Assembly: GCF_013283665.1 (NCBI RefSeq)
Contig: NZ_JABEKU010000002.1
Coordinates: 2,198,060 to 2,262,059, forward strand
DNA length: 64,000 bases
Source: Ensifer sesbaniae
Lineage (GTDB): Bacteria; Pseudomonadota; Alphaproteobacteria; Rhizobiales; Rhizobiaceae
Direction of reading: 5' to 3'
Shown piece by piece: positions 1 to 64,000 of this stretch; within the stretch, counting starts at the first letter, position 1; each line of letters opens with the position of its first letter. The notes beneath the pieces were generated by a model. That model searched no databases, was not told where the DNA came from, and was given only the letters and a program-made list of their open reading frames with translations. A program made the position numbers and the translations under genes.

Positions 1-157
1 GCCGCAATGTTGTTGCTCTAGGAGCATCCCGAGGAGCATCCCGCTTTCGTGTCGAACCAACGGAAGCGGAAAGATGCCTTAGAATTAAAGCCCTAAGCGT
101 CCTTGTGTGTTCATCGGAACGCTTAAGGGATGCTCTATCCGGACTGTCGGCCGGGTC
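1..157. other. Window edge, no gene recognised
   Basis: No convincing coding sequence. An 11-bp direct repeat (ggagcatcccg) occurs at 21-31 and 33-43. An imperfect inverted repeat (ccctaagcgt at 91-100, acgcttaaggg at 119-129) lies just past the stop of the minus-strand gene at 158 and could be its terminator. Confidence 0.4.
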
Positions 158-439
158 TCAAAGAAGAGGTGACGGTTTCTTTATTTCGTTTTCCGCGCCA
201 TCCGTAGCGCGGATTTCTGCGCGACTGACGATGTCCATCAATTCTTTGCTGAGGGCGTTCTGATAGGCAAAGTCCGGGCTTGGAACGACACCCGGATCCT
301 CTTCGTGATCCTGAACGACGAGATCGTCGCGCAGATGGTCCATGAGCCTTTCCCAGCATGCATCATCGCGTGCAGCAACCGCCAGGAGCGCGGTCAGGAT
401 TTTTCGGTGAGCCATAAGCGTTAGTTCGATCTTCTCCAT
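158..439 (-). CDS. Small hypothetical protein of the stress block
   Basis: A 93-residue protein of unknown function with no signal peptide or membrane segment. It is mostly helical-looking and acidic in the middle (HEEDPG). I chose the ATG at 439 because GAGGT lies five bases upstream; the open frame extends to 514 but without a ribosome site. It is transcribed divergently from the sigma factor gene, and its upstream region carries a GGAAC-N19-TT motif on its own strand (513-538), so it is probably a stress-response target. I do not recognise the family. Confidence 0.6.
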   Translation of the reverse strand: MEKIELTLMAHRKILTALLAVAARDDACWERLMDHLRDDLVVQDHEEDPGVVPSPDFAYQNALSKELMDIVSRAEIRATDGAENEIKKPSPLL

Positions 440-512
440 TTTGTACCTCGTCTTGGCCGACAAGCTCGGCTGGATTTCTTCCAAAGGCCTCTCCAACAGG
501 AAAGCCATCTCC

Positions 513-538
513 AACAGGAAGGAAGCGGCGTTGGTTCC
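513..538 (-). promoter_or_regulatory. Candidate EcfG/RpoE2-type promoter (GGAAC-N19-TT)
   Basis: On the minus strand GGAAC (538-534) is followed by 19 bases and TT (514-513). This matches the consensus published for Sinorhizobium RpoE2. It sits about 75 bases upstream of the start at 439. Confidence 0.5.
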
Positions 539-564
539 ATCGTGCCGCCGGGAGCGCCGGGCTC

Positions 565-589
565 GGAACTTAAATGCCGACCGCGCATT
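565..589 (+). promoter_or_regulatory. Candidate EcfG/RpoE2-type promoter of the sigma gene
   Basis: GGAAC at 565-569, 18 bases, then TT at 588-589, about 40 bases before the sigma factor ATG at 630. Autoregulation of ecfG-type genes from such promoters is known in alphaproteobacteria. Confidence 0.65.
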
Positions 590-629
590 GTCAAAAGAGC
601 AACTCAGCTACTCCGAAAGGCAGTATCCC

Positions 630-1148
630 ATGCAGTTCCCCCCTGAGATGGAAGACCAAATTCAGCCGCTGGAGACTCAGGTCATTGACCTCATTCCGGC
701 ATTGCGGGCGTTTGCGCGCACCTTCGTCACCTCCAACTTCGAGGCGGACGATCTCCTGCAGGAAACCCTTTTCCGCGCGTTGCGGGGCATCGATGGCTTT
801 GAACCCGGCACAAATCTGAAGTCGTGGCTCTTCACCATCATGCACAATGCCTTCCGCACGCAGTACAAATTGCGGCGGCGTGAAGCGCCAGGCGTCGTCA
901 ATTGCGCCGAACTGCCGATACCAATGGCACCGCCACAGGAGTGGTGTGTGCTCAGCAGCGAATTGCGCACCGCGCTGGAAACGCTGGCGCCCGACCATCG
1001 GGAGGTCCTTGTCCTCGTCGCCGGCTATGGCCTGAGTTATAAGGAGGCGGCCGAGATCTGCGATTGCGCCGTTGGAACCATAAAGAGCAGATTGAGTCGA
1101 GCCCGCGATGAGCTCGCCTATCGCATGAACGGTGTGCCGGTAGGATGA
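630..1148 (+). CDS. ECF sigma factor, EcfG/RpoE2-like
   Basis: A 172-residue RNA polymerase sigma factor of the extracytoplasmic-function class. Region 2 spans about residues 18-80 (FEADDLLQETLFRAL, LKSWLFTIMHNAF) and region 4 about residues 115-165 with a helix-turn-helix (YKEAAEICDCAVGTIKSRL). The long acidic-poor leader upstream of ATG 630 is not supported; this ATG has AAGG nine bases upstream. Sequence style and context (a NepR-like gene and a sigma2-like receiver protein within 3 kb, and a GGAAC-N18-TT motif in its own promoter) point to the general-stress EcfG group rather than FecI or RpoE types. It may be a paralogue of a chromosomal rpoE2. Confidence 0.85.
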   Translation: MQFPPEMEDQIQPLETQVIDLIPALRAFARTFVTSNFEADDLLQETLFRALRGIDGFEPGTNLKSWLFTIMHNAFRTQYKLRRREAPGVVNCAELPIPMAPPQEWCVLSSELRTALETLAPDHREVLVLVAGYGLSYKEAAEICDCAVGTIKSRLSRARDELAYRMNGVPVG

Positions 1149-1165
1149 ACCGGCGCGCCTTCTGA

Positions 1166-1840
1166 TCACTGCATGAAAATCAGGTAGAGCGCGCCGACGA
1201 GGACCAAGCAGAGCAGAACGACGAAAAATCGCTTCGCGACGCGATCGGCATTCTGCCTGCGAAGCGCCCGGCGGGCGGCATCACTACGTGCAGGCCGCGT
1301 CTCGCCCGCCAAGTTTGAGACGTCGGGCCCCAGGCCGTCAGCCGTTTCTTCCTGGTCTGCGAGCGTGTTCTTGCTGACCATTTCTTCTAGCAGGTGCAGC
1401 CGGCGTCCGTACTCGGCGCCACTTTTGCCTTGGCGTTCCAGCTGCGCGAGATTGTCGTTGAGATCCGCCCGCTTTACCTCGAGGCTAAGCGGGTTGGCTG
1501 TCGCGCGGATCGTCAACGCATCCTTCGTTTCACCCGGCCGCCGCGTCAGAGATTCGACAGCAGAAACGACCTCCGGAGAGAAGCCGGAATCCAGCAGCCT
1601 TTCAGCCGTCCATCCCGGCGATTTTTCAAGTACATCATGCAGGAAGGCAACCGTCTTGGCCTTGTCGCCCTGAACGGCATCGGCAACGCGTTGACAATGC
1701 CGAATGTATGGTTCGCCTGCCTTGTCGCGTTGGCCGGCATGGGCGTGAACGGCGACTTCTCGCGCCCAAGCATGCTCTTCGGACGCGGACAGCAGGACCG
1801 GGGAGCGCCACAGGGAACGTCGATCACGGGTGTCAGCCAT
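1166..1840 (-). CDS. HD-domain phosphohydrolase with C-terminal membrane anchor
   Basis: A 224-residue protein. Residues about 15-120 resemble the HD hydrolase part of RelA/SpoT-type (p)ppGpp hydrolases: the helix HAGQRDKAGEPYIRH, then the FLHD motif. The usual VEDT after LHD reads VLEKS, so activity cannot be assumed. The C-terminus is a basic stretch followed by one hydrophobic segment (FFVVLLCLVLVGALYLIF), which suggests a tail-anchored protein. There is no synthetase domain. It is the last gene of a three-gene operon, starting two bases after the CBS gene stop, and is probably transcribed from the stress-type promoter at 2552-2576. Its substrate is not established by sequence. Confidence 0.75.
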   Translation of the reverse strand: MADTRDRRSLWRSPVLLSASEEHAWAREVAVHAHAGQRDKAGEPYIRHCQRVADAVQGDKAKTVAFLHDVLEKSPGWTAERLLDSGFSPEVVSAVESLTRRPGETKDALTIRATANPLSLEVKRADLNDNLAQLERQGKSGAEYGRRLHLLEEMVSKNTLADQEETADGLGPDVSNLAGETRPARSDAARRALRRQNADRVAKRFFVVLLCLVLVGALYLIFMQ

Positions 1841-1842
1841 TG

Positions 1843-2274
1843 CTACGGCCTTTGGTTGTGAGCGCCGCCCGGAGCGGTCACACCTCTGAGGCCGATCCCC
1901 GCCAAACCAGGGTCTCGACGCGCCGCATCTGCCAGCGAAACGATGCCGACAAGACGCTTGTTACGATCAACGACGGGCAAGCGGCGTACCTGCTCGTCGC
2001 CCATGTTGTGGGCTACCTCCGACACCTCTTCGTCGTCGAAGCAGTATTTGACGTCGGCGGTCATGACGTCGCCGACGCGGGTCTTGTCGTCACGACCGTC
2101 AGCGACACAACGTACGACGATATCACGGTCGGTAATCATGCCGACCAGGCGATCATTATCGCCGACCGGCAGAAATCCGATATCATTTTCGGCCATTTCC
2201 CGCGCAACCGCTGAGATCGTATCGTCCGGACTGGCAACGTGGACGTCCCTTGTCATGATTTCGGAAATTCGCAT
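1843..2274 (-). CDS. CBS-domain pair protein
   Basis: A 143-residue protein consisting of two CBS motifs in tandem (about residues 8-62 and 73-125): IMTRDVHVASPDDTI, LVGMITDRDIVVR, DVMTADVKYC and LVGIVSLADAAR. Stand-alone CBS pairs bind adenosine nucleotides and act as energy or stress sensors. It lies between a DUF2934 gene and an HD hydrolase in one operon, with spacings of 18 and 2 bases. An HD enzyme next to a nucleotide-binding CBS protein may form a small regulatory unit; this is inference. Confidence 0.88.
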   Translation of the reverse strand: MRISEIMTRDVHVASPDDTISAVAREMAENDIGFLPVGDNDRLVGMITDRDIVVRCVADGRDDKTRVGDVMTADVKYCFDDEEVSEVAHNMGDEQVRRLPVVDRNKRLVGIVSLADAARRDPGLAGIGLRGVTAPGGAHNQRP

Positions 2275-2292
2275 GGCTGTTCTCCGTTCCGT

Positions 2293-2517
2293 TCAGGATT
2301 CATCGGCTCCGCGGCCGGCCGTTCCGTGCGGAGCCGTCGACGGAGCAACCACGGTTCCGGTATCGTCGTCGGCGTCTTTCGCGGGATGGAGGCGTTCACG
2401 TTCTGCTATTTCACGGCTGGCCTGTTCCCAATGGCGCTGTTCGGCACCTTCTGGCCGTCCCTCGCTTTCCCAGATCGCATATGCGCGCCGGCGAATGAGT
2501 TCCTCCCTGTCGTCCAT
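2293..2517 (-). CDS. DUF2934 family small protein
   Basis: A 74-residue protein. Its N-terminal half has the DUF2934 pattern (IRRRAYAIWESEGRPEG followed by a conserved HW). The rest is a charged, low-complexity tail. I start it at ATG 2517 because AGGAGG lies upstream at good spacing, although the frame is open to 2589. It is the first gene of the DUF2934-CBS-HD operon and directly follows the GGAAC-N18-TT motif on the minus strand. DUF2934 proteins are common in rhizobia; their function is not established. Confidence 0.82.
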   Translation of the reverse strand: MDDREELIRRRAYAIWESEGRPEGAEQRHWEQASREIAERERLHPAKDADDDTGTVVAPSTAPHGTAGRGADES

Positions 2518-2551
2518 GACACTGGCCCTCCTTCTAGTGCTGCGCCTTGCA

Positions 2552-2576
2552 AACTCTGAATTCGTGGATTTGTTCC
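2552..2576 (-). promoter_or_regulatory. Candidate EcfG/RpoE2-type promoter of the DUF2934-CBS-HD operon
   Basis: Minus-strand GGAAC (2576-2572), 18 bases, TT (2553-2552), about 35 bases before the ATG at 2517. Confidence 0.6.
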
Positions 2577-2637
2577 GGCACCCCTGCAAGGGCCCCGGAT
2601 CGAATGCGCCGCACGCAATAATCCTCGAAAACTTCTC

Positions 2638-2662
2638 GGAACTATGCGGGGAACCGCCGGTT
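2638..2662 (+). promoter_or_regulatory. Candidate EcfG/RpoE2-type promoter
   Basis: GGAAC at 2638-2642, 18 bases, TT at 2661-2662. It lies 26 bases upstream of the ATG at 2688 and is arranged back to back with the motif at 2552-2576. Confidence 0.6.
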
Positions 2663-2687
2663 CTTCATGGGTAACGAGGAAAAAGGA

Positions 2688-2867
2688 ATGAGCCCGACCC
2701 CACGCAGACCCGGCGAGCAACAGCCACCACCCCCGGAGCCGAACCGGACACCGCGGCCAATCGAGGAACCAGAACCCGAAGATCTGCCGGATGAGAAGCG
2801 GACGCCGAACCCGGACGAAGTCCGTGAACCACCCATGCACGCCGAACTTCGCCTATCGTCCATCTAG
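2688..2867 (+). CDS. Proline- and glutamate-rich small protein
   Basis: A 59-residue, highly charged, proline-rich protein (MSPTPRRPGEQQPPPPEPN at the start). No membrane segment, cysteine or known domain. The start is set by the purine-rich GAGGAAAAAGGA immediately upstream and by the promoter motif 26 bases further up. It is probably intrinsically disordered. I do not know a function; its promoter suggests induction under general stress. Confidence 0.6.
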   Translation: MSPTPRRPGEQQPPPPEPNRTPRPIEEPEPEDLPDEKRTPNPDEVREPPMHAELRLSSI

Positions 2868-2883
2868 CCGCGAGTTACTGCTG

Positions 2884-3498
2884 TCAGTTTGGCCCATACG
2901 GGCTTTCGCCATGAATGATCATCATCAACTCGTGCAGCCATGCATCGAGCGGCTGTGTTCTCTGCCTCGTAGGGGCCAGGGCAATCGCACGTTCGAGCGT
3001 GCGCTCGACGAGGAAGTCCGCAGCCGTGACGCTCGACGTCAACACCCTGGCCCTGAGACGCAGGCCGGGAATGAGATCCGTAACGGGTTGATCGGGCAGG
3101 CTTCCGCAGATCGGGGCAAGCGTTGATAAATTCTGAAGATACTGCTCGAAAACCGCGCTCACCAAGTCTGACGAGCTAGTGCATTTGCTAAGGCGCGCGG
3201 CCGAGCTGAATCTTTCCGGAACGCTCAAATCATCGTAGCCGCTGAAGAAGATCAATGGCACCGATCGGCGCGCAAGCTCGTCCGCCACGGGAAAAACCAA
3301 CTCGCCATTGAGGTTGATGTCGAGGACAGCAACCTGAATATCGTCAGCCTTCGAAAGCCGCTTCAGGGCATCTTGCACCGTTGGGGTGGGGCCAATGATG
3401 GTCGCGCCGGCCCGTTCGAGCCATAGGGCGATGTCATTCGCGACATAGAACTCATCCTCTGCCACCAGCACCCGCAATTGCTGCAGGTCCAGCATCAT
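2884..3498 (-). CDS. Receiver domain fused to a sigma2-like domain (reversed PhyR layout)
   Basis: A 204-residue protein. Residues 8-120 form a receiver domain: acidic pair E14/D15, phosphoacceptor D60 (VAVLDINLNG), S86, and K105 (LSKC). Residues 139-195 match region 2 of the sigma factor at 630-1148 in pattern (DLIPGLRLRAR against DLIPALRAFAR; AD-L---TL-RA; a WL--LM motif). PhyR, the anti-anti-sigma factor of this pathway, has a sigma-like domain first and the receiver second; here the order is reversed and the sigma4 part is absent. The gene starts nine bases after the NepR-like stop, so the two are co-transcribed. I infer it binds or competes for the NepR-like protein. Confidence 0.75.
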   Translation of the reverse strand: MMLDLQQLRVLVAEDEFYVANDIALWLERAGATIIGPTPTVQDALKRLSKADDIQVAVLDINLNGELVFPVADELARRSVPLIFFSGYDDLSVPERFSSAARLSKCTSSSDLVSAVFEQYLQNLSTLAPICGSLPDQPVTDLIPGLRLRARVLTSSVTAADFLVERTLERAIALAPTRQRTQPLDAWLHELMMIIHGESPYGPN

Positions 3499-3507
3499 TT
3501 TCCGTCC

Positions 3508-3738
3508 TCAATCCTTCTGCCCATCTAAGTTCTTCTGGCGCTGTGCGCGGGCGGTCGCCGATGCTGCGGCTCGCCGGGATTCGAGAGCCCTCTGAAGCCT
3601 GTTGGCGAGTATGAGCAACCGATCCGGGATATCATCGACGAGCCCTGCATCCGGCTCGACCGCGCGAGGAGCCGAATTGTCCATCAACAAGGTCTCGTTT
3701 TCATTACCTGTTTTCTTGCCCGAAGCCATCGCTTCCAC
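3508..3738 (-). CDS. NepR-like anti-sigma factor
   Basis: A 76-residue protein with the short NepR-type core at residues 34-55 (VDDIPDRLLILANRLQRAL) flanked by disordered charged ends, as in NepR proteins. NepR sequesters EcfG sigma factors and is released by phosphorylated PhyR. It is the first gene of a pair with the receiver-sigma2 protein, and the EcfG-like sigma gene is 2.4 kb away. I found no GGAAC-type motif directly upstream. Translation could also begin at the second Met (3729). The family call rests on a short motif plus context. Confidence 0.72.
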   Translation of the reverse strand: MEAMASGKKTGNENETLLMDNSAPRAVEPDAGLVDDIPDRLLILANRLQRALESRRAAASATARAQRQKNLDGQKD

Positions 3739-3862
3739 CTACTCGTCTATTACAGTGCACTCTCGGGCATGCTCGCCGCCGATAGCAGCAATACCGTAAG
3801 GATACGCCCCGCGGGAGCAGAAGCCAAGTTTTCCGGGTCCGGGGCGGCGGTCGCATTGTATC

Positions 3863-3887
3863 GGAACGAACGACGGCGCTGTCGGTT
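3863..3887 (+). promoter_or_regulatory. Candidate EcfG/RpoE2-type promoter
   Basis: GGAAC at 3863-3867, 18 bases, TT at 3886-3887. The following ATG codons are at 3896 and 3899, so a transcript from here would have almost no leader. Confidence 0.45.
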
Positions 3888-3895
3888 TGGTCCCC

Positions 3896-4255
3896 ATGAT
3901 GTTCCCGAACCGGATCAACAACGCTGGCATCTCTGGTCGAGCGAGATCAGCCGCTATCTCTGCGAAAAGCGCCCTGTTGGCTGTGCTCGCCATTATACCG
4001 ACTGCCCATCCGACATTCCCCCAGACTGCCGATAAAGTTCCATCCGCCGATTGCCAAACCGGTCCCGAAACGCCTGAGAACGAGCAGTACGAGGACTGGA
4101 CGCAGAAGCTCGAGAGATGCGCCGGCGTTCTTCTGCCGCCCAAGACAGGTGACCACGAACTGGTGGAACCGGCTCCGCCCACCGGGAACACACGCATTAT
4201 CAAGCCCCACGAACTACCGCCCGATGAAGGCGCCGGTGACGGCATTGAGCAATGA
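3896..4255 (+). CDS. Putative exported small protein
   Basis: A 119-residue protein. The N-terminus has a basic stretch and a hydrophobic segment (KSALLAVLAIIPTAHPTF) that looks like a signal peptide. The mature part contains two cysteines (DCQTGPETP, LERCAGVLLPP) and ends in a proline-rich acidic tail. The frame opens with TTG at 3887, but ATG 3896 or 3899 are more likely starts. No ribosome site is visible, and a candidate stress promoter ends only nine bases upstream, so the mRNA may be leaderless. The function is unknown. Confidence 0.6.
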   Translation: MMFPNRINNAGISGRARSAAISAKSALLAVLAIIPTAHPTFPQTADKVPSADCQTGPETPENEQYEDWTQKLERCAGVLLPPKTGDHELVEPAPPTGNTRIIKPHELPPDEGAGDGIEQ

Positions 4256-4414
4256 GCCGCCGAAGCTCTCCGGCGCCGCGCATCCTTCAAGACACGAGAA
4301 GGTCGCCGTAGCATTTTGAATTGCTGCTATTTTTGCCCCTCGGCCGGCGAAGATTAAGGGAAATATGCAGTGGGCTTGCCTTCCGGCGCAGCGGTCGAAT
4401 GGTTGATTCAAGCT

Positions 4415-4798
4415 CTATCGACTGACGCTGGTAGTCGCGTGCTCTACAGACGCTTTTGCGCTGAAGACTTGGCGCCGGCCTTCGGTGATTTCTAATTCGC
4501 GGATGTCCGATCTCGCCGCATCGAGTTTTGCTTCGACCTCAAGCAATCTCTTGCGCATGGTGATGACCGCAGCCGAAACCACGAGAATATCGGCGATCAC
4601 GACAATGACTGCGCCGACAACACCTTCAACGCCAAACAGGATCAATATGACAGCGCCGACAAATATCGTAACGGCGCCGCATCGCAGGTTGCGGCCGCCT
4701 CTCAGGAAGAGCACGGCGGGAAAGGTCGCCAGCAGGACCGTTACGATCCCGGACTTGTCCGCAATGCTCTGCGAAGCGAATTCGATGAGTGTATCCAT
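4415..4798 (-). CDS. Small membrane protein with C-terminal coiled coil
   Basis: A 127-residue protein with two or three hydrophobic segments in residues 17-82 (GIVTVLLATFPAVLFL; AVTIFVGAVILILFGVEGVVG; AVIVVIADILVVSAAVI), followed by a charged heptad-like helix (RLLEVEAKLDAARSDIRELEI). It has no known domain. It stands alone, is convergent with the exported protein gene, and is divergent from the EPS locus. No stress-type promoter was found upstream. Confidence 0.65.
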   Translation of the reverse strand: MDTLIEFASQSIADKSGIVTVLLATFPAVLFLRGGRNLRCGAVTIFVGAVILILFGVEGVVGAVIVVIADILVVSAAVITMRKRLLEVEAKLDAARSDIRELEITEGRRQVFSAKASVEHATTSVSR

Positions 4799-4913
4799 AG
4801 CGACCCACGGCTCGCTGAGACCAGTTCAAGTTGAGCGTCTGATCAACCGGGCGTTCCATCCGAACGCACCGATGTTCCGGTGAGGGCATTCATCAAAGTG
4901 TCGTCGAAAATGG

Positions 4914-5051
4914 CTAGGGTGCCAGCTCGGCGGCCTTTTCGGCGGCTCCGGTCTGCTCCGGCTCGACGATTACCATCTTGAGACACAGTTCGTCAGCAGT
5001 CTCATTCGCGTATTTCCCCCTTGGCCCTACCACAATAGTGGTACGCGCCAT
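4914..5051 (-). CDS. Doubtful small ORF
   Basis: A 45-residue frame (MARTTIVVGPRGKYANETA at the start) with AAGG three bases before the ATG. It could be read from further upstream (to 5135). It has no recognisable domain and lies in the spacer before the EPS locus, so it may not be a gene. Confidence 0.25.
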   Translation of the reverse strand: MARTTIVVGPRGKYANETADELCLKMVIVEPEQTGAAEKAAELAP

Positions 5052-5361
5052 TCGCCTTTTGGCGATGCAGTTGGCCAAAAGTACTCGTCCTTTCATCCCT
5101 TGCTTCAGCTTACTACGCACTAGTGCTGATGGCACTGATATCAGCGAACCTGATATATTTTTCGGTGGCCGGCAGTTTGATCGGTCGACGGCGGAGCAGG
5201 ATGACTTGGGCGTACGGCGAACCGGTGTGCGAATGCCGGGACTGCTGCGCGTGAGTTGCGCCTAACCATTAGCTCCTCAAACGTTTGTTTTACTGCAGGC
5301 CCCTCCGCTGGTGCAGCACCGGGAGAGCATAATCATTGTAGATATTTGAAGGGATTTGACG
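5052..5361. other. Spacer upstream of the EPS locus
   Basis: No supported gene apart from the doubtful ORF to the left. The stretch presumably carries the promoter of the plus-strand EPS genes. I cannot assign -35/-10 elements with confidence. Confidence 0.4.
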
Positions 5362-7452
5362 ATGCAGGGCTCGACCGACCGCGTGATTGTGACACCGGAA
5401 CCGGCGCTGCTCGACGTGAGGGAGATTATCGATTTTCTTTTCCGGCGCTGGAAGTTCATATCGTGCACCGCCGTCTTAACGCTCGGAGCTTTCGTCGGAA
5501 TCTCGCTCGTCGTTACTCCGTCCTATACAGCGATCTCCAGGATTCTGCTCGACGCTCCCAAGGACTATATCCTCTCTCAGGACGCCGGGCCCGAACTGCG
5601 CGACAACTCCACATTCATCGAAAGCGAAATCGCCGTCCTGACGTCCGCCTCGCTGCTTCAGAAGGTTGTCGAAAGCGAGGGGTTGGCGCCAGACCCTGCG
5701 CTTGAGGCCGGGGCGCTGACGTGGCTCGAGGGCGCGCTCGAAGTCTCGCGCGTCGGACTGGCCGATGTCATCGAGCTCAACGTAACCTCGAATGACCCCG
5801 AACAGGCGGCACGCCTCGCCAATGCGCTTGCCCAGGTTTACGTGCAAGACCGCATCGAGTCTCGTTACGAGGGGGCCAAGAAGGCTTCCACCTGGTTGAG
5901 CGAACGCGCCGGAATTCTGCGCGAAGAACTGAGCCGCTCGGAAAACGCCGTGCAAAAGTTCCGCGCCGAGCATAATCTTCTGGCGACGCAGTCCGGGAGC
6001 CTGACCGGGCAGCAATTGTCCGAATTGAACATAGCGCTCATCAACGCCCGTGCTGAACTGGCGACGAAACGCTCTAAGTTCGAGCAGGCGGAGAAGGTCG
6101 TAAAGTCGGGTGGCGATGCCCAGACCCTGCCCGACGTGCTGCAGTCCGATGTCGTCAGCGCGCTGCGCACCCAGGCTGGAGTCGTGACGCGCAAGGAAGC
6201 AGATCTGCGGCTACGTTACGGCGACCAGCATCCTGAGGTGATGACGGTCCAGGCGGAGCACCGCGACATCGAGCAGCAGATCGCCGCCGAGATACAGCGG
6301 CTCGTCGGCAACCTCAGAAACGAGGTGGAAGCCGCCGAAGCGCGCGAAGCTGCGCTGTCTCGGGCACTTGCGTCGGTATCCGGTCAGTCGGCGGTCGAGG
6401 ATCAGGTCGGCGTTCAGTTGCGCGATCTGGAGCGGATTGCGGCCGCGAACAAGGAACTGTTCCAGACATTCCTGTCGCGCGCCAAGATCGCCGAGGAGAA
6501 ATCGACACTGCTGAGCAGCGGTGTGCGCGTTATTACACGCGCCGGCGTCCCGCTCGAGCCAAGCTTCCCGAATAGACCGCTTTTTGCGGCCGTGGGCCTG
6601 GTGGTCGGTGCTGCCTTGGGCGGAGCCGGCGCGCTTGTCCGCGAGCTGTTTTCATCCGGCTTCATGGCAAGGCGCCAGGTGGAAGAAGCACTGGCCGTTC
6701 CAGTTCTCGCCTCCCTGCCGCGTATGACGGAATGGACGCGGACAAAATCGCGCGTGCAGCCGGTGGCGTATCTGGAGCACCGCCCCCTGTCGCGCTACAG
6801 CGAGGCCGTCAGAAGGTTGCGCCTGGGTCTCGGCGGCATACCCGACACGGATCATTCGCCATCAATCACCCTCGTTACCTCGGCGATGCCGGGCGAAGGC
6901 AAGACGACGCTTGCACTCAGCCTTGCTTGCTCTGCCGCCGCAGATGGGGAGCGCGCGCTGGTAATCGATGCCGATCTCAGGGTTTCGGCCACCACCGCCT
7001 TCTTTGGCATGACCGAGAATGTCGGACTGGTCGACCTTCTGACACTCCCGATCGATCCTGCCAAGGCAATCCACCTGGACGGGCGCTCGGGCATTCACGT
7101 TCTGCCGGCCGGCGCAAAGACCTTGAACCCCCCCGCTCTCCTTGCCTCGGCACGGATGCGCTCCCTCATCAACGAGTTCCGGGCAAGCTATGACACGGTG
7201 ATCATCGATGCGCCGCCGGTCGGCCCGGTGGCAGATGCCTCCATTCTCGCCGGACACGCCGACAAGGTGGTGTTCGTCGTGAAGTGGCGTGACACGTCCC
7301 GCGAAGCAGTGGCGGAAGGCATTCGATACCTCGGCGACAGATCCAAGCTCGCTGGGATTGCCCTGACGATGGTCGATGGGCCGAAATTGCCCAGATATGG
7401 ACGCTACGCGTCTCTTGATGGCAATGGATATGACGGCCGCTACCTGAATTGA
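5362..7452 (+). CDS. Polysaccharide co-polymerase with BY-kinase domain (ExoP/Wzc-like)
   Basis: A 696-residue inner-membrane protein that sets EPS chain length and export. An N-terminal Wzz domain has a membrane segment near residues 33-53. A long periplasmic coiled coil follows (about 160-375), then a second membrane segment near 406-426. The cytoplasmic tyrosine kinase has Walker A (PGEGKTTLAL, about 507), Walker A' (LVIDADLR, about 533) and Walker B (VIIDAPP, about 612). The last 19 residues hold four tyrosines, the usual autophosphorylation cluster. ATG 5362 has GAAGGG eight bases upstream; the frame opens at a TTG six bases earlier. It is the first gene of the locus. Confidence 0.93.
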   Translation: MQGSTDRVIVTPEPALLDVREIIDFLFRRWKFISCTAVLTLGAFVGISLVVTPSYTAISRILLDAPKDYILSQDAGPELRDNSTFIESEIAVLTSASLLQKVVESEGLAPDPALEAGALTWLEGALEVSRVGLADVIELNVTSNDPEQAARLANALAQVYVQDRIESRYEGAKKASTWLSERAGILREELSRSENAVQKFRAEHNLLATQSGSLTGQQLSELNIALINARAELATKRSKFEQAEKVVKSGGDAQTLPDVLQSDVVSALRTQAGVVTRKEADLRLRYGDQHPEVMTVQAEHRDIEQQIAAEIQRLVGNLRNEVEAAEAREAALSRALASVSGQSAVEDQVGVQLRDLERIAAANKELFQTFLSRAKIAEEKSTLLSSGVRVITRAGVPLEPSFPNRPLFAAVGLVVGAALGGAGALVRELFSSGFMARRQVEEALAVPVLASLPRMTEWTRTKSRVQPVAYLEHRPLSRYSEAVRRLRLGLGGIPDTDHSPSITLVTSAMPGEGKTTLALSLACSAAADGERALVIDADLRVSATTAFFGMTENVGLVDLLTLPIDPAKAIHLDGRSGIHVLPAGAKTLNPPALLASARMRSLINEFRASYDTVIIDAPPVGPVADASILAGHADKVVFVVKWRDTSREAVAEGIRYLGDRSKLAGIALTMVDGPKLPRYGRYASLDGNGYDGRYLN

Positions 7453-7615
7453 TGAGCAACCTCGCTCGTTCCTTCGAGGAAAGGAAGAGATTCATCTTTA
7501 ATAAATATAGTCAATACATTGATAACACATAACGGAAATCAATAAATCAAAGCAACAAATAGACATATACTGAATAAAAATCGAACAATTAAAAAACAGG
7601 AATGGAGGTGGAGAG
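7453..7615. promoter_or_regulatory. AT-rich leader before the NusG-like gene
   Basis: 163 bases that are strikingly AT-rich (runs such as taataaatatag and gaacaattaaaaaacag) in otherwise GC-rich DNA. This suggests a promoter or regulatory leader for the antiterminator gene. A short hairpin (ttcctt/aaggaa) follows the upstream stop codon. Confidence 0.4.
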
Positions 7616-8179
7616 ATGCTGAGTGACAACTCACACGATGGTTCACGTTCGGTTCCACTTGACGATGCTCGCGATGCTCAGCCCGAACGCTGGTACGTGG
7701 TGCAGACACATCAACACTGTGAGACCCTGGCTGAAAAGCATCTGACTTCACAAAACTTGCGGACCTACCTGCCGAAACGGCGCCGAACCGTTCGCCATGC
7801 GCGCAGCATAAAGACTGTGTGCGGCGCCTATTTCGATGGCTACCTTTTCGTCTCACTGGATATTCAACGGCAGAGATGGTCGCCGATCAATTCGACCGTC
7901 GGCGTGCGCAAGCTCGTGATGAGCGACCGCAAGCCGATACCGGTCCCTTACGGAATCGTCGAAGCCTTGATCTTGGCGACCGACGAAGCGGGCTTCCTTC
8001 ACCCCAAGGATATGTTCCAAGCGGGAAAAACAATTAAAGTAGAGAGCGGCCCCTTTGCAGATCAACTTGGCGTCCTTGACTACGTCGGGCGCTCAGGAGC
8101 AGTCCGCGTCTTGATGGATATTATGAATAGGGCCGTTCCAATTTATATAGACAGAGACAAGTGCTTGGTGATAAATTAA
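7616..8179 (+). CDS. NusG/RfaH-like transcription antiterminator
   Basis: A 187-residue protein. The N-terminal NGN domain (residues 25-125) begins with the characteristic RWYVVQTHQHCETLAEKHL and contains CGAYFDGYLFVSLD. The C-terminus has a KOW-like segment (VESGPFADQLGVLDYV). Specialised NusG paralogues such as RfaH, LoaP and UpxY let polymerase read through long polysaccharide operons. Its location as the second gene of this EPS locus fits that role. The start has GGAGG-type purines upstream. The target leader element has not been identified. Confidence 0.85.
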   Translation: MLSDNSHDGSRSVPLDDARDAQPERWYVVQTHQHCETLAEKHLTSQNLRTYLPKRRRTVRHARSIKTVCGAYFDGYLFVSLDIQRQRWSPINSTVGVRKLVMSDRKPIPVPYGIVEALILATDEAGFLHPKDMFQAGKTIKVESGPFADQLGVLDYVGRSGAVRVLMDIMNRAVPIYIDRDKCLVIN

Positions 8180-8475
8180 CATCTTCTTAATTAGTGCTTT
8201 TGTTGAGTTTGTTGCTTTAGTTCTAGGTTTTTTGCGCGAACGATGAGCCAGATCGACTCACCCTCGCTGCGGCAGCCTGCGATGAATCGGCCAAGCCTGC
8301 GCTGCGTCGAAAGACTGGCAACGGCACATCACTGGATTTCACGGATGACGCTCCCGACAATCGATTGTGAAGAGCTCCCTCTGCCACTGGCCATGAGGAC
8401 GGGCCTGTCTCATCATAGCCTCTCGAAGAGGCCCACGGAGCAAAAGAGCGGCAGTGAACTGTACTGGCAGATCCC
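8180..8475. other. Spacer between NusG-like gene and NTase/kinase gene
   Basis: A T-rich stretch at 8180-8235, then GC-rich sequence. A 78-codon frame (8243-8479) overlaps the next ATG as ATGA but lacks a ribosome site, and its composition is not convincing. This is a candidate place for an antiterminator recruitment signal; none was recognised. Confidence 0.3.
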
Positions 8476-10095
8476 ATGAAGTCGCGGCCCATGTCGACTT
8501 GGCAAGAAAACGTCGTGACCAAGGAGGCCTCGACTTCGCAGGCGAGCGGTCTCGACCAGGCAGCGACGTTACGGAGCGGCCCAACCAGATGCCTCCCCTC
8601 ACCTCCAGTTCCACCGTTGGCGATCGCGGCGGAACTGTTTGCGGCGCTGGATGCGGCCGATATCCACTATGGCATCGTCCAGGATCCGGGAAGCCTGCCG
8701 CAGGCCCTCGCCGGCCGTGACGACATCGACATGCTGCTCGATAAGCGGGACTACATGGCCTTTTGCGCGATCATGGCTCGGCTCCACGGCCGTCGCAGCG
8801 TCAGCCTCTCCTGCTACGACAATGTGTGTGACGGCAGAGAAGATTGGTTCGTTCCTGACTTCTCACGCAGCGCCTATCTACACATCGATCTTCATGTCGG
8901 CATCCGCGTCGGCTGGGAGTTCCGCAAGCGTTATCTGGCGTTCGACTATGCGGCCGTCGCGCAGTGGGAGCGCCTGTCGGTCGAGGGAGTAACCATCCCG
9001 GTCGCCTCTCTCGAGGACGAGATTCGGTTGACGATTGGTCGTTTCGCGTTTCGTCTTTGGGGATGGCCGTGGACACGATGGGTGGTCTTGCCTGGGGACT
9101 GGGAGGACCACCTTGCGCAACTGCCCTTTCGATCCGGCGAAGCAGGTGAACGTGTCATCGAATGCGCCGGTGGCGGCAGCGGCACTATAAGTTGCAGGAT
9201 TCGGCCGAACGAAGGCGGCATCGAGGTCTGTCGCGCTGATCTCGCGCGGCTCAGGCACGCGATCCGTCATCGGTGCGGCTATTCCCGCGGCAGCGGTCTG
9301 GCGGATGCGACGGTCCACTACATCCGCAAGGCCTCCTATCTTTCGTTGAGGGTCCTGGGGAGACTGTGGCCAGGCAGCGTTCCGGCAAAGAGGCGTGCCT
9401 CTACGGGCGGGCTCGTGGTCGCACTCGTCGCGCCGGATGGCCTTGGCAAGAGCACGCAGACCGATCTGCTGACACGCATCTTCGCCTGGAAGCTCGGTTG
9501 CGCGCAGGTTTATGTCGGCACTGGAGAAGGCGATGGATGGTGGTTCCGCAAGGCATTGCAAAATCTGCTTTCCCCCCGCAGGCACCAATTCAAGGCGGTG
9601 ATCCAGCGTGACCGCAAGGAACCGCGCGGCGGGGCGATAGGCAAGGTGCTCGCAGCCGGGCTGGCTTTGTGGGCCGTGCTGATTGCGATCGAGAGATACG
9701 GGGTCGTCAAGCGTGCGCATCGATGGGCGACACGCGGCCTGATCGTCGTGTGCGATCGGTGGCCGCAGACGCTTCGCAAGGGGTACCTGGACGGACCGAT
9801 GATCCAGTCCGACCTGCCTGCCGTTCCCGGCCTTGCGGCGCTTGCCCGCTTCGAAGAGCGGCTTTATCACAAGATGAGCGAATGCAAGCCAGACCTTATC
9901 CTTCACCTCGTATCGGATTTCTCCGTCTCGCAGAGCAGAAAGCCGGGAGAGATCAGCAAGGAAGGGTTTGAGGCGCGGATGTCGTTGATGACCGAGCTTC
10001 GAGCACTCGACAAAGACATCAGGGTCGTCGACGCAAGCGGCAATACCGAAACCATCACCCGGGTTCTTTTCAAGCAAATCTGGCTTTCCCTGTAA
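8476..10095 (+). CDS. Nucleotidyltransferase-like / thymidylate-kinase-like fusion
   Basis: A 539-residue protein with two parts. Residues about 50-200 resemble a nucleotidyltransferase fold with the DIDMLL motif after an IHYGIVQDPG strand. Residues about 315-535 are a P-loop kinase domain of thymidylate-kinase type, with Walker A APDGLGKST and a later CDRWP motif like the DRY/DR(Y/W) motif of TMP kinases. Similar combinations occur in polysaccharide loci, but the substrate is unknown. The start is uncertain: ATG 8476 has no strong ribosome site. It is probably cytoplasmic, with one hydrophobic stretch (VLAAGLALWAVLIAI). I infer a role in phosphorylating or modifying a glycan precursor. Confidence 0.72.
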   Translation: MKSRPMSTWQENVVTKEASTSQASGLDQAATLRSGPTRCLPSPPVPPLAIAAELFAALDAADIHYGIVQDPGSLPQALAGRDDIDMLLDKRDYMAFCAIMARLHGRRSVSLSCYDNVCDGREDWFVPDFSRSAYLHIDLHVGIRVGWEFRKRYLAFDYAAVAQWERLSVEGVTIPVASLEDEIRLTIGRFAFRLWGWPWTRWVVLPGDWEDHLAQLPFRSGEAGERVIECAGGGSGTISCRIRPNEGGIEVCRADLARLRHAIRHRCGYSRGSGLADATVHYIRKASYLSLRVLGRLWPGSVPAKRRASTGGLVVALVAPDGLGKSTQTDLLTRIFAWKLGCAQVYVGTGEGDGWWFRKALQNLLSPRRHQFKAVIQRDRKEPRGGAIGKVLAAGLALWAVLIAIERYGVVKRAHRWATRGLIVVCDRWPQTLRKGYLDGPMIQSDLPAVPGLAALARFEERLYHKMSECKPDLILHLVSDFSVSQSRKPGEISKEGFEARMSLMTELRALDKDIRVVDASGNTETITRVLFKQIWLSL

Positions 10096-10273
10096 GAGGC
10101 GACGCCTTCTCCCAAATCCCGGCAGGTCACACGCGCGACGTTCCGGCGCGGCCTTCTGCTTGTTCCCTAGAATCGTCGCCGACAAGGCGTGCGCGCCCCG
10201 AAACGCCGTCGTTTCGCAGCCAAGCCCCTCAACGAACTACCAGCAGTCATCAGCCTCGCGGAGATACACGCAG

Positions 10274-11467
10274 ATGAAGATCGTTCATGTGTTGACTCGC
10301 CTACATCGCGCGGGTTCGGAGGAAAATACGCTGGCCTGTTGCAACGCCCAGGTGAAGCACGGTCATGAGGTCCTGTTGGTTCACGGCAACGAATATGATG
10401 CCAGCCTGCGGGCCTCCGTCGCCAAGACCATGCGGGTCGTCAGCCTTGACGCGCTGGTTCATCCGATATCCCCCATCAACGACTTCGCGGCCCTGCGGCA
10501 ACTCAGCCGGCTTCTCCTCGAATGGCACCCCGACATCGTTCATACCCATCAAAGCAAGGCTGGCATTATCGGCCGGTTGGCGGCCAGGCAGGCCAATGTC
10601 CCGGGCATCATCCACGGCGTGCACATCCTACCTTTCGTGCACGTCGGCAATGCTCAGAAACTGACATTCCTTGCAGCCGAACGACTGACCGCACGGTTCA
10701 CACGCGCCTTCATCGACGTCAGCCAATCGATGCGCGATATCTGCGTTTCCCACCATATCGGCAGCCCCGCACAGCACTATGTCGTCCATTCGGGTTTCGA
10801 CCTTATGCGCTTTTCCCACGCCCATTGGCCGAGTGAGGCGCCGCGGCTTCTCGGCATTGCACCTGGCGAGCCCAAGCCGCCGGTCGTGTTGATGCTGGCG
10901 GCACTCGAACCGAGGAAGCGCCATGTCGAACTCATCGAAGCGTTTCCCAAGGTCATCGAGCGCGTTCCAGACGCGCGGTTGATCCTCGCCGGCGAAGGAC
11001 CGGCACGGCGGGATATCGAAGCCGCCATTGCCCGCTCCCCGGTGGGCGGCAGTATCCACCTGATCGGATATCATTCCGAGCCAGAACAACTGATCAGCCT
11101 GGCCGATGTCTGCGTGCTGACATCAATGCGAGAAGGACTGCCGCGCGTGGTCATGCAATACCTGGCCGGCGGCAGGCCCTGTGTTGTTTCGGAGCTGCCT
11201 GGGCTGGAGGAAGTCGTCAGGCACGGTGTCAACGGCATCGTCACCCCCGCCGATGACGTGAACGCTGCGGCGACGGCCATTGCCGATCTCCTCGAAAACA
11301 AGGCGCTTCGCGCCCGTTTGGCCGAAGGCGCAAGACACACCGACCTCACATCCTGGGGAGTTGATGCGATGTGCGACAGCGTCGAGACGGTCTACCAGTC
11401 CGTACTCGGGGCGCTGCCCCAAAACGACCTTTCAGGCGCGCGGGCTTATCAGTCGCAACTGCAATAG
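10274..11467 (+). CDS. GT4-family glycosyltransferase
   Basis: A 397-residue protein of the glycosyltransferase group 1 type (GT-B fold). The N-terminal acceptor half begins MKIVHVLTRLHRAGSE and contains IVHTHQSKAGIIGRLAA. The donor half contains MLAALEPRKRHVELIEAF, LILAGEGPAR and the TSMREGLPRVVMQYLAGG motif with the conserved EGxP and E-like region. The start is ATG 10274 with GGAGA nine bases upstream; the open frame to 10160 is not supported. It is the only clear GT4 enzyme of the locus, so the repeat unit may be short or other transferases may lie elsewhere. It probably acts in the cytoplasm on undecaprenyl-linked sugar. Confidence 0.9.
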   Translation: MKIVHVLTRLHRAGSEENTLACCNAQVKHGHEVLLVHGNEYDASLRASVAKTMRVVSLDALVHPISPINDFAALRQLSRLLLEWHPDIVHTHQSKAGIIGRLAARQANVPGIIHGVHILPFVHVGNAQKLTFLAAERLTARFTRAFIDVSQSMRDICVSHHIGSPAQHYVVHSGFDLMRFSHAHWPSEAPRLLGIAPGEPKPPVVLMLAALEPRKRHVELIEAFPKVIERVPDARLILAGEGPARRDIEAAIARSPVGGSIHLIGYHSEPEQLISLADVCVLTSMREGLPRVVMQYLAGGRPCVVSELPGLEEVVRHGVNGIVTPADDVNAAATAIADLLENKALRARLAEGARHTDLTSWGVDAMCDSVETVYQSVLGALPQNDLSGARAYQSQLQ

Positions 11468-11591
11468 CGATCACAGTGTCTGCAGATTTCCACACCTCGA
11501 TCAGGGCGGGCTCACCGCTACCAAGGTAGCCGCGTCTGTCCTTCTCTTTCAAAGGCAATAGGTCTGTCCCGTTTCTCCTGGGAGATATATC

Positions 11592-13001
11592 GTGACTCAA
11601 ATACCGGCCGAATCCTCACGTCCCTGGCACAAGGCGATTCCGCTCCCGATTGAGCAGATCAAGAATCGATTTGTGCTGCGCTGCCTGTTCTGCTCGCTGG
11701 CCATGCTCGGTGACCTCTGCGTGATCCTTGCAGCAGCCGTCACGACCAACCTGGTCAGCCTGCACATAACCGGCCGTGCGCACGGGCCAGAGCTCGCCTA
11801 TGTCGTCTTGCCGACCTACCTGGTCGCCGCCTGGAACCTGGGCGCCTACCATTTGCCGACGCTGCGTTCGCGCTTGGCATCTGTCAGAAGTTGCCTTGCC
11901 TCCCTGGCGACCGCGGCCAGCTTCTCGCTCTTCGCAGCGCTCGCCTTCAGCGTCATCGGCAGCTTCTCATCGCGACAAACGGCCTTCTTCCTTGGGCTCA
12001 CCGCCGTCGGCCTCACCGTCTTCCATTGGAGCGTGGCGGCCGGATTGCGCCGCCGGGAAGATCAAACGGAGACGAAAGTCATTCTTTTGGGCGACGACAG
12101 CGTCCGTTCAAATCGCCAGCGCAAAGTCGCAACGACCATTAACGTGAGAGCACGCGACTGGCGTCCGATGGAAATGGATCCGAACTTCCTCAATGACCTG
12201 TCGTTGGCGGTGGCGGACGCGGATCGGATCGTGTTGTCGTTCAGAGCCTTCAAGGAACAACAGAAATGGGCAAAGCTGCTCGGCGAACTCGGTTTCGAGA
12301 CCGAGTTGCTTGAACCCGGACTTGCTGGCCTGAAACCGTTGGCGCTCCGCTACCTCGATTCCACGCCAACGCTCGTTGTCTCGACGGGACCGCTGACATT
12401 ACACAAGCGCGCGCTCAAACGCGGCTTTGACCTGATGCTCGTGCTGCTCGCAGCGCCGATAATCGTGCCTCTAATCGCGGTACTCGCGGTTCTCGTACGC
12501 GCGGATTCGCCCGGGCCGGCGTTCTTTGTGCAGAAACGGATCGGCACCAACAACAGATATTTCAACTGCATCAAGTTCAGGACCATGCGCGTCGATCTGA
12601 CCGATGCGGCCGGCAACCACCTTACCGAGCGCAACGACCCTCGGATAACACGGCTTGGGCATTTCCTGCGCCATACCAGTCTCGATGAACTGCCCCAACT
12701 TTGGAACGTCTTCATGGGGCAAATGAGCCTTGTCGGTCCTCGGCCACACGCGCTGGGCGCATCGGCAGAGGGTGCGCTTTATTGGGAAGTGGTGCCGGAT
12801 TATTGGCATCGCCATTCGATGAAGCCTGGACTGACGGGCCTTGCCCAGATCCGCGGTTATCGAGGTCCGACCGAGAAGAAATGCGACATCGAAAGCCGCG
12901 TCGCCGCCGACATCGAATACATCCACACGTGGTCGCTCTGGCTGGATGTGAAGATCCTTTTCAGGACCTTGCGGGTCCTTGTGCACAGCAATGCATTCTG
13001 A
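11592..13001 (+). CDS. Undecaprenyl-phosphate sugar-1-phosphate transferase (initiating enzyme)
   Basis: A 469-residue polyisoprenyl-phosphate hexose-1-phosphate transferase. The N-terminal half carries four to five membrane segments (residues about 30-160), then a soluble linker. The C-terminal bacterial sugar transferase domain starts near residue 269 (KRGFDLMLVLLAAPIIVPL) and contains PAFFVQKRIG, IKFRTMR, LRHTSLDELPQLWNV and GPRPHA. It transfers the first sugar phosphate to the lipid carrier. The start codon is GTG with GGGAG upstream. It resembles ExoY/WbaP/GumD-type enzymes; the sugar is not predictable. Confidence 0.92.
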   Translation: MTQIPAESSRPWHKAIPLPIEQIKNRFVLRCLFCSLAMLGDLCVILAAAVTTNLVSLHITGRAHGPELAYVVLPTYLVAAWNLGAYHLPTLRSRLASVRSCLASLATAASFSLFAALAFSVIGSFSSRQTAFFLGLTAVGLTVFHWSVAAGLRRREDQTETKVILLGDDSVRSNRQRKVATTINVRARDWRPMEMDPNFLNDLSLAVADADRIVLSFRAFKEQQKWAKLLGELGFETELLEPGLAGLKPLALRYLDSTPTLVVSTGPLTLHKRALKRGFDLMLVLLAAPIIVPLIAVLAVLVRADSPGPAFFVQKRIGTNNRYFNCIKFRTMRVDLTDAAGNHLTERNDPRITRLGHFLRHTSLDELPQLWNVFMGQMSLVGPRPHALGASAEGALYWEVVPDYWHRHSMKPGLTGLAQIRGYRGPTEKKCDIESRVAADIEYIHTWSLWLDVKILFRTLRVLVHSNAF

Positions 13002-13049
13002 AGTGTCTCGAGTATCGTCACGTCCCAGGCGTTGACGAAGGAGAAGGCG

Positions 13050-14399
13050 ATGAAACCGTATGTCGATAGCTATGGCTCTTCACGGTTCGCCGGCGAATGC
13101 CGAGGCCCTGGAGACTTTCACGGCCCGATGCGCGTGGTCGATTGCGGCCGACTGCTGCTGCGAATTCTCGCGGTGGTGGCTGCCTTGCTGACCGCCAATC
13201 TCGCCCGTGCCGAGGGGTATGTGCTCGACACCGGCGATGTCGTGCGCGTCCTGGTCTTCGGTGAGGCGGCCTATCCTTTGGAGGTGGCGGTCGACGATCG
13301 CGGCTCGATCGCGCTTCCGCTTCTGGGTGACGTTCGCGCCCGTGGCCTGACGGCAGCCGCCCTCTCACAGAACATCCGACAAGCCTACCAGCAACGGAAA
13401 TTGATCCTCGACCCCTATGTCAAAGTCGAGATCGGACAATATCGTCCGTTTTTCATATCCGGCGCCGTCGCGCACCCCGGCTCCTATCCGTTCCAGCCGG
13501 GGATAACCGTCCGGCACGCATTGGCGCTTGCCGGCGGCTTCCGCCCAACCACAGCCGGAGAAACCGTGCCGGCATTACAGATCGCGGACCTGCGTAGCGA
13601 GCGGGCAAACTTGATGATCGAAGAATATCGACTGAAGGTTCGCCTTGCCCGGCTCAACGCCGAGAGCAAGCTGGCCGACAGCTTTGCTATTCCGACTGAT
13701 CCGCCAGCCGAACTTGGCCAGAGCCTGATTGACGAGATCATTGGAACCGAAAAGGCCCAGTTGAAGGCTCGGCTGGCCGCATACCGGGACGACGTATCTT
13801 ATCTTGAAGCCTCGCTGGCGCGCCTGAAGAAGGAAGCCGAGACGCTGGCCGGCGCCAAGGACGAACGACAGCAGACGTTGAAGAGCCAGCTCGAAGAGTT
13901 GGAAGCTGTGCGGACCCTGCGCCAGAAAGGTTTGATTACCAATACGAACGTGATGGCGCTGGAGCGCGCCCAGAACAACTATCGCCTCGACCTCGCCCAG
14001 TTCGAAATGCAGCAGACGCGGTTGCAGCAGGATCTGCTCAACATGGAAAGCGAGCTGCGCAAGAAGCATCAGGACCACGAATTCCAGTTGATTTCGGACA
14101 CGCAGGAGACACAGGTTCAACTGGCGAAGCTTGCAAGCCAGCTCAGATACCTGTCGGACAAACTGCTTTTCGTCTTCGAATATGGCGAGCATCGGACAAT
14201 CGAAGAACTGCAGGGATCGGTAAGGATCCTGATTTTCCGGCGCGGCCAGAAGACGGGCCAGGAAGTCGCCGCAGACGAAGACACCGACGTCAATGCAGGC
14301 GACGTCATCGAAGTCTCGGTCGTGGCGAACAAGGGCTTCTATTCGTCGGGAGCTTCGCGTCCGGACCCGGCGGCGGACATGGAAAAGAAAGCGTTCTGA
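13050..14399 (+). CDS. Polysaccharide export protein (ExoF/Wza-like)
   Basis: A 449-residue periplasmic/outer-membrane export protein. A signal segment (LLLRILAVVAALLTANLARA) ends near residue 56. The polysaccharide export domain follows (YVLDTGDVVRVLVFGE) with SLBB-type segments (FFISGAVAHPGSYPFQPGITV). Residues about 230-390 form a long coiled coil, as in ExoF rather than the shorter Wza. ATG 13050 has an excellent GGAGAAGG site; the upstream TTG is unlikely. It forms the export channel partner of the co-polymerase at 5362. The 3' end overlaps the opposite-strand small membrane gene by 61 bases. Confidence 0.88.
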   Translation: MKPYVDSYGSSRFAGECRGPGDFHGPMRVVDCGRLLLRILAVVAALLTANLARAEGYVLDTGDVVRVLVFGEAAYPLEVAVDDRGSIALPLLGDVRARGLTAAALSQNIRQAYQQRKLILDPYVKVEIGQYRPFFISGAVAHPGSYPFQPGITVRHALALAGGFRPTTAGETVPALQIADLRSERANLMIEEYRLKVRLARLNAESKLADSFAIPTDPPAELGQSLIDEIIGTEKAQLKARLAAYRDDVSYLEASLARLKKEAETLAGAKDERQQTLKSQLEELEAVRTLRQKGLITNTNVMALERAQNNYRLDLAQFEMQQTRLQQDLLNMESELRKKHQDHEFQLISDTQETQVQLAKLASQLRYLSDKLLFVFEYGEHRTIEELQGSVRILIFRRGQKTGQEVAADEDTDVNAGDVIEVSVVANKGFYSSGASRPDPAADMEKKAF

Positions 14400-14677
14400 C
14401 GGGAAGGCGAGCCGCCATCGATCATGTCGCGGGACGATACCTGCACCTTGCGACGCGATCGCAGCACCAGCAAGCCGGTTACGGACCCCAACTGAACCGT
14501 CATCACGGCGAGCAGGCTCAGTAAGATCACGGCGAATACACCATCGATGCCCCGGTGAAGCACCAGATAAACGGGCGTGATAAACAATACGACAATGGAC
14601 GACAGGAAAATCCAGACGACCCGCCCGAAGCATCCTCCGAGAAATCCGATCGTCAGAAGGGTCGCGAACTCAAACAC
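14339..14677 (-). CDS. Small three-helix membrane protein, possibly ExoX/SyrA-like
   Basis: A 112-residue protein starting with GTG preceded by GAGGGG. It has three hydrophobic segments (TLLTIGFLGGCFGRVVWIFL; SSIVVLFITPVYLVL; FAVILLSLLAVMTVQLG) and a basic tail. Its 3' end overlaps the end of the export gene, so it is antisense to the EPS transcript. The last membrane segment loosely resembles the LIQVGYFLAVL motif of ExoX/SyrA small EPS regulators, but the match is weak. If real, it would be a membrane modulator of EPS synthesis. Confidence 0.5.
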   Translation of the reverse strand: MFEFATLLTIGFLGGCFGRVVWIFLSSIVVLFITPVYLVLHRGIDGVFAVILLSLLAVMTVQLGSVTGLLVLRSRRKVQVSSRDMIDGGSPSRQNAFFSMSAAGSGREAPDE

Positions 14678-14844
14678 CTGATACCCCTCTCATGCTGCGC
14701 TCTTCGTCAGAGCGACAGTTGGAGTCACGTGTAAATATCGCAGTAACCATCAGCGAAAACAATGACAGTCGTGCAACAGTCCCACAAGTTTCGGATGCTC
14801 CGGCGTTGCTTTGCGGCCACTTCGGCGACCAGGATGCACTGAGT

Positions 14845-17079
14845 ATGGTATTCAGCGGCCACAGTATTACCGACATTCTGACCTTCCTTTCAGGTGCAGT
14901 CTTCATGCTTGCGGCAAGTCATAGGCGCGCCGCGCCGCGCCGCAAGGCTGCGCCGGCGAAACATGGGCAGCTGTTGCGTGGGCCGCGGCAGAGGTCACGC
15001 CGTCGCCACAGCGCGGTCACGCCATTGCAGGTGGCCGGCGCATTCCTCTTCGTGCTCACCCTTCTCCGATTTGCATTCGAGTTCCTGCCCGCCAACAGCG
15101 CGTGGAAGACTGCGCGATCCGCGTTCGCCGTCGCCCCATGGCCGGCATGGATGGAGAGCCTCACCGCAAGCGCCGCCTCTCTAAGGGACCAACTGACGGA
15201 ACTGACGGGCGTTGCTTTGGACGAGCCGTTATTTTGGCTGGCCATCGCGGTACTGGGCCTCATGCTGATGGTCGTTCCGCGGCGGCGCAGGCGAAGACGC
15301 GTTTCCGCCAACACGCCCGCAGCCACCCTTTCGGCCACGCAAAGGCGCGTGCCGGGCACGGAGCTTGCAGGCGCCTTGCGTTCCTGCCGCGGCGCACTCG
15401 CAGGTGTCGCGATCTTCAGCGGCGTCAGCAACATCCTGATGCTGAACGGCGCGATCTTCATGCTGCAAGTCTACGACCGCATCCTGCCGAGCCGGAGCGT
15501 GCCAACGCTCATCGGCCTGTCGATACTGGCTGCCGCCCTCTTCCTCGGGCAGGCGACCATAGATTTGCTGCGCGGCCGCATCATGACGCGGATCGGCGCC
15601 GAACTGGACGAATGCGTTTCGGGGCGGGTTTTCTCCGCAATCGCGCGCCTACCACTTCTCGTCGGGCAACAGGGCGAAGGACTGCAGCCTCAGCGCGACC
15701 TCGACAGCATCCGCACCTTCCTTGCCAGCCCGGGTCCCAACGCGCTTTTCGAGCTGCCGTGGCTTCCCTTCTACATCGCGATCATCTGGAGTTTCCACCC
15801 GATCCTCGGGCTGACGGCGATCGGCGGCGCGATCGTATTGGTGGCGTTGACGATCACGACCGAGATGCTGACACGCAAGCCGGCGAGCGCGGCGACATCT
15901 TCGGGAATCCGGCGCAACAACCTGGCGGAAGCCAGCCGCCGCAATGCGGAAGTTCTGGCCGCCATGGGCATGCGACGGCGCCTGCATGAGCAATGGCAGG
16001 AAACGAGCCGCGAACACATCGCCCAGCAGCAGCGCGTCAGTGATGTCGTCGGGGGCCTCGGCAGCCTTTCCAGGGCGTTGCGACTGATGCTTCAATCCGC
16101 GATGCTGGGTGTTGGTGCCTGGCTGGTGATCCATGGTGAGGCAACGGCTGGTGTCATCATCGCCGGCTCGATCCTGGCTGGACGGGCCCTTGCGCCCGTG
16201 GATCTCGCAATCGCTCATTGGCGCAATTTCATTTCTGCGCGCCAAAGCTGGCGCAGGCTGAGCCAGTTGCTTTCACGGCTGCCTGACGAGGTGGGGCCGA
16301 TGGCCCTCCCGACGCCCCGTTCCAGCCTCACCGTCGATCGTGTCGCCGTCAGCGCGCCTGGCACGCAACGGCTGATCGTGCAGGGCATCGAGTTCAATCT
16401 CAGCGCAGGTGTCGGCCTTGGCGTGATCGGCGCCAGCGGTTCGGGCAAGTCAACCTTCGTACGCGCTCTCGTCGGCGCCTGGCGGCCGACGATCGGCCGC
16501 GTAAAGCTCGACGGGGCCGCACTCGATCAATGGCCGCAAGACCAACTTGGACGCTACATCGGCTATCTGCCGCAGGATGTGGAGCTCTTCTCGGGAACGG
16601 TTGCGACCAACATTGCGCGCTTTGAGCCGGTGGCGGATGCCGAGGCGGTTGTTGCCGCGGCACGGGCAGCCGGCGTCCATGACCTGATCGTCAGTCTGCC
16701 CAATGGATACGAGACCCAGATTGGCGAAGGCGGAACCGCACTTTCGGCCGGACAGCGTCAGCGCATAGCGCTCGCCCGAGCCCTCTATCGCGACCCATTT
16801 CTGATCGTGCTCGACGAGCCGAACTCCAACCTCGACGCGGATGGCGAGAGGGCCCTTGGCGAAGCGATCAAAAGGATCAAGGCTCGCGGCGGGATCGTCG
16901 TCATCGTCACGCATCGACCGAACATCCTCGCCGCGGTCGACCTGGTGATGGAAATGAAGGAGGGGCAGATGCAGACGTTGGGCCCGCGAGATCGGGTGCT
17001 TTCGAAGCTCTCCCCGCTGCAGCCGGCCAACAGTGATTTCCTCAGACCCATCGCCATCCACCCCAAACTGCCGAATTGA
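14845..17079 (+). CDS. Type I secretion ABC transporter (PrsD/PrtD-like) with extended N-terminus
   Basis: 744 residues from ATG 14845. The frame is open from 14692, but codon third positions before 14845 look non-coding. The PrtD-type core begins near residue 170 (VAIFSGVSNILMLNGAIFM, LQVYDRILPSRSVPTL). ATPase motifs are GASGSGKST (about 528), LSAGQRQRIALARAL, LIVLDEPNSNLD and VTHRP. Family members are usually near 580 residues; here about 160 extra N-terminal residues contain three membrane segments and two arginine-rich stretches. It pairs with the HlyD-like gene immediately downstream. The likely substrates are the three tandem proteins at 21-31 kb and the RTX glycanase at 60 kb. Confidence 0.9.
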   Translation: MVFSGHSITDILTFLSGAVFMLAASHRRAAPRRKAAPAKHGQLLRGPRQRSRRRHSAVTPLQVAGAFLFVLTLLRFAFEFLPANSAWKTARSAFAVAPWPAWMESLTASAASLRDQLTELTGVALDEPLFWLAIAVLGLMLMVVPRRRRRRRVSANTPAATLSATQRRVPGTELAGALRSCRGALAGVAIFSGVSNILMLNGAIFMLQVYDRILPSRSVPTLIGLSILAAALFLGQATIDLLRGRIMTRIGAELDECVSGRVFSAIARLPLLVGQQGEGLQPQRDLDSIRTFLASPGPNALFELPWLPFYIAIIWSFHPILGLTAIGGAIVLVALTITTEMLTRKPASAATSSGIRRNNLAEASRRNAEVLAAMGMRRRLHEQWQETSREHIAQQQRVSDVVGGLGSLSRALRLMLQSAMLGVGAWLVIHGEATAGVIIAGSILAGRALAPVDLAIAHWRNFISARQSWRRLSQLLSRLPDEVGPMALPTPRSSLTVDRVAVSAPGTQRLIVQGIEFNLSAGVGLGVIGASGSGKSTFVRALVGAWRPTIGRVKLDGAALDQWPQDQLGRYIGYLPQDVELFSGTVATNIARFEPVADAEAVVAAARAAGVHDLIVSLPNGYETQIGEGGTALSAGQRQRIALARALYRDPFLIVLDEPNSNLDADGERALGEAIKRIKARGGIVVIVTHRPNILAAVDLVMEMKEGQMQTLGPRDRVLSKLSPLQPANSDFLRPIAIHPKLPN

Positions 17080-17108
17080 AGGCGGTTAAAACAATCGTCG
17101 CCATTCAA

Positions 17109-18413
17109 ATGAACGGACCACACTCCCACCGACGCTCCATTCGCCGCAACCTCCTGGGTGGGGTCACGGTCATCGCCCTGCTTTTCGGCGTGGTCGGCGG
17201 CTTCGCTGCAACGATGGAGATCTCCGGCGCGATCATCGCTCACGGCGTGGTGGTCGTTGCCTCCAATGGCAAGAAAGTTCAGCACCCGACCGGCGGCATT
17301 GTCAGCAAGATCCTCGTGCGCGACGGTACGCATGTCGAAGCCGGCGATCTTCTCGTGCAGCTCAGCGATGTCGTGCCGCGCGCCAATCTGGCCTTCGTGA
17401 CCAAGAGCCTGGACGAGCTCTATGCCCGAAAATCGCGCCTCGAGGCAGAGCGCGATGGCGGCGAGCAATTGACGATCGCCCCGACACTGGTGGCGCGGAT
17501 GAGTGAGCCGGAGGTTGCAACGCTGGTCACGAGCGAGCGGCGACTGTTCGAAATTCGCCGCATCGAGCGCTCCGGCAACAAAGCGCGGCTTCGCGAGCGC
17601 ATCGAGCAGCTCCAAAAGCAGATCGAGGGCTACTTGGCGCAAGGAAAGGCCAAGAGCAAGGAGATCGAACTGATCAGGGAAGAACTCGAGGGGATTCGCG
17701 ATCTTGTCGCGATGAAGCTCACGCCGCTGTCGAAGCTGACGGCCTATGAGCGCGACGCGACCCGGATCGAGGGCGAGCGGGCGCAGCTGATCGCCAGCAC
17801 TGCGCAGGCGCGGGGCGCGATCGCAGAGGTCCAGCTTCAGATCCTGCAGCTGGACAAGGAGTTTTCGAGCTCGACCGGCAGCGAGCTTCGCGACGTCGAC
17901 GCCAAGATTGCCGAGTTCGAGGAACGACAGGTGACGGCCGCGGATCAACTGTTGCGCATCGAAATCCGTGCGCCCGTCAGCGGCTCCGTCTATCAGTCGA
18001 CTGTGCACACCATCGGTGGCGTGATTGGTGCCGGCGAGCCGATCATGATGATCATACCGGACCAGGATGCCTTGGCGATCGAGGCAAAGGTCGCTCCTCA
18101 GGACATCGACCAGGTCCTTGTCGGCCAAAGCGCCCAGCTGCGGTTCACCGCCTTCAATCAGCGCATCACGCCGGAGTTCCAAGGTGTCGTCTCGATGGTC
18201 GCGGCCGACGTGACGCATGATCAGCGCACGAATGAGAGCTACTACGTCGCGCGGATCGCGCTAAAGCCCGATGGGTCGGAACACATGGGTTCCTTGGCCC
18301 TCCTTCCCGGCATGCCCGCCGAGGTGTTCATCACGATCGGGGACCGGACGATGCTCTCCTATCTGATGAAGCCCTTGTCAGACCAGATGATGCGAGCATT
18401 CCGGGACCAATAG
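17109..18413 (+). CDS. Type I secretion membrane-fusion protein (PrsE/PrtE, HlyD family)
   Basis: A 434-residue HlyD-family adaptor. It has a single N-terminal membrane segment (LLGGVTVIALLFGVVGGFAA), a biotinyl-lipoyl-like half (VQHPTGGIVSKILVRDGTHVEAG), a long helical hairpin (about residues 120-290), and a C-terminal half with VSGSVYQSTVHTIGGVIGAGEPIM. It bridges the ABC transporter and an outer-membrane TolC protein not encoded here. I start at ATG 17109; a TTG at 17076 overlaps the preceding stop and could couple translation. No ribosome site is clear for either. Confidence 0.9.
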   Translation: MNGPHSHRRSIRRNLLGGVTVIALLFGVVGGFAATMEISGAIIAHGVVVVASNGKKVQHPTGGIVSKILVRDGTHVEAGDLLVQLSDVVPRANLAFVTKSLDELYARKSRLEAERDGGEQLTIAPTLVARMSEPEVATLVTSERRLFEIRRIERSGNKARLRERIEQLQKQIEGYLAQGKAKSKEIELIREELEGIRDLVAMKLTPLSKLTAYERDATRIEGERAQLIASTAQARGAIAEVQLQILQLDKEFSSSTGSELRDVDAKIAEFEERQVTAADQLLRIEIRAPVSGSVYQSTVHTIGGVIGAGEPIMMIIPDQDALAIEAKVAPQDIDQVLVGQSAQLRFTAFNQRITPEFQGVVSMVAADVTHDQRTNESYYVARIALKPDGSEHMGSLALLPGMPAEVFITIGDRTMLSYLMKPLSDQMMRAFRDQ

Positions 18414-18475
18414 GCGCAATGCAGGCGGCACCAACGCTGCCGCTCAATCGCTGTCTCCAGCGAAGGAGGATTGCT

Positions 18476-19354
18476 GTGATCGCGGACAAGCTCAGACCCC
18501 CGATATTCCTGATCGGCAACTATCGCTCGGGAACGACAATCACGCAGAAATTGATCGGCCTGCACCCGGACGTGGTGACCTGGTATGAACCGCGCACGCT
18601 CTGGCTCTACGCGGACCCCGGAAGGCAACATGATGTGTTCACCGAACGTGATGCGACGGAAAAGGTCATCCGCTACATTCGCGGACGCTTTCTCGAATTT
18701 CAGGTGAAGAACGGTGGCCGCCAGATCATGGAGAATACCCCGTCGAACGTCCTTCGCGCATCCTATGTGCACGAGATTTTCCCGGAGGCGACCTTCCTCT
18801 TCATCACACGAAATCCGTTCTCCTACATCAGCTCGATGGAGCTGAAATGGCAGAGAACGAAGACGCTGAAGGGCATGAAGAGAACGCTTTCGACCACGCC
18901 GCTGACGCAGCTCCACTACTATGCCGCCGTGCTCATCCGCCAAATGTTCGTCAAGAAAATACTGCGGAGGAAGTACGCGCCGATCTACGGGCCGAAGTAC
19001 GAGGGGATCCACCAGGACCTGAAGGAACAGGACAAGCTGACGGTGATTGCGCGCCAGTGGGCACGTGGCAACCGCCGGGCCAGGGAGGATCTTGCCAAGC
19101 TCGGAGACGGTCGGGTGCTGACATGCCGATACGAGGACCTGATGCAGGATACTGAGACGACCTTGCGCCGCATCTACGACCACTGCGGGCTCGCCTGCAG
19201 CGATGATATCCTTCGTGCCGCCAAGGAGATGGTCGACCCCACCCGCCAGGAGAAGTGGCTTCGCTTCGATCGCGAGGAACTGCGGGCAATCCTTCCGGAG
19301 ATCGAGGAAGAGATGCGCGTGTATGGCTACGAAGTTCCGCCTGCCCTTCAATGA
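18476..19354 (+). CDS. PAPS-dependent sulfotransferase
   Basis: A 292-residue sulfotransferase-fold enzyme. The 5'-phosphosulfate loop is GNYRSGTT near residue 14, and the 3'-phosphate motif is TRNPFSYISS near residue 112. It transfers sulfate from PAPS to an acceptor, here probably the polysaccharide or its lipid-linked repeat. GTG 18476 has AAGGAGG six bases upstream, so I prefer it to the ATG at 18419, which lacks a site. It lies between the secretion genes and the flippase. The donor could be made by the sulfurylase and APS kinase encoded at 35.0-37.8 kb. Confidence 0.85.
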   Translation: MIADKLRPPIFLIGNYRSGTTITQKLIGLHPDVVTWYEPRTLWLYADPGRQHDVFTERDATEKVIRYIRGRFLEFQVKNGGRQIMENTPSNVLRASYVHEIFPEATFLFITRNPFSYISSMELKWQRTKTLKGMKRTLSTTPLTQLHYYAAVLIRQMFVKKILRRKYAPIYGPKYEGIHQDLKEQDKLTVIARQWARGNRRAREDLAKLGDGRVLTCRYEDLMQDTETTLRRIYDHCGLACSDDILRAAKEMVDPTRQEKWLRFDREELRAILPEIEEEMRVYGYEVPPALQ

Positions 19355-19406
19355 GAGAGAGCCACAAGAGCAGCGTGCAGGTTCGTTCGCCCGAGGAGAG
19401 CAAGGC

Positions 19407-20909
19407 GTGAGCAACATTCGACAGGGGCTGGCAAGGCGGAGTGTCGTGGGCATGTTCTGGACGGGCCTGTCCATGGGGGCGCTCGCCGTGGCGGAGGTCA
19501 TCGCGCTCCTCGTGCTCGCGCGGCTTCTTTCTCCCAATGAATTCGGGCTTTATGCCGCGGCCCTCGTCATCATCAAGCTGGCGACCATCTTCGAGAACCT
19601 CGGTGTCGCCCCGGCAATCGTGCAGCGGCCCGAGCTTGATGAACGTCACCTGCGGGTCGGCTTCACCTTGTCGCTGATCCTCAGTCTCGTGATCGCCGGG
19701 CTGGTCTGGTTGACGGCACCCGCAATCGCACATGCCATGCGACTTGCCGATCTGGCACCCATCGTGCGCGCCACCAGCGTCGTCTTCATTTGCCAGGGCG
19801 TCGCGCTGGTGGCGCAGGCCGTCGCGCAGCGAGCGCTGCGTTTCGAATGGCTGGCCGCTGTCGATGCGATATGCTTTGCGGTCGGCTTCGTGATTGCAGG
19901 ACCGATCCTTGCCCTGGCTGGCTTCGGAATTTGGGCGCTCGTCGGTGCGCTGATGACCCAAAACTTTCTGCGCACGATTGTGTTGCTTGTCGGCCAGCCG
20001 CACCCGAAACGCCCTCTGCTGGAGCGGCGCGCAATCAGCGAATTGCTGTATTTCGGTGGCGGGTTCACCATTGCCAGAGTGTGCAACTATCTCGCAACCC
20101 AGGTCGACAAGCTCATCGTGGGCCGCTGGCTTGGAGCGGAAGCGCTCGGTATCTATTCGCTCTCCTCACAGCTCATGACCACGCCGGCGGTCATTATCGG
20201 CCAGATTCTCGACCGTGTCCTGTTTCCAACGATGGCGCTCGTACAACAGGAGCCCGCCCGGCTCGCCCGCGCCTATCGCAGCGCGGTTGCCGCCTGCGCT
20301 CTCGTGGTGCTGCCGGCAAGTCTCGTCGTCGCGATCGCGGCGCCCGAACTCGTCCAGGTTCTCCTCGGTCAAGGATGGGACGCGGTCGTCGCTCCCCTCC
20401 AGATCCTTGCCGTCGGCATGTTGTTTCGCACAAGCTACAAGCTCAGCGACTCCATTTCGCGCGCGACCGGCGTCGTCTATGCAAGGGCGTGGCGGCAGGC
20501 AATCTTCGTGGTCGCAGTGGCGGCAGGCGCTCTTCTTGGACATTTCTGGGGCGTGACGGGTGTGGCGGTCGGCGTTGTCGCGGCCGTCATGACCAATTTC
20601 ATGCTGATGGCGCATCTCAGCCTGCGCGTCACCGGGATCGGCTGGTCCGCGTTCATCGGGGCGCATGTGCCGGCATTTGCGCTGGCGGCCGTGGTTGGCG
20701 CCAGTGCCTGGATCGCGGCGGATCAATTGCGCCAGGTTCACGTGATGCCGCTCGTCCTCCTCTTCAATGTCGCTATTGCCGCCGGCGCGACGGGCCTGGT
20801 GTCGTGCTGGCTGCTGCCGTCACTGTTTCTTGGTCGGGATGGGCAGTCGATGCTTCGCCTGGTCGCCGGGCTGGCGCCCGCTTGGCTGCGACGCAGTCGC
20901 CCGGGTTAG
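19407..20909 (+). CDS. Wzx-type flippase (MOP superfamily)
   Basis: A 500-residue polytopic membrane protein with about 12-14 hydrophobic segments. It begins SNIRQGLARRSVVGMFWTG and contains the typical LARLLSPNEFGLYAAALVI and LATQVDKLIVGRWLGAEALGIY motifs of polysaccharide exporters. It flips the lipid-linked repeat unit to the periplasm for the Wzy-type polymerase at 39.8 kb. The start is GTG 19407 with GGAG nine bases upstream; the ORF opens earlier, inside the sulfotransferase gene, without support. It is the last gene of the tight plus-strand run from 17.1 kb. Confidence 0.9.
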   Translation: MSNIRQGLARRSVVGMFWTGLSMGALAVAEVIALLVLARLLSPNEFGLYAAALVIIKLATIFENLGVAPAIVQRPELDERHLRVGFTLSLILSLVIAGLVWLTAPAIAHAMRLADLAPIVRATSVVFICQGVALVAQAVAQRALRFEWLAAVDAICFAVGFVIAGPILALAGFGIWALVGALMTQNFLRTIVLLVGQPHPKRPLLERRAISELLYFGGGFTIARVCNYLATQVDKLIVGRWLGAEALGIYSLSSQLMTTPAVIIGQILDRVLFPTMALVQQEPARLARAYRSAVAACALVVLPASLVVAIAAPELVQVLLGQGWDAVVAPLQILAVGMLFRTSYKLSDSISRATGVVYARAWRQAIFVVAVAAGALLGHFWGVTGVAVGVVAAVMTNFMLMAHLSLRVTGIGWSAFIGAHVPAFALAAVVGASAWIAADQLRQVHVMPLVLLFNVAIAAGATGLVSCWLLPSLFLGRDGQSMLRLVAGLAPAWLRRSRPG

Positions 20910-21133
20910 GCAGACAATCCTCCATCCGTTCGATGGCATGGCCCGAACGGCGAAACACAAGCGTTCCAAATTCCGTCCCGCGACCTGATCGAGTGACGTC
21001 GTCGTGTCCCAACGGCGACCCTCTTTCGGTCGCGGGTTTCGGCATGACCAGGGGTGCCCGTCCCAGCGAGCACCAAACGATCGCGGACCTGCAAAGGCCG
21101 GCTGAAAGGCCGCCTTGGTAAAGGAGATACGAC

Positions 21134-23518
21134 ATGACTAGTTTGGCTCGGTTTCCCAGTATCAAAGAGCTTTTGGCAGATATCGACCTCGACTACGGCC
21201 TTAAGGGCGGATTGGGTGATGACGGATCGCTGGCACTGACCGGCATCGCCGCTGCAAATGCTGCACTGACACCCCAGAACATTCTGCGCGCGACGGTCTC
21301 CTTCGAGGGGGGCAGCGACTGGGGTCTTTCACCAACGGACCTCGATCCGTGGCGGGAGCCAGGGCAGCGCGAGGATGGCGCCAGCGGCGCCACGGCACCG
21401 GCCGAAACCGGATTGGCGAAAGAGAGTGCAACAAGCCCATCCCCCGCCATGACGACCAGCGACGAGGAGGCGGCCACGACGATGGAGGTGCAGAGCCTTG
21501 CCGCTTCGACGAGCAGCACACCGACAGCGCTCGAAATCCGTGTGTCCGGCGCCGCCAATGACGCCGAGGAAAAGGCTTCAGGGACGATCTCGGGCAACAT
21601 CAACGATCTCGAACTCGGCTTCGACGGTAACACGCGTCAAACGGTCGGGCTGCGCTTCACAGGCATCGACATCCCCAAGGGCGCCGTCATCACCAATGCC
21701 TATATCCAATTCACCACCGATGAAGTAAGCACGGGGGCGGTTTCGCTGCTGATCCGCGGTCAGGACGCGGACGACGCGGCAGCTTTCACAACCGCGAAGT
21801 TCGACGTTTCGTCCCGCCCGATTACGGATGCGTCGGTCGACTGGACACCAGGAGACTGGACAATACGCGGCGAGGCCGGAGCCGACCAACGCACGCCGGA
21901 TCTCAAAGCGATCATCCAGGAAATCATCGATCGCGACGGCTGGGCGGCGCTGAACGACATTGCCTTCCTGATCACGGGCACCGGCAGGCGCACCGCCGAG
22001 TCCTTCGACGGCAACGCCGCCGCAGCCCCGCTCCTCCACCTCGAATATTACGTGCCGCCGCCAAGCGACCCGGTTGCCTTCGACACACCGCCAGATGCCA
22101 ACTCCGGCGCCGACCAGATCGCGGAGCTGGCTGCCGTCGGCGCGGCCGTCGGCATCACCGCTTCAGCCAGTGACCCCGACGCCAACGACACGGTGAGCTA
22201 CAGCATCGACGACGCGCGCTTTGTCATCGACAGCAATGGCGTCATTACACGATCGGGTGTCGGCACCCTGGATTTCGAGACCCAGGCCCAGATCACCCTG
22301 ACAGTGACGGCGACCTCCTCCGACCGAAGCAGGGCCACCCAGACCTTTACCGTCAGCGTTCTCGACAGCCCGGAACCGGTCGCCTTCAACACCCCGGCGG
22401 ATGCCAATACGGCCCCGAACCAGATTGCCCAGGACGCTGGCGCCGGCACCAAGGTCGGCATCACGGCCTCTGCAAGCGATCCTGATGCCGGCTCGACCGT
22501 CACCTATAGCCTCAGCGATGATCGTTTCGTCATCGATGCAGGCGGCATCATCACCCGCTCGGGAACCGGCACGCTCAATGCGCAATCCGAGCCTTCGATT
22601 ACGCTAACGGTCACGGCCACCTCGTCAGACGGCAGCGCGGCCTTGCATGACTATACCGTCAACGTCACGACGGGGACGTCGAGCCCGCCCACTTCGGCAA
22701 CCTTGGTGCACACCGTACTGACCTCTCAGTGGTCGCCGGCGAGCCCGGACCCGTCGGGTATCACTTACATCTCCCATCTCGGCACCCTGATGATTTCCGA
22801 CGGTGAAGTCGATGAGATGTCGATATTCAAGGGAAAGAACCTGTTCGAGATGAGCCTGAACGGTACCTTGGTCAGATCGCTCACCACCACCAGTTTCTCG
22901 GACGAGCCATGTGGTGCTGCTTATAATCCGACCAACCGGCACCTCTATTTCTCAGATGATACCGGCACGAAGAGCGTCTACGAACTCAACCCGGGTTCGG
23001 ACGGGCTTTACAACACCGCCGATGACATCGTGACCTCGTTCAAGACGTCCGCATTCGGAAGTTCCGACCCCGAGGGCCTCACCTACGACACGAAGCGCGG
23101 CGTCCTGTATCTCGCGGACGGCAACGCGAGGATCTACACGATCAACCCGGGCGCGAACGGCAAATTCGACGGAGTGGCCTCCACGGGCGGCGATGACGTG
23201 GTGACGAGCTTTTCGATCGGGACGCTTTCCAACGGGGATCCTTGCGTCGAGTATGACCCCGTTCACGACCTGCTCTATGTCGTCAAGTCGCGCACCCAGG
23301 TCGTGATGATGTCAACGACGGGGCAGCAATTGGGAACGCTCGATATATCGGCGGCCAATGCCCGCAAGGTGGCCGGCCTGGCGCTTGCGCCAAGCAGCGA
23401 CGATGCGAACCAGATGAGTCTCTACATCGTCGACCGAGGTGTCGACAACGACTCCAACCCGAACGAGAACGACGGCAAGCTCTACGAGTTCCGGCTCGAC
23501 CATTGGCTGCTCGCCTGA
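21134..23518 (+). CDS. Large DNRLRE/cadherin-like/beta-propeller protein, probable type I substrate (paralogue 1)
   Basis: A 794-residue protein with no Sec signal peptide. Order: N-terminal leader (residues 1-40) and low-complexity linker; a DNRLRE-like beta-sandwich domain (about 133-307, with FTGIDIPKGAVITNAYIQF); two cadherin-like modules (about 313-412 and 414-513, ITASASDPDA); and a beta-propeller-like region (about 517-794, DPSGITYISHLGTL, GLYNTADDIVTSF). It lies 2.7 kb downstream of the secretion pair, which implies export without Sec. No RTX repeats are seen. The C-terminus (KLYEFRLDHWLL) is shared with paralogue 2 and may be part of the export signal. ATG 21134 has AAAGGAG upstream. 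Role: extracellular adhesion or glycan binding, inferred. Confidence 0.72.
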   Translation: MTSLARFPSIKELLADIDLDYGLKGGLGDDGSLALTGIAAANAALTPQNILRATVSFEGGSDWGLSPTDLDPWREPGQREDGASGATAPAETGLAKESATSPSPAMTTSDEEAATTMEVQSLAASTSSTPTALEIRVSGAANDAEEKASGTISGNINDLELGFDGNTRQTVGLRFTGIDIPKGAVITNAYIQFTTDEVSTGAVSLLIRGQDADDAAAFTTAKFDVSSRPITDASVDWTPGDWTIRGEAGADQRTPDLKAIIQEIIDRDGWAALNDIAFLITGTGRRTAESFDGNAAAAPLLHLEYYVPPPSDPVAFDTPPDANSGADQIAELAAVGAAVGITASASDPDANDTVSYSIDDARFVIDSNGVITRSGVGTLDFETQAQITLTVTATSSDRSRATQTFTVSVLDSPEPVAFNTPADANTAPNQIAQDAGAGTKVGITASASDPDAGSTVTYSLSDDRFVIDAGGIITRSGTGTLNAQSEPSITLTVTATSSDGSAALHDYTVNVTTGTSSPPTSATLVHTVLTSQWSPASPDPSGITYISHLGTLMISDGEVDEMSIFKGKNLFEMSLNGTLVRSLTTTSFSDEPCGAAYNPTNRHLYFSDDTGTKSVYELNPGSDGLYNTADDIVTSFKTSAFGSSDPEGLTYDTKRGVLYLADGNARIYTINPGANGKFDGVASTGGDDVVTSFSIGTLSNGDPCVEYDPVHDLLYVVKSRTQVVMMSTTGQQLGTLDISAANARKVAGLALAPSSDDANQMSLYIVDRGVDNDSNPNENDGKLYEFRLDHWLLA

Positions 23519-23748
23519 TCGGGGGAATCGACCACTCCGCCAAAAAAGCATGTCGCGCAAAACTGCGCAGCGATTTTCGACAAATACATAAGAAATATCA
23601 ATTATTTAAAGTGCAATAAGCGAATCTGAAAGATCGCCGCGCGCTTCAGTGATTTCGTCGCGTGGCACTGGCCGCATGACGAGCGTAGGGGTGGCCGCGT
23701 CCACTGGTTGGCCCCGATTATCCGCAAACCACGGAAAGGAGGTTGGAC

Positions 23749-26484
23749 ATGTCTAAGTTGTCCCGCGTTCCATCTGGCCTAGACATCCCAAAGCTCCTCA
23801 CGATCGAGTTCGGGCTGAGTTTTGGCGGCCATGGCGGCTATGTGTTCGAGGATGACGCCGGAGAATCGATCTGGACCCTTCATCCGCAGGGGCTGGCGCA
23901 GCGACCGGTGGCTGACCTGAGCGAGAGCTGGGAGGAGCCCACGGTCGCCACTCATAGGCACCGCTCCTCTGTGGATGCCAGCATAGAGTACCAAGGCCTG
24001 CTCTTGGATCCGGCGGATACCGCGGTGGCTTCCAGCACCGACGAGAGGTCGCTTGGAAACGATACGCACGAGAGCACGCTGCTCTCCTTCAACGCAACCG
24101 CCCCGGAGCCGGCGTCAAGCAAGATTGACCCCGGCGTGGCCACGTTGAGCAGTGCCGCCGTCAGCACGCTTGCCGCCGATCCGATTTTCGAGACAAGGCT
24201 CGCCGCCGCCACTGATGACATCGAGGAAAAGAGCTCCGGCACGATATCCACCAACATCAACGATCTGGACATGGGCTATGATGGAACCACCCGCCAGACC
24301 ATCGGACTTCGTTTCACCGGGATCGACGTTCCCCGGGGTGCGGTCATTACCAACGCCTATATCCAGTTCACCTCCGACGAGGTCGGCACCGGCGCGGCGT
24401 CATTTGTGATCCGTGGCGAGGATGCAGACGATTCGACCGCCTTTACGGCCATCAAGTTCAACGTCTCCTCGCGTCCGACCACGGACGCATCCGTTGACTG
24501 GACGCCGGCAAGCTGGACGGTGCGCGGTGAAGCCGGCATTGCCGAGCGAACGCCGGATCTCAAAGCGCTCGTCCAGGAGATCATCGATCGCGGCGGCTGG
24601 GCGGCCCTCAACGACATGGCGTTCGTCGTCACCGGCACCGGCACGCGCGTGGCGAAGTCTTATGAGGGCGGCGCCGCTGGCGCAGCTCTCCTGCACATCG
24701 AGTACACCGTTCCGGCGGCAGGCAGTCCTATTGTCTTCAACACGCCGGCCGATATCGATACGGCCACCAACCAGATTGTCGAACTCGCAACCGCAGGCAC
24801 CGTGGTCGGCATCACCGCTTCGGCCAGCGATCCCGATGCCGGCGATACGGTCAGCTACAGCCTCGATGATTCACGCTTCGCCATCGACGCCAATGGCGTC
24901 ATCACCCGGTCGGGCACCGGCACACTCGATTTCGAGACCCAGGCCTCGATCACGCTGACGGTAACGGCGACCTCGTCCGATCAAAGCGCCGCGACTCAAA
25001 CCTTTACTATCGGCGTTCTCAACAGCCAGGAGCCGGTCGCCTTCAACACACCGGCCGACACCGACACGGCCACCAACCAGATCGCCGAAGGCGCTGCAGC
25101 CGGCACCGCGGTCGGCATCACGGCTTCGGCCAGCGATCCCGATGCCGGCGATACGGTGAGCTATAGCCTCGATGATTCACGTTTTACCATCGACGCCAAC
25201 GGCGTCATCACCCGCTCGGGCACCGGCACGCTCGACTTCGAGACCCAGGCATCGATCACGCTGACGGTGACGGCAACCTCGTCCGATCAAAGCACCGCGA
25301 CCCAGACCTTTACCCTTGGTGTTCTCAACAGCCAGGAGCCGGTTGCCTTCAACACGCCGGCCGATGCCGACACGACCACCAACCAGATTGCCCAGAATGC
25401 TGTCGCCGGCACCAAGGTCGGCATCACGGCTTCGGCCAGCGACCCGGACGCCGGTGATACGGTCACCTACAGCCTCAACGATTCACGCTTCGCCATCGAC
25501 GCCAATGGCGTCATCACCCGTTCCGGCACCGGGACACTTAATGCCCAGTCCCAACCGTCGATCAACCTGATAGTCACGGCGACGTCGTCCGACGGCGGCA
25601 CTGCTTCCGAAACCTTCAATTTGAACGTCACCAGCGGCGCGAACGGCCCGCCGACATCAGCGACCTTGGTCCATACCGTCCTCACCTCGCAATGGTCGCC
25701 CGCGAGCCCCGATCCCTCGGGGATCACCTATATTTCGCATCTCGGCACGCTATTCGTTTCCGACGGTGAGGTCGACGAGATGTCGATATTCGAGGGCAAG
25801 AATCTCTTTGAGACAAGCCTGAACGGCACGCTGGTAAGGTCGCTTACAACCATCAGTTTTTCCGATGAACCGAGTGGGGTCGCCTATAACCCCACAAACC
25901 ATCATCTCTATTTTACGGACGACACCGGCACGAAGAGCGTCTACGAACTCAATCCCGGAACGGACGGACTTTACAACACGTCCGACGACATCGTGACCTC
26001 ATTCAAGACCTCCGCGTTCGGCAGCACAGATCCGGAAGGGTTGTCCTATGACACAAACCGCGGAGTTCTGTACCTCGCGAATGGCGTCAATAACACCATC
26101 TATACGATCAATCCGGGTGCGAATGGCAAGTTCGACGGCGTGCCATCCGTGGGTGGTGATGACGTGGTGACGAGTTTTGCAATGGGCACGGTGTCAAACG
26201 GGGATCCCTGTGTCGAATACGACCCGGTTCACGATCTGCTCTACATCGTTAAGTCGCGTACCGAGGTGACGATGACCACACCGACAGGCGAATTCCTGGG
26301 AACTCTGGATATCTCCGCGGCCCATGCACGCAAAGTGGCGGGACTGGCGCTTGCGCCGAGCAGCGACGATCCGAACCAGATGAGCCTCTACATCGTCGAT
26401 CGCGGCGTCGACAACCACTCGAACCCGAACGAGAACGACGGCAAGATGTATGAGTTCCGGCTCGATCATTGGCTGCTATCCTGA
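23749..26484 (+). CDS. Large DNRLRE/cadherin-like/beta-propeller protein, probable type I substrate (paralogue 2)
   Basis: A 911-residue paralogue of the upstream protein. It has the leader KLSRVPSGLDIPKLLTIEF, a DNRLRE-like domain (about residues 145-322), three cadherin-like modules of 102 residues each, and the same C-terminal propeller region ending in EFRLDHWLLS. One more cadherin module than paralogue 1 indicates module duplication. ATG 23749 follows GGAAAGGAGG; the frame opens at TTG 23743. The leader sequence before the ATG (TCCGCAA...AAAGGAG.TTGGACATG) resembles that of paralogue 3, so the duplication included the translation signal. It is probably exported by the PrsDE-like system. 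Confidence 0.72.
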   Translation: MSKLSRVPSGLDIPKLLTIEFGLSFGGHGGYVFEDDAGESIWTLHPQGLAQRPVADLSESWEEPTVATHRHRSSVDASIEYQGLLLDPADTAVASSTDERSLGNDTHESTLLSFNATAPEPASSKIDPGVATLSSAAVSTLAADPIFETRLAAATDDIEEKSSGTISTNINDLDMGYDGTTRQTIGLRFTGIDVPRGAVITNAYIQFTSDEVGTGAASFVIRGEDADDSTAFTAIKFNVSSRPTTDASVDWTPASWTVRGEAGIAERTPDLKALVQEIIDRGGWAALNDMAFVVTGTGTRVAKSYEGGAAGAALLHIEYTVPAAGSPIVFNTPADIDTATNQIVELATAGTVVGITASASDPDAGDTVSYSLDDSRFAIDANGVITRSGTGTLDFETQASITLTVTATSSDQSAATQTFTIGVLNSQEPVAFNTPADTDTATNQIAEGAAAGTAVGITASASDPDAGDTVSYSLDDSRFTIDANGVITRSGTGTLDFETQASITLTVTATSSDQSTATQTFTLGVLNSQEPVAFNTPADADTTTNQIAQNAVAGTKVGITASASDPDAGDTVTYSLNDSRFAIDANGVITRSGTGTLNAQSQPSINLIVTATSSDGGTASETFNLNVTSGANGPPTSATLVHTVLTSQWSPASPDPSGITYISHLGTLFVSDGEVDEMSIFEGKNLFETSLNGTLVRSLTTISFSDEPSGVAYNPTNHHLYFTDDTGTKSVYELNPGTDGLYNTSDDIVTSFKTSAFGSTDPEGLSYDTNRGVLYLANGVNNTIYTINPGANGKFDGVPSVGGDDVVTSFAMGTVSNGDPCVEYDPVHDLLYIVKSRTEVTMTTPTGEFLGTLDISAAHARKVAGLALAPSSDDPNQMSLYIVDRGVDNHSNPNENDGKMYEFRLDHWLLS
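24736..25650 (+). repeat. Three tandem cadherin-like modules, about 306-bp period
   Basis: TTCAACACG/A of successive modules begins at 24736, 25042 and 25348, a period of exactly 306 bases (102 codons). Modules 1 and 2 are nearly identical over long stretches (for example gatgattcacg, gccaatggcgtcatcaccc), which suggests recent duplication or gene conversion. Confidence 0.85.
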
Positions 26485-26935
26485 GGAGACTCGGGCACAT
26501 TGCCCGACCAGCTGGGGCGATCGATCAACCGGATCGATAAGCCAGGGTACTTGCAGCTTCCTTCGGGCGGTCCGGGAAATGATCGGCTCCTGCAGCCATT
26601 GCTGCGGGGGCGAGCGCGACTAGGCACTCGCGCACCGCGTTAGAGCATGCCGCACGCCGAAAGCAACTTGTTCGACACGCCTCGGGATAGCACTCGTGGC
26701 TTCTGGCGTTATGGCGCTGCCCAAACCGTCCGGACAGGATTTCTTGTCTGAATGAACTGACTGGGTCTGCCGTCTTCGGCCGACGAAATAAGTCCTCGTC
26801 CAGCGGGGGGCATTTCGTCGCTTGTATCCCGTTACCGACCGGCTCCCGAAAATCCCCCTCCCCTGACGGACATGGAAGCGCCGGCGCGCACCGGTGGGCT
26901 CCGGCTGTCCGCAAGCCGTGCAAAGGAGATTGGAC
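26485..26935. other. 451-bp spacer between paralogues 2 and 3
   Basis: No supported gene. Reverse-strand frames here are low quality. The last 45 bases match the leader of paralogue 2, including the ribosome site. Confidence 0.45.
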
Positions 26936-29900
26936 ATGGCCAAGCTGTCCCGCATCCCGTCCGGCCTGGACGACCCAAAACTGCTCGCGATCGAGTTCGC
27001 ACTTGGTTTTGACGTCGACGGCAATTACACCTTTGACGACCTCGCCGCTGTTCCAATCGGCTCCGTTCACCCGAAAGCAGCGCAACCGCGATCGGCAATT
27101 GACCTGGCTGGGAGCTGGGGGTCTTCTGCCTCGCTCGATCGCAGCGACCACTCGCTCGTCACTGTGACCAACGCGGAGGAAGAATCTGTCGCCGGCACGA
27201 TCAGCACTGCGCCGACCTCTGGCACCCAGGGGCCCGACGACAATACGCTAGGAAGCGGGAGCCGACTGTCCGACGCGGCCACCCTGGAGGCGCCAGCCGA
27301 AACCGGCGCAACCGCGCCAAACAGCGCGACGATCGCCGCACTCGCAGTCGATCCAGTCTTCGAGACAAGGGTGGCCTCAAGCGCAGACGACGCAGAGGAA
27401 CGGTCGAGCGGCTCGACGTCCTTGACCAGCAGCGATCTCGAGTTGGCCGTTGATGACGGCGTTGGCCAGACTGTTGGGATCCGCTTTACCGGCATCGACA
27501 TTCCGAAGGGCGCCATCATTACCAATGCCTATATCCAGTTCACCGTTGATGAGGTGAGCACGGGGACGATTTCGCTCCTCATTCGCGGCCAGGATGTGGA
27601 TGATGCCGCGGCTTTCGCCGCCACGACGTTCAACGTCACCTCGCGCCCGGCAACCGATGCATCCATCGCCTGGACGCCTGCAGACTGGGCGGTGCGCGGC
27701 GAGGCCGGCGCGGCGCAGCGCACGCCCGATCTCAGCGCAATCATCCAGGAGATCGTCAGCCGCGACGGTTGGGCGGCGCTCAACGACATGGTGTTCCTGA
27801 TCACCGGCAGCGGCACGCGCACGGCCAGAGCCTATGATGGCAGCCCGACGGCCGCACCGCTCCTGCACGTTGAATATACCCTGCCGACATCCGGCGATCC
27901 GGTCGTCTTCAATACGCCCGCAGACGCCGATCCGGTCGCCAACGAGATCGCCGAGCTTGCGGCCGCCGGCACCGCCATCGGCATCACGGCTTCGGCGGCC
28001 GACCCCACCCCCGGCGACACCATTACCTACAGCGTCGACGACGCACGCTTTGCCATCGATGCAAACGGCGTCATCACCCGGTCGGACGTCGGCACACTGG
28101 ACTTTGAGACCCAGACCTCGATTACGTTGACCGTGACGGCCACGTCCTCGGATTTCAGCAGGGCCTACCAAACCTTTACGGTCAGCGTTCTCAACACCCA
28201 GGAACCGGTCGCCTTCGGCAACCCGGCCGATAGCGACCCGACCGCCGACAGGATCGCCCAAAATGCTGCCGCCGGCACCAGGGTCGGGATCACCGCTTCG
28301 GCCCGCGATCCCGATGCGGGCTCGACCGTGACCTACGGTCTCAACGATCCGCGTTTCGCCATCGACGGCAATGGCGTCATCACGCGCTCCGCAATCGGAA
28401 CCCTCGATGCTCAGGCCGAATCGGCGATTACGCTGCGTGTGACGGCGACTTCGTCCGATGGCAGTATCGCCACCCAGGATTACACCATCATCATCAGTCC
28501 GCCTGCCACTGACAGCGTGATCTTCGAAAGGAGAGTTGTCGCCAGCCTCGACGATGTTGAAGAAGCTCCTTCGGGCTCGGTCTCTGCCACCAGCGGCGAC
28601 CTGGAACTGACCGTCGACGGCGCCAAGGTCCAGACCGTCGGTATGCGCTTCACCGGAATCGATATTCCCAAGGGCGCGATCATCACCAATGCCTATATCC
28701 AATTTACCGTCGACCAGGTGAGCACGGGGGCAGCATCGCTCATGATCCGCGGCCAGGATGTGGACGATGCCGCCGCCTTCACGACCGCTCAGTTCAATGT
28801 TTCTTCTCGCACGACAACCGACGCGTCGGTCGCCTGGACGCCTGCGGACTGGACAACACGCGGAGCGGCGGGCCTCGCACAGCGCACGCCGGACCTGAAG
28901 GCGATCGTGCAGGAGATCGTCGACCGCGACGGCTGGGCGGCACTCAATGACATGGTGCTCCTTGTCACCGGCACCGGCACGCGCACTGCAAGGGCCTTTG
29001 ACGGCAACGTGGCTGCGGCTCCGTTGCTGCACGTCGAATATTATGTGCTGCCGACAAGCGCTCCGGTCGTCTTCAATACGCCTCCCGATGCCGATCCGGC
29101 TGACAGCCAGATCGCGGAGTTGGCTGCGGCCGGCACCGCCATAGGCATCACCGCTTCGGCCGGCGATCCGGACGCCGGTTCCACCGTTACCTACAGCATC
29201 GACGACGCGCGCTTCTCCATTGGTTCGAACGGCGTCATTACGCGCTCCGGTATCGGCACGCTGGACTTCGAGACCCAGAGCTCGATTACGCTGACGGTGA
29301 CGGCAACCTCATCCGACCGAAGCACAGCCAGCCAGACCTTCACTCTCGGTATTCTCGACAGCCCCGAACCGATCGCCTTCAACGATCCGGCCGACGCCGA
29401 CACAGCCAACAACCGCATCGTCCAGAGCGCGGCGGCAGGAACCCGGGTCGGCATCACCGCCTCGGCGAGAGACCCCGATGCCGGCTCGACGATCAGCTAC
29501 AGCCTCACCGATAATCGCTTCGCGATCGATGCCAATGGGGTCATCACCCGTTCCGCCACGGGCACGCTCAATGCCCAGACCGAACCCTCAATCGCCCTTC
29601 GTGTGACGGCAACGTCGTCCGATGGAAGCACAGCCACGCACGATTACACCGTCAACGTTGCGGCCCAAGCCGGACCGCAGACCCTGTACCGCTTCGCGGT
29701 CTTCGGCGATTTCGGCGACACGAGCCTCAATGGAGAAAAGGCGGTCGCGGCGCTCGTCCACAACTGGAACGTCGATTTCATCCTCACTGTCGGCGACAAC
29801 GTCTACGCGCCGCAGACATTGGACGCAGCCGTCGGCCAGCAGTACCACGACTATGTCGGCAACTACCAAGGCGCCTACGGCGCCGGCAGCGCCATCAATC

Positions 29901-30847
29901 GTTTCTTCCCCGTGCTCGGCAACCACGAGTACAACGAGAACAACGTCACCAATTATCTGAACTACTTCACGCTGCCCGACAACGAAAGATACTACGACTT
30001 CCAGATCGGGCCGGTGCATTTCTTTGCGCTGAACAGCAACAAGCAGGAAGCAGACGGCCGCAGCGCGACGTCAGTCCAGGGGCAATGGATGCACTCCACG
30101 CTCGATGCGTCGAACGCAAGCTTCAACGTCGCCTATTTCCATCACACGCCCTACAATCCAGGCGGCAGCACCAGCACCATGCGGTGGCCCTTCGAGCCGT
30201 GGGGTGTAAATGCGGTGTTTGCCGGCCACGAGCACAACTACTACCGTGAAAACCGCGATGACAACGGCGACGGTCTACAGCTTCCCTATACCACAACCGG
30301 CCTCGGCGGTGCGGGCCGCGACGTCCCGAATGTCGGCGCCAACCTTGTAACCATCACCGATCAGGGCATGTTGATTGAGTTCTACAACGTTACCAGCTTC
30401 AACGGGACCACCGCGACGAGTTCGCTCACCGACTCCTATTTCATCGCGACGCCGACCGGACGTGTCCCGACAATCGTCAACGGCGGCTATGTGCTGAACG
30501 GTACGACGGGTGCCGACTACCTCTGGGGGCTTGGAAGCAATGCGACGCTGACGGGCGGACGCGGCAACGATACGCTGGTCGGGGGCAAAGACAGCAATCG
30601 CTTCGTGTTCCAGACTGGTGATGGCAACGATGCAATCCTAAACTTCAGGGCCGGCGCTGCCACCGGCGACGTCCTCGACCTGCGTGCATTTGGCATCGAC
30701 AGCGCCAGCGAATTCCGGCAGGTGGCATCGAACCAGGGCGCAAACGTGGTAGCCAATCTCAGCGGCACGGACCACCTGACCTTGCTCGGCGTGCATGCCG
30801 AGCAACTCCACGACGACAACTTCGTCCGGGCAGGACTGCTTGTCTAA
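26936..30847 (+). CDS. Modular metallophosphatase with RTX C-terminus, type I substrate (paralogue 3)
   Basis: A 1303-residue protein. It has the leader KLSRIPSGLDDPKLLAIEF, DNRLRE-like domain 1 (about 140-317), two cadherin-like modules (to about 522), DNRLRE-like domain 2 (about 529-706), two more cadherin-like modules (to about 908), and then a calcineurin-like/purple acid phosphatase domain (about 913-1175). The phosphatase has all metal motifs: FGDFGD, GDNVY, GNHEY, HHTPY, GHEHNYY. A C-terminal RTX-type segment follows (GGRGNDTLVGG near residue 1205), the classic type I export and calcium-folding region. ATG 26936 follows AAAGGAG. I infer a secreted phosphatase or phosphodiesterase tethered to matrix or cell surface. 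Confidence 0.85.
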   Translation: MAKLSRIPSGLDDPKLLAIEFALGFDVDGNYTFDDLAAVPIGSVHPKAAQPRSAIDLAGSWGSSASLDRSDHSLVTVTNAEEESVAGTISTAPTSGTQGPDDNTLGSGSRLSDAATLEAPAETGATAPNSATIAALAVDPVFETRVASSADDAEERSSGSTSLTSSDLELAVDDGVGQTVGIRFTGIDIPKGAIITNAYIQFTVDEVSTGTISLLIRGQDVDDAAAFAATTFNVTSRPATDASIAWTPADWAVRGEAGAAQRTPDLSAIIQEIVSRDGWAALNDMVFLITGSGTRTARAYDGSPTAAPLLHVEYTLPTSGDPVVFNTPADADPVANEIAELAAAGTAIGITASAADPTPGDTITYSVDDARFAIDANGVITRSDVGTLDFETQTSITLTVTATSSDFSRAYQTFTVSVLNTQEPVAFGNPADSDPTADRIAQNAAAGTRVGITASARDPDAGSTVTYGLNDPRFAIDGNGVITRSAIGTLDAQAESAITLRVTATSSDGSIATQDYTIIISPPATDSVIFERRVVASLDDVEEAPSGSVSATSGDLELTVDGAKVQTVGMRFTGIDIPKGAIITNAYIQFTVDQVSTGAASLMIRGQDVDDAAAFTTAQFNVSSRTTTDASVAWTPADWTTRGAAGLAQRTPDLKAIVQEIVDRDGWAALNDMVLLVTGTGTRTARAFDGNVAAAPLLHVEYYVLPTSAPVVFNTPPDADPADSQIAELAAAGTAIGITASAGDPDAGSTVTYSIDDARFSIGSNGVITRSGIGTLDFETQSSITLTVTATSSDRSTASQTFTLGILDSPEPIAFNDPADADTANNRIVQSAAAGTRVGITASARDPDAGSTISYSLTDNRFAIDANGVITRSATGTLNAQTEPSIALRVTATSSDGSTATHDYTVNVAAQAGPQTLYRFAVFGDFGDTSLNGEKAVAALVHNWNVDFILTVGDNVYAPQTLDAAVGQQYHDYVGNYQGAYGAGSAINRFFPVLGNHEYNENNVTNYLNYFTLPDNERYYDFQIGPVHFFALNSNKQEADGRSATSVQGQWMHSTLDASNASFNVAYFHHTPYNPGGSTSTMRWPFEPWGVNAVFAGHEHNYYRENRDDNGDGLQLPYTTTGLGGAGRDVPNVGANLVTITDQGMLIEFYNVTSFNGTTATSSLTDSYFIATPTGRVPTIVNGGYVLNGTTGADYLWGLGSNATLTGGRGNDTLVGGKDSNRFVFQTGDGNDAILNFRAGAATGDVLDLRAFGIDSASEFRQVASNQGANVVANLSGTDHLTLLGVHAEQLHDDNFVRAGLLV

Positions 30848-30906
30848 ATGATGTGATCTGATCTGCCGCTTTCGGCCCAGATAAGCCCAATTCGTACAAC
30901 CGGCGA

Positions 30907-30954
30907 AACGACAAAGCCGGAGCCCTGATAACACGGGGCTCCGGCTTTGTCGTT
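30907..30954 (+). terminator. Strong hairpin terminator after the 1303-residue gene
   Basis: A perfect 19-bp inverted repeat (30907-30925 and 30936-30954) with a 10-base loop, 60 bases after the stop codon. The right arm ends in ttgtcgttct. It may act in both directions between convergent transcripts. Confidence 0.8.
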
Positions 30955-31148
30955 CTACGGCACCGCTGTCTCTCAGAGGCGCAAGGTCACTGCAGCACTT
31001 TGAATTGCATCACGATCTGTCACCTCTATCCGGCTGCGATCAAAGCAAACCTGCAATCGTGCCCCGGAACGCAAGAAGCCGGCATTTCTGCCGGCTTGCT
31101 GAGACGAACGGCCTGTGTCTTAACACGGGCGCCTTCCCTCGTCGGGGA
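30955..31148. other. Spacer between convergent genes
   Basis: No gene seen. It contains the minus-strand terminator at 31076-31097. Confidence 0.5.
31076..31097 (-). terminator. Hairpin terminator of the minus-strand operon
   Basis: A perfect 9-bp stem (aagccggca / tgccggctt) with a four-base loop, 50 bases beyond the stop of the minus-strand small peptide gene. It is followed on that strand by cttgc. Confidence 0.65.
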
Positions 31149-31451
31149 TCATTTCTTGTGGTTCCAAAAATCGAGGTCCAGCTTGATAAGCTTTTTCAGT
31201 TGGCCGGGCGGCCCGTAGTGATGGTGGTTCTTGTCTCCCCATCCATATCCTGGCCGCGGGTATTTGGGGTGCGATCCGCTGGATTTGGCAATGGCGCGCG
31301 AACTCAGGCTGGTGCCAAGCAACAAGGTTATGGCGGGAGGAGTTACAGCAGCAAATTTTCCGGCCTTCATGAGAAAATTTCGGCGCGCTTCCGCTTCAGT
31401 ATTAAGTCTTTCTGGCGAATTGTCTACGCCTTTTTGGGTATTTATCGACAT
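31149..31451 (-). CDS. Small Tat-leader-like protein, candidate peptide of an HprK/PqqD-type system
   Basis: A 100-residue protein. After a charged N-terminus it has a twin-arginine-like leader (EARRNFLMKAGKFAAVTPP) and a hydrophobic stretch ending at SSRAIA, a plausible cleavage site. The mature part of about 45 residues is rich in Gly, Pro, His, Tyr and Lys (YPRPGYGWGDKNHHHYGPP) and has no Cys. ATG 31451 has GGAAG upstream; the ORF opens earlier at 31499. It is the last gene of the operon, after a nucleotidyltransferase and a PqqD-HprK fusion. Such short proteins accompany HprK-related kinase systems. I infer it is the substrate or precursor of those enzymes. Confidence 0.65.
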   Translation of the reverse strand: MSINTQKGVDNSPERLNTEAEARRNFLMKAGKFAAVTPPAITLLLGTSLSSRAIAKSSGSHPKYPRPGYGWGDKNHHHYGPPGQLKKLIKLDLDFWNHKK

Positions 31452-31543
31452 GACACTTCCCTTTTTGCGCGGACTTAAATTATTCGGATACACTATCACT
31501 TTACACGCTAGGGTTCAATTGGCGATACGCATACATAAATACT

Positions 31544-32539
31544 TTAAATCTTTGAGCGAAGATCTTTATTCAAGAGGACGGCCGCGATCCGGCGGGCGAG
31601 ATGGACCGGATTCCGTCGAGCGAGGTCGTGGACGCGTGAAAACCGCCTTGCACCCCAAAAAAGGTTGCCAGCCAGGCGCAAGGGTGCCCCCAGGATCGGA
31701 TGACATGAGGCAAAGACGCGCCTCCAATGCTGGAATCGGATCGTCAACCGCTCCCCACACCCGGGCGGGATGCTCGTCCCGAAAAAGCGATGCAGGGTCA
31801 GCAACTGCATTTCGACAGCATTGCGCGCGCTTCTGCCCGCGAGCAATGCTCGAAGTGTGGCCCAGTCGATAGGTTCGCTTTCGGCCAGCTGTGCCAGGTC
31901 ATACATGTGCCTGAGGTCGATCCTCCCTCGCCAGTAGTCTCCTTCCTTGAGAAGGTCATGCACGATCCAGTGCAGGGCACGCGACTGCGCAGGAGGGATT
32001 TTCACGGAGAGCTTCCCCTGCTGGACGAGCTTCGGGCGCCCAAGGCCATCCGCACGATAGGCCCGCAACTCCAGCACGCCCACGTCCCGGTCGCGCGCCA
32101 TGCCACGACCATCGGGCACGCCAACATAGCCAAGCTGTTCCAGGCAGGCTTGCGCCAATGGTTCGTCGCGCGCCGCAACAGCCAGGTCGATGTCGCTGGT
32201 TATCCGATCCGGAACGGTTTGCGAGAGAAAGAGCGGAACCGCACCCTTCAACAGAACCGGAGCGACGCCAATAGCGTTCAGAGTGGCAACGGCTTCCTCC
32301 AACTGCAGCCGCAGTCGGACATTGCGCTCCCGATTGCAATCGCGAATGAACTGAAGATAGTCGCGCACGTCGCCGGGCACGTCCCCGATGCGGCCCGCCT
32401 GCTCGAGGGACGCGAACAGGGCCGGCGTCAGCAAGGTCTGGTTCGCCAGCGCAATTATCGCCGGCCAGTCCGGCTGGTCGACAACACGGCCGCAAAGGCC
32501 CGCAATCAACGCGTCGAGTGGGTTTGGTGCGGGCTTCAT
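31544..32539 (-). CDS. Nucleotidyltransferase-family protein (NTP_transf_5-like)
   Basis: A 331-residue protein with the PF14907-type pattern: an N-terminal helical region, then APVLLKGAVPLFL, followed by TSDIDLAVAARDE, the DxD metal motif of the polymerase-beta nucleotidyltransferase fold, near residue 120. Family members recur beside HprK-like kinases and PqqD-like proteins, in lasso-peptide-like clusters, and in polysaccharide loci. The ATG at 32539 overlaps the kinase stop as ATGA, so translation is coupled; ATG 32545 is an alternative. Substrate unknown. It probably acts with the HprK-like kinase on the small peptide or on a glycan. Confidence 0.75.
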   Translation of the reverse strand: MKPAPNPLDALIAGLCGRVVDQPDWPAIIALANQTLLTPALFASLEQAGRIGDVPGDVRDYLQFIRDCNRERNVRLRLQLEEAVATLNAIGVAPVLLKGAVPLFLSQTVPDRITSDIDLAVAARDEPLAQACLEQLGYVGVPDGRGMARDRDVGVLELRAYRADGLGRPKLVQQGKLSVKIPPAQSRALHWIVHDLLKEGDYWRGRIDLRHMYDLAQLAESEPIDWATLRALLAGRSARNAVEMQLLTLHRFFGTSIPPGCGERLTIRFQHWRRVFASCHPILGAPLRLAGNLFWGARRFSRVHDLARRNPVHLARRIAAVLLNKDLRSKI

Positions 32540-33663
32540 GAGCATGCCCGCCCAATCAGCCTGACCGCCTCATCGAGCCCGGAATAGGTCAGGCGATAGG
32601 CCTTCACGGATCCTATGACGCCAGCCAATACGTCAAAACCGGTATCGCCCAGCTCGCCGCCCGGCGCGAACGCACCACCAAGCAGGCCGCGCAGCACATC
32701 CACCGGGTCGACCTTGTCCAAACTCGGCCGCGCAGCGCGGTCACGATGGAGGAGGATGACGGCGCCGACCGGCCACGACTGCGCGGTCAGGGAGGCAGCG
32801 GCCTTCGGCACGACATAGCGCACGCGCCGGTTGTCCGGGCGTCGGAAGATCGGCGCTGCATCGAGGTCGGGAAAACGCTCCGCCAGCAAAGGCCATGCAC
32901 CCGACTTGACGGCGGGTGCGAACGGCAGCCCGACACAGCGCCCGTCAGCATTCAGGAGGGTCACGTCGTCCGACGCGAAACCGAATCCGGCATGGGCCAA
33001 CGCCATCGTCAGTGTCGTCTTGCCCGCCCCCGGCTCGCCGCAGAGCAGAACAAGCTGCTCATTCTTGAGGAGTGCTGCCGCGTGAAGGGCCAGTTCGTAG
33101 CTGCCGGCACCGAGGACATCGCTCAGCATTTCTCCCTTCAATATTGTCGCCATTTGGTCCGGAGCCGAAGCCAGGAGCCATTCGCCATCGCGAAACAAGT
33201 GGAGCCGGTCACCGTGCTCGGCCAACTGGAAGACGGTGTCGGGGGTGGCCTCCTCGACCTCGAGATGCCTGAATATGGCCATCGTCGGAAAGGCGTGGGC
33301 AATCGGATAGAGGATGCGCATACGGCGCCCGGCAACGCTCAGCATCTGGCTCACGTGCTCTTGCGCGGAAATATCGAGCGGCGAGATGCGGGGCCGGATC
33401 AAGCCCAGGCGCTGCCAATCCTCGATCGCCGCCTCGACCTGCCCATGCGCATCCCGGGCATCGACGCCGGCGCGCTCGACGGCCTCCGTCGGCTTTCCCT
33501 GCTCCAGCAGGCGCCAGATATAGGCGGCAGTGTCATTCAGGGTGAAGATCGCGTGTTGCGATGCACTGAACAGGACATTCTGCCCCCTGATCCGGACGAG
33601 CCGTGCCTGGGTGACGAAACGGGGCGCCACACCGTCGCCTCGCATTCCCAAATAAGCTCCCAT
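32536..33663 (-). CDS. PqqD-like domain fused to HprK-like kinase
   Basis: A 375-residue protein. Residues about 1-85 look like a PqqD/RRE winged-helix (FTLNDTAAYIWRLLEQGKPT...LGLI), the domain that binds precursor peptides in many RiPP systems. Residues about 195-370 carry an HPr-kinase-like P-loop (CGEPGAGKTTLTMALA) followed by GFASDDVTLL, as in HprK-related kinases. In the systems I know, PqqD-like and kinase parts are usually separate genes; here they are one polypeptide. It is followed by the nucleotidyltransferase with ATGA overlap. The start has GGAGGG ten bases upstream. Inferred role: recognises and phosphorylates a peptide partner. Confidence 0.75.
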   Translation of the reverse strand: MGAYLGMRGDGVAPRFVTQARLVRIRGQNVLFSASQHAIFTLNDTAAYIWRLLEQGKPTEAVERAGVDARDAHGQVEAAIEDWQRLGLIRPRISPLDISAQEHVSQMLSVAGRRMRILYPIAHAFPTMAIFRHLEVEEATPDTVFQLAEHGDRLHLFRDGEWLLASAPDQMATILKGEMLSDVLGAGSYELALHAAALLKNEQLVLLCGEPGAGKTTLTMALAHAGFGFASDDVTLLNADGRCVGLPFAPAVKSGAWPLLAERFPDLDAAPIFRRPDNRRVRYVVPKAAASLTAQSWPVGAVILLHRDRAARPSLDKVDPVDVLRGLLGGAFAPGGELGDTGFDVLAGVIGSVKAYRLTYSGLDEAVRLIGRACS

Positions 33664-33710
33664 AGCGGTTCATCCCTCCCCATCCCGCGGCGCAGGCGGC
33701 TTTCAAATTC

Positions 33711-34967
33711 TCACTCGGCCGGCGATCCGGCCAATCCGGCAAAGACTTTCGGATTGCGCACGAGCCGCCAACGCAACCACAGCCCGGTGGCAAACGAGGT
33801 CAGGATCGAGGCAAGCACCAGAGCCGTGAACATACGGCCGTCGATGATGCCCGCCGCATAGGCGACGCTGGCGAGCACGATGCCCGGCCCGCCACGCGTG
33901 TTCATGGAGACGCCGTAATCCAGCGCCCTCGCCCAGTCGCAGTCGGCGGCTCTTGCGGCAAGAGTGCAACTCACGAGCTTGATGGTCGTGCTCATGCCGA
34001 TGAACAGAACGGTCAGCCCGGCATCGAACTCATGTGCGAGATTGAGCCGCTGTCCTACGAGCGCAAAGTAGATCGGAACAAAGAACCAGATCGCGATGTC
34101 GGCGATGTGCTGTTTGACGGGAGCGAGGTGCCGCGAGGGAAACCGCGCCATGACCAGGCCCGCAACGAGCGCTGCGAAAACGATGTTCACGTTCAAAAGG
34201 CTCGCACCGGCGACGAAGATCAGGCACAGCAGCATCGTGTAGCCGGTAAAAGGCGCTTCACTGAATTTGCCGATCATCCATCGGCGAAGCGCCCTTACGA
34301 CTGCCGGTGCGAAAAACAGGGAGGCGAGCACGAAACCGAGCGTTATGGCGACCACGCGCCCGATGCCGGCCGCGCTCGCCGCCTCGCCATGCTGGACCGC
34401 CGTGGCGACGGCGAGGATCGTCCAGAGGATGAGATCCTGAATCGTGGCGGCCCCGATGACGTTGCGCGCGAAGGGCGTTCCCATCAGGCCCAGATCGAGA
34501 AATATCCGCGAGATGACCGGGATCGACGTAACCGCGGCAGCTATTCCCATAACGAGCTTGAAGGCGAAGGGATCACCACGCTGGGTGTCCGCGAATAGCG
34601 AGGCGCTCGCATAGCCGAGCACGAACGGGATCATCAGCGCGCCGACCACCAGGGCGATCACGATGCGGCCTGCGGCCCCACCGCCCTCTGCCTGAACCTT
34701 GAAGCCCGCCGTGAACATCAGGAGGACGAGGCCGAACCAGTAGAAGGCCGTCAGCAGAGCGGACTGCGCCGGAAAGGCCGCGAACAGCCATTCGTGCGCT
34801 TCGGGCGAAATCGTGCCAAGCACCGATGGACCAAGGACGATACCGCCGGCTATCTCGCCGATGACCCGGGGCATCTTCAGGCGCTCGAACAGGTGACCGC
34901 CGCCCAGCGCTCCGATAAGCAGCAGCACCAGCGACAGGAAAAAACGCGCGGTTTCGGAATCGCTCAT
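33711..34967 (-). CDS. Cation:proton antiporter (Kef/CPA2 type)
   Basis: A 418-residue polytopic membrane protein with 12 or so hydrophobic segments. Motifs typical of CPA2 exchangers include MPRVIGEIAGGIVLGPSVLG, YWFGLVLLMFTAGF and MNTRGGPGIVLASVAY. There is no C-terminal RCK/TrkA-N domain, so it is shorter than KefB/KefC. It sits in the minus-strand operon between APS kinase and the HprK-like kinase, 48 and 47 bases away respectively. It may balance charge or pH during export of an acidic sulfated polymer, or belong to the peptide system; neither is shown. Confidence 0.85.
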   Translation of the reverse strand: MSDSETARFFLSLVLLLIGALGGGHLFERLKMPRVIGEIAGGIVLGPSVLGTISPEAHEWLFAAFPAQSALLTAFYWFGLVLLMFTAGFKVQAEGGGAAGRIVIALVVGALMIPFVLGYASASLFADTQRGDPFAFKLVMGIAAAVTSIPVISRIFLDLGLMGTPFARNVIGAATIQDLILWTILAVATAVQHGEAASAAGIGRVVAITLGFVLASLFFAPAVVRALRRWMIGKFSEAPFTGYTMLLCLIFVAGASLLNVNIVFAALVAGLVMARFPSRHLAPVKQHIADIAIWFFVPIYFALVGQRLNLAHEFDAGLTVLFIGMSTTIKLVSCTLAARAADCDWARALDYGVSMNTRGGPGIVLASVAYAAGIIDGRMFTALVLASILTSFATGLWLRWRLVRNPKVFAGLAGSPAE

Positions 34968-35015
34968 GACGCAGCCTCAAAGGGCGGCGCCCGGTGAACC
35001 ATGCGGCTGCCGATG

Positions 35016-35594
35016 TCACGCACGGCCGTCAATCCGGGTGTAGGTGGCAACGACGCGGGCTGCCAGCTCATCGAGCGAATAGAGTTCCGTGTCGAGGACG
35101 AAGTCGGGGTTTTCCGGTGGTCTGTAGGTGGTGTTATAGCCGATCAGCGTATCGATCTCGCCGCGCATGGCCTTGCCGTAAAGCCCCTTCGGATCCCGTT
35201 CGGCGCAGCCCTGGATCGAACAGGCGACGTAGCCGGTCGTCAGGTTTCTGACATTCTTGCGAACATATTCGCGCGCGTCTTCACCGGCCGTCAGGGCCGC
35301 CACGACCACATTGAGGCCGGCCTCTGCCGCCTTGTTCGCCAGGTGCGCGAGAATAGAAACGACGTGCAGCCGGCTTTCTGCGCCGAAGCCAAGCTTTGCG
35401 CCGAAGAAGTCGCGGACCTCATCACCATCGAAGAGAATGGCGGGAATCCCGGCCGCCCTCAGATCGGCGACGACACGTGTCGCGAGCGTCGTCTTGCCCG
35501 CCGACGTCGGTCCGAGCAGCCACAGTACCGTTCCAGCCTGTAGCGAAGCGCGCGGATGCCGCGTTTCGGGCTGTAGATGCATTCTTCCCTGCAC
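35016..35594 (-). CDS. cysC: Adenylylsulfate (APS) kinase
   Basis: A 192-residue APS kinase: Walker A GPTSAGKTT, the LFDGDEVRDFFG motif, and the lid-region motif KGLYGKAMRGEI with PENPDFVLDT near the end. It phosphorylates APS to PAPS, the donor for the sulfotransferase at 18.5 kb. The start is GTG 35594 with GGGGAG eight bases upstream. It follows the sulfurylase fusion by 24 bases in the same operon. The P-loop GPTSAGKT differs from the usual GLSGSGKS but keeps the essential lysine. Confidence 0.9.
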   Translation of the reverse strand: MQGRMHLQPETRHPRASLQAGTVLWLLGPTSAGKTTLATRVVADLRAAGIPAILFDGDEVRDFFGAKLGFGAESRLHVVSILAHLANKAAEAGLNVVVAALTAGEDAREYVRKNVRNLTTGYVACSIQGCAERDPKGLYGKAMRGEIDTLIGYNTTYRPPENPDFVLDTELYSLDELAARVVATYTRIDGRA

Positions 35595-35618
35595 GGTCTA
35601 TACTCCCCTGTCCTGCTG

Positions 35619-37799
35619 CTATTCCTGGAACAGCGCTCGTTTCATCATCAACTCGGCCCGAACGACGTCCTGCACTTCGGAGCGCATCATCCAGTTCGGC
35701 AGCGCTTCGCCAGCCTTCAGGGCGCGCCGGATTTCCGTGCCGCTGATCGGTCTGGCTGTTCCGCAGGCGCTCAAGTCGACATAGCGCTCGGACTGGGTGT
35801 CGTAGCCGACGGCATCGAAGAAAATCGGTTCGATGCCGATATCTCCGAGCTCCTCGAAGAGTTCGCGACCGGCATTTACCCCGTAGAAGTCGCCGACGCC
35901 TGAGTGATCGCGCCCGACAATGATGTGACTGCAGCCCATGTTCTTGCGGCAAAGCGCGGTAAAGACTGCTTCGCGGGGACCGGCAAATCGCGGATAGGTG
36001 ATGAAGCTTGCCAGCACCACCTTGCCCGGCGGGTAGATGCCGTAGTCCAGCATCGCCTGATAGCCATCGAGGATCACGTGCGGCAGAAAATCTCCGCGCT
36101 TGGTATGGCCAACGATCGGGTTGACCAACAGGCCATCGGCATAGGTCCGTTCCAGGGCCTCGAGCTGAATCATCTCGTGACCGCGATGGACGAGATTGCG
36201 GCTATGGAATGCAACCACCCGGGTCCAGCCCTTGTGAGCAAAAACCGTCCGCAATTGCGAAGGGGTCAGATCATAGCGTCGCCAGGGCAAGAGCAGCGGC
36301 TGCACGAGCGTGACCTGGCCAGCGAGGAAATGACCGCCGCGCGTCAGCACGCGCGCGACGCCGGGGTGTTCGCGTGACTCGGTGCCGAACCATTTGCGCG
36401 CCAGAAGCTCCGGCTGGAATTCGTAGGTTTCCGACACGTCGAGCACGGAATGCGGCGACCCGTCTTGCGTGGTCAGGAGGACCCGGTCGCCCTTGGCGTA
36501 GCGGATCGCCATTTCCTCCGGCACGGCGAGCAGAATCGGCATCGTCCAGATCGGCCCGCCGGGCAGACGCTTTTCCTCCAGCACGCTTTCCAGGCAGGCC
36601 CGGTCCATGAAACCGCGCAGCGGCGAGAAGGTGCCGCGGCAAATCTGCTCGACGTCGGTCAATTCCTCGTCAGCGACCCTGATCGTCGGCAAATGCTTGA
36701 TGTCGGGGATTTCGACGGGACCCGGCGCCTGGCAGACCAGGCGCCCGCCATGCGGCTCGACACCCGGCATCAGTGCCGAAGGGCGAACACGGATGGGGCG
36801 CCCACCATTGTTCGTGTTCCGCAGGAATTGCTGGGCGACCTTTGTCACCATCCGCGCACAATTGACCGGATATTGACCGATCGCGGTTTCCGCCGCCAGA
36901 ACGAGGCCATCGGCGCCATCCGCCAGGGTGTTGTAGATGTCGTTGACTTCGGCGCGAGTGGGCGTCGGTGCGCTGGTCATCGATTCAAGCAGGTTCGTCG
37001 CGACATAGGCCTTGGCGCCATGCGCCTTCGCCTGGCTGATGATCATCTTCTGTATTGCGGGGATTTGCTCGATCGGAACTTCGCGGGAGAGATCGCCGCG
37101 GTCGATGAGGATCGCCTCAGATTTTTCGGCAATCGCCGCCAGATGACGCAGCCCGCCGAGGCACTCTATCTTGGAAATGATGGTCGCGTCGCTGCCGGCA
37201 TGCGAGCGGATCACGTCCACGTCTGAGGCGCGATGAGCGAAGGAAAGCGCGAAGTGGCGGATTCCCATCCGCCGGCCGATGGCGATCGCGGCGACATCCT
37301 TCGCTGTGAGCGGCGGCATTTCGATCGTTCGCTGAACCGTCACCGCCTTGTTCTGCCCGATCTCCCCACCGTTCAGAACCCTAAGCACGACCTCGTCGTC
37401 ACGCTTCTCGACAACCTGGGACAGAACCGCGTTAAAGTCGATACTGACGAAATCGCCGACTTCGAGCTTGTTGACGATATAGGGCGGGTAGAGGCTGATG
37501 GCGGACTGGTTTCCCGTGACCGGTCTGGCATGCGCGGTCAGGAAACGATTTTCTCGTACCGTCACCTTGCCGTCGGCAAATGGCCCGGTACGAACCTGGG
37601 CTCCTTCCGTATCCAGGCAGAGTGGCACAGACGTGCGTTGCTTGACGTAGCCGATGATCCGCTCGATCTCCTCGACCTTCGTGTGGGAAAGATTGAGGCG
37701 CAGCAGCGACGTGCCTGTTCTTTCCAACCAATGGATCACCCTGTCATTGAGCGATGCGGGACCCAGGGTGCAAAGGAGCTCGACTTGTCTGGCTTTCAT
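35619..37799 (-). CDS. Pyruvate kinase-like / ATP sulfurylase fusion
   Basis: A 726-residue two-part enzyme. Residues 1-330 match the A and B domains of pyruvate kinase: TLGPAS, RLNLSH (R34), DTEGAQVRTG, IISKIE (K210, E212), RGDLSRE (D236), ESMTSAPTPTRAEVNDI, and ETAIGQYPV. The regulatory C domain is missing, and the DDG and TATQ motifs of active enzymes read DFN and VATN, so catalysis is uncertain. Residues about 345-726 are Sat-type ATP sulfurylase: FHSRNLVHRGH, VGRDHSGVGDFYG, and SGTEIRRAL. It makes APS for the downstream APS kinase. The upstream partner may supply ATP or sense phosphoenolpyruvate. ATG 37799 is preferred over TTG 37826. Confidence 0.88.
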   Translation of the reverse strand: MKARQVELLCTLGPASLNDRVIHWLERTGTSLLRLNLSHTKVEEIERIIGYVKQRTSVPLCLDTEGAQVRTGPFADGKVTVRENRFLTAHARPVTGNQSAISLYPPYIVNKLEVGDFVSIDFNAVLSQVVEKRDDEVVLRVLNGGEIGQNKAVTVQRTIEMPPLTAKDVAAIAIGRRMGIRHFALSFAHRASDVDVIRSHAGSDATIISKIECLGGLRHLAAIAEKSEAILIDRGDLSREVPIEQIPAIQKMIISQAKAHGAKAYVATNLLESMTSAPTPTRAEVNDIYNTLADGADGLVLAAETAIGQYPVNCARMVTKVAQQFLRNTNNGGRPIRVRPSALMPGVEPHGGRLVCQAPGPVEIPDIKHLPTIRVADEELTDVEQICRGTFSPLRGFMDRACLESVLEEKRLPGGPIWTMPILLAVPEEMAIRYAKGDRVLLTTQDGSPHSVLDVSETYEFQPELLARKWFGTESREHPGVARVLTRGGHFLAGQVTLVQPLLLPWRRYDLTPSQLRTVFAHKGWTRVVAFHSRNLVHRGHEMIQLEALERTYADGLLVNPIVGHTKRGDFLPHVILDGYQAMLDYGIYPPGKVVLASFITYPRFAGPREAVFTALCRKNMGCSHIIVGRDHSGVGDFYGVNAGRELFEELGDIGIEPIFFDAVGYDTQSERYVDLSACGTARPISGTEIRRALKAGEALPNWMMRSEVQDVVRAELMMKRALFQE

Positions 37800-37897
37800 G
37801 GGGCTTTTACCTTCGGTCGGGTTCAAATGGGTGGAAGGTCATACGCGCTCGTCACGTGTCTGACCTGGTGCATCTCGAGCAGCCGGCTGCGATCTCG

Positions 37898-38926
37898 TCA
37901 CAGTTCGTCATCGGAAAAGCGGGCAACGTCAGGGTGGGCACTGATCCACTGTCGGCGGGCATTGTTCCAATAGTCGCGGGCGTCGTTGCCGGTCAGCAGA
38001 TCAAATCCGTCCGGCGGAAGCGGCAGTTCCGGCGGAATCGGATCGTCCGGGAGCCACAAGAGTGCGTTGCCGTGGTTTTCAAACGCTCTTTGCCAGGTTC
38101 GTTCCAATCGCCGAAATCCCCGCATCTTTGCGGAGGAAAAGGCAAAAACCGAATTGGTAATTTTCAGCTTCGGAGAGACTTCGGAGGCTTTGACCGGGGC
38201 TTGATGCGTTATGTCACCTTTGGCGAGGAAGGCCTGCATCCGGATCAGCGATCGATCGATCGTCACCACTTCTTCGTGCCCGTCGCGATCATTCGATGCC
38301 GGGTCGAGACTTACGCCTGAAAAACAACCGTCGAACAGGCAATCCTCGATGATGCCCCCGAGAAGGTAGTCATCTTCCACGGCGTCGTCCCGAATCTCGC
38401 TCAGCCAGCAGCCTTTGAGATAGAAGCCGCTCGCCTGGTCGGTGAAGCGGATGCCATCCCAGCAGCGGCGCGCGCGCACGCCTTCGATCGTCGGTCGTGT
38501 CGTTCCGTCTCTGATGAGCAAGCCGGCACTGTTGCAATAGGTGTGCGCCCAGTCCGACTGAAGCGGCACTTCGCCATTGATGCGGCCGCCGACGAAATGA
38601 ACGCCGGGACAATTGCGAAGGACGATCGGATAGGGATTGACCGGCTGCATACCGATGTCGCAGCCGAGAATCGCATTCGGAGCCGCGTTCCGGCTGTTGG
38701 CGACAGTGAAGAGGGCCCGTCTGGCATCGATGGCGGTTTCGGGCGGAAGGTTGCGAATGGTCTTCTGCGCATAGCCGTATTCGCCACTCAGCACGATGCG
38801 TGTGCCGTCCCCGTCGTCTTCATCGACCGAAGTCGGTCGTTCACTCGTGACGCCCGAACCGGTTAACAACGCGAGGGCGGGACCGGCACCGGCGAGGCGC
38901 ATGAATGACCGTCGATCGAGCTTCAC
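37898..38926 (-). CDS. Tat-exported right-handed beta-helix protein
   Basis: A 342-residue protein with a twin-arginine signal (KLDRRSFMRLAGAGPALALL). The mature part resembles a right-handed parallel beta-helix: repeated short strands such as NCPGVHFVGGRING, GVRARRCWDGIRF, GFYLKGCWLSEIRDDAVED, and IEDCLFDGCFSGVSL. This fold is typical of polysaccharide lyases, hydrolases and epimerases. No specific family motif is recognised. GTG 38926 has GGGAG upstream and starts two bases after the preceding stop. Periplasmic location beside the Wzy gene suggests trimming or modification of the polymer. Confidence 0.75.
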   Translation of the reverse strand: MKLDRRSFMRLAGAGPALALLTGSGVTSERPTSVDEDDGDGTRIVLSGEYGYAQKTIRNLPPETAIDARRALFTVANSRNAAPNAILGCDIGMQPVNPYPIVLRNCPGVHFVGGRINGEVPLQSDWAHTYCNSAGLLIRDGTTRPTIEGVRARRCWDGIRFTDQASGFYLKGCWLSEIRDDAVEDDYLLGGIIEDCLFDGCFSGVSLDPASNDRDGHEEVVTIDRSLIRMQAFLAKGDITHQAPVKASEVSPKLKITNSVFAFSSAKMRGFRRLERTWQRAFENHGNALLWLPDDPIPPELPLPPDGFDLLTGNDARDYWNNARRQWISAHPDVARFSDDEL

Positions 38927-38928
38927 GT

Positions 38929-39792
38929 TCAGTGGCTCCCCGACTCGATGGATCTTTGTCTGCGCTCATAGGCCAGAAGCACGGCCTGCAGCGTCTTGTC
39001 CGCTACCTCCTCGGGCGAGGCCGAGGCGCTCATGTCCACGACCGCAAGCATGGGCATGCTGTGTGCCGCGTTCTGTCGTCTCCAAAGATCGGCAGCGATC
39101 GTGCAATAGGCGCGTTCCGCCTTGGTCCAGAGCGCCCCCTCGCCCGTCGCGGTTTGGCGCTGAAGGCGAGAAGCGCGATCGTCCCTGCTTCGAATCCGAT
39201 TTCGCGCAAGATCGATGCCGCCGCGCAATTCGACGAAGACGATGTCGTCGAGTCCGATCGCGGCGATGATATCCAGCCAGTGCTCGGAGGTACCTCGATG
39301 ACGGCTCTTCAGCAGAACGGACCAGAATCCCTGCAGCAGCCCCTGATCCAAGACCGTGACCTTGTCGCCCTTTGATCGCTGGTCGGCCATATAGGCGGCG
39401 ACCGACCAGAGAGACCAGGTCCAACGCAGGAGGTCGACCGGCGCCTCCTGTCCGTCCTCGGCAACGAACTTCGCAATGCGCGATGCTATCGAGCGAAAGT
39501 CGCCGTGGCGCAGTCTTGGCAGGACGAGGTTCAGGCGATTGAGTTGCCGCGCGACGAGCGCCTTGTCTTCCCATGTCGTCCTTTTTTCGTCGACGACGGA
39601 GCCGGCGCTTCGCAGCCGTTCGGCCAACAGGCGGGAAGCCGTGGTCTTGCCGATGCCCGGAAGACCGAAGAATTCGATGAAACGAATGCCTGCTGGCAGC
39701 GCGTAGCCGCCGACGCTTCGCGGTTCGCCCCCAGCCATCGCACCCGGCCCCTTCGCAGCCGCCGGCCCCAGATCCACGCCGGCCACCCTCAT
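38929..39792 (-). CDS. P-loop kinase (thymidylate-kinase-like) of the EPS operon
   Basis: A 287-residue protein with Walker A FFGLPGIGKTTAS near residue 44, a mid-protein VLDQGLLQGFW segment resembling the DRY/DQG loop of nucleoside/TMP-like kinases, and a basic lid-like stretch (RNRIRSRDDRASR). It starts at ATG 39792, overlapping the polymerase stop as ATGA; a shorter start at 39738 is possible. It is the second gene of the minus-strand operon. The substrate is unknown; together with the kinase fusion at 8476 it suggests phosphorylation of a sugar or lipid intermediate. Confidence 0.72.
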   Translation of the reverse strand: MRVAGVDLGPAAAKGPGAMAGGEPRSVGGYALPAGIRFIEFFGLPGIGKTTASRLLAERLRSAGSVVDEKRTTWEDKALVARQLNRLNLVLPRLRHGDFRSIASRIAKFVAEDGQEAPVDLLRWTWSLWSVAAYMADQRSKGDKVTVLDQGLLQGFWSVLLKSRHRGTSEHWLDIIAAIGLDDIVFVELRGGIDLARNRIRSRDDRASRLQRQTATGEGALWTKAERAYCTIAADLWRRQNAAHSMPMLAVVDMSASASPEEVADKTLQAVLLAYERRQRSIESGSH

Positions 39793-41081
39793 ATCTCCAA
39801 CGTCCGCGCAGCAGCCGGCATCGGCCGGCCGTAAGTCACCCGGCTCTGGTCTGCCTTTGCTGCCACCGGCGATCGCTGCATGCTGCGATAGGCGATCAGC
39901 AGCGCGAGCGGGATCCAGAAGAATGGCGCCGTCGACGGGCCGAAAGAATCGCTCATCTGGTTTGCTACCAGATAGTTCCAGACACAGACCGCCGATCCGA
40001 GCAGCATGACATTGGTGACGGTCGCATGCCTGCTCTCGCCGTGCCCCATCAGGGTGGGAACCACGGCACTGACGAGAAATATGACGATCAGCAGCACCAT
40101 GATGGTGATCAGTCCGACGCCGGGCACGCCGAGGGTGCGAAAATATTCGATGAACAGGTTGTGGCTGTGGGGAGCGATGTCGCCGATCGGTTGGCCCGCA
40201 CCTACGCCCGTGAACGGATGCGCGAGACCCAGGTCGATCGAGATGGTCCAAAGCCGTTCGCGCGACACCATGGAATGAGCCTCGCCGCCGGACACCTGGG
40301 TCATCAACAGCCGATATGCCCGCGGATTGAGGGATTGCAGGATGACCAGCGCCATCTGGAGCGCCACTGGTGCCGCAATCACGCCGGCGACGACCGACAG
40401 GGGGCGCTGCCTCCGTACCGCAAGATAGATTGCATACAAGGCGAAGAAGAGCCCGAGCCCGATGACACCGACGACGAAATTGGTTTTGGAGCCTGATTTG
40501 ACCAGGCCAAGGAGTACGACGACCATACAACCGGCAAGCAGCAATCGGTGTTTGCGGGTCGTCACCATCCGGGCGGCGACAAGGGGCAAGCCGGCCGAAA
40601 GCGCGATGCCTAACTGGTTTGAATGTTTGAAGTAGCCTTCCGCCCTGTCGGCGAACCTGCCTCCACCGAGGCCGACGACGACGAGGCACGCCGTTGCAAC
40701 ACTCATGACGATCATCGCCGTCACCAGCCGGTCGATCAAAACCTGACCATTCGGCCTGGTGGACAGGGCGGCAACCGCCGGGATCGTGGCAAAACCGAAG
40801 ATCTGCGCGAAGATCGCTCGCATGGCCCGCATCGGATTGTCGGCGTGGAGCATGGACAACAGGGATAGAGCGATGATCAGGGCGGCGGTGGTCAGCAATG
40901 CCGTCGCCAAGGTCGCCTCGGTGCGGTGAATGCGTTTTCCGAGCTCTCCGTATGATGCCACGCCGACGACGGCGCAAAACAGCGCCAGCAGGAAGGAAAG
41001 CGAACCATCCGTCCCTGCAATCCGTGTGGCGCCCGGGAACCAGATCGACGCAATCAGCAGGAGGAGAGAGATTTGAAGCAA
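39789..41081 (-). CDS. Wzy-type polysaccharide polymerase / O-antigen ligase family
   Basis: A 430-residue polytopic membrane protein with about 11-12 hydrophobic segments and a large periplasmic loop. The Wzy_C/ligase pattern is clear: VKSGSKTNFVVGVIGLGL and then GVGAGQPIGDIAPHSHNLFIEYF, with the conserved H-N before a membrane helix. It polymerises the flipped repeat units and would act with the Wzx-type flippase at 19.4 kb and the co-polymerase at 5.4 kb. No ATG is available near the N-terminus; TTG 41081 is the only start that keeps all membrane segments. It is the first gene of the roughly 10-kb minus-strand operon. Confidence 0.87.
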   Translation of the reverse strand: MLQISLLLLIASIWFPGATRIAGTDGSLSFLLALFCAVVGVASYGELGKRIHRTEATLATALLTTAALIIALSLLSMLHADNPMRAMRAIFAQIFGFATIPAVAALSTRPNGQVLIDRLVTAMIVMSVATACLVVVGLGGGRFADRAEGYFKHSNQLGIALSAGLPLVAARMVTTRKHRLLLAGCMVVVLLGLVKSGSKTNFVVGVIGLGLFFALYAIYLAVRRQRPLSVVAGVIAAPVALQMALVILQSLNPRAYRLLMTQVSGGEAHSMVSRERLWTISIDLGLAHPFTGVGAGQPIGDIAPHSHNLFIEYFRTLGVPGVGLITIMVLLIVIFLVSAVVPTLMGHGESRHATVTNVMLLGSAVCVWNYLVANQMSDSFGPSTAPFFWIPLALLIAYRSMQRSPVAAKADQSRVTYGRPMPAAARTLEI

Positions 41082-41489
41082 TGATCGCTCGGGCGACGAG
41101 GGCGCACGGCTCGATCAGGCAAGATGCTTGCGAGCTGGCATCGCGTTGAGGGAAAGGATCTTCAGGGTGCCGGACTTTCGCAGCGGCCGACGGCTCACGT
41201 AGAGATGTGAGCGAGAATATGTTGGGAAAGGTCGAAAGGAAATTTTAAGTACGCTGCCGCACTGCAGGTGAGTATTCCCTGCATTTCCAGTGCATTTCTT
41301 GTTTGCGGCGCCGATCGGATACCAACGTAACCTCACGCACACCCAGCTGAACTCGCTGAACCCTTACAATAAACGGAAGCCTTTACTTATGCAAGCGATG
41401 TGCTTCTCGGACCGGTCCGAGCGGGCCCAAGGCACTGAGGCCATGGGTCTTCGCTCTTGGTCAAGCGCGGCGTCCAGCGACACGTCCCG
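41082..41489. other. 408-bp spacer with the presumed promoter of the polymerase operon
   Basis: No gene supported. It separates the LuxR-type regulator stop from the polymerase start, both on the minus strand, and should contain the operon promoter. No clear operator was identified. Confidence 0.4.
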
Positions 41490-42281
41490 TCAGCGATACC
41501 GCTGGCCGATGCCGTCGACTGGCGGATCCGCGGGGAACAGATCGTTTATCTTGTAGGCGACCTCGGTCCTGTTCGTCGCCTTTATCTTCTTCATGATATT
41601 GCGGATATGAACCTTGACGGTGCTTTCGCGCAGATTGAGTTCATAGGCGATGATCTTGTTGGCCTTTCCACGTCGGAGGGCTTCGACCACTTCCGCCTGG
41701 CGCGCCGTGAACATGCCGGCGAGCGGACGTGCGGCCGTGCTGCCCGTTTCCAGCAACTGGCGCATGGCGAACACGCTGCTGGCAGGAACGAATGTGCCGC
41801 CGGCCAAAGCAAGGTAGACAGCCTCTATGCACACATCGATGCTGACGGAGGACGGAATGTAGCCCTTTGCTCCGCATTCAAGCGCCTTCATGATCTGGCT
41901 AAGTTCGTCTGTGTCTGCCAGGACGATAACGGGCGCCGGCTCAAAATCCGACGATATCTTGCGAATTTCTTCGGCGACGGCCGGCTCAGAAATTCTTCTC
42001 CCGCCGATGTTCAGCAGGATCGCGGACAGTTGAGGCCACTGGCTGTGTCGCTGTCTCCATTCCTCGATTGACCCAAAGGCCAGCACACGCAGCTCCGCCT
42101 TGTGGGCAACGATGCTCTGCGCCAGGCATTGTCGGTCCAGCGCGCGTCCGTCGATGATAACCAGCAGACGCTCCCGTTGCGGGGCTGCCTCCGGGCCCAC
42201 TTCGACGGTTTCGAAGTGTTTACCGGACAAGTGGAAGGTATCGTGAGCTAATTGCTTTCCGTTCGATTTTTTTAAGATCAT
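41490..42281 (-). CDS. LuxR/FixJ-type regulator with degenerate receiver
   Basis: A 263-residue regulator. Residues about 38-165 have receiver-like topology (LLVIIDGRALDRQCL, then AILLNIGGRR), but the phosphoacceptor position is Asn and the acidic pair is not clear, so it is a pseudo-receiver. Residues about 190-255 are a LuxR-type helix-turn-helix (FTARQAEVVEALRRGKANKIIA, then LRESTVKVHIRNIMKKI). It sits upstream of the polymerase operon, transcribed in the same direction after a 408-base gap, and is a likely regulator of the EPS locus. GGGGGAAA precedes the ATG. Confidence 0.88.
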   Translation of the reverse strand: MILKKSNGKQLAHDTFHLSGKHFETVEVGPEAAPQRERLLVIIDGRALDRQCLAQSIVAHKAELRVLAFGSIEEWRQRHSQWPQLSAILLNIGGRRISEPAVAEEIRKISSDFEPAPVIVLADTDELSQIMKALECGAKGYIPSSVSIDVCIEAVYLALAGGTFVPASSVFAMRQLLETGSTAARPLAGMFTARQAEVVEALRRGKANKIIAYELNLRESTVKVHIRNIMKKIKATNRTEVAYKINDLFPADPPVDGIGQRYR

Positions 42282-42687
42282 AATTACATTTCCCCCAGAC
42301 CCGAAAATATTCAGACCATGAGCCGCAATGAAACCACCGGAGCTGGGCTACCAGGTCATATCAATACTTCGGTTTATACTTTGAGAGCATTCCGCCGCAT
42401 TAACTTGACAGAGACTCTCCGCTAAAAATTTTTACGAACACGCTTACTCTACAACAACCAATATATTAGAGACTACTGCAAAAGGCGTCTTCAGAATACG
42501 ATCAAATTGGGGTGCTGCGGATGAAAAAGGAAGTAGTTCATCCGTGCCTTCTACTTTGAAATGAGTATCGAACATCATGCCTAAGTATTATGCGGCCAAA
42601 GAAGTCGAGCTGCGTTCGTGACGCGCCGTTCACCAGGAACGCCTGATCTTTCGGAAAGATGCGCTGGTGATACCAGGCACATCGAAC
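42282..42687. other. 406-bp AT-rich spacer
   Basis: No gene seen. The half next to the regulator (42282-42480) is AT-rich and probably holds its promoter. The rest lies beyond the stop of the minus-strand gene at 42688. Confidence 0.45.
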
Positions 42688-42930
42688 TCAGTGCCGCGTA
42701 TTGCTTTTGGGAACGAACCTGGCGTGCGCCACGGGGGGTTCCAACGGCGTGCGCATGGCGGCGACATAGTCGTCGGTCAGCTCCAGCAAGGCCATGGCGA
42801 TTTCGTCCCAGGACCACCCGGCATGTTCGGCGAATTCCGTCAGGAGCCGAAATTGATCGCTCATTGCCAACTGACATTCGAAGTCACGTCCGGCACCAGC
42901 GTCGACGTTGGTTTCGATCGTTTTCACCAT
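42688..42930 (-). CDS. Small hypothetical stress-block protein
   Basis: An 80-residue protein with a helical core (EFAEHAGWSWDEIAMALLEL). No signal peptide or metal motif. ATG 42930 follows AGGAGG at good spacing; the ORF extends to 43215 without support. A GGAAC-N18-TT motif lies 25-48 bases upstream on the same strand. I do not recognise a family. Confidence 0.7.
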   Translation of the reverse strand: MVKTIETNVDAGAGRDFECQLAMSDQFRLLTEFAEHAGWSWDEIAMALLELTDDYVAAMRTPLEPPVAHARFVPKSNTRH

Positions 42931-42953
42931 TGGTTCCTCCTGTTCGATAAATA

Positions 42954-42978
42954 AACTCGGAGGACGACGACGGGTTCC
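42954..42978 (-). promoter_or_regulatory. Candidate EcfG/RpoE2-type promoter
   Basis: Minus-strand GGAAC (42978-42974), 18 bases, TT (42955-42954), 24 bases before the ATG at 42930. Confidence 0.6.
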
Positions 42979-43181
42979 GGGCGAAGTTGAAGGCGTCGGC
43001 CGCAACCCCGCGAACAGGACCCGTGGCCGAAGTTCGAAAAGCGAGATGTTTCCCGAGGATAGGCTGCGGATGCGCAGCCGCTGACGATCGTCATCTCGAC
43101 ACCCGTGCGGTGCGACGGGCGCACGGGCGAAAGCGGCCGCCACCCTATACCCGCTCGGCCTGCCGCCATCGGCTGCATTTC

Positions 43182-43206
43182 GGAACCATTCTCGCAATCG
43201 TCGGTT
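43182..43206 (+). promoter_or_regulatory. Candidate EcfG/RpoE2-type promoter
   Basis: GGAAC at 43182-43186, 18 bases, TT at 43205-43206, 28 bases before the ATG at 43234. Confidence 0.65.
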
Positions 43207-43233
43207 AGTCCACACCAGTTAGGAGGCTTGATC

Positions 43234-43518
43234 ATGAAGAAAGTAATCCTGGCAAGTTTGTTCGCGGGCCTGTCCTTCGGTGGTGTCGCCGTCGCGCAGA
43301 CCGCAACCGTCGTCGTGCCCGGCGAAGTCAAAAGCTATGTTCTTGAGCAGAGCGGCCCTTCGGTCGTCTATCAGGGCGATCTGGACGTCGGCACTCGCCT
43401 TCCCGATACCGTCGAGATCCATACGATCCCAAATCAGCCCGCCTACGGCTATGTCGTGCTCAACGACCGCAAAGTGCTGATCAACCCTCAGACCCGTGAA
43501 GTCATCGAAGTCTGGTGA
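43234..43518 (+). CDS. DUF1236 family exported protein
   Basis: A 94-residue protein with a signal peptide (KKVILASLFAGLSFGGVAVA). The mature part is one DUF1236-type unit (VPGEVKSYVLEQ, VLNDRKVLINPQTREVIEV). DUF1236 proteins are small periplasmic proteins common in Rhizobiales, with no defined function. ATG 43234 follows AGGAGG. It starts a compact plus-strand group with a DUF3309 gene and a topoisomerase IB, under a candidate stress promoter. A longer relative is encoded at 49586-50344. Confidence 0.85.
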   Translation: MKKVILASLFAGLSFGGVAVAQTATVVVPGEVKSYVLEQSGPSVVYQGDLDVGTRLPDTVEIHTIPNQPAYGYVVLNDRKVLINPQTREVIEVW

Positions 43519-43549
43519 TTCAAGGAGCAAATAGCGGAAGGACTGAAAG

Positions 43550-43705
43550 ATGCTTGGAACAATACTGCTGATCATCCTGATCCTGCTGCTGGTCGGCGCC
43601 TTTCCCGCGTGGCCCTATTCTGCGAATTGGGGCTACGGCCCGTCCGGCCTGCTGGGCGTTCTGGTCGTCGTACTGGTGGTACTGCTGTTGATGGGGCGGG
43701 TCTGA
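43550..43705 (+). CDS. DUF3309 small membrane protein
   Basis: A 51-residue protein: hydrophobic helix (LGTILLIILILLLVGAFPAW), a short loop (PYSANWGYGPSG), and a second helix (LLGVLVVVLVVLLLMG). This is the typical DUF3309 layout. It lies 31 bases after the DUF1236 gene and ends directly before the topoisomerase start. It is an inner-membrane protein of unknown function, often found among stress genes of alphaproteobacteria. Confidence 0.88.
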   Translation: MLGTILLIILILLLVGAFPAWPYSANWGYGPSGLLGVLVVVLVVLLLMGRV

Positions 43706-44737
43706 TTGGCCACAGGCCAGAGCGTGTCACCGGCTGAGCACGACCTTGTCTACGTTTCCGACAAGGAACCGGGCTACAGTCGGTCACGTGTCGGAAAGGG
43801 CTTTTGTTATCGAGGCCCGAACGGCGAACCCTTGAAAGACCCCCGCATCATTGAACGCATCGAAGCGCTTGGGTTGCCGCCAGCCTACGAACATGTGTGG
43901 ATTTGCGCAAACAGGAACGGCCACCTTCAGGCGACCGGTTACGATGCGCGCGGCCGGAAACAATATCGCTACCACGATGCCTGGCAGGAATTGCGAAGCC
44001 GCGCCAAATACGACCAACTTCCTGCCTTTGCCAATGCACTCCCGCGGATGCGCCGAACGATCCGCAAGCATATGAGCGGGCCGATCGACGATCCGACCAC
44101 AATTTTCGCCGCGCTGGCTGCGCTGCTCGATCAGGCACCGCTTCGCATCGGGAGTGCCAACTATGTCGAGCAGAACGGCAGCTACGGCGCCGTCACGCTT
44201 CTCAAGCGGCATCTCAAGATCCGGGACGATTGCATCGAACTGAACTTCAGGGGCAAGGGCGGGCAGCGTATCCGCAGACGCCTGCGCAACCCCAGACTGC
44301 AACGAATTCTGGAGGAAATTGCTGAACTTCCGGGGCGACAACTCTTTGTTTACGTGGAGTCTAACGGCAAGGCACAGCCGATCGATTCCGGCCGTTTCAA
44401 TCGCTATCTCGCCGAGATCGCCGGCACCCAGATCTCCGCCAAGACGTTCAGAACCTGGGCGGGAAGCGTTGCTGCTTTTGCCGTCGCGCGACAAGCCCTC
44501 AACGAAGGCGGGCGCCCGACAATCAAGCAAATGTGCGAAGCGGCAGCGAAGGTCCTCCACAACACAGCCGCCGTCTGCCGCAAGAGCTATGTCCATCCCG
44601 CCGTCCTCGCCCTTTCCGATCCTGGCGAAACAATCCCGAAAGGCAGCGCCAACCCAAAGCCTCTTGCGGGACTTCGGGCTGACGAAGCCCAGTTCGTCCG
44701 ATTTCTAAGACGTCGCCGCTCGAAGAAGAGCAGGTAG
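43706..44737 (+). CDS. DNA topoisomerase IB (bacterial type)
   Basis: A 343-residue type IB topoisomerase. N-terminal DNA-binding part: SRVGKGFCYRGPNGEPL and LPPAYEHVWICANRNGHLQATG. Catalytic domain: basic RGKGGQRIRRRL, KTFRTWAGS, and the active-site tyrosine in CRKSYVHP (about residue 294). It relaxes supercoils by a 3'-phosphotyrosine intermediate. The start TTG 43706 immediately follows the DUF3309 stop with GGGGCGGG upstream; a GTG at 43724 is an alternative. Poxvirus-like TopIB genes are sporadic in bacteria; here it lies inside a stress-regulated group. Confidence 0.92.
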   Translation: MATGQSVSPAEHDLVYVSDKEPGYSRSRVGKGFCYRGPNGEPLKDPRIIERIEALGLPPAYEHVWICANRNGHLQATGYDARGRKQYRYHDAWQELRSRAKYDQLPAFANALPRMRRTIRKHMSGPIDDPTTIFAALAALLDQAPLRIGSANYVEQNGSYGAVTLLKRHLKIRDDCIELNFRGKGGQRIRRRLRNPRLQRILEEIAELPGRQLFVYVESNGKAQPIDSGRFNRYLAEIAGTQISAKTFRTWAGSVAAFAVARQALNEGGRPTIKQMCEAAAKVLHNTAAVCRKSYVHPAVLALSDPGETIPKGSANPKPLAGLRADEAQFVRFLRRRRSKKSR

Positions 44738-44816
44738 GTCGATGAGCGGCTTCAAGACGCCACCTTAATTTGTCGCGTGCCCGGGCGACGCAAGGGCTGG
44801 CTTGCGCACACATCGG

Positions 44817-44842
44817 GAACCTTTCCTGTCGGCGCTTGGTTC
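44817..44842 (+). promoter_or_regulatory. Candidate EcfG/RpoE2-type promoter
   Basis: GGAAC at 44817-44821, 19 bases, TT at 44841-44842, 62 bases before the ATG at 44904. Confidence 0.5.
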
Positions 44843-44903
44843 AACAGGAGCACGCGAAACAGTTCCCGCATGATCGATGCCCAAACAGCAGGAGGACAGC
44901 ACC

Positions 44904-45239
44904 ATGTACGACAACCAGATGTCCGAGATGAGCGAATGCATCGACGATTGCCTCGTTTGCCATCGTGAATGCCTGGACACAGCCATGCAACGGTGCATTG
45001 AACTTGGGGGAAAACATGTGGAACCGCGGCATCTTCGGCTCATTCTCTCCTGTTCCGAGCTATGCCAGGCGTCCGCGCGCTTGATGATGATCGGCACCGA
45101 ACACCACCGGCAAGTCTGCCGGATTTGCGCTGACCTCTGCCAAGAGTGTGCGGATGATTGCATGCATCTCGGCAACATGGAAAGTTGCGTCGAAGCGTGT
45201 CGCCGCTGCGCCGAAAGCTGCCGCAGAATGGCAGCATGA
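44904..45239 (+). CDS. Cys-rich four-helix-bundle copper-binding protein (Csp/DUF326-like)
   Basis: A 111-residue protein with about a dozen cysteines in helix-spaced CxxC and CxxxC patterns (CIDDCLVCHRECLD; CRICADLCQECADDC; CVEACRRCAESC). This is the signature of the Csp copper-storage four-helix bundle. There is no signal peptide, so it is of the cytosolic Csp3 kind. AGGAGG lies eight bases before the ATG. It binds many Cu(I) ions per subunit in known relatives. A GGAAC-N19-TT motif upstream suggests stress control. Confidence 0.88.
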   Translation: MYDNQMSEMSECIDDCLVCHRECLDTAMQRCIELGGKHVEPRHLRLILSCSELCQASARLMMIGTEHHRQVCRICADLCQECADDCMHLGNMESCVEACRRCAESCRRMAA

Positions 45240-45355
45240 GGCCTGATACACCCGCTTCAGCGCGCCATTGGGCAGCAAAACCAACCGGCCCTAGAAAGGG
45301 CACCGAAGCGTAATCCGATTTTGGTGGTCCTTGCTCATGGCAAAGCCCTTTCGCA

Positions 45356-45380
45356 GGAACAAAATCGCGCAGCGCAAGTT
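45356..45380 (+). promoter_or_regulatory. Candidate EcfG/RpoE2-type promoter
   Basis: GGAAC at 45356-45360, 18 bases, TT at 45379-45380, 29 bases before the ATG at 45409. Confidence 0.6.
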
Positions 45381-45408
45381 GGATGGGGCTTCTCCAGGAG
45401 AAAACCCC

Positions 45409-45609
45409 ATGCACACCAACAGGCAAGATCCAAGCAGAGTAATTCGCCCACACGAGATGGCGATGCTGCAAGACGTGCTCAATCAACTGTTGAGAGAGAA
45501 GACGATTTCGCCCGCGGACATCCGCGCGCAGACCCTTGCGGCGCGCGTCATCGAACTGTTTCGATCGGGCGTCCACGATCCGGAGGCTCTCAAGCTCATG
45601 GTCGGATAA
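45409..45609 (+). CDS. Small hypothetical stress-block protein
   Basis: A 66-residue protein with a helical pattern (EMAMLQDVLNQLLREK; ARVIELFRSGVHDPEALKL). AGGAGA lies before ATG 45409; the ORF to 45331 would include the promoter motif and is not supported. It resembles short conserved rhizobial proteins of unknown function. Confidence 0.65.
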   Translation: MHTNRQDPSRVIRPHEMAMLQDVLNQLLREKTISPADIRAQTLAARVIELFRSGVHDPEALKLMVG

Positions 45610-45668
45610 CAGCGAAGCTCGATCGCAGCACTCCGGCTGCACGCTATCCCCGGCGAAATTAATGGCCG

Positions 45669-45693
45669 GGAACCAATTGCGCGTAGGCCGGTT
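45669..45693 (+). promoter_or_regulatory. Candidate EcfG/RpoE2-type promoter
   Basis: GGAAC at 45669-45673, 18 bases, TT at 45692-45693, 25 bases before the ATG at 45718. Confidence 0.6.
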
Positions 45694-45717
45694 CGGCTGC
45701 CGGAGGAGTGCACGGTG

Positions 45718-46023
45718 ATGCGCAAGGAAACGCCGACGCTCGATGCTGGACGGCATAACCAGTCATATTTCGATGCAGATGCGGATGCACATCCGCTCGA
45801 AGAACAATTGGCAATGTTGCGGCAAATGACGAAAGAGCTCGAACACGAGATCGACGACATCCTTGCGGAAGCGAGCGAAGTCGTTGGCGTGGCTCCCGAC
45901 ATGAACCGCTCCAAGGTGATCAAAGGGCTCGTTGCCGACAATCGGAAGAAGCTTCTCCGCCTGCAATCCTACCTGGCGAGGCTGGAGGAACGCGTGAGCC
46001 GCGAGGCGATCAATTCCGATTGA
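45718..46023 (+). CDS. Small coiled-coil hypothetical protein
   Basis: A 101-residue protein with a strongly helical, charged sequence (EEQLAMLRQMTKELEHEI; NRKKLLRLQSYLARLEERV). No cysteines or membrane segments. The start is ATG 45718 or the adjacent GTG 45715, with GGAGGAG upstream. A candidate stress promoter precedes it, and the next gene is close (60 bases), so they may be co-transcribed. Function unknown. Confidence 0.7.
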   Translation: MRKETPTLDAGRHNQSYFDADADAHPLEEQLAMLRQMTKELEHEIDDILAEASEVVGVAPDMNRSKVIKGLVADNRKKLLRLQSYLARLEERVSREAINSD

Positions 46024-46083
46024 TCGTTGCTCGCGGCAGCGCTTGTCGCCGAAGGCACCCGCCTCTCTTCCGCGGAGGTAGAA

Positions 46084-46296
46084 ATGCCCATGTTGTTGCG
46101 TTTTCTCCTTTGGCATCTGTCGTCCGGCTTCCTGTTGGGCGCCATTACCGCTCTGGTGATCGTGGCCCAAAACCCGGAGGCGCTTGGCCACAGCGGCTCA
46201 ATCGAACCCGTCGCCCTCTTCATGCAGATCTTCGCCTTCGGCGCCTCGTTCGCCATGGGCAGTCTCGGCACGGCTTTAATGGGAAAGATCGACTGA
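46084..46296 (+). CDS. Small two-helix membrane protein
   Basis: A 70-residue protein with two hydrophobic helices (LSSGFLLGAITALVIVA; LFMQIFAFGASFAMGSLG). ATG 46084 follows GGAGGT. The ORF reaches 46027 without a site. It has no promoter motif of its own and probably shares the transcript of the coiled-coil gene upstream. Function unknown. Confidence 0.7.
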   Translation: MPMLLRFLLWHLSSGFLLGAITALVIVAQNPEALGHSGSIEPVALFMQIFAFGASFAMGSLGTALMGKID

Positions 46297-46378
46297 CCGA
46301 AACAACGATCGTCTCTCGCTACGGCCAGTTTTTGGAATCCGTTCCGCCCCGCCACGCCTGGCCCGGCGCCAACCGACC

Positions 46379-46403
46379 GGAACCAAAGAAACGACAGCCG
46401 GTT
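46379..46403 (+). promoter_or_regulatory. Candidate EcfG/RpoE2-type promoter
   Basis: GGAAC at 46379-46383, 18 bases, TT at 46402-46403, 67 bases before the ATG at 46470. Confidence 0.55.
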
Positions 46404-46469
46404 GGGCCAAGACAACTTGCGGAGTTTCTGGGTGAGCCAGTGCCGCCGGCAGCGACAAGGAGGTTTCGC

Positions 46470-47069
46470 ATGCAAACGGTGACAGGGTTGTTCGACGACT
46501 ACGCCGACGCACGCGCAGCAGTCACTGAGATGGAGCAGGCGGGCGTTCCCTCCGAGAACATAAGCATCATCGCCAATAATGTGGGCGGCTGGCATGCGGG
46601 CGAAAGCCACGCCGTCGAGGGTGCCGGAACTGGGGCGGCCGTCGGCGCGGTGAGCGGAGGTACTCTCGGACTGTTGGCGGGTCTTGGCCTGATGGCCATC
46701 CCAGGGGTCGGTCCCGTCGTCGCCGCCGGTTGGCTGGTCGCAACACTTGCCGGGGCGGCCGCCGGGGCCGTTTCCATCGGCGCGGTGGGCGGTATCATCG
46801 GCGGGCTGATTGATGCCGGCGTTTATGAAGAGGACGCACATTTCTACGCGGAAGGGATACGCCGTGGCGGCACACTGGTCATTGCCCGTCTTCTCGACGA
46901 ACCGATGGCCTACCGCGTTCAGGCTATCCTCGGCCGAGCGAGCGTGGACCCCGCAGAGCGCCGCGCCGACTACGAGCAGACGGGCTGGGAACGTTTCGAT
47001 GAGACTGGCAGACCTTGGACGAACGGGGAGATAGATGCCGAACGGGATCGGCTGCGACCGGGATCCTGA
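46470..47069 (+). CDS. General stress protein, YflT/GSP17M-like
   Basis: A 199-residue protein. Residues 1-40 have the YflT-type start (TVTGLFDDYADARAAVTEME, ISIIANN). A glycine/alanine-rich hydrophobic middle follows (residues 51-116, GTGAAVGAVSGGTLGLLAG), then a second alpha/beta unit (EEDAHFYAEGIRRGGTLVIA) and a charged tail. AAGGAGG precedes ATG 46470, although the open frame begins at 46020. This family is induced by general stress in many bacteria. It follows a GGAAC-N18-TT motif. Confidence 0.82.
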   Translation: MQTVTGLFDDYADARAAVTEMEQAGVPSENISIIANNVGGWHAGESHAVEGAGTGAAVGAVSGGTLGLLAGLGLMAIPGVGPVVAAGWLVATLAGAAAGAVSIGAVGGIIGGLIDAGVYEEDAHFYAEGIRRGGTLVIARLLDEPMAYRVQAILGRASVDPAERRADYEQTGWERFDETGRPWTNGEIDAERDRLRPGS

Positions 47070-47241
47070 TGGCGCAATCCCGGCAAGCGCTGGCTGATTG
47101 CGACCCGGTAACCGCACCGACCTTCTTTACAACACGTCTCGCCCCCCGGGCGAGCGACAGCTCCCATGTCTCAATGGTGGATCGGGGCATTCTATTCGGC
47201 GTCGAAACCTCGGTATTGTCGCGCTCCAAGGCTTCCGGGCG

Positions 47242-47267
47242 GGAACAAAATGGACGTTGGAATACTT
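47242..47267 (+). promoter_or_regulatory. Candidate EcfG/RpoE2-type promoter
   Basis: GGAAC at 47242-47246, 19 bases, TT at 47266-47267, 78 bases before the ATG at 47345. Confidence 0.45.
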
Positions 47268-47344
47268 GGACGGTGACGCAGCCCACGGGTCGGCGTGGGT
47301 TGCAAACCGCCAATACCGACGTTGCTCGACACCAGGAGATCGAG

Positions 47345-47584
47345 ATGGCACAGCACCAGCCCGCTTCCCATGGAAGCAAACCGTCTGCCTCTGTAAAACG
47401 AGGGCGCGCCAAGATCATCAATCCGTCGGAGGCCGTCTATTACGGGCATTACGACCTTACGGAATTCATTGCGAAATACGGATTGACGCCTCTGGTCGCA
47501 CGCGAGATTTTCGGTCGCGTCGGACCGGCGCGCAGTGATCTCGACAAATTCATGAACGAACGCCGCCAGCACCTCGCAGAGTGA
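47345..47584 (+). CDS. Small hypothetical stress-block protein
   Basis: A 79-residue protein with a basic N-terminus and a compact C-terminal part (YGHYDLTEFIAKYGLTP, EIFGRVGPARSDLD). It resembles short conserved rhizobial proteins of unknown function. GGAG lies before ATG 47345. It is convergent with the HWE kinase gene. Confidence 0.65.
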   Translation: MAQHQPASHGSKPSASVKRGRAKIINPSEAVYYGHYDLTEFIAKYGLTPLVAREIFGRVGPARSDLDKFMNERRQHLAE

Positions 47585-47604
47585 CTGCGCGAGCCGCAGA
47601 GCCG

Positions 47605-48681
47605 CTATGCCCCATCGGTCGGGCGCGGCTCGATGGCGGTCGGCTCCAGGAATCGATCCGCCGGTCCCGCCAATCGCCACCGGAGCATTCCGTCGCCGCA
47701 GACAATGTCCACGGTCGCGCTCAGCGCTTGCGCAACGCTGCGCCTCAGCACAACTGCGCCGAAACCGGCTTGCGGAAAGCTCGGGCTTTTGCTTCCCGGT
47801 GCGAGCCGCTCTTCCCATGTGATCGAGAAGCCTCGGATCGGCCCCCGTTCGGCGAGCGTCCATTGCACGGAAATCGCTCCGGTTCGCTCTTTCAGGACTC
47901 CATTGTGCAGCGAATTCAGTGCCAACTCGTGGACCGCCATGCCGAGGTTCTCGATTGCGATTGGCGCCAATGCAAGGGAGGGCCCGGCGAGTTCACAGGT
48001 ATCGCCCGGATGAAACGGCGCCATTTGCGTCTCGACGAGACCACCGAGATCGACCCCCTTCCAGTCGGCCGACGCAATCAGGTCGTGGGAGGCTGACAGT
48101 GCCCAGATACGCTCCTCGAGCCGTTTTTGGAACGTTGCTGCATTGGATGCCTCACTGCCGCTCTGCCTGATCATCGCAAGGATGATGGCGTACTGGTTGC
48201 GAACCCGGTGGTTCACCTCACGCAGGAGAAGGCGAATGCGCCGTTCCTTCTCTTTGTTCGATGTAATGTCGCGGGCAGCCACCGACGCACCCACGATCTT
48301 GCCCACGCCGTTTCGAATGGGCGAGACTGTCAGCGACACGGGAACATAGCTTCCGTCCTTTCGCTGCCGTACCGTCTCGAACGGTTCGATCCGCTCTCCT
48401 CGTCCCACGCGATCGAGCAGCCTCCACTCCTCGTCGTGCAGATGCGGCGGGATGATGGTGAGGATCGATTGCTCCATCATCTCTTCGGCCATGTACCCGA
48501 ACAGCCGCTCCGCGGCACCGTTCCAGGTGCGCACAGTGCCGTCCAGATCTTTGCTGATGATCGCATCGAAAGACGATTCCACGATCGCAGCCAACCTGGC
48601 CCGAAGGACATCGTTGGCGACTGCGTCCTCATCGAACGGGTGTGACGGCATCGGATTGCTCGCTTCCGACCGGGCATTCAT
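47605..48681 (-). CDS. PAS-containing HWE-family sensor histidine kinase
   Basis: A 358-residue soluble kinase. The PAS domain (about residues 28-145) begins AAIVESSFDAIISKDLDG. The HWE-type phosphoacceptor motif is LLREVNHRVRNQYAII (His about 156), the N-box is MAVHELALNSLHNG, and the diagnostic W-E is in FSITWEERL. There is no membrane segment. HWE kinases often phosphorylate PhyR in the general stress response, so this is a candidate input for the receiver-sigma2 protein at 2884-3498. ATG 48651, with GGAAG upstream, is an alternative start. Confidence 0.88.
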   Translation of the reverse strand: MNARSEASNPMPSHPFDEDAVANDVLRARLAAIVESSFDAIISKDLDGTVRTWNGAAERLFGYMAEEMMEQSILTIIPPHLHDEEWRLLDRVGRGERIEPFETVRQRKDGSYVPVSLTVSPIRNGVGKIVGASVAARDITSNKEKERRIRLLLREVNHRVRNQYAIILAMIRQSGSEASNAATFQKRLEERIWALSASHDLIASADWKGVDLGGLVETQMAPFHPGDTCELAGPSLALAPIAIENLGMAVHELALNSLHNGVLKERTGAISVQWTLAERGPIRGFSITWEERLAPGSKSPSFPQAGFGAVVLRRSVAQALSATVDIVCGDGMLRWRLAGPADRFLEPTAIEPRPTDGA

Positions 48682-49149
48682 CTGCGGATTCGCATTGCCC
48701 GGCCCAGCTAGTACGTCCCAACTCTCAAAAATGTTCCGCGCAGCGGAAGCTCAATACCGCTTTCAGGAAGGACTTGAGCATCAGCGCGAGGTGCGATCTT
48801 CTATCGGTTTGCGCGTTTCGGCTGCCTTCTTCGGAGAGACCGAGCGATCCGCCTTGGAACGTCGGGCTGAGGCGTCCACGCCGATTTGTCCGCCCTTCTG
48901 CAATGACGCTTCGCGTTCCGGTTCATTACCATGGCCAGTCTTGCGTTGATTGTCCTGGCGGTTTGTCCGTTTGTCTCCGCGGGGCACGACCGTTCTCCTC
49001 TGGTTGAAGCCGTCAAACCGCCGTCGCGACCAAATGTTCCGCACGAACATTCGCGCCAACCGCGACCGAAAGATCACGGAACCTCTTCAGCCCGCAAAGG
49101 TTCAACTAGGGACACAAACCTGACGCGGAGAACACAGAGAGATCATCCT
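48682..49149. other. 468-bp region with one doubtful ORF
   Basis: A minus-strand frame (49077-48781, 98 residues, GTG start with AGGTT upstream) encodes a very hydrophilic sequence (GHGNEPEREASLQKGGQIG). It could be a small disordered stress protein but has no other support. The promoter of the gene at 49150 lies at the right end. Confidence 0.35.
49078..49102 (+). promoter_or_regulatory. Candidate EcfG/RpoE2-type promoter
   Basis: GGAAC at 49078-49082, 18 bases, TT at 49101-49102, 48 bases before the ATG at 49150. Confidence 0.55.
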
Positions 49150-49473
49150 ATGTCCCGAAAGATAAAGATCGAGAAAGCTCAAAAAATGAACCTGATGCTG
49201 AGCCAGGCCGTCACTGCGATGCGCGTGAATGAGAGGTTGACGTGCCGGCTGTTGCGATGGGCGGCCTCTCATAGCCAGGATCCACACCGCTTCATCGAGA
49301 AGACGGTGGAAGAGGCGAGAAACGACCTGCAGCAGGCCGTCGACGACGGCAGTACCACCTCCGCAATCGCTGCGGGTGAGGCGCTCGAATATCTCGACGA
49401 CCTCGCAGTCGAGATCAAGACGAAAGGCCGCAGAAAGCGCCAGCGTCAGGTCGACCGACCGGCGGCGCGCTGA
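49150..49473 (+). CDS. Small helical hypothetical protein
   Basis: A 107-residue, highly charged helical protein (SRKIKIEKAQKMNLMLSQA; KTVEEARNDLQQAVDDG) with a basic C-terminus. No known domain. I chose the start from context: it follows the promoter motif and a GAGAG stretch; the ORF to 48931 is not supported. It is convergent with the long DUF1236 gene. Confidence 0.6.
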   Translation: MSRKIKIEKAQKMNLMLSQAVTAMRVNERLTCRLLRWAASHSQDPHRFIEKTVEEARNDLQQAVDDGSTTSAIAAGEALEYLDDLAVEIKTKGRRKRQRQVDRPAAR

Positions 49474-49549
49474 GCGTCCGATTTTGAGGTCTAACACCCG
49501 AAGTTTAGAAGTCCCCGACAATTCAGGCCGCAACGGCGGCCAAAGAAAC

Positions 49550-49575
49550 GGGCCGACTGGCAACCCAGCCGGCCC
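49550..49575. terminator. Bidirectional hairpin between convergent genes
   Basis: Arms gggccgactgg (49550-49560) and ccagccggccc (49565-49575) pair with one mismatch. It lies between the stops at 49473 (+) and 49586 (-). Confidence 0.55.
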
Positions 49576-49585
49576 GATCGATCTG

Positions 49586-50344
49586 TCAGGCAATGATCAC
49601 GACAACCTGCAGCGAAGACGGGTCAACGATGACGATCCGACCATCGGCAAGGACGAAGTAGAGGTAGCCTTCATATGCGGGAACGATCTGAACTATGCGA
49701 CGCGGAAGCGGTTGCAGCTTGGCCTTGACGGTCCGAGGCACAACGACGCCGACCGAAACGTCGAAATCAACGTCAATGGGGCTAACGTTTTCTTCCTTGA
49801 TGACCTGTGTGATTTCGGTCTTCTGTTCGACGGTCACATTGGTCGTGGACGCGTTGGACTTGCCTTGCCCAGACTGATTGGCTTCACCCTGTTGTGAGGG
49901 CTGCTCGTCGCCGCCCTGTCCGCTTCCCGATTTCTGAGTTTGGCTCGTATCGTTCTGTTGCGTGGTGCCGCCTTCCTCCTGAGTTTGGCCCTCGGCTGCA
50001 GCATCGGTCTTCTTTCGGTCGGTCTTCTGTTGTTCGGTGCTTTGACCTTGCTTTGTCTGGCCTTGGGTGTCGGGCGCTTTCTGTCCCGTTCCCATCTGCC
50101 CGCCATCCGAATCCTGTTGATCAGGTGACTGCGCCTCAGGCTGTGTGGAACCCTGAGTGTCGGGCTGTTGGCTCTGTTCCGTACCACCCTTCGGGCATTC
50201 GGTGCCCACAGGACACTCGGTCGATTGGCCCTGGGCGGGTTGCTCGGCTTGCCCTTGAGCGGGCTGTTCTGTCTGGGCAAAGGCCGGAATGCCCACGGTA
50301 CCAAGGCTCAAGGCCAAGGCACTTTTGATAAGGATATTGGTCAT
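49586..50344 (-). CDS. DUF1236 protein with long Gln/Ser-rich linker
   Basis: A 252-residue exported protein: signal peptide (LIKSALALSLGTVGIPAFA), a disordered linker of about 140 residues very rich in Q, G, S, T and E (with two EQPAQGQ repeats and a CPVGTECPKGG element), and then DUF1236-like segments (VSVGVVVPRTVKAKLQPLP; YFVLADGRIVIVDPSSLQVV). It is a longer relative of the gene at 43234. GGAGAG precedes the ATG. A GGAAC-N18-TT motif lies on its strand 38-62 bases upstream. Confidence 0.82.
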   Translation of the reverse strand: MTNILIKSALALSLGTVGIPAFAQTEQPAQGQAEQPAQGQSTECPVGTECPKGGTEQSQQPDTQGSTQPEAQSPDQQDSDGGQMGTGQKAPDTQGQTKQGQSTEQQKTDRKKTDAAAEGQTQEEGGTTQQNDTSQTQKSGSGQGGDEQPSQQGEANQSGQGKSNASTTNVTVEQKTEITQVIKEENVSPIDVDFDVSVGVVVPRTVKAKLQPLPRRIVQIVPAYEGYLYFVLADGRIVIVDPSSLQVVVIIA

Positions 50345-50381
50345 TAGAACTCTCCAACTTGTTTATCCGCACTGCGGCCCA

Positions 50382-50406
50382 AACCATCGTGCTTTTCTAA
50401 TGTTCC
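50382..50406 (-). promoter_or_regulatory. Candidate EcfG/RpoE2-type promoter
   Basis: Minus-strand GGAAC (50406-50402), 18 bases, TT (50383-50382), 38 bases before the ATG at 50344. Confidence 0.6.
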
Positions 50407-50718
50407 GGAGACTTCAGGCACTTCGCCAGTTTGCCGAGAACCATTTCATCCTCCGCGAGCCGCAATAGCGCCTGTAGATCGATGAGGACCTTGAACGGTC
50501 AGCAACCGTATCGAAGGAAATTGGAAGCGCATCAGAGACAAGATCCGGAGCCGTTTTCGCAGGCCAATTGCCGCGATCTGAGCCCAGGGCGACGCAAGAA
50601 GGGATCGATCGCTTTTCCCCACATTGCGGTACATTTGCTGGCAGGGGCCGACATAGCCGGGATACCTCACGGGACCAGATTGCGATCATCGCCTCACGAA
50701 CCGCAAAGGAACGATCGC
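50407..50718. other. 312-bp spacer, no gene recognised
   Basis: Open frames here lack ribosome sites and recognisable sequence. It marks the right border of the stress-promoter cluster. Confidence 0.4.
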
Positions 50719-51453
50719 ATGCGCCACTCCCAACCATTGCTCTTGCATTTGCCACGAGCGTTGTCGCCTTCGCCGCCCAGGCTGCGGACATCAAGAACAT
50801 CGTCATCGTGCACGGCGCCTTTGCCGACGGTTCGGGCTGGTGGCAGGCCGGCGATATCCCGGCGCGGCGCGGTTTCAACGTAACGGTGGTGCAGGAACCG
50901 CTGACCTCGCTTGCGGCCGACATCGAGGCTGCGAACCGTGTTCTGGACCTGCAGGACGGACCGACCTTGCTCGTCGGGCACAGCTAGGGCGGCATGGTGA
51001 TCAGCGAAGCCGGCCATCACCGGAAGGTCGAAGGAATGGTCTACGTCGCCGCCTTCCAGCCTGACAAGGGCGAGGATTTGGCAACGCTTGCCGGTTCGAA
51101 GCCGCAGGCGGCAATGAGTATCAAGGAAACCGCCGACGGCAAATGCGTCTATCTCGACCCGGCGGCGTTTGCTGCTGATTTCGCCGCCGACCTCCTTAGC
51201 AGCGAAGTCGCAAGTCTTTGCCGCAAAGGAAGTTTTAACTGCCGGGGCGGGCGATCCCCCCTGGAGGACGAAAAAGGGCTGGGCGATCGTGGCAACCGAA
51301 GATCGCGCCATCAATCCGGACCTTGAGAGAAGCATGGCCAAGCGAGCCGGCAGCAAGGTAAGCGAAATCAAGGCGAGCCACGCCGTCTTTGCCTCGCAAC
51401 CGGAAAAGGTTGCCGAGATTATCGAGACCGCAGCCAAGGATGCCGGCAAATAG
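50719..51453 (+). pseudogene. Broken alpha/beta-hydrolase gene
   Basis: The pieces form one secreted alpha/beta hydrolase: signal-like LPTIALAFATSVVAFAAQA, then NIVIVHGAFADGSGWW, the nucleophile motif GHS-stop-GGMVISEAGHH, and the C-terminal PEKVAEIIETAAKDAGK. Three lesions are visible. ATG 50719 (with AAAGGA upstream) is out of frame with the signal peptide. A TAG at 50986-50988 replaces the residue after the nucleophile Ser. A further frameshift lies near 51200. Relatives are intact 260-300 residue hydrolases, so this copy is almost certainly inactive. Confidence 0.85.
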
Positions 51454-51474
51454 CCCGAACACGGCGAGCATCCG

Positions 51475-51509
51475 CGTCCTGAGTGCGGCGCCCTTGCGCA
51501 CTCAGGACG
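51475..51509. terminator. Hairpin after the hydrolase remnant
   Basis: A perfect 13-bp inverted repeat (cgtcctgagtgcg / cgcactcaggacg) with a 9-base loop and no T-run. Confidence 0.55.
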
Positions 51510-51650
51510 GTGGGCTGGCCTTCCATTCTCAACCGTCGGCTTGACAGTCGGCTCAAAGAGCGGAAAACTTGATACATGGGGGTGCGATCACCCCATGAGG
51601 CGCCAGCTGAAGAATCGCGTCCATTCAACCGCTCATCCGGAGGACGCGTC

Positions 51651-52472
51651 ATGTCGTCATTTCTCGAAATATCCTCGGAAAAACTCTCCCGCCTCATCGG
51701 CACGCCGAACTGCCCGGCACTGATCGATGTCAGGATCGACGAAGACTTCGATGCCGATCCACGCCTCATCCCAGGTTCCCACCGGCGTGACTATCGCCGG
51801 GTGCAGGACTGGATGAAGGATGTCGACAGAACAGCGGCAATCATCATCTGCCAGCAGGGCAAGAAGCTGAGCCATGGCGTTGCAGCCTGGCTTCGACATG
51901 CCGGCATTGCTGCCGACGTGCTCGAAGGCGGTTTCGAGGCCTGGGCGGAGGGCGGCCATCCGGCCGTGCCGGCTTCTGCTATCCCCGAACGGGACACCAA
52001 TGGACGAACCGTCTGGGTGACACGGGCGCGACCGAAGATCGACCGTATCGCCTGTCCCTGGCTGATCCGCCGCTTCGTCGACCCGATGGCGGTGTTCCTG
52101 TATGTCGCCCCATCCGAGGTCGAGTTGGTCGGCGAGCGCTTCGGCGCCACGCCCTTCGATATCGATGCCCCGATCCGCTGGAGCCACCGCGGCGAGCTCT
52201 GCACCTTCGACGTCATGGTAGAGCAATTCGGCCTGGCAACCGCCCCGCTGCTGCGGCTCGCGACCATCGTGCGCGGGGCCGACACCGCCCGTCTCGAGCT
52301 TGCGCCCGAGGCACCTGGTCTGCTGGCCGCCTCTCTCGGTCTTTCGCGCATGTATGCTGACGACCTGGAGCAACTGGAAGCAGGGATGCTGCTCTACGAC
52401 GCCTTCTATCGCTGGTGCCGGGACGCGACCAACGAGACGCACAACTGGCCCTCGCCGAAGAAGGATCTCTGA
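51651..52472 (+). CDS. Rhodanese-ChrB fusion chromate resistance protein
   Basis: A 273-residue protein. The rhodanese domain (about residues 5-115) has the active-site Cys in IIICQQGKKLSHG. The ChrB C-terminal domain (about 128-270) has RPKIDRIACPWLIRRFVD and VMVEQFGL. ChrB-type proteins regulate or assist chromate resistance. It ends one base before the chrA-type start, so the two are co-transcribed. ATG 51651 follows GGAGG. Confidence 0.87.
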   Translation: MSSFLEISSEKLSRLIGTPNCPALIDVRIDEDFDADPRLIPGSHRRDYRRVQDWMKDVDRTAAIIICQQGKKLSHGVAAWLRHAGIAADVLEGGFEAWAEGGHPAVPASAIPERDTNGRTVWVTRARPKIDRIACPWLIRRFVDPMAVFLYVAPSEVELVGERFGATPFDIDAPIRWSHRGELCTFDVMVEQFGLATAPLLRLATIVRGADTARLELAPEAPGLLAASLGLSRMYADDLEQLEAGMLLYDAFYRWCRDATNETHNWPSPKKDL

Positions 52473-52473
52473 G

Positions 52474-53880
52474 ATGACCGATATCGCTGACAAGGCCGCG
52501 CCCGACGTGGCGCGGCAAGGGCAGAGCCACGGCATTTCGTTTAGCGAAGCGGTGCGGGTATGGGCGCGCATCGCGGCGCTGAGCTTCGGGGGCCCGGCCG
52601 GACAGATCGCGGTGATGCACCGCATCCTCGTTGATGAGAAGCGCTGGATCGGCGAGCATCGCTTCCTGCATGCGCTGAACTACTGCATGCTGCTGCCTGG
52701 ACCCGAGGCGCAGCAGCTTGCCGTCTATATCGGCTGGCTCCTGCACCGCACCGCCGGCGGCCTCATTGCCGGCCTTCTCTTCGTGCTTCCTGGTTTCCTG
52801 GCGATCCTGGGCTTGAGCTACATCTACACCGCCTTCGGTAATGTCACCGTCGTCGAAGGGCTGTTCTTCGGCCTCAAGGCCGCCGTGCTCGCGGTGGTTT
52901 TCCAGGCCGTCTTCCGCATTGGCGGCCGGGCCCTCAAGAACCGGATGATGGTCGGCATCGCGGCAGTCGCCTTCATCGCCATTTTCTTGTTTCGCGTTCC
53001 CTTCCCCCTGATCATCCTTGCAGCCGGTGTGCTTGGCTATGTCGGGGCGCGCGTCGGCTCGCCGCTTTTTCGCATCGGCGGCGGACACAAGGGTGGCACG
53101 GGCACATTTCTGAGAGACGAGGACTCCGCGCTCGGCGAGGAAATCCCCGTTCACGCACGCCCCAATCTTGCATGGTCGCTTCGGATCTCCGGCGTCCTGC
53201 TTGCGTTGTGGCTCTTGCCGTTGGCGCTCATCGTCATCGTCCTCGGCCGGGAGAGCGTCTTCAGCCAGATCGGCCTGTTCTTCAGCCAGATGGCGGTCGT
53301 CACCTTTGGCGGCGCCTATGCCGTGCTCGCCTATGTCGCCCAGGAGGCGGTCCAGCACTACGGCTGGCTAAGGCCCAGCGAGATGCTCGACGGTCTCGGC
53401 ATGGCCGAGACGACGCCTGGGCCGCTGATCATGGTGGTGCAGTTCGTGGGCTTCATGGGCGCCTACCGTGATCCGGGTGGGCTCCATCCGATGGCGGCGG
53501 CGACACTGGGCGCGATGCTGACCACCTGGGTGACCTTCGTGCCCTGCTTCCTCTGGATCTTCCTCGGGGCGCCCTTCATCGAGCGGCTGCGGAACAACAT
53601 CGCGCTCACAGGCGCCATGTCGGCGATCACCGCCGCCGTCGTCGGCGTGATCCTCAACCTTGCCGTCTGGTTCGGCCTGCACACGTTGTTTGCGGAGCTC
53701 GTGAGCTGGCAATTCGGGCCGTTCGCGCTCGACATACCGGTGCTACGGTCGCTGGTCATGCCATCGCTCCTGCTGACGGTTGCTGCCGGCACGGCGATCT
53801 TCCGCTTCAACGCCTCGGTCATCACGACGCTGCTTGCCTGCGCGTTTGCCGGCATGGGCTGGACGCTGGCAACCGCATGA
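52474..53880 (+). CDS. chrA: Chromate transporter
   Basis: A 468-residue CHR-family efflux protein with two homologous halves: the first with SFGGPAGQIAVMHR and LPGPEAQQLAVYIGW, the second with TFGGAYAVLAYVAQEAV and ETTPGPLIMVVQFVGF. It has about ten membrane segments. It exports chromate using the membrane potential. The start is one base after the stop of the rhodanese-ChrB gene. The long-chain, two-domain form is the common proteobacterial type. Confidence 0.93.
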   Translation: MTDIADKAAPDVARQGQSHGISFSEAVRVWARIAALSFGGPAGQIAVMHRILVDEKRWIGEHRFLHALNYCMLLPGPEAQQLAVYIGWLLHRTAGGLIAGLLFVLPGFLAILGLSYIYTAFGNVTVVEGLFFGLKAAVLAVVFQAVFRIGGRALKNRMMVGIAAVAFIAIFLFRVPFPLIILAAGVLGYVGARVGSPLFRIGGGHKGGTGTFLRDEDSALGEEIPVHARPNLAWSLRISGVLLALWLLPLALIVIVLGRESVFSQIGLFFSQMAVVTFGGAYAVLAYVAQEAVQHYGWLRPSEMLDGLGMAETTPGPLIMVVQFVGFMGAYRDPGGLHPMAAATLGAMLTTWVTFVPCFLWIFLGAPFIERLRNNIALTGAMSAITAAVVGVILNLAVWFGLHTLFAELVSWQFGPFALDIPVLRSLVMPSLLLTVAAGTAIFRFNASVITTLLACAFAGMGWTLATA

Positions 53881-54207
53881 TTGCGGAGGCGACATCTCGT
53901 CTTGGTCTCGTCGCTTTGTGCAGAGGATTTGGCGGGTTATAGCTTTGGTAGGTCGTCGGGTTTGATGAGCCATTCGACGCTTCGCGCGACGCCCAGCCGC
54001 CTTCCGTGTCGATCTCGACCGACCCGAACCAACGGGGCTCGCACGCGCCCCTGCCCCCGAGCGTCCATGGTGTCAGCCATCAGCAACAGCACGGGATCGC
54101 GCAACGCCGCTTCGTCCTCTCACCCTCGATCGGTAGAAAATTGCGCTTTCATCCGGTAGAGGGTGGGTGTATATAGCTAGACAGACTAGCTAGTTTGGAG
54201 CGCAATC
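53881..54207. other. 327-bp spacer upstream of the toxin-antitoxin pair
   Basis: No supported gene. The last 40 bases hold palindromic sequence around actagctagt, a likely operator. Confidence 0.45.
54174..54195. promoter_or_regulatory. Palindromic operator candidate of the TA module
   Basis: Overlapping inverted repeats: the perfect palindrome actagctagt at 54185-54194, and gctag/ctagc half-sites at 54176-54180 and 54186-54190. It lies 13 bases before the antitoxin ATG. Phd-type antitoxins autoregulate by binding such palindromes. Confidence 0.5.
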
Positions 54208-54462
54208 ATGGAATGGCAGTTGCAGGACGCCAAGAACCACTTTTCGAAAGTGGTGCAGAAGGCCCGACACGAGGGGCCGCAGATCGTCACGCTGCGTGGC
54301 GAGCGCGCGGCGGTGGTCCTGTCCGCCCATGACTATGACGCCCTGCGCGCCGGCCGACCGACGCTGGTCGACGATCTACTTGGCGGTCCCCCTTGGAATG
54401 ATGAGCTTGCCGATGCGGTCGAGGCGCGCGCCAAGACACCAAGCCGCGACGTGGCCTTCTGA
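54208..54462 (+). CDS. Phd/YefM-type antitoxin
   Basis: An 84-residue antitoxin. The N-terminal DNA-binding fold has the family start WQLQDAKNHFSKVVQKA and the ITLRGERAAVVLS-like strand (IVTLRGERAAVVLSAHDYDAL). The acidic C-terminus (LLGGPPWNDELADAVE) would cover the toxin. GGAG precedes the ATG, and its stop overlaps the toxin ATG. Confidence 0.92.
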   Translation: MEWQLQDAKNHFSKVVQKARHEGPQIVTLRGERAAVVLSAHDYDALRAGRPTLVDDLLGGPPWNDELADAVEARAKTPSRDVAF

Positions 54463-54869
54463 TGTATCTGGTTGATACCAACATCGTTTCGGAGGCGCGG
54501 CGCGGCACGCCGCAGGCGATTGCCTGGTTGCGCTCGGTCGATCCGCTCAGTATCCATCTGAGCGCGCTGACCCTCGGCGAAATCATGCGCGGTATTGCGC
54601 TGAAGCAGAAGTTGGATCCGAAGGCCGCTGCTCACCTCACCGAATGGCTGCGCAAGCTGCGCCACGACCACGGCGACCGCATCCTCCCGGTGACCGACCA
54701 GATCGCCGTCGAATGGGGCCGCATCGCCGCCATCCGGCCGCGTGGCGATATTGACGGGCTCCTCGCCGCGACCGCGATCGTCCACGACCTGATCCTCGTC
54801 ACGCGCAACGTCAAGGATTTTGAAGACACGGACGCATCTGTGATCAATCCCTGGGAGACATCGGCGTGA
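54462..54869 (+). CDS. PIN-domain toxin (VapC/FitB-like)
   Basis: A 135-residue PIN-domain ribonuclease toxin with the metal-binding acids in order: YLVDTNIVSE (D), LGEIMRGI (E), DGLLAATAIVHDL (D) and TRNVKDFED (N/D). Translation is coupled to the antitoxin by TGATG overlap. VapC-type toxins cut tRNA or rRNA; the target here is unknown. Confidence 0.92.
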   Translation: MYLVDTNIVSEARRGTPQAIAWLRSVDPLSIHLSALTLGEIMRGIALKQKLDPKAAAHLTEWLRKLRHDHGDRILPVTDQIAVEWGRIAAIRPRGDIDGLLAATAIVHDLILVTRNVKDFEDTDASVINPWETSA

Positions 54870-55152
54870 GCGGCCCACCCACGAGCTTGGAACTGACAGA
54901 AGTCGATCTCTCCGACCAGCTGGTGTAACGGTCGACACAAGCCCCGGGTGGCACTGCACAGGAAGCGATGCCGCCCTGCCGGCGCACCTCGAGCGCCTCG
55001 CCGATGCCGATGCCGATGCGCAGCATGCTCAAGAGTTCGTGGCGTTCGGTTGGTCGAGATCGACACGAAGGCGCTCCGGTGTCGAACGAAGCAATGGCTC
55101 GTCGAACCCGACTGTGCACCAAAGCTACAACCCGTCAATCCTCTGCGCAGAG
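54870..55152. other. Spacer, no gene recognised
   Basis: Open frames here lack a ribosome site and recognisable sequence. Confidence 0.4.
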
Positions 55153-55350
55153 CTACTCGCCGTCGTAGACCGACTGCGGCAGGTGAAAGCCTTCCGGCAA
55201 TTGCGATCCGTAGAAGCGCTCTTCCGGCGGAGATGGCGGAGGTTCGCGGTGTTTCACCGCAAAGGCGGCGAGCACGGCCTTGAGCTGTACCGGCCGATAA
55301 TGTTCGACAAGACTTGGAGGTGGATCTTGCTCGTCCGTCTGTCGCGACAT
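55153..55350 (-). CDS. Small proline-rich hypothetical protein
   Basis: A 65-residue protein (SRQTDEQDPPPSLVEHYRP near the start; PPPSPPEERFYGSQLPEGF near the end). No signal or membrane segment. ATG 55350 has AGGAGG upstream, which is why I accept this short frame within a longer ORF (to 55671). Function unknown. Confidence 0.6.
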   Translation of the reverse strand: MSRQTDEQDPPPSLVEHYRPVQLKAVLAAFAVKHREPPPSPPEERFYGSQLPEGFHLPQSVYDGE

Positions 55351-55651
55351 CAGGCCCTCCTGGAAACAGCTCGTTACGCACCGACAGTGCCAGCCAATCG
55401 ATCTCGCTGCAACTATCCACCGACGCAGTCGCCCGTTTGTCAGTGCGACCATTGGACAATTGACCTCTGGCCACTCCGGGTTTCCTTTATGGCCCCGTGC
55501 GATGCCCGGGCTATCAATCTTCGCCGATTGATCACCAGCTCCTCGGAACGTGGCCCCGACCCCGCAAGAGGAAGATGCCCGCCCCTTTACTTCTGCCAAG
55601 CCGCGGGTGAATGCTTGCCAATAGGCAACCATCATCGCGAAAGTCGGCAGA
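55351..55651. other. 301-bp spacer between divergent genes
   Basis: No gene seen. It should contain the promoters of the small minus-strand gene and the LysR gene. Confidence 0.4.
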
Positions 55652-56584
55652 ATGGATCGTATCGACGCCATGAAAGTCTTCGTGACTGCTGTCGACGAAG
55701 GCAGCCTCGCAGCCGCGGCCCGACTGCTGAAGCGATCGCCGACGGCCGTCAGCCGCGCCCTGAACCTGCTTGAAGCCCATGTCGGGGTCGAGTTGCTGCA
55801 TCGAACGACGCGATCGCTGAAGCTCAGCGAGGCCGGCCAGCGCTACGCGGCGGCCTGCCGGCGGGTGCTGATCGATCTCGAAGAGGCCGACATGCTCGCA
55901 GGTGGCGAACGTGCGGCCCCTCGCGGCACGCTGACGATTTCCGCGCCACCGATCGTTGGCGAAGAGGTCCTGCGTCCGATCCTCGACGACTTCCTCAACC
56001 TCCACCAGGCGGTATCAGCCAGGCTTCTCTTGCTCGACCGCTTCGTGAACCTCGTCGACGAGGGTGTCGATATTGCGCTCCGCATCGGCCATCTCGCCGA
56101 CTCGTCGCTGATTTCGACACGGATCGGCGGCGATGTCCGGCGCGTGGTCGTCGCCTCGCCCCGCTATCTTGCCAACCATCCGCGGATCGGCGAGCCGGCC
56201 GATCTCGCCAAACACCAGATCGTCGCCTTCACCAACTTCGGCCTCGATTCCTGGACATTCACGCCAGCCGAAGGCTCGTTGATCCCACGCACGGTGCAGT
56301 TCACACCGCGGTGCATCGTCAACAGTGTGCGTGCCGCGCTCGACTTTGCCGCTGCGGGTACTGGCCTGACCCGGCTCTACTCCTATCATGTCGCGCGCTA
56401 TGTCAGCGATGGGCGGCTGAAAATCGTGCTGGCTGACGCCGAGCATCCGCCGATGCCGGTTCACCTTCTTGCGCCACAGGGCCGCATGTCGGTGCCGAAG
56501 GTTCGCGCCTTTACCGATTTCGCGTTACCGCGTCTCAGGACCGAGTTCTCACGAATGGCAACAGAAGCCGGCAAGCTCGGCTAA
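55652..56584 (+). CDS. LysR-family transcriptional regulator
   Basis: A 310-residue LysR-type regulator. The helix-turn-helix is at residues about 5-63 (FVTAVDEGSLAAAARLLKRS, VSRALNLLEAHVGVELLHRTTR). The substrate-binding domain spans about 90-295 (TLTISAPPIVGEEVL; DIALRIGHLADSSL). It precedes an SDR and a tautomerase gene on the same strand, which it probably controls. Confidence 0.92.
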   Translation: MDRIDAMKVFVTAVDEGSLAAAARLLKRSPTAVSRALNLLEAHVGVELLHRTTRSLKLSEAGQRYAAACRRVLIDLEEADMLAGGERAAPRGTLTISAPPIVGEEVLRPILDDFLNLHQAVSARLLLLDRFVNLVDEGVDIALRIGHLADSSLISTRIGGDVRRVVVASPRYLANHPRIGEPADLAKHQIVAFTNFGLDSWTFTPAEGSLIPRTVQFTPRCIVNSVRAALDFAAAGTGLTRLYSYHVARYVSDGRLKIVLADAEHPPMPVHLLAPQGRMSVPKVRAFTDFALPRLRTEFSRMATEAGKLG

Positions 56585-56727
56585 CTATGCCGATTTTCGG
56601 TTGACTGACTGTCGAATGGCGCCAATTCTCCCACTCATCGGATGGGTCTAAATCTGATTGCACCAACGCCGAGGGCGAAGGACGGGCCGGACCAAGCGCC
56701 CGTTGCAGTCGAAGAAGGATCACATCC

Positions 56728-57441
56728 ATGAGCAATGAGCAGAAGGTCGCCGTCATCACTGGTGCATCGCAGGGCATCGGCGCCGCCCTGGTTCAGGCCT
56801 ACCGCGATCGCAACTACCGGGTCGTCGCCACGTCCCGTTCCATCCAGGGAAGTTCGGACGCTGGCATTCTCAGCGTTGCCGGCGATATCAGCGAGCCGGA
56901 GACCGCCGAGCGGGTGGTTCATCTGGGCTTGGAACGCTTCGGCCGTATCGATACGCTGGTCAACAATGCCGGCGTCTTCACCGCCAAGCCGTTCACCGAA
57001 TTCACCCAGGAAGACTATGATCTGAACATGGGCGTCAACGTCGCCGGCTTCTTCCACATCACCCAACACGCGGCCCGCGAGATGCTGAAGCAGGGCTCCG
57101 GTCACATCGTCAGCATCACGACCAGCCTCGTGAACCAGCCGATTGCTGGCGTCCCGGCAGCGCTTGCATCTATCACGAAGGGTGGGCTGAATTCCGTGAC
57201 CCAGGCGCTCGCCATTGAGTTTGCCAAGACCGGCGTTCGCGTCAATGCCGTCTCGCCGGGCATCATCAAGACCCCGATGCACGCGCCAGAAACGCACGCG
57301 GCCCTCTCGACATTGCATCCCGTCGGCCGCATGGGCGAAATTCGCGACATCGTCGACGCCGTCCTCTACCTGGAGGGCGCTGGCTTCGTCACCGGTGAGA
57401 TCCTGCATGTGGATGGCGGACAGAACGCCGGACGCTGGTAG
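56728..57441 (+). CDS. Short-chain dehydrogenase/reductase lacking the usual catalytic Tyr
   Basis: A 237-residue SDR. The cofactor motif is TGASQGIGAAL at residues 11-21, NNAGV is present, and the SPGIIKTPMH segment is typical. In the YxxxK position the sequence reads ASITK (Ala for Tyr), though the Ser (TTSLV) and Lys are kept. A subgroup of SDRs shows similar substitution, so the enzyme may work differently or be inactive. It lies between the LysR gene and a tautomerase gene. GAAGGA precedes the ATG. Confidence 0.88.
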   Translation: MSNEQKVAVITGASQGIGAALVQAYRDRNYRVVATSRSIQGSSDAGILSVAGDISEPETAERVVHLGLERFGRIDTLVNNAGVFTAKPFTEFTQEDYDLNMGVNVAGFFHITQHAAREMLKQGSGHIVSITTSLVNQPIAGVPAALASITKGGLNSVTQALAIEFAKTGVRVNAVSPGIIKTPMHAPETHAALSTLHPVGRMGEIRDIVDAVLYLEGAGFVTGEILHVDGGQNAGRW

Positions 57442-57569
57442 GCAACTCTCAGGCGTGAGGGGAGCGGCTGTCGGCCCAATCCTGGTCGCTCCTCCGCCTT
57501 CCCACCCATTGCACAAGGGTGCGGCCCCTGATGGCGCTATCACCTCCCAGATTTGAAGAGGAAACGACA

Positions 57570-57809
57570 ATGCCGATCGTTACAGTTCAGGTGACCCGAG
57601 AAGGCACCACTGCGGACCGCAAGGCGGTCACGGCCGAGGAAAAGGCCGAAATCATCAAGGGCGTGAGCCAGGTGCTGCTCGACGTGCTCAACAAGCCGTT
57701 GGAATCGACCTACGTGCTCATCGAGGAAGTCGAACTCGACAATTGGGGCTGGGGCGGCCTGCCGACCGCGCAATATCGCGCTCAGCGGGCGGTCGAGGCA
57801 AAGGCCTGA
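57570..57809 (+). CDS. 4-oxalocrotonate tautomerase family protein
   Basis: A 79-residue tautomerase with Pro directly after the initiator Met (PIVTVQVTREG), which is the catalytic base after Met removal. AEEKAEIIKGVSQVLLDVL and VLIEEVELDNWGWGG are also typical. It is a little longer than classic 62-residue enzymes. It is downstream of the SDR gene and probably part of the same LysR-controlled unit. Substrate unknown. Confidence 0.9.
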   Translation: MPIVTVQVTREGTTADRKAVTAEEKAEIIKGVSQVLLDVLNKPLESTYVLIEEVELDNWGWGGLPTAQYRAQRAVEAKA

Positions 57810-57833
57810 CACCTCCGACCAGACGTCCCTGCT

Positions 57834-57861
57834 ACCCGCCGCTCGAAAGCAAGCGGCGGGT
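57834..57861 (+). terminator. Rho-independent terminator after the tautomerase gene
   Basis: Arms acccgccgct (57834-57843) and agcggcgggt (57852-57861) form a perfect 10-bp stem followed by ttcgttt. Confidence 0.8.
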
Positions 57862-58033
57862 TTCGTTTGCGAAATTGTGTCGAAATGTATCCGGAGGTGC
57901 TTGCATTACATTCTCATGCAAGTCTGGATGTTGCGAACACACCGAGGACATATCCCAGGCGCCAATCAGGCTGAGCAGGCCGGATGATGCCGCAAGGACG
58001 CGACGACTGAACCGGATATGAGGAGCTTGCTCG

Positions 58034-58774
58034 ATGGAGCATATCGACCATGTATTGATTGTCGATGACGACCGTGAAATCCGGGAACTCGTGTCTAGTT
58101 ATCTCAAGAAGAACGGGCTGCGCGCAACGGCCGTCGCCGACGGGCGGCAGATGCGCAGCTTCCTCGAAGGAGATACCGTGGATCTCATCGTGCTCGACGT
58201 GATGATGCCGGGCGACGATGGGCTCGTGCTCAGCCGCGAGCTGCGCGCCAGCAAGCACAAGGCAATCCCGATCATCATGCTGACGGCCCGCAGCGACGAG
58301 ATGGACCGTATCCTCGGCCTCGAGATGGGCGCGGACGATTATCTCTCCAAGCCGTTCTCGGCGCGCGAACTGCTCGCGCGCATCAAGGCGGTGCTCCGAC
58401 GCGCGCGCATGCTGCCGCCGAACCTGCAGATCTCGGAGGCCGGACAGTTGCTGCGATTCGGCCAGTGGAAACTCGATACGACCGCCCGGCACCTGATCGA
58501 TGCGGAAGGCACGGTGGTCGCATTGAGCGGTGCCGAATATCGGTTGCTGAAGGTGTTCATCGACCATCCCCAACGCGTGCTCAACCGCGACCAGTTGCTC
58601 AATCTCACCCAGGGCCGCGAGGCCGAACTCTTCGACCGATCGATCGATCTGCTCGTCAGCCGGGTTCGCCAGCGGCTGGGCGACGATGCCCGTGAACCGA
58701 CCTACATCAAGACGGTGCGCAGCGAAGGTTATGTCTTCTCGGTGCCGATCGAAATCATGGAGGCGCGGGAATGA
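58034..58774 (+). CDS. OmpR-family response regulator
   Basis: A 246-residue regulator. The receiver domain (residues 5-120) has the acidic cluster VDDD, phosphoacceptor in LIVLDVMMPGDDG, and Lys in YLSKPF. The winged-helix domain (about 140-240) has LSGAEYRLLKVFIDHP and FDRSIDLLVSRVRQRL. AGGAG precedes the ATG. The stop overlaps the kinase ATG as ATGA. The target genes are not evident. Confidence 0.94.
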   Translation: MEHIDHVLIVDDDREIRELVSSYLKKNGLRATAVADGRQMRSFLEGDTVDLIVLDVMMPGDDGLVLSRELRASKHKAIPIIMLTARSDEMDRILGLEMGADDYLSKPFSARELLARIKAVLRRARMLPPNLQISEAGQLLRFGQWKLDTTARHLIDAEGTVVALSGAEYRLLKVFIDHPQRVLNRDQLLNLTQGREAELFDRSIDLLVSRVRQRLGDDAREPTYIKTVRSEGYVFSVPIEIMEARE

Positions 58775-60105
58775 CGACGCGTGCCGAGCCAAAAGGTTTT
58801 CGACTGTGGCCGCGCACGCTCAGGGCGCGGCTCTTCGTTATCCTTCTGGCCGGCCTCATCATCGCGCATGTCATGTCGTTCACCGTCCTGTTCTTCGAGC
58901 GCTATATGGCCGCCAGGTCGGTCATGTTCGATACGCTCGAAAACGACATTGCGACGTCGATCGCCATCCTCGATCGCCTGCCCGCGCCCGAGCGAGCCTC
59001 GTGGCTTACGCGCCTGGCCCGCGACAATTACGGCTTCGTTCTCGGACCCGGCATTCCCGGCAATCCGTCGCTCGATCCGGCCGCCATGGAGATCGCGTCA
59101 AAAATCGAGCGGGCGACGGGCCTTCGATTTCCGGTCAAGGTGGAAACGATCCCGGGCGACCGCCGCCATCTGCAGGCGCATCTGACGCTGAGCGACGGCT
59201 CGCCGCTGACGATCGACGTCTTTCCCAAGGGGGTCATGCCCTTGGCCGATTGGCTGCCCTTCGTGCTCGTGGCCCAGCTCGCACTTCTGCTCCTGTGCGC
59301 CTGGTTCGCCATGCGTCAGGCGGTGCGCCCGCTCGTCAATCTTGCCGCGGCTGCCGATACGCTCGATCCGAACCGGAACACGCCGCGCCTCAGCGAGACC
59401 GGACCTACGGAGGTTGCCTATGCGGCGACCGCGTTCAACGCCATGCGCGACCGGATCGCCCAGTATCTCGAAGAGCGGGTCCAGATCCTTGCCGCCATTT
59501 CCCACGATCTGCAGACGCCGATCACCCGCATGAAGCTACGCGCCGAGATGGCGGATGATTTCGCCGACCGGGAGAAGCTGATCCAGGATCTGGGCCAGAT
59601 CGAAAGCCTGGTTAAGGAAGGCGTCGCCTATGCGCGCAGCGCCCATGGCAACGTCGAAAAGGCGACACGCATCGACCTTGCCTCCTTCGTCGAAAGCCTC
59701 GTCTATGATTATCAGGACACCGGCAAGGTCGTTGCCATCAGCGCTGTCGATCGCGGCGCGATCATCACCCGGCCGCAGGCTCTCAGACGTATCCTCACCA
59801 ACCTGATCGACAATGCGCTCAAGTTCGGCGGCAGCGCCGAGATCGAGGCCAGCCAGCTTTCTGACGACGCGGTGATAATCAAGGTGCTCGACCGCGGGCC
59901 CGGCATTCCCGATGATCAACTGGATGCCGTACTCAAACCCTTCGTCCGGCTGGAGGATTCCCGCAATCGCGATACCGGCGGTACCGGCCTCGGTCTTGCC
60001 ATCGCCCAGCAGCTCGCGGCCTCGATCAACGCCTCGCTGACCCTCAAGAACCGCGACGGCGGTGGATTGATCGCAGAGCTCGCCATTCGTCATCATCGGG
60101 CATGA
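58771..60105 (+). CDS. Membrane sensor histidine kinase (EnvZ-like layout)
   Basis: A 444-residue kinase. It has two membrane segments (about residues 22-47, LFVILLAGLIIAHVMSFTVL, and about 155-178, LPFVLVAQLALLLLCAWF) around a 110-residue periplasmic part, then HAMP (AMRQAVRPLVNLAAAAD) and the H-box AAISHDLQTPITRMKLR (His about 245). The N-box is LTNLIDNALKFG, followed by DRGPGIP and GTGLGLAIAQQL. It pairs with the overlapping response regulator gene. The stimulus is unknown. Confidence 0.94.
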   Translation: MTTRAEPKGFRLWPRTLRARLFVILLAGLIIAHVMSFTVLFFERYMAARSVMFDTLENDIATSIAILDRLPAPERASWLTRLARDNYGFVLGPGIPGNPSLDPAAMEIASKIERATGLRFPVKVETIPGDRRHLQAHLTLSDGSPLTIDVFPKGVMPLADWLPFVLVAQLALLLLCAWFAMRQAVRPLVNLAAAADTLDPNRNTPRLSETGPTEVAYAATAFNAMRDRIAQYLEERVQILAAISHDLQTPITRMKLRAEMADDFADREKLIQDLGQIESLVKEGVAYARSAHGNVEKATRIDLASFVESLVYDYQDTGKVVAISAVDRGAIITRPQALRRILTNLIDNALKFGGSAEIEASQLSDDAVIIKVLDRGPGIPDDQLDAVLKPFVRLEDSRNRDTGGTGLGLAIAQQLAASINASLTLKNRDGGGLIAELAIRHHRA

Positions 60106-60383
60106 GACATAACAAGGCGCGGCTATTTCGCATGCCTGTGCCTCGCCGCTTCAATACAACCGATCCTCCAGTATCCGGCTTTGTGGTTCCGCACCTGCGT
60201 TGTTTCGGTCGGCACGCAGGACGTCTGAAGCCCGTTACAGATGCTTGCCAAGGATGGTCGTCTTATCGGCGCAGATCTTGCGCATGGTGCGGAATCGCGC
60301 ACGTTGCCCACTGACGGCGACTGATCTCTTTCTTCGAAGGTTTGGCAGGGCCGGCCGCGGAAGCGGCCGCCCCCGTTGTCTGC
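60106..60383. other. Spacer between convergent genes with hairpin
   Basis: No gene seen. A 7-bp stem (cggccgc 60352-60358 / gcggccg 60363-60369, loop ggaa) followed on the minus strand by a purine-rich stretch could terminate the glycanase transcript. Confidence 0.45.
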
Positions 60384-61781
60384 CTAGATATCCCAATCAG
60401 AGTTCAGCGAGTACGCCTCGATGGAGTCGATCTTCATCTCCGATCCGTCGGCAAAGTCGTCATTGGGCGTGTCCGCCATGCCACCGACCGCGAGATTGAC
60501 GACCATATACATTGGCTCGTGCATATCTGCGGGCGTGTCGGCGCGGGCGATCTCGGTATCGTCGAAGTACCAGACGATCTCGTCTTTCGTCCAAAGCACG
60601 CCGTAGTCGTGAAACCCATCGGTATCGGCAACCTGCACTCCGTCTCGGGTCATTGTGTGTTCGCCGCTTTCATTGGAATGGGCGGTGGTGATCACGGTAT
60701 TCGTGTCCTGCCCGCGCATTTCGACGACGTCGAGTTCCGGCGGCCAGGAGCCGTCGGCGGGCAGCAGCCAGAAAGCGGGCCAGGCTCCCTGATCATCCGG
60801 CATGTCGGCCCGCATCTCGAAGTAGCCGTAGGTCTGGGCGAAGGAGGAGTACGTCGTCAGCATGCCCGATGTATAGTCATAGCCACCGATTTCGGCCTGG
60901 ATCTCCTCCGAGGCACGCTCTGCGGTGATCGTCAGCACGCCTTCCTCGACCGAAAACGGGTTGGCGGAAGCGGTCGGTTCGTAGCTCGGATTGACGTACC
61001 ACTGCAGTTCACCGTTTTCGACGAGCGTTGCTCCCTCTTCCGGCGCCCACCAGTATTTCGTGTCCCAGACACCGCCTGTGTCGTTGCGGAGTTGAAGCGT
61101 GTCGAAGTCGTCCGAGAAAGTCTGCGTCAGGGACGACCGATCCAGGCTCAACTGGAACTGGCTCTCGTGCAGCTGATCGGCTGTCGTATCGGAAAAGACC
61201 AGGCTTTCGCCATCGGTCAGATGAAGGCGGAGATCCTCCCCCTCCTGGGCAGAATTGGCCAGGACCTGGTCGAACGAGGTAATTCCATAACCGTCGAGGC
61301 GGACAGTGTCGTTGGAGCTGAAATCGGCAATGAGGTCGCTGCCATTGCCGTGCCCGAACACGAAGGTATCGGCGCCACCGGCACCGAACAGCACGTCGTT
61401 ACCGGCGCCTCCGTCGATGGTCTGGCTGCCCGAACCACCCCTGATGATGTTGTCGGCACTATTGCCGAACGCGTGCCGGCCGTCGCCGGTGACGGTCAGA
61501 TTCTCGAAATTCTGCGGCAAGGTGTAGCTCATCCACGTATCGATCGTGTCTACGCCTTCGCCTTGGTCTTCATAGGCTCGGTTCGTCGATGAATAGAGAT
61601 AGTAGACATCGTCGCCCGTGCCGCCGACCATCGTTACGTCGACGGAACTGTCGCCCCAGATGGAATCATTGCCCGGCGTGCCATAAAGGGTCGGTCCGGA
61701 TCCGGTTGCGGAAAACCATGCCGTCGAACCTCCGCTGTAATAGACCGGCTGTCCTAGGGCGTTCATGGCAGTTCTGCTCAT
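60384..61781 (-). CDS. exsH: Secreted RTX-GH16 endo-beta-glycanase (ExsH-like)
   Basis: A 465-residue protein, the length of S. meliloti ExsH. The N-terminal half contains RTX-type calcium repeats (GTPGNDSIWGD, GGTGDDVYYL, DGGAGNDVLFGAGGADTFVFG). The C-terminal half (about 245-460) is a GH16 domain with the catalytic PPELDVVEMRG (ELDxxE) near residue 349. ExsH cleaves succinoglycan-type EPS and is exported by PrsDE. ATG 61781 follows GGAG; the ORF start at 61907 is not supported. It lies 40 kb from the secretion pair and is transcribed alone. Confidence 0.9.
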   Translation of the reverse strand: MSRTAMNALGQPVYYSGGSTAWFSATGSGPTLYGTPGNDSIWGDSSVDVTMVGGTGDDVYYLYSSTNRAYEDQGEGVDTIDTWMSYTLPQNFENLTVTGDGRHAFGNSADNIIRGGSGSQTIDGGAGNDVLFGAGGADTFVFGHGNGSDLIADFSSNDTVRLDGYGITSFDQVLANSAQEGEDLRLHLTDGESLVFSDTTADQLHESQFQLSLDRSSLTQTFSDDFDTLQLRNDTGGVWDTKYWWAPEEGATLVENGELQWYVNPSYEPTASANPFSVEEGVLTITAERASEEIQAEIGGYDYTSGMLTTYSSFAQTYGYFEMRADMPDDQGAWPAFWLLPADGSWPPELDVVEMRGQDTNTVITTAHSNESGEHTMTRDGVQVADTDGFHDYGVLWTKDEIVWYFDDTEIARADTPADMHEPMYMVVNLAVGGMADTPNDDFADGSEMKIDSIEAYSLNSDWDI

Positions 61782-62553
61782 CGAGAAGTCTCCTGCTTCA
61801 TTGCGTGCCCCTTCCCGACGAACACCCCTAGCATCTCTGACTGTGGCCTGTCGCCCACACCTCCAACTCTTTTGCCGCGACGCACTCCTCAACCTGCGAT
61901 GCAGCAAGTGGCGCCGACCGACCGGATACGGCGCGGCGCCAAAGCGCTACCCCGTGTGGCCGGTCCCAGCCCAGGCGATCTTCTCAACCCGATGACTGGT
62001 CGAGGGACCGCTGCCGAGGCACCGCGGCCTCGTGCCCTGCCGCATATGAAGGCATAGCGCTGGTTTCCTGCCAAACAACTGCACCGAAGACGCGCACGTC
62101 CTCGGAGAGCCCGAAGAGGATTTCCTTATGCCGGATGGTGGCGGGCGCTCGTAGGCACCGACGCCGACCCCGATAACGGTGGCGCTTTCCATTACAGCCT
62201 TGTAATCACCCTGTTTGAAGGCGGCCGAACCTGGTGTCGCCTGGTAGCGACAAGCTCGCGCCGCAGAGTGTCGGGCCGGCGCGCCGAGATTGTGCAGTCC
62301 GATGCCGAGCGCGATGGTCGCAAGCGCAACCAGTCGGCCACCCCTGTCGTTGGGAGATCGACCTGATCGACAGGCAGATGCTTGATGCTTGCGACCGCAT
62401 CCGCGCACTCGCCGAGCCATGACGACACGTATTTTGCCGACCTTAGGAAGCACACTCGGAGGATTGCCTATACACCGGGGCTGCTCGCAGGCCTCGATCT
62501 CAGCACCGCCCTCGCCGCCCTCGCCGGCCGCCCCTTGCTGGAGGCGATCACGT
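61782..62553. other. 772-bp region without an intact gene; possible remnant
   Basis: On the minus strand two frames each hold protein-like stretches that would join by a frameshift (WLGECADAVASIKHLPVDQV in one, ALATIALGIGLHNLG in the other). This may be a decayed gene, but I cannot name it. No ribosome site or intact frame of good quality is present. The glycanase promoter must lie in its left part. Confidence 0.35.
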
Positions 62554-63993
62554 TCAGGCCGCGCCGCGTTCCTCGTTCGGCCGAACGTTCTGGTTCAGCC
62601 GGAAGAGGTTCTGCGGGTCGTAGCGCCGCTTGACCTCCACAAGTCGGCGGTAGTTGCCGCCATAGGCCGCCTCAACCCGGTCGACCTCGTCTTCCGGCAT
62701 GAAATTGACGTAGGCTGTGCCAGCGGCATGGGGCTTGGCGGCCTCGAAGAGATGCCGCGCCCAATCGATGCAGGCCCGGTCCATCGCCGGATCGCGCCAG
62801 CGGGCGTGCACATTCATGACGAAATGCGAACCGCGCTGCGGGAAAGCAGTCTCCTCGACTGCGATGCGACCGGCGGCCCCGCCGACATGGCCGATGAATA
62901 TCTCGCATTCCGGCCCCGGCAGTTGCCGGATGGCATCGAGCAGTAAGCCCGTGGTCTGATCGGAAAGCTCCAGGAAATCATGGCTCTTCCAGTAGTTGCG
63001 CGCGCCGGGGGCCAGCAATGGATCGAAGGCCTGCTGCCAGGCGACGAAGGGATGCGGCGCGACGACGTCGGCGATCGGCCTGCCGATCGCGCGAAGGCCG
63101 GCCGTCGCCTTCTCACCCGCCTCGAGATCGCCGCAATAGCACATCGCGAGCACGAGCACCTCCTTGCCGTGCCACTCGGCAGGAAGGAACGGCAGCGGTG
63201 GAGCCTGCCGCATCACCACCCAGCAGGTGAGTTCGTCCGGCGCGTTTTCAAGCGCCTGCCGGTACTGCTGGAGCACGTTTTGCGCATCGGCGAAGGGATG
63301 GACGACGAGCCCGGAGAGAACCTCCGGCCCGAGATCGTGCAGTTCGAATTCGAACGCCGTGACGACGCCGAAATTCCCGCCGCCGCCTCTTAAGCCCCAG
63401 AAGAGGTCGCGGTGCTCCGTCGGGCTGGCGCGCACCAGTTCGCCGTTCGCCGTGACCACATCGGCCGAAAGCAGGTTATCGATCGTTAAACCGAACTTGC
63501 GCGTGATCCATCCAAAGCCACCGCCGAGCGTCAGGCCGGCAATGCCGGTCGTGGAATTTATGCCGGTCGGCAGGGCGAGGCGGAATGCCTGCGTCTCCTT
63601 GTCGACATCGGCAAGCGTCGCTCCCGGCTCGACCCAGGCCCTCTTCGTAGTCGCATCGACACGTACCGATTTCATAGGCGTCAAGTCGATCATCAGGCCG
63701 CCGTCGCAGACCCCGTTCCCGGCAATGTTGTGACCACCGCCACGCACGGCGACGAGCAGGTGGTTTTCAGCCGCGAAGCGAACCGCATGGGCGACATCGG
63801 CAGCCCCGGCGCACTGCACGATCAGTCCGGGCCTGCGGTCGATCATGGCGTTCCAGATCGTCCGCGACTCATCATAGGTGGCGTCGGTCGCGTTTAGGAC
63901 TCGACCGCGCAACCGTCCCGCCAGCACCTCGATCGCCGCGGCGCTGATCATTGTTACTCCCGCTTGCAGATTGGTGAGGCTCATATCGTCCAT
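62554..63993 (-). CDS. FAD-linked oxidase with BBE domain
   Basis: 479 residues as seen; the frame is open to the window edge, so the start could lie beyond it. The FAD-binding PCMH fold has VRGGGHNIAGNGVCDGGLMIDL (His for covalent flavin attachment) and TLGGGFGWITRKFGLTIDNLL. The C-terminus is a berberine-bridge (BBE) tail with YGGNYRRLVEVKRRYDPQNLF. Such enzymes oxidise sugars or other alcohols. The CxxD segment MCYCGD is near the second flavin-linkage region but not at the usual site. Substrate unknown. Confidence 0.9.
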   Translation of the reverse strand: MDDMSLTNLQAGVTMISAAAIEVLAGRLRGRVLNATDATYDESRTIWNAMIDRRPGLIVQCAGAADVAHAVRFAAENHLLVAVRGGGHNIAGNGVCDGGLMIDLTPMKSVRVDATTKRAWVEPGATLADVDKETQAFRLALPTGINSTTGIAGLTLGGGFGWITRKFGLTIDNLLSADVVTANGELVRASPTEHRDLFWGLRGGGGNFGVVTAFEFELHDLGPEVLSGLVVHPFADAQNVLQQYRQALENAPDELTCWVVMRQAPPLPFLPAEWHGKEVLVLAMCYCGDLEAGEKATAGLRAIGRPIADVVAPHPFVAWQQAFDPLLAPGARNYWKSHDFLELSDQTTGLLLDAIRQLPGPECEIFIGHVGGAAGRIAVEETAFPQRGSHFVMNVHARWRDPAMDRACIDWARHLFEAAKPHAAGTAYVNFMPEDEVDRVEAAYGGNYRRLVEVKRRYDPQNLFRLNQNVRPNEERGAA

Positions 63994-64000
63994 GATTCGC

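Follow-up and report, generated by a model that had tools for sequence, protein, structure and literature searches.

A receiver-first sigma2 protein beside a NepR-like gene in Ensifer sesbaniae: candidate partner switch for an RpoE5-type sigma factor

A response regulator with its receiver domain in front of a sigma region-2 domain was found in the window, the whole 64,000-nucleotide stretch of Ensifer sesbaniae DNA that was analysed, together with a small NepR-like gene and an ECF sigma factor of the RpoE5 type. We read this set, with a probability of roughly 0.64, as a three-part partner switch for the RpoE5-type ECF15 sigma factor, composed of the sigma factor, the mini NepR and a separately assembled, receiver-first sigma mimic; the locus suggests that a known bacterial stress switch exists in a second form that was assembled separately. 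In the open-access literature searched, a sigma2 protein with the receiver in front was nowhere described; an EcfG paralogue of Methylobacterium that consists of region sigma2 only is counted among sigma paralogues rather than response regulators in passages of PMC4814048.

The receiver-sigma2 gene and its neighbours

The receiver-sigma2 protein, our proposed anti-anti-sigma factor (sigma mimic), is encoded at 2884..3498 on the minus strand (204 aa, ATG start). Its receiver domain, of the single-domain-receiver type, occupies 3145..3477 (minus strand, about residues 8-118), and its sigma region-2 domain, with three helices, 2902..3087 (minus strand, about residues 138-199). Residues 141-192 matched Pfam PhyR_sigma2 (29.4 bits, E 8.5e-7, cut-off 27), and residues 10-100 matched Response_reg with 27.3 bits, just below the cut-off of 30.2. 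The positions of these domains bore out the order given in a sequence-only reading of this DNA, receiver first, then sigma2 only, without sigma4; region 2.4, the linker and sigma4 were all absent, the 204-aa protein stopping soon after the third sigma2 helix. The intact phosphoacceptor aspartate of that reading, D60 (codon 3319..3321, minus strand), was likewise confirmed, with E14/D15, S86 and K105 also in place. Across the 21 aligned receiver-sigma2 sequences E14, D15, D60 and K105 were invariant, as were L-V-E and A of the sigma2 part, and 18 of the 21, the window included, matched PhyR_sigma2 at E <= 0.01. The protein is probably under phosphorylation control, as judged from these residues.

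The C-terminus, which had been aligned by eye with region 2 of the sigma factor encoded at 630-1148, proved similar to it over 54 residues (39%, E 4e-4 to 8e-4), and the PhyR_sigma2 match over the cut-off places the likeness above chance. A structure model of the C-terminal 74 residues consisted of three helices (pLDDT 77, pTM 0.64). A Foldseek search of the PDB with this model gave sigma factors or PhyR as its first 29 matches, three of them recognised by title and chain only, with a best E of 0.01 and none at <=0.001; they included RpoE of the B. quintana RpoE-NepR complex 5uxx (29% identity). Checked against sigma region 2 in these two ways, the C-terminus agreed with it both in the PhyR_sigma2 profile and in the fold, the Foldseek matches having E >= 0.01. 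The full-length model, made with 3 sequences, was poor (pLDDT 50).

The NepR-like mini gene (3508..3738, minus strand), the proposed anti-sigma factor, precedes the receiver-sigma2 gene, which has the same orientation, with a gap of 9 bp; as comparison with homologues indicates, the mini gene probably starts at the ATG at 3729. The sequence-only reading had placed a NepR-like gene here, and a relation to NepR was recovered at the level of the family profile; from the 9-bp gap, co-transcription of the two genes is a fair inference. A conserved stretch resembling NepR helix 2, DIPDRLLILANRLQRALESRR, was recognised by eye at 3571..3633 (minus strand), and ahead of it no helix-1-like stretch was seen by eye in the window mini or in the other Ensifer minis. 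Both helix-like stretches were visible by eye, at NepR spacing, in the minis of Mesorhizobium, S. meliloti, Martelella and Shinella. What minis and NepR have in common is helix 2 of NepR, with the approximate pattern P-D/E-R-L-L-x-L-A-x-x-L-Q-x-A-L.

When 11,336 six-frame ORFs from the collected loci were searched with an HMM built on 14 mini proteins, the two canonical NepR of the genome ranked next after the HMM's own family (E 0.0024 and 0.21, noise from 2.6), and the own-family matches included three further small genes of receiver-sigma2 loci (E 1.4e-13, 7.7e-7 and 2.3e-5). In the reverse search, an HMM of 28 NepR sequences found the minis of Mesorhizobium (E 2.6e-4) and Martelella (6.1e-4), then that of S. 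meliloti (0.43); the window mini alone had E 1.5, beyond the start of the noise at 0.59. Compared profile to profile, minis and NepR matched with E 2.1e-5 and a probability of 77%. Pfam NepR had no match to the window gene at 3508-3738, but matched two places elsewhere in the genome; the relation of the window gene to NepR is one of remote homology through the family profile, without a Pfam match or the two-helix form.

The ECF sigma factor of the RpoE5 type (630..1148, plus strand), the proposed target of the switch, has regions 2 and 4 and lies 1.7 kb from the mimic gene. It was 76% identical over 92% to a sigma factor of S. meliloti pSymB at 1405360-1405833, which we infer from replicon and identity to be rpoE5, the record being unannotated there; by this match the window sigma is an RpoE5 orthologue, and its ECF15 label comes via the orthologue (part of PMC6180224). 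Upstream of the gene, GGAAC-N16-CATT was found at 565..589 (plus strand), in the form of the S. meliloti rpoE5 promoter as given in sections of PMC6180224. Since GGAAC-N15,18-CRTT was found 6 times against 4.3 expected, which is not significant by count alone, only the copy at 565..589 was singled out, for its place and form. In S. meliloti RpoE2 activates rpoE5, and overexpressed RpoE5 had one putative target (both from passages of PMC6180224). Two canonical PhyR, two NepR and RpoE2 are encoded elsewhere in the window's genome, and the sigma factor served is most likely the RpoE5 type, not the general-stress EcfG/RpoE2.

In S. meliloti, RpoE5 and an unannotated NepR-like ORF have been described (part of PMC6180224). 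The ORF belongs to the same mini family (L060, 5882-6088); in contrast with the window, the L060 stretch had no receiver-sigma2 gene. The window locus supplies concrete candidates for the two missing parts, the mini NepR and the receiver-sigma2 protein, whose genes are annotated in the named records examined as response regulator, response regulator receiver protein or hypothetical protein, or are unannotated.

Relation to PhyR and to sigma factors

A rearranged PhyR was set aside after the tree of receivers and the profile scores of the sigma2 domains. The sequence-only reading had taken the protein for a PhyR-like one with reversed domain order; its receiver-first, sigma2-only architecture and the adjoining NepR-like gene stood, while a PhyR with swapped domains was not supported, the receiver falling among single-domain and kinase-linked receivers and the sigma2 scores favouring the RpoE5 type over PhyR. 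NCBIfam PhyR gave 40 bits against a cut-off of 240, and the domain order was not that of PhyR, which has sigma2 and sigma4 N-terminal and the receiver C-terminal. In the PDB, the receiver was closest in sequence to 2lpm (58.5 bits) and SdrG 5ieb (47.4), with PhyR at 23. A quick tree, for which the other receivers had been chosen for their similarity to the window, placed those of receiver-sigma2 proteins among single-domain and kinase-linked receivers, and the PhyR receivers in a separate group (SH-aLRT 100). The receiver-sigma2 receivers grouped with single-domain receivers of stress networks, which we take to be the FAT GUY group. 2lpm, presumably an S. meliloti protein named two-component response regulator, and SdrG 5ieb resemble the window receiver in sequence and tree position, but are receivers alone, without sigma2. 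The receivers of receiver-sigma2 proteins were not one group (4 changes, at least 2 forced), so that more than one fusion, or an exchange of receivers, is possible.

The sigma2 domains were scored and counted for 21 of 22 proteins, L067 having no row. All 21 scored higher with the RpoE5-type profile than with PhyR, and 20 higher than with the RpoE2-type profile, with one tie. Profile E-values against receiver-sigma2 were 7.4e-17 for the RpoE5 type, 5.7e-12 for the RpoE2 type and 4.1e-8 for PhyR; the RpoE5-type profile itself stood as far from PhyR (E 5e-8) as did receiver-sigma2, and a narrow PhyR profile may partly account for the lower scores with it, the PhyR sequences coming from Rhizobiaceae loci only. 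In a sigma2 tree, for which, as for the residue count below, only alternate RpoE2-type and PhyR rows were kept, the receiver-sigma2 domains formed a single clade (support 97/93, bootstrap rough); the tree is unrooted and cannot place the clade nearer PhyR or the sigmas. Constraining receiver-sigma2 to join the RpoE5-type sigmas lowered lnL by 8.4 (p-AU 0.155), and this grouping was neither supported nor rejected. Assembly of receiver-sigma2 apart from PhyR is supported by the comparisons at hand, with the domain scores and the receiver tree in favour and the sigma2 tree undecisive; if built apart from PhyR, the protein would be an analogue of PhyR, not a rearranged one.

Three region-2.2 positions corresponding to D403, Q406 and E407 of sigma70, which we take to be contacts with the core polymerase, were compared. 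The 34 sigmas of the tree set carried D in 34/34, Q in 33/34 and E or D in 34/34. The receiver-sigma2 proteins (n = 21) retained D in none, Q in none (E in all) and E in one; the first position was R in 15/21 and F in the window. None of the three residues was retained in PhyR (n = 16), and PhyR and receiver-sigma2 have lost the same contacts via different replacements, mostly A, A, A in PhyR, and most often R, always E and often R in the mimics. The loss of core-binding residues typical of PhyR is shared by receiver-sigma2, the role of the residues being assumed from the sigma70 contacts, and by this signature the protein is a mimic, not a sigma. A mimic that lacks these three contacts as well as region 2.4 and sigma4 should form no holoenzyme.

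In Ensifer pairs, dN/dS of the sigma2 half was 0.15-0.23 (4/10 pairs; dS was saturated in 6), that of the receiver 0.04-0.09 (9/10 pairs) and that of the mini gene 0.16-0.50 (5/6 pairs); the values are rough, because dS was saturated in the remaining pairs and >1 in most. From these ratios the sigma2 half looks to be under selection.

Distribution and gene neighbourhoods

Matches running through the sigma2 part were found in at least 10 of 199 Rhizobiaceae genomes and at least 4 of 387 Alphaproteobacteria genomes, own genome included in both cases; these prevalence figures are lower bounds, and the class survey scored up to 8 candidates per genome. Across Alphaproteobacteria the genes lie partly on plasmids and partly on contigs of chromosome size, and the named carriers beyond Ensifer are Mesorhizobium, Martelella, Shinella, Paracoccus, Tistrella and Roseivivax. 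On a Rhizobium plasmid (L071) receiver and sigma2 are two overlapping ORFs, 3977-4366 and 4366-4566, either by a frameshift or as a natural split.

The surroundings of 29 receiver-sigma2 loci of Alphaproteobacteria were compared with those of 20 receiver-only control loci, whose receiver genes had no sigma2 match at E below 1. A mini NepR was present in 23/29 loci (21 within 1.5 kb) and in 0/20 controls, and an RpoE5-type sigma in 18/29 (10 within 1.5 kb) and in 2/20 controls; the counts within 1.5 kb are the fair ones, because the controls spanned 2.3-3.5 kb and the test loci 8.5-19 kb, and at this equal span the contrast for the sigma was modest (10/29 vs 2/20). The counts point to the mini as the tight partner, with the sigma nearby but less closely linked. 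Both partners were found in 16/29 loci and neither in 4 (L048, L049, L069 and L071); in the stretches examined, 6/29 had no mini and 11/29 no RpoE5-type sigma. The counted sigmas scored 125-144 bits with the RpoE5-type profile, and the genome's own RpoE2 scored 86. Ten of the 23 minis lay outside the HMM training set, seven of them near copies or from the same genus (L050, L156, L159-L163) and three divergent (L051, E 2e-5; L052, E 7e-7; L157, E 5e-9).

The 29 loci include ten from Ensifer or the same genus besides the window, and the close pairs L050+L062 and L156+L067. Repeats were left out, namely L001, L043 and L103 (window), L133 (L004), L007 (L046), L005 and L008 (L047), L009-L013, L016 and L024 (L048-L054), L138 (L063), L105 and L158 (L067), L135 (L070), L104 (L156), L106 (L157), and L134, L136, L137, L139 and L140 (L159-L163). 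Among 16 Ensifer genomes, receiver-sigma2 was present in 10 and an RpoE5-type sigma in 11, with both in 10 and neither in 5 (Fisher p 0.0014, kinship ignored); in the sole genome with the sigma alone, the sigma lies at position 760 of a contig.

The order mini then mimic was found in Ensifer and also in a genome of another family (G211, L157), and the order sigma, mini, mimic in L054. In Shinella (L062) the mini stands tail-to-tail with the sigma, and in P. yeei (L072) sigma and then mini are convergent with the mimic. An association that persists while the gene order changes speaks for a common function. In S. meliloti (L060) and in a second copy of genome G592 (L155), the mini adjoins an RpoE5-type sigma without a mimic in the stretch examined, and the S. 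meliloti matches listed aligned to the receiver part only. At L155, on contig 10 of G592, the second RpoE5-type sigma and its mini had no mimic within roughly 3.5 kb.

All six scanned large neighbours of receiver-sigma2 genes (L051, L052, L054, L065, L066 and L068), picked by length or annotation, were CheB-CheR-PAS-HWE kinases; further large neighbours lie at L048, L049, L067 and L069. No kinase was found beside the window locus, and the sole HWE match in the 64-kb window lies 44 kb off; the window's genome has 8 HWE matches, including this one. The match, in a 358-aa protein at 47605-48681 (minus strand) that looks by eye to contain a PAS domain, is a candidate unlinked kinase. At 5356-8179 of the window, a Wzc/ExoP-like polysaccharide protein is followed, by the look of the sequences, by a NusG/RfaH-like one. 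Ferritin-like, glycogen synthase, CBS, DUF2934, DUF4142 and catalase genes recurred as neighbours at L062, L063, L065, L070, L071, L072 and in the window at 1843-2589, and may be part of the regulon.

The proposed switch and its alternatives

In the proposed switch, the mini NepR (3508-3738) would hold the RpoE5-type sigma (630-1148) as long as no signal is present. Phosphorylation of D60 by a histidine kinase that probably belongs to the HWE class would free the C-terminal sigma2-like domain; the freed domain would bind the mini NepR, and the sigma would be released. The mini-mimic binding, the phosphorylation, its polarity and the choice of kinase are all putative, and removal of the mini NepR from the sigma by the phosphorylated mimic is proposed by analogy with PhyR (passages of PMC4598750, PMC8999054 and PMC12148442). 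The proposed switch resembles PhyR-NepR-EcfG (RsiB-RsiA-RpoE2) in that a receiver and a sigma-like domain are joined in one protein with a small NepR-related partner, in the ECF15 sigma, in the HWE kinases found nearby in some species and in the lost region-2.2 core residues. It differs in that the receiver of the window mimic is N-terminal, not C-terminal, in that sigma4 is absent, in that the receiver and sigma2 of the mimic are each closer to other families, and in that the Ensifer NepR-like partner has no helix 1 by eye and the sigma is of the RpoE5 type. A short helical anti-sigma segment, as in CnrY-CnrH and the NepR class, would be shared by the mini through its relation to NepR. Proteins of the NepR class embrace sigma2 and sigma4 together, as does CnrY-CnrH (both from parts of PMC4598750), whereas the mimic here, without sigma4, presents sigma2 only and so half of the known surface; either the mini binds via sigma2 alone or the receiver supplies a second surface.

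The direction of the switch could be the reverse, the unphosphorylated form holding the mini and phosphorylation releasing it and turning the sigma off, or binding could be independent of phosphorylation. We hold this to be unlikely: a PhyR paralogue of Rubellimicrobium thermophilum has NepR binding decoupled from phosphorylation (section of PMC12148442), and the receiver-first order might alter the way in which the receiver can shield sigma2, but phosphorylated canonical PhyR binds NepR (passage of PMC4598750), and D60, the acidic pocket and K105, present in 21/21, make phosphorylation likely, though they are silent on its direction. Quite unlikely is an extra general-stress input in which the protein would bind an NepR of the RsiA1/RsiA2 type and free RpoE2, in parallel to the two PhyR. 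The kinship of the mini family with canonical NepR would allow cross-binding; in S. meliloti, RpoE2 activates rpoE5 (part of PMC6180224), and there are the 11/29 loci without the RpoE5-type sigma in the stretch examined. In Ensifer, however, receiver-sigma2 occurred only where an RpoE5-type sigma was present, the mini was near in 21/29 loci, canonical PhyR, NepR and RpoE2 are encoded elsewhere in the window's genome, and sigma2 was closer to the RpoE5 type than to the RpoE2 type in 20/21, with one tie.

A sigma2 domain that still contacts RNA polymerase or DNA, making the protein an atypical transcription factor or a rival for core polymerase, would fit the domain's likeness to sigma region 2, seen in both its sequence and its modelled fold; the loss of the D, Q and E core positions in 21, 21 and 20 of 21 sequences, and a C-terminus that closely follows the third helix, with neither region 2.4 nor sigma4, make it very improbable. 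We give hardly any credence to a decaying fusion of receiver and sigma genes with a functionless sigma2 half. The halves are indeed separate overlapping ORFs on the Rhizobium plasmid, but the sigma2 dN/dS of 0.15-0.23 (the 4/10 pairs without saturation), the motifs conserved across genera and the single sigma2 clade (97/93, bootstrap rough) speak against decay.

A wider reading of the preferred three-part switch is offered tentatively and at somewhat less than even odds: sigma mimicry by response regulators would have arisen at least twice, the second version would serve the RpoE5-type ECF15 sigma, and the Ensifer form would be a one-helix/one-domain switch. Held with the same reserve, as part of this joint reading, is that the Ensifer switch is a reduced one, with a mimic without sigma4 and an anti-sigma without helix 1. 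If the mimic was separately assembled, it also shows which parts of PhyR such a switch needs, above all with regard to sigma4 and the receiver-last order.

Receiver-only regulators were observed near RpoE5-type sigmas at L022, L033 and L061, at the last of which the receiver gene adjoins the sigma in the same frame; these parts are possible relatives of the components before fusion. Just upstream of the P. yeei mimic (L072), short ORFs at 3741-3890 and 4028-4192 resemble pieces of another receiver gene.
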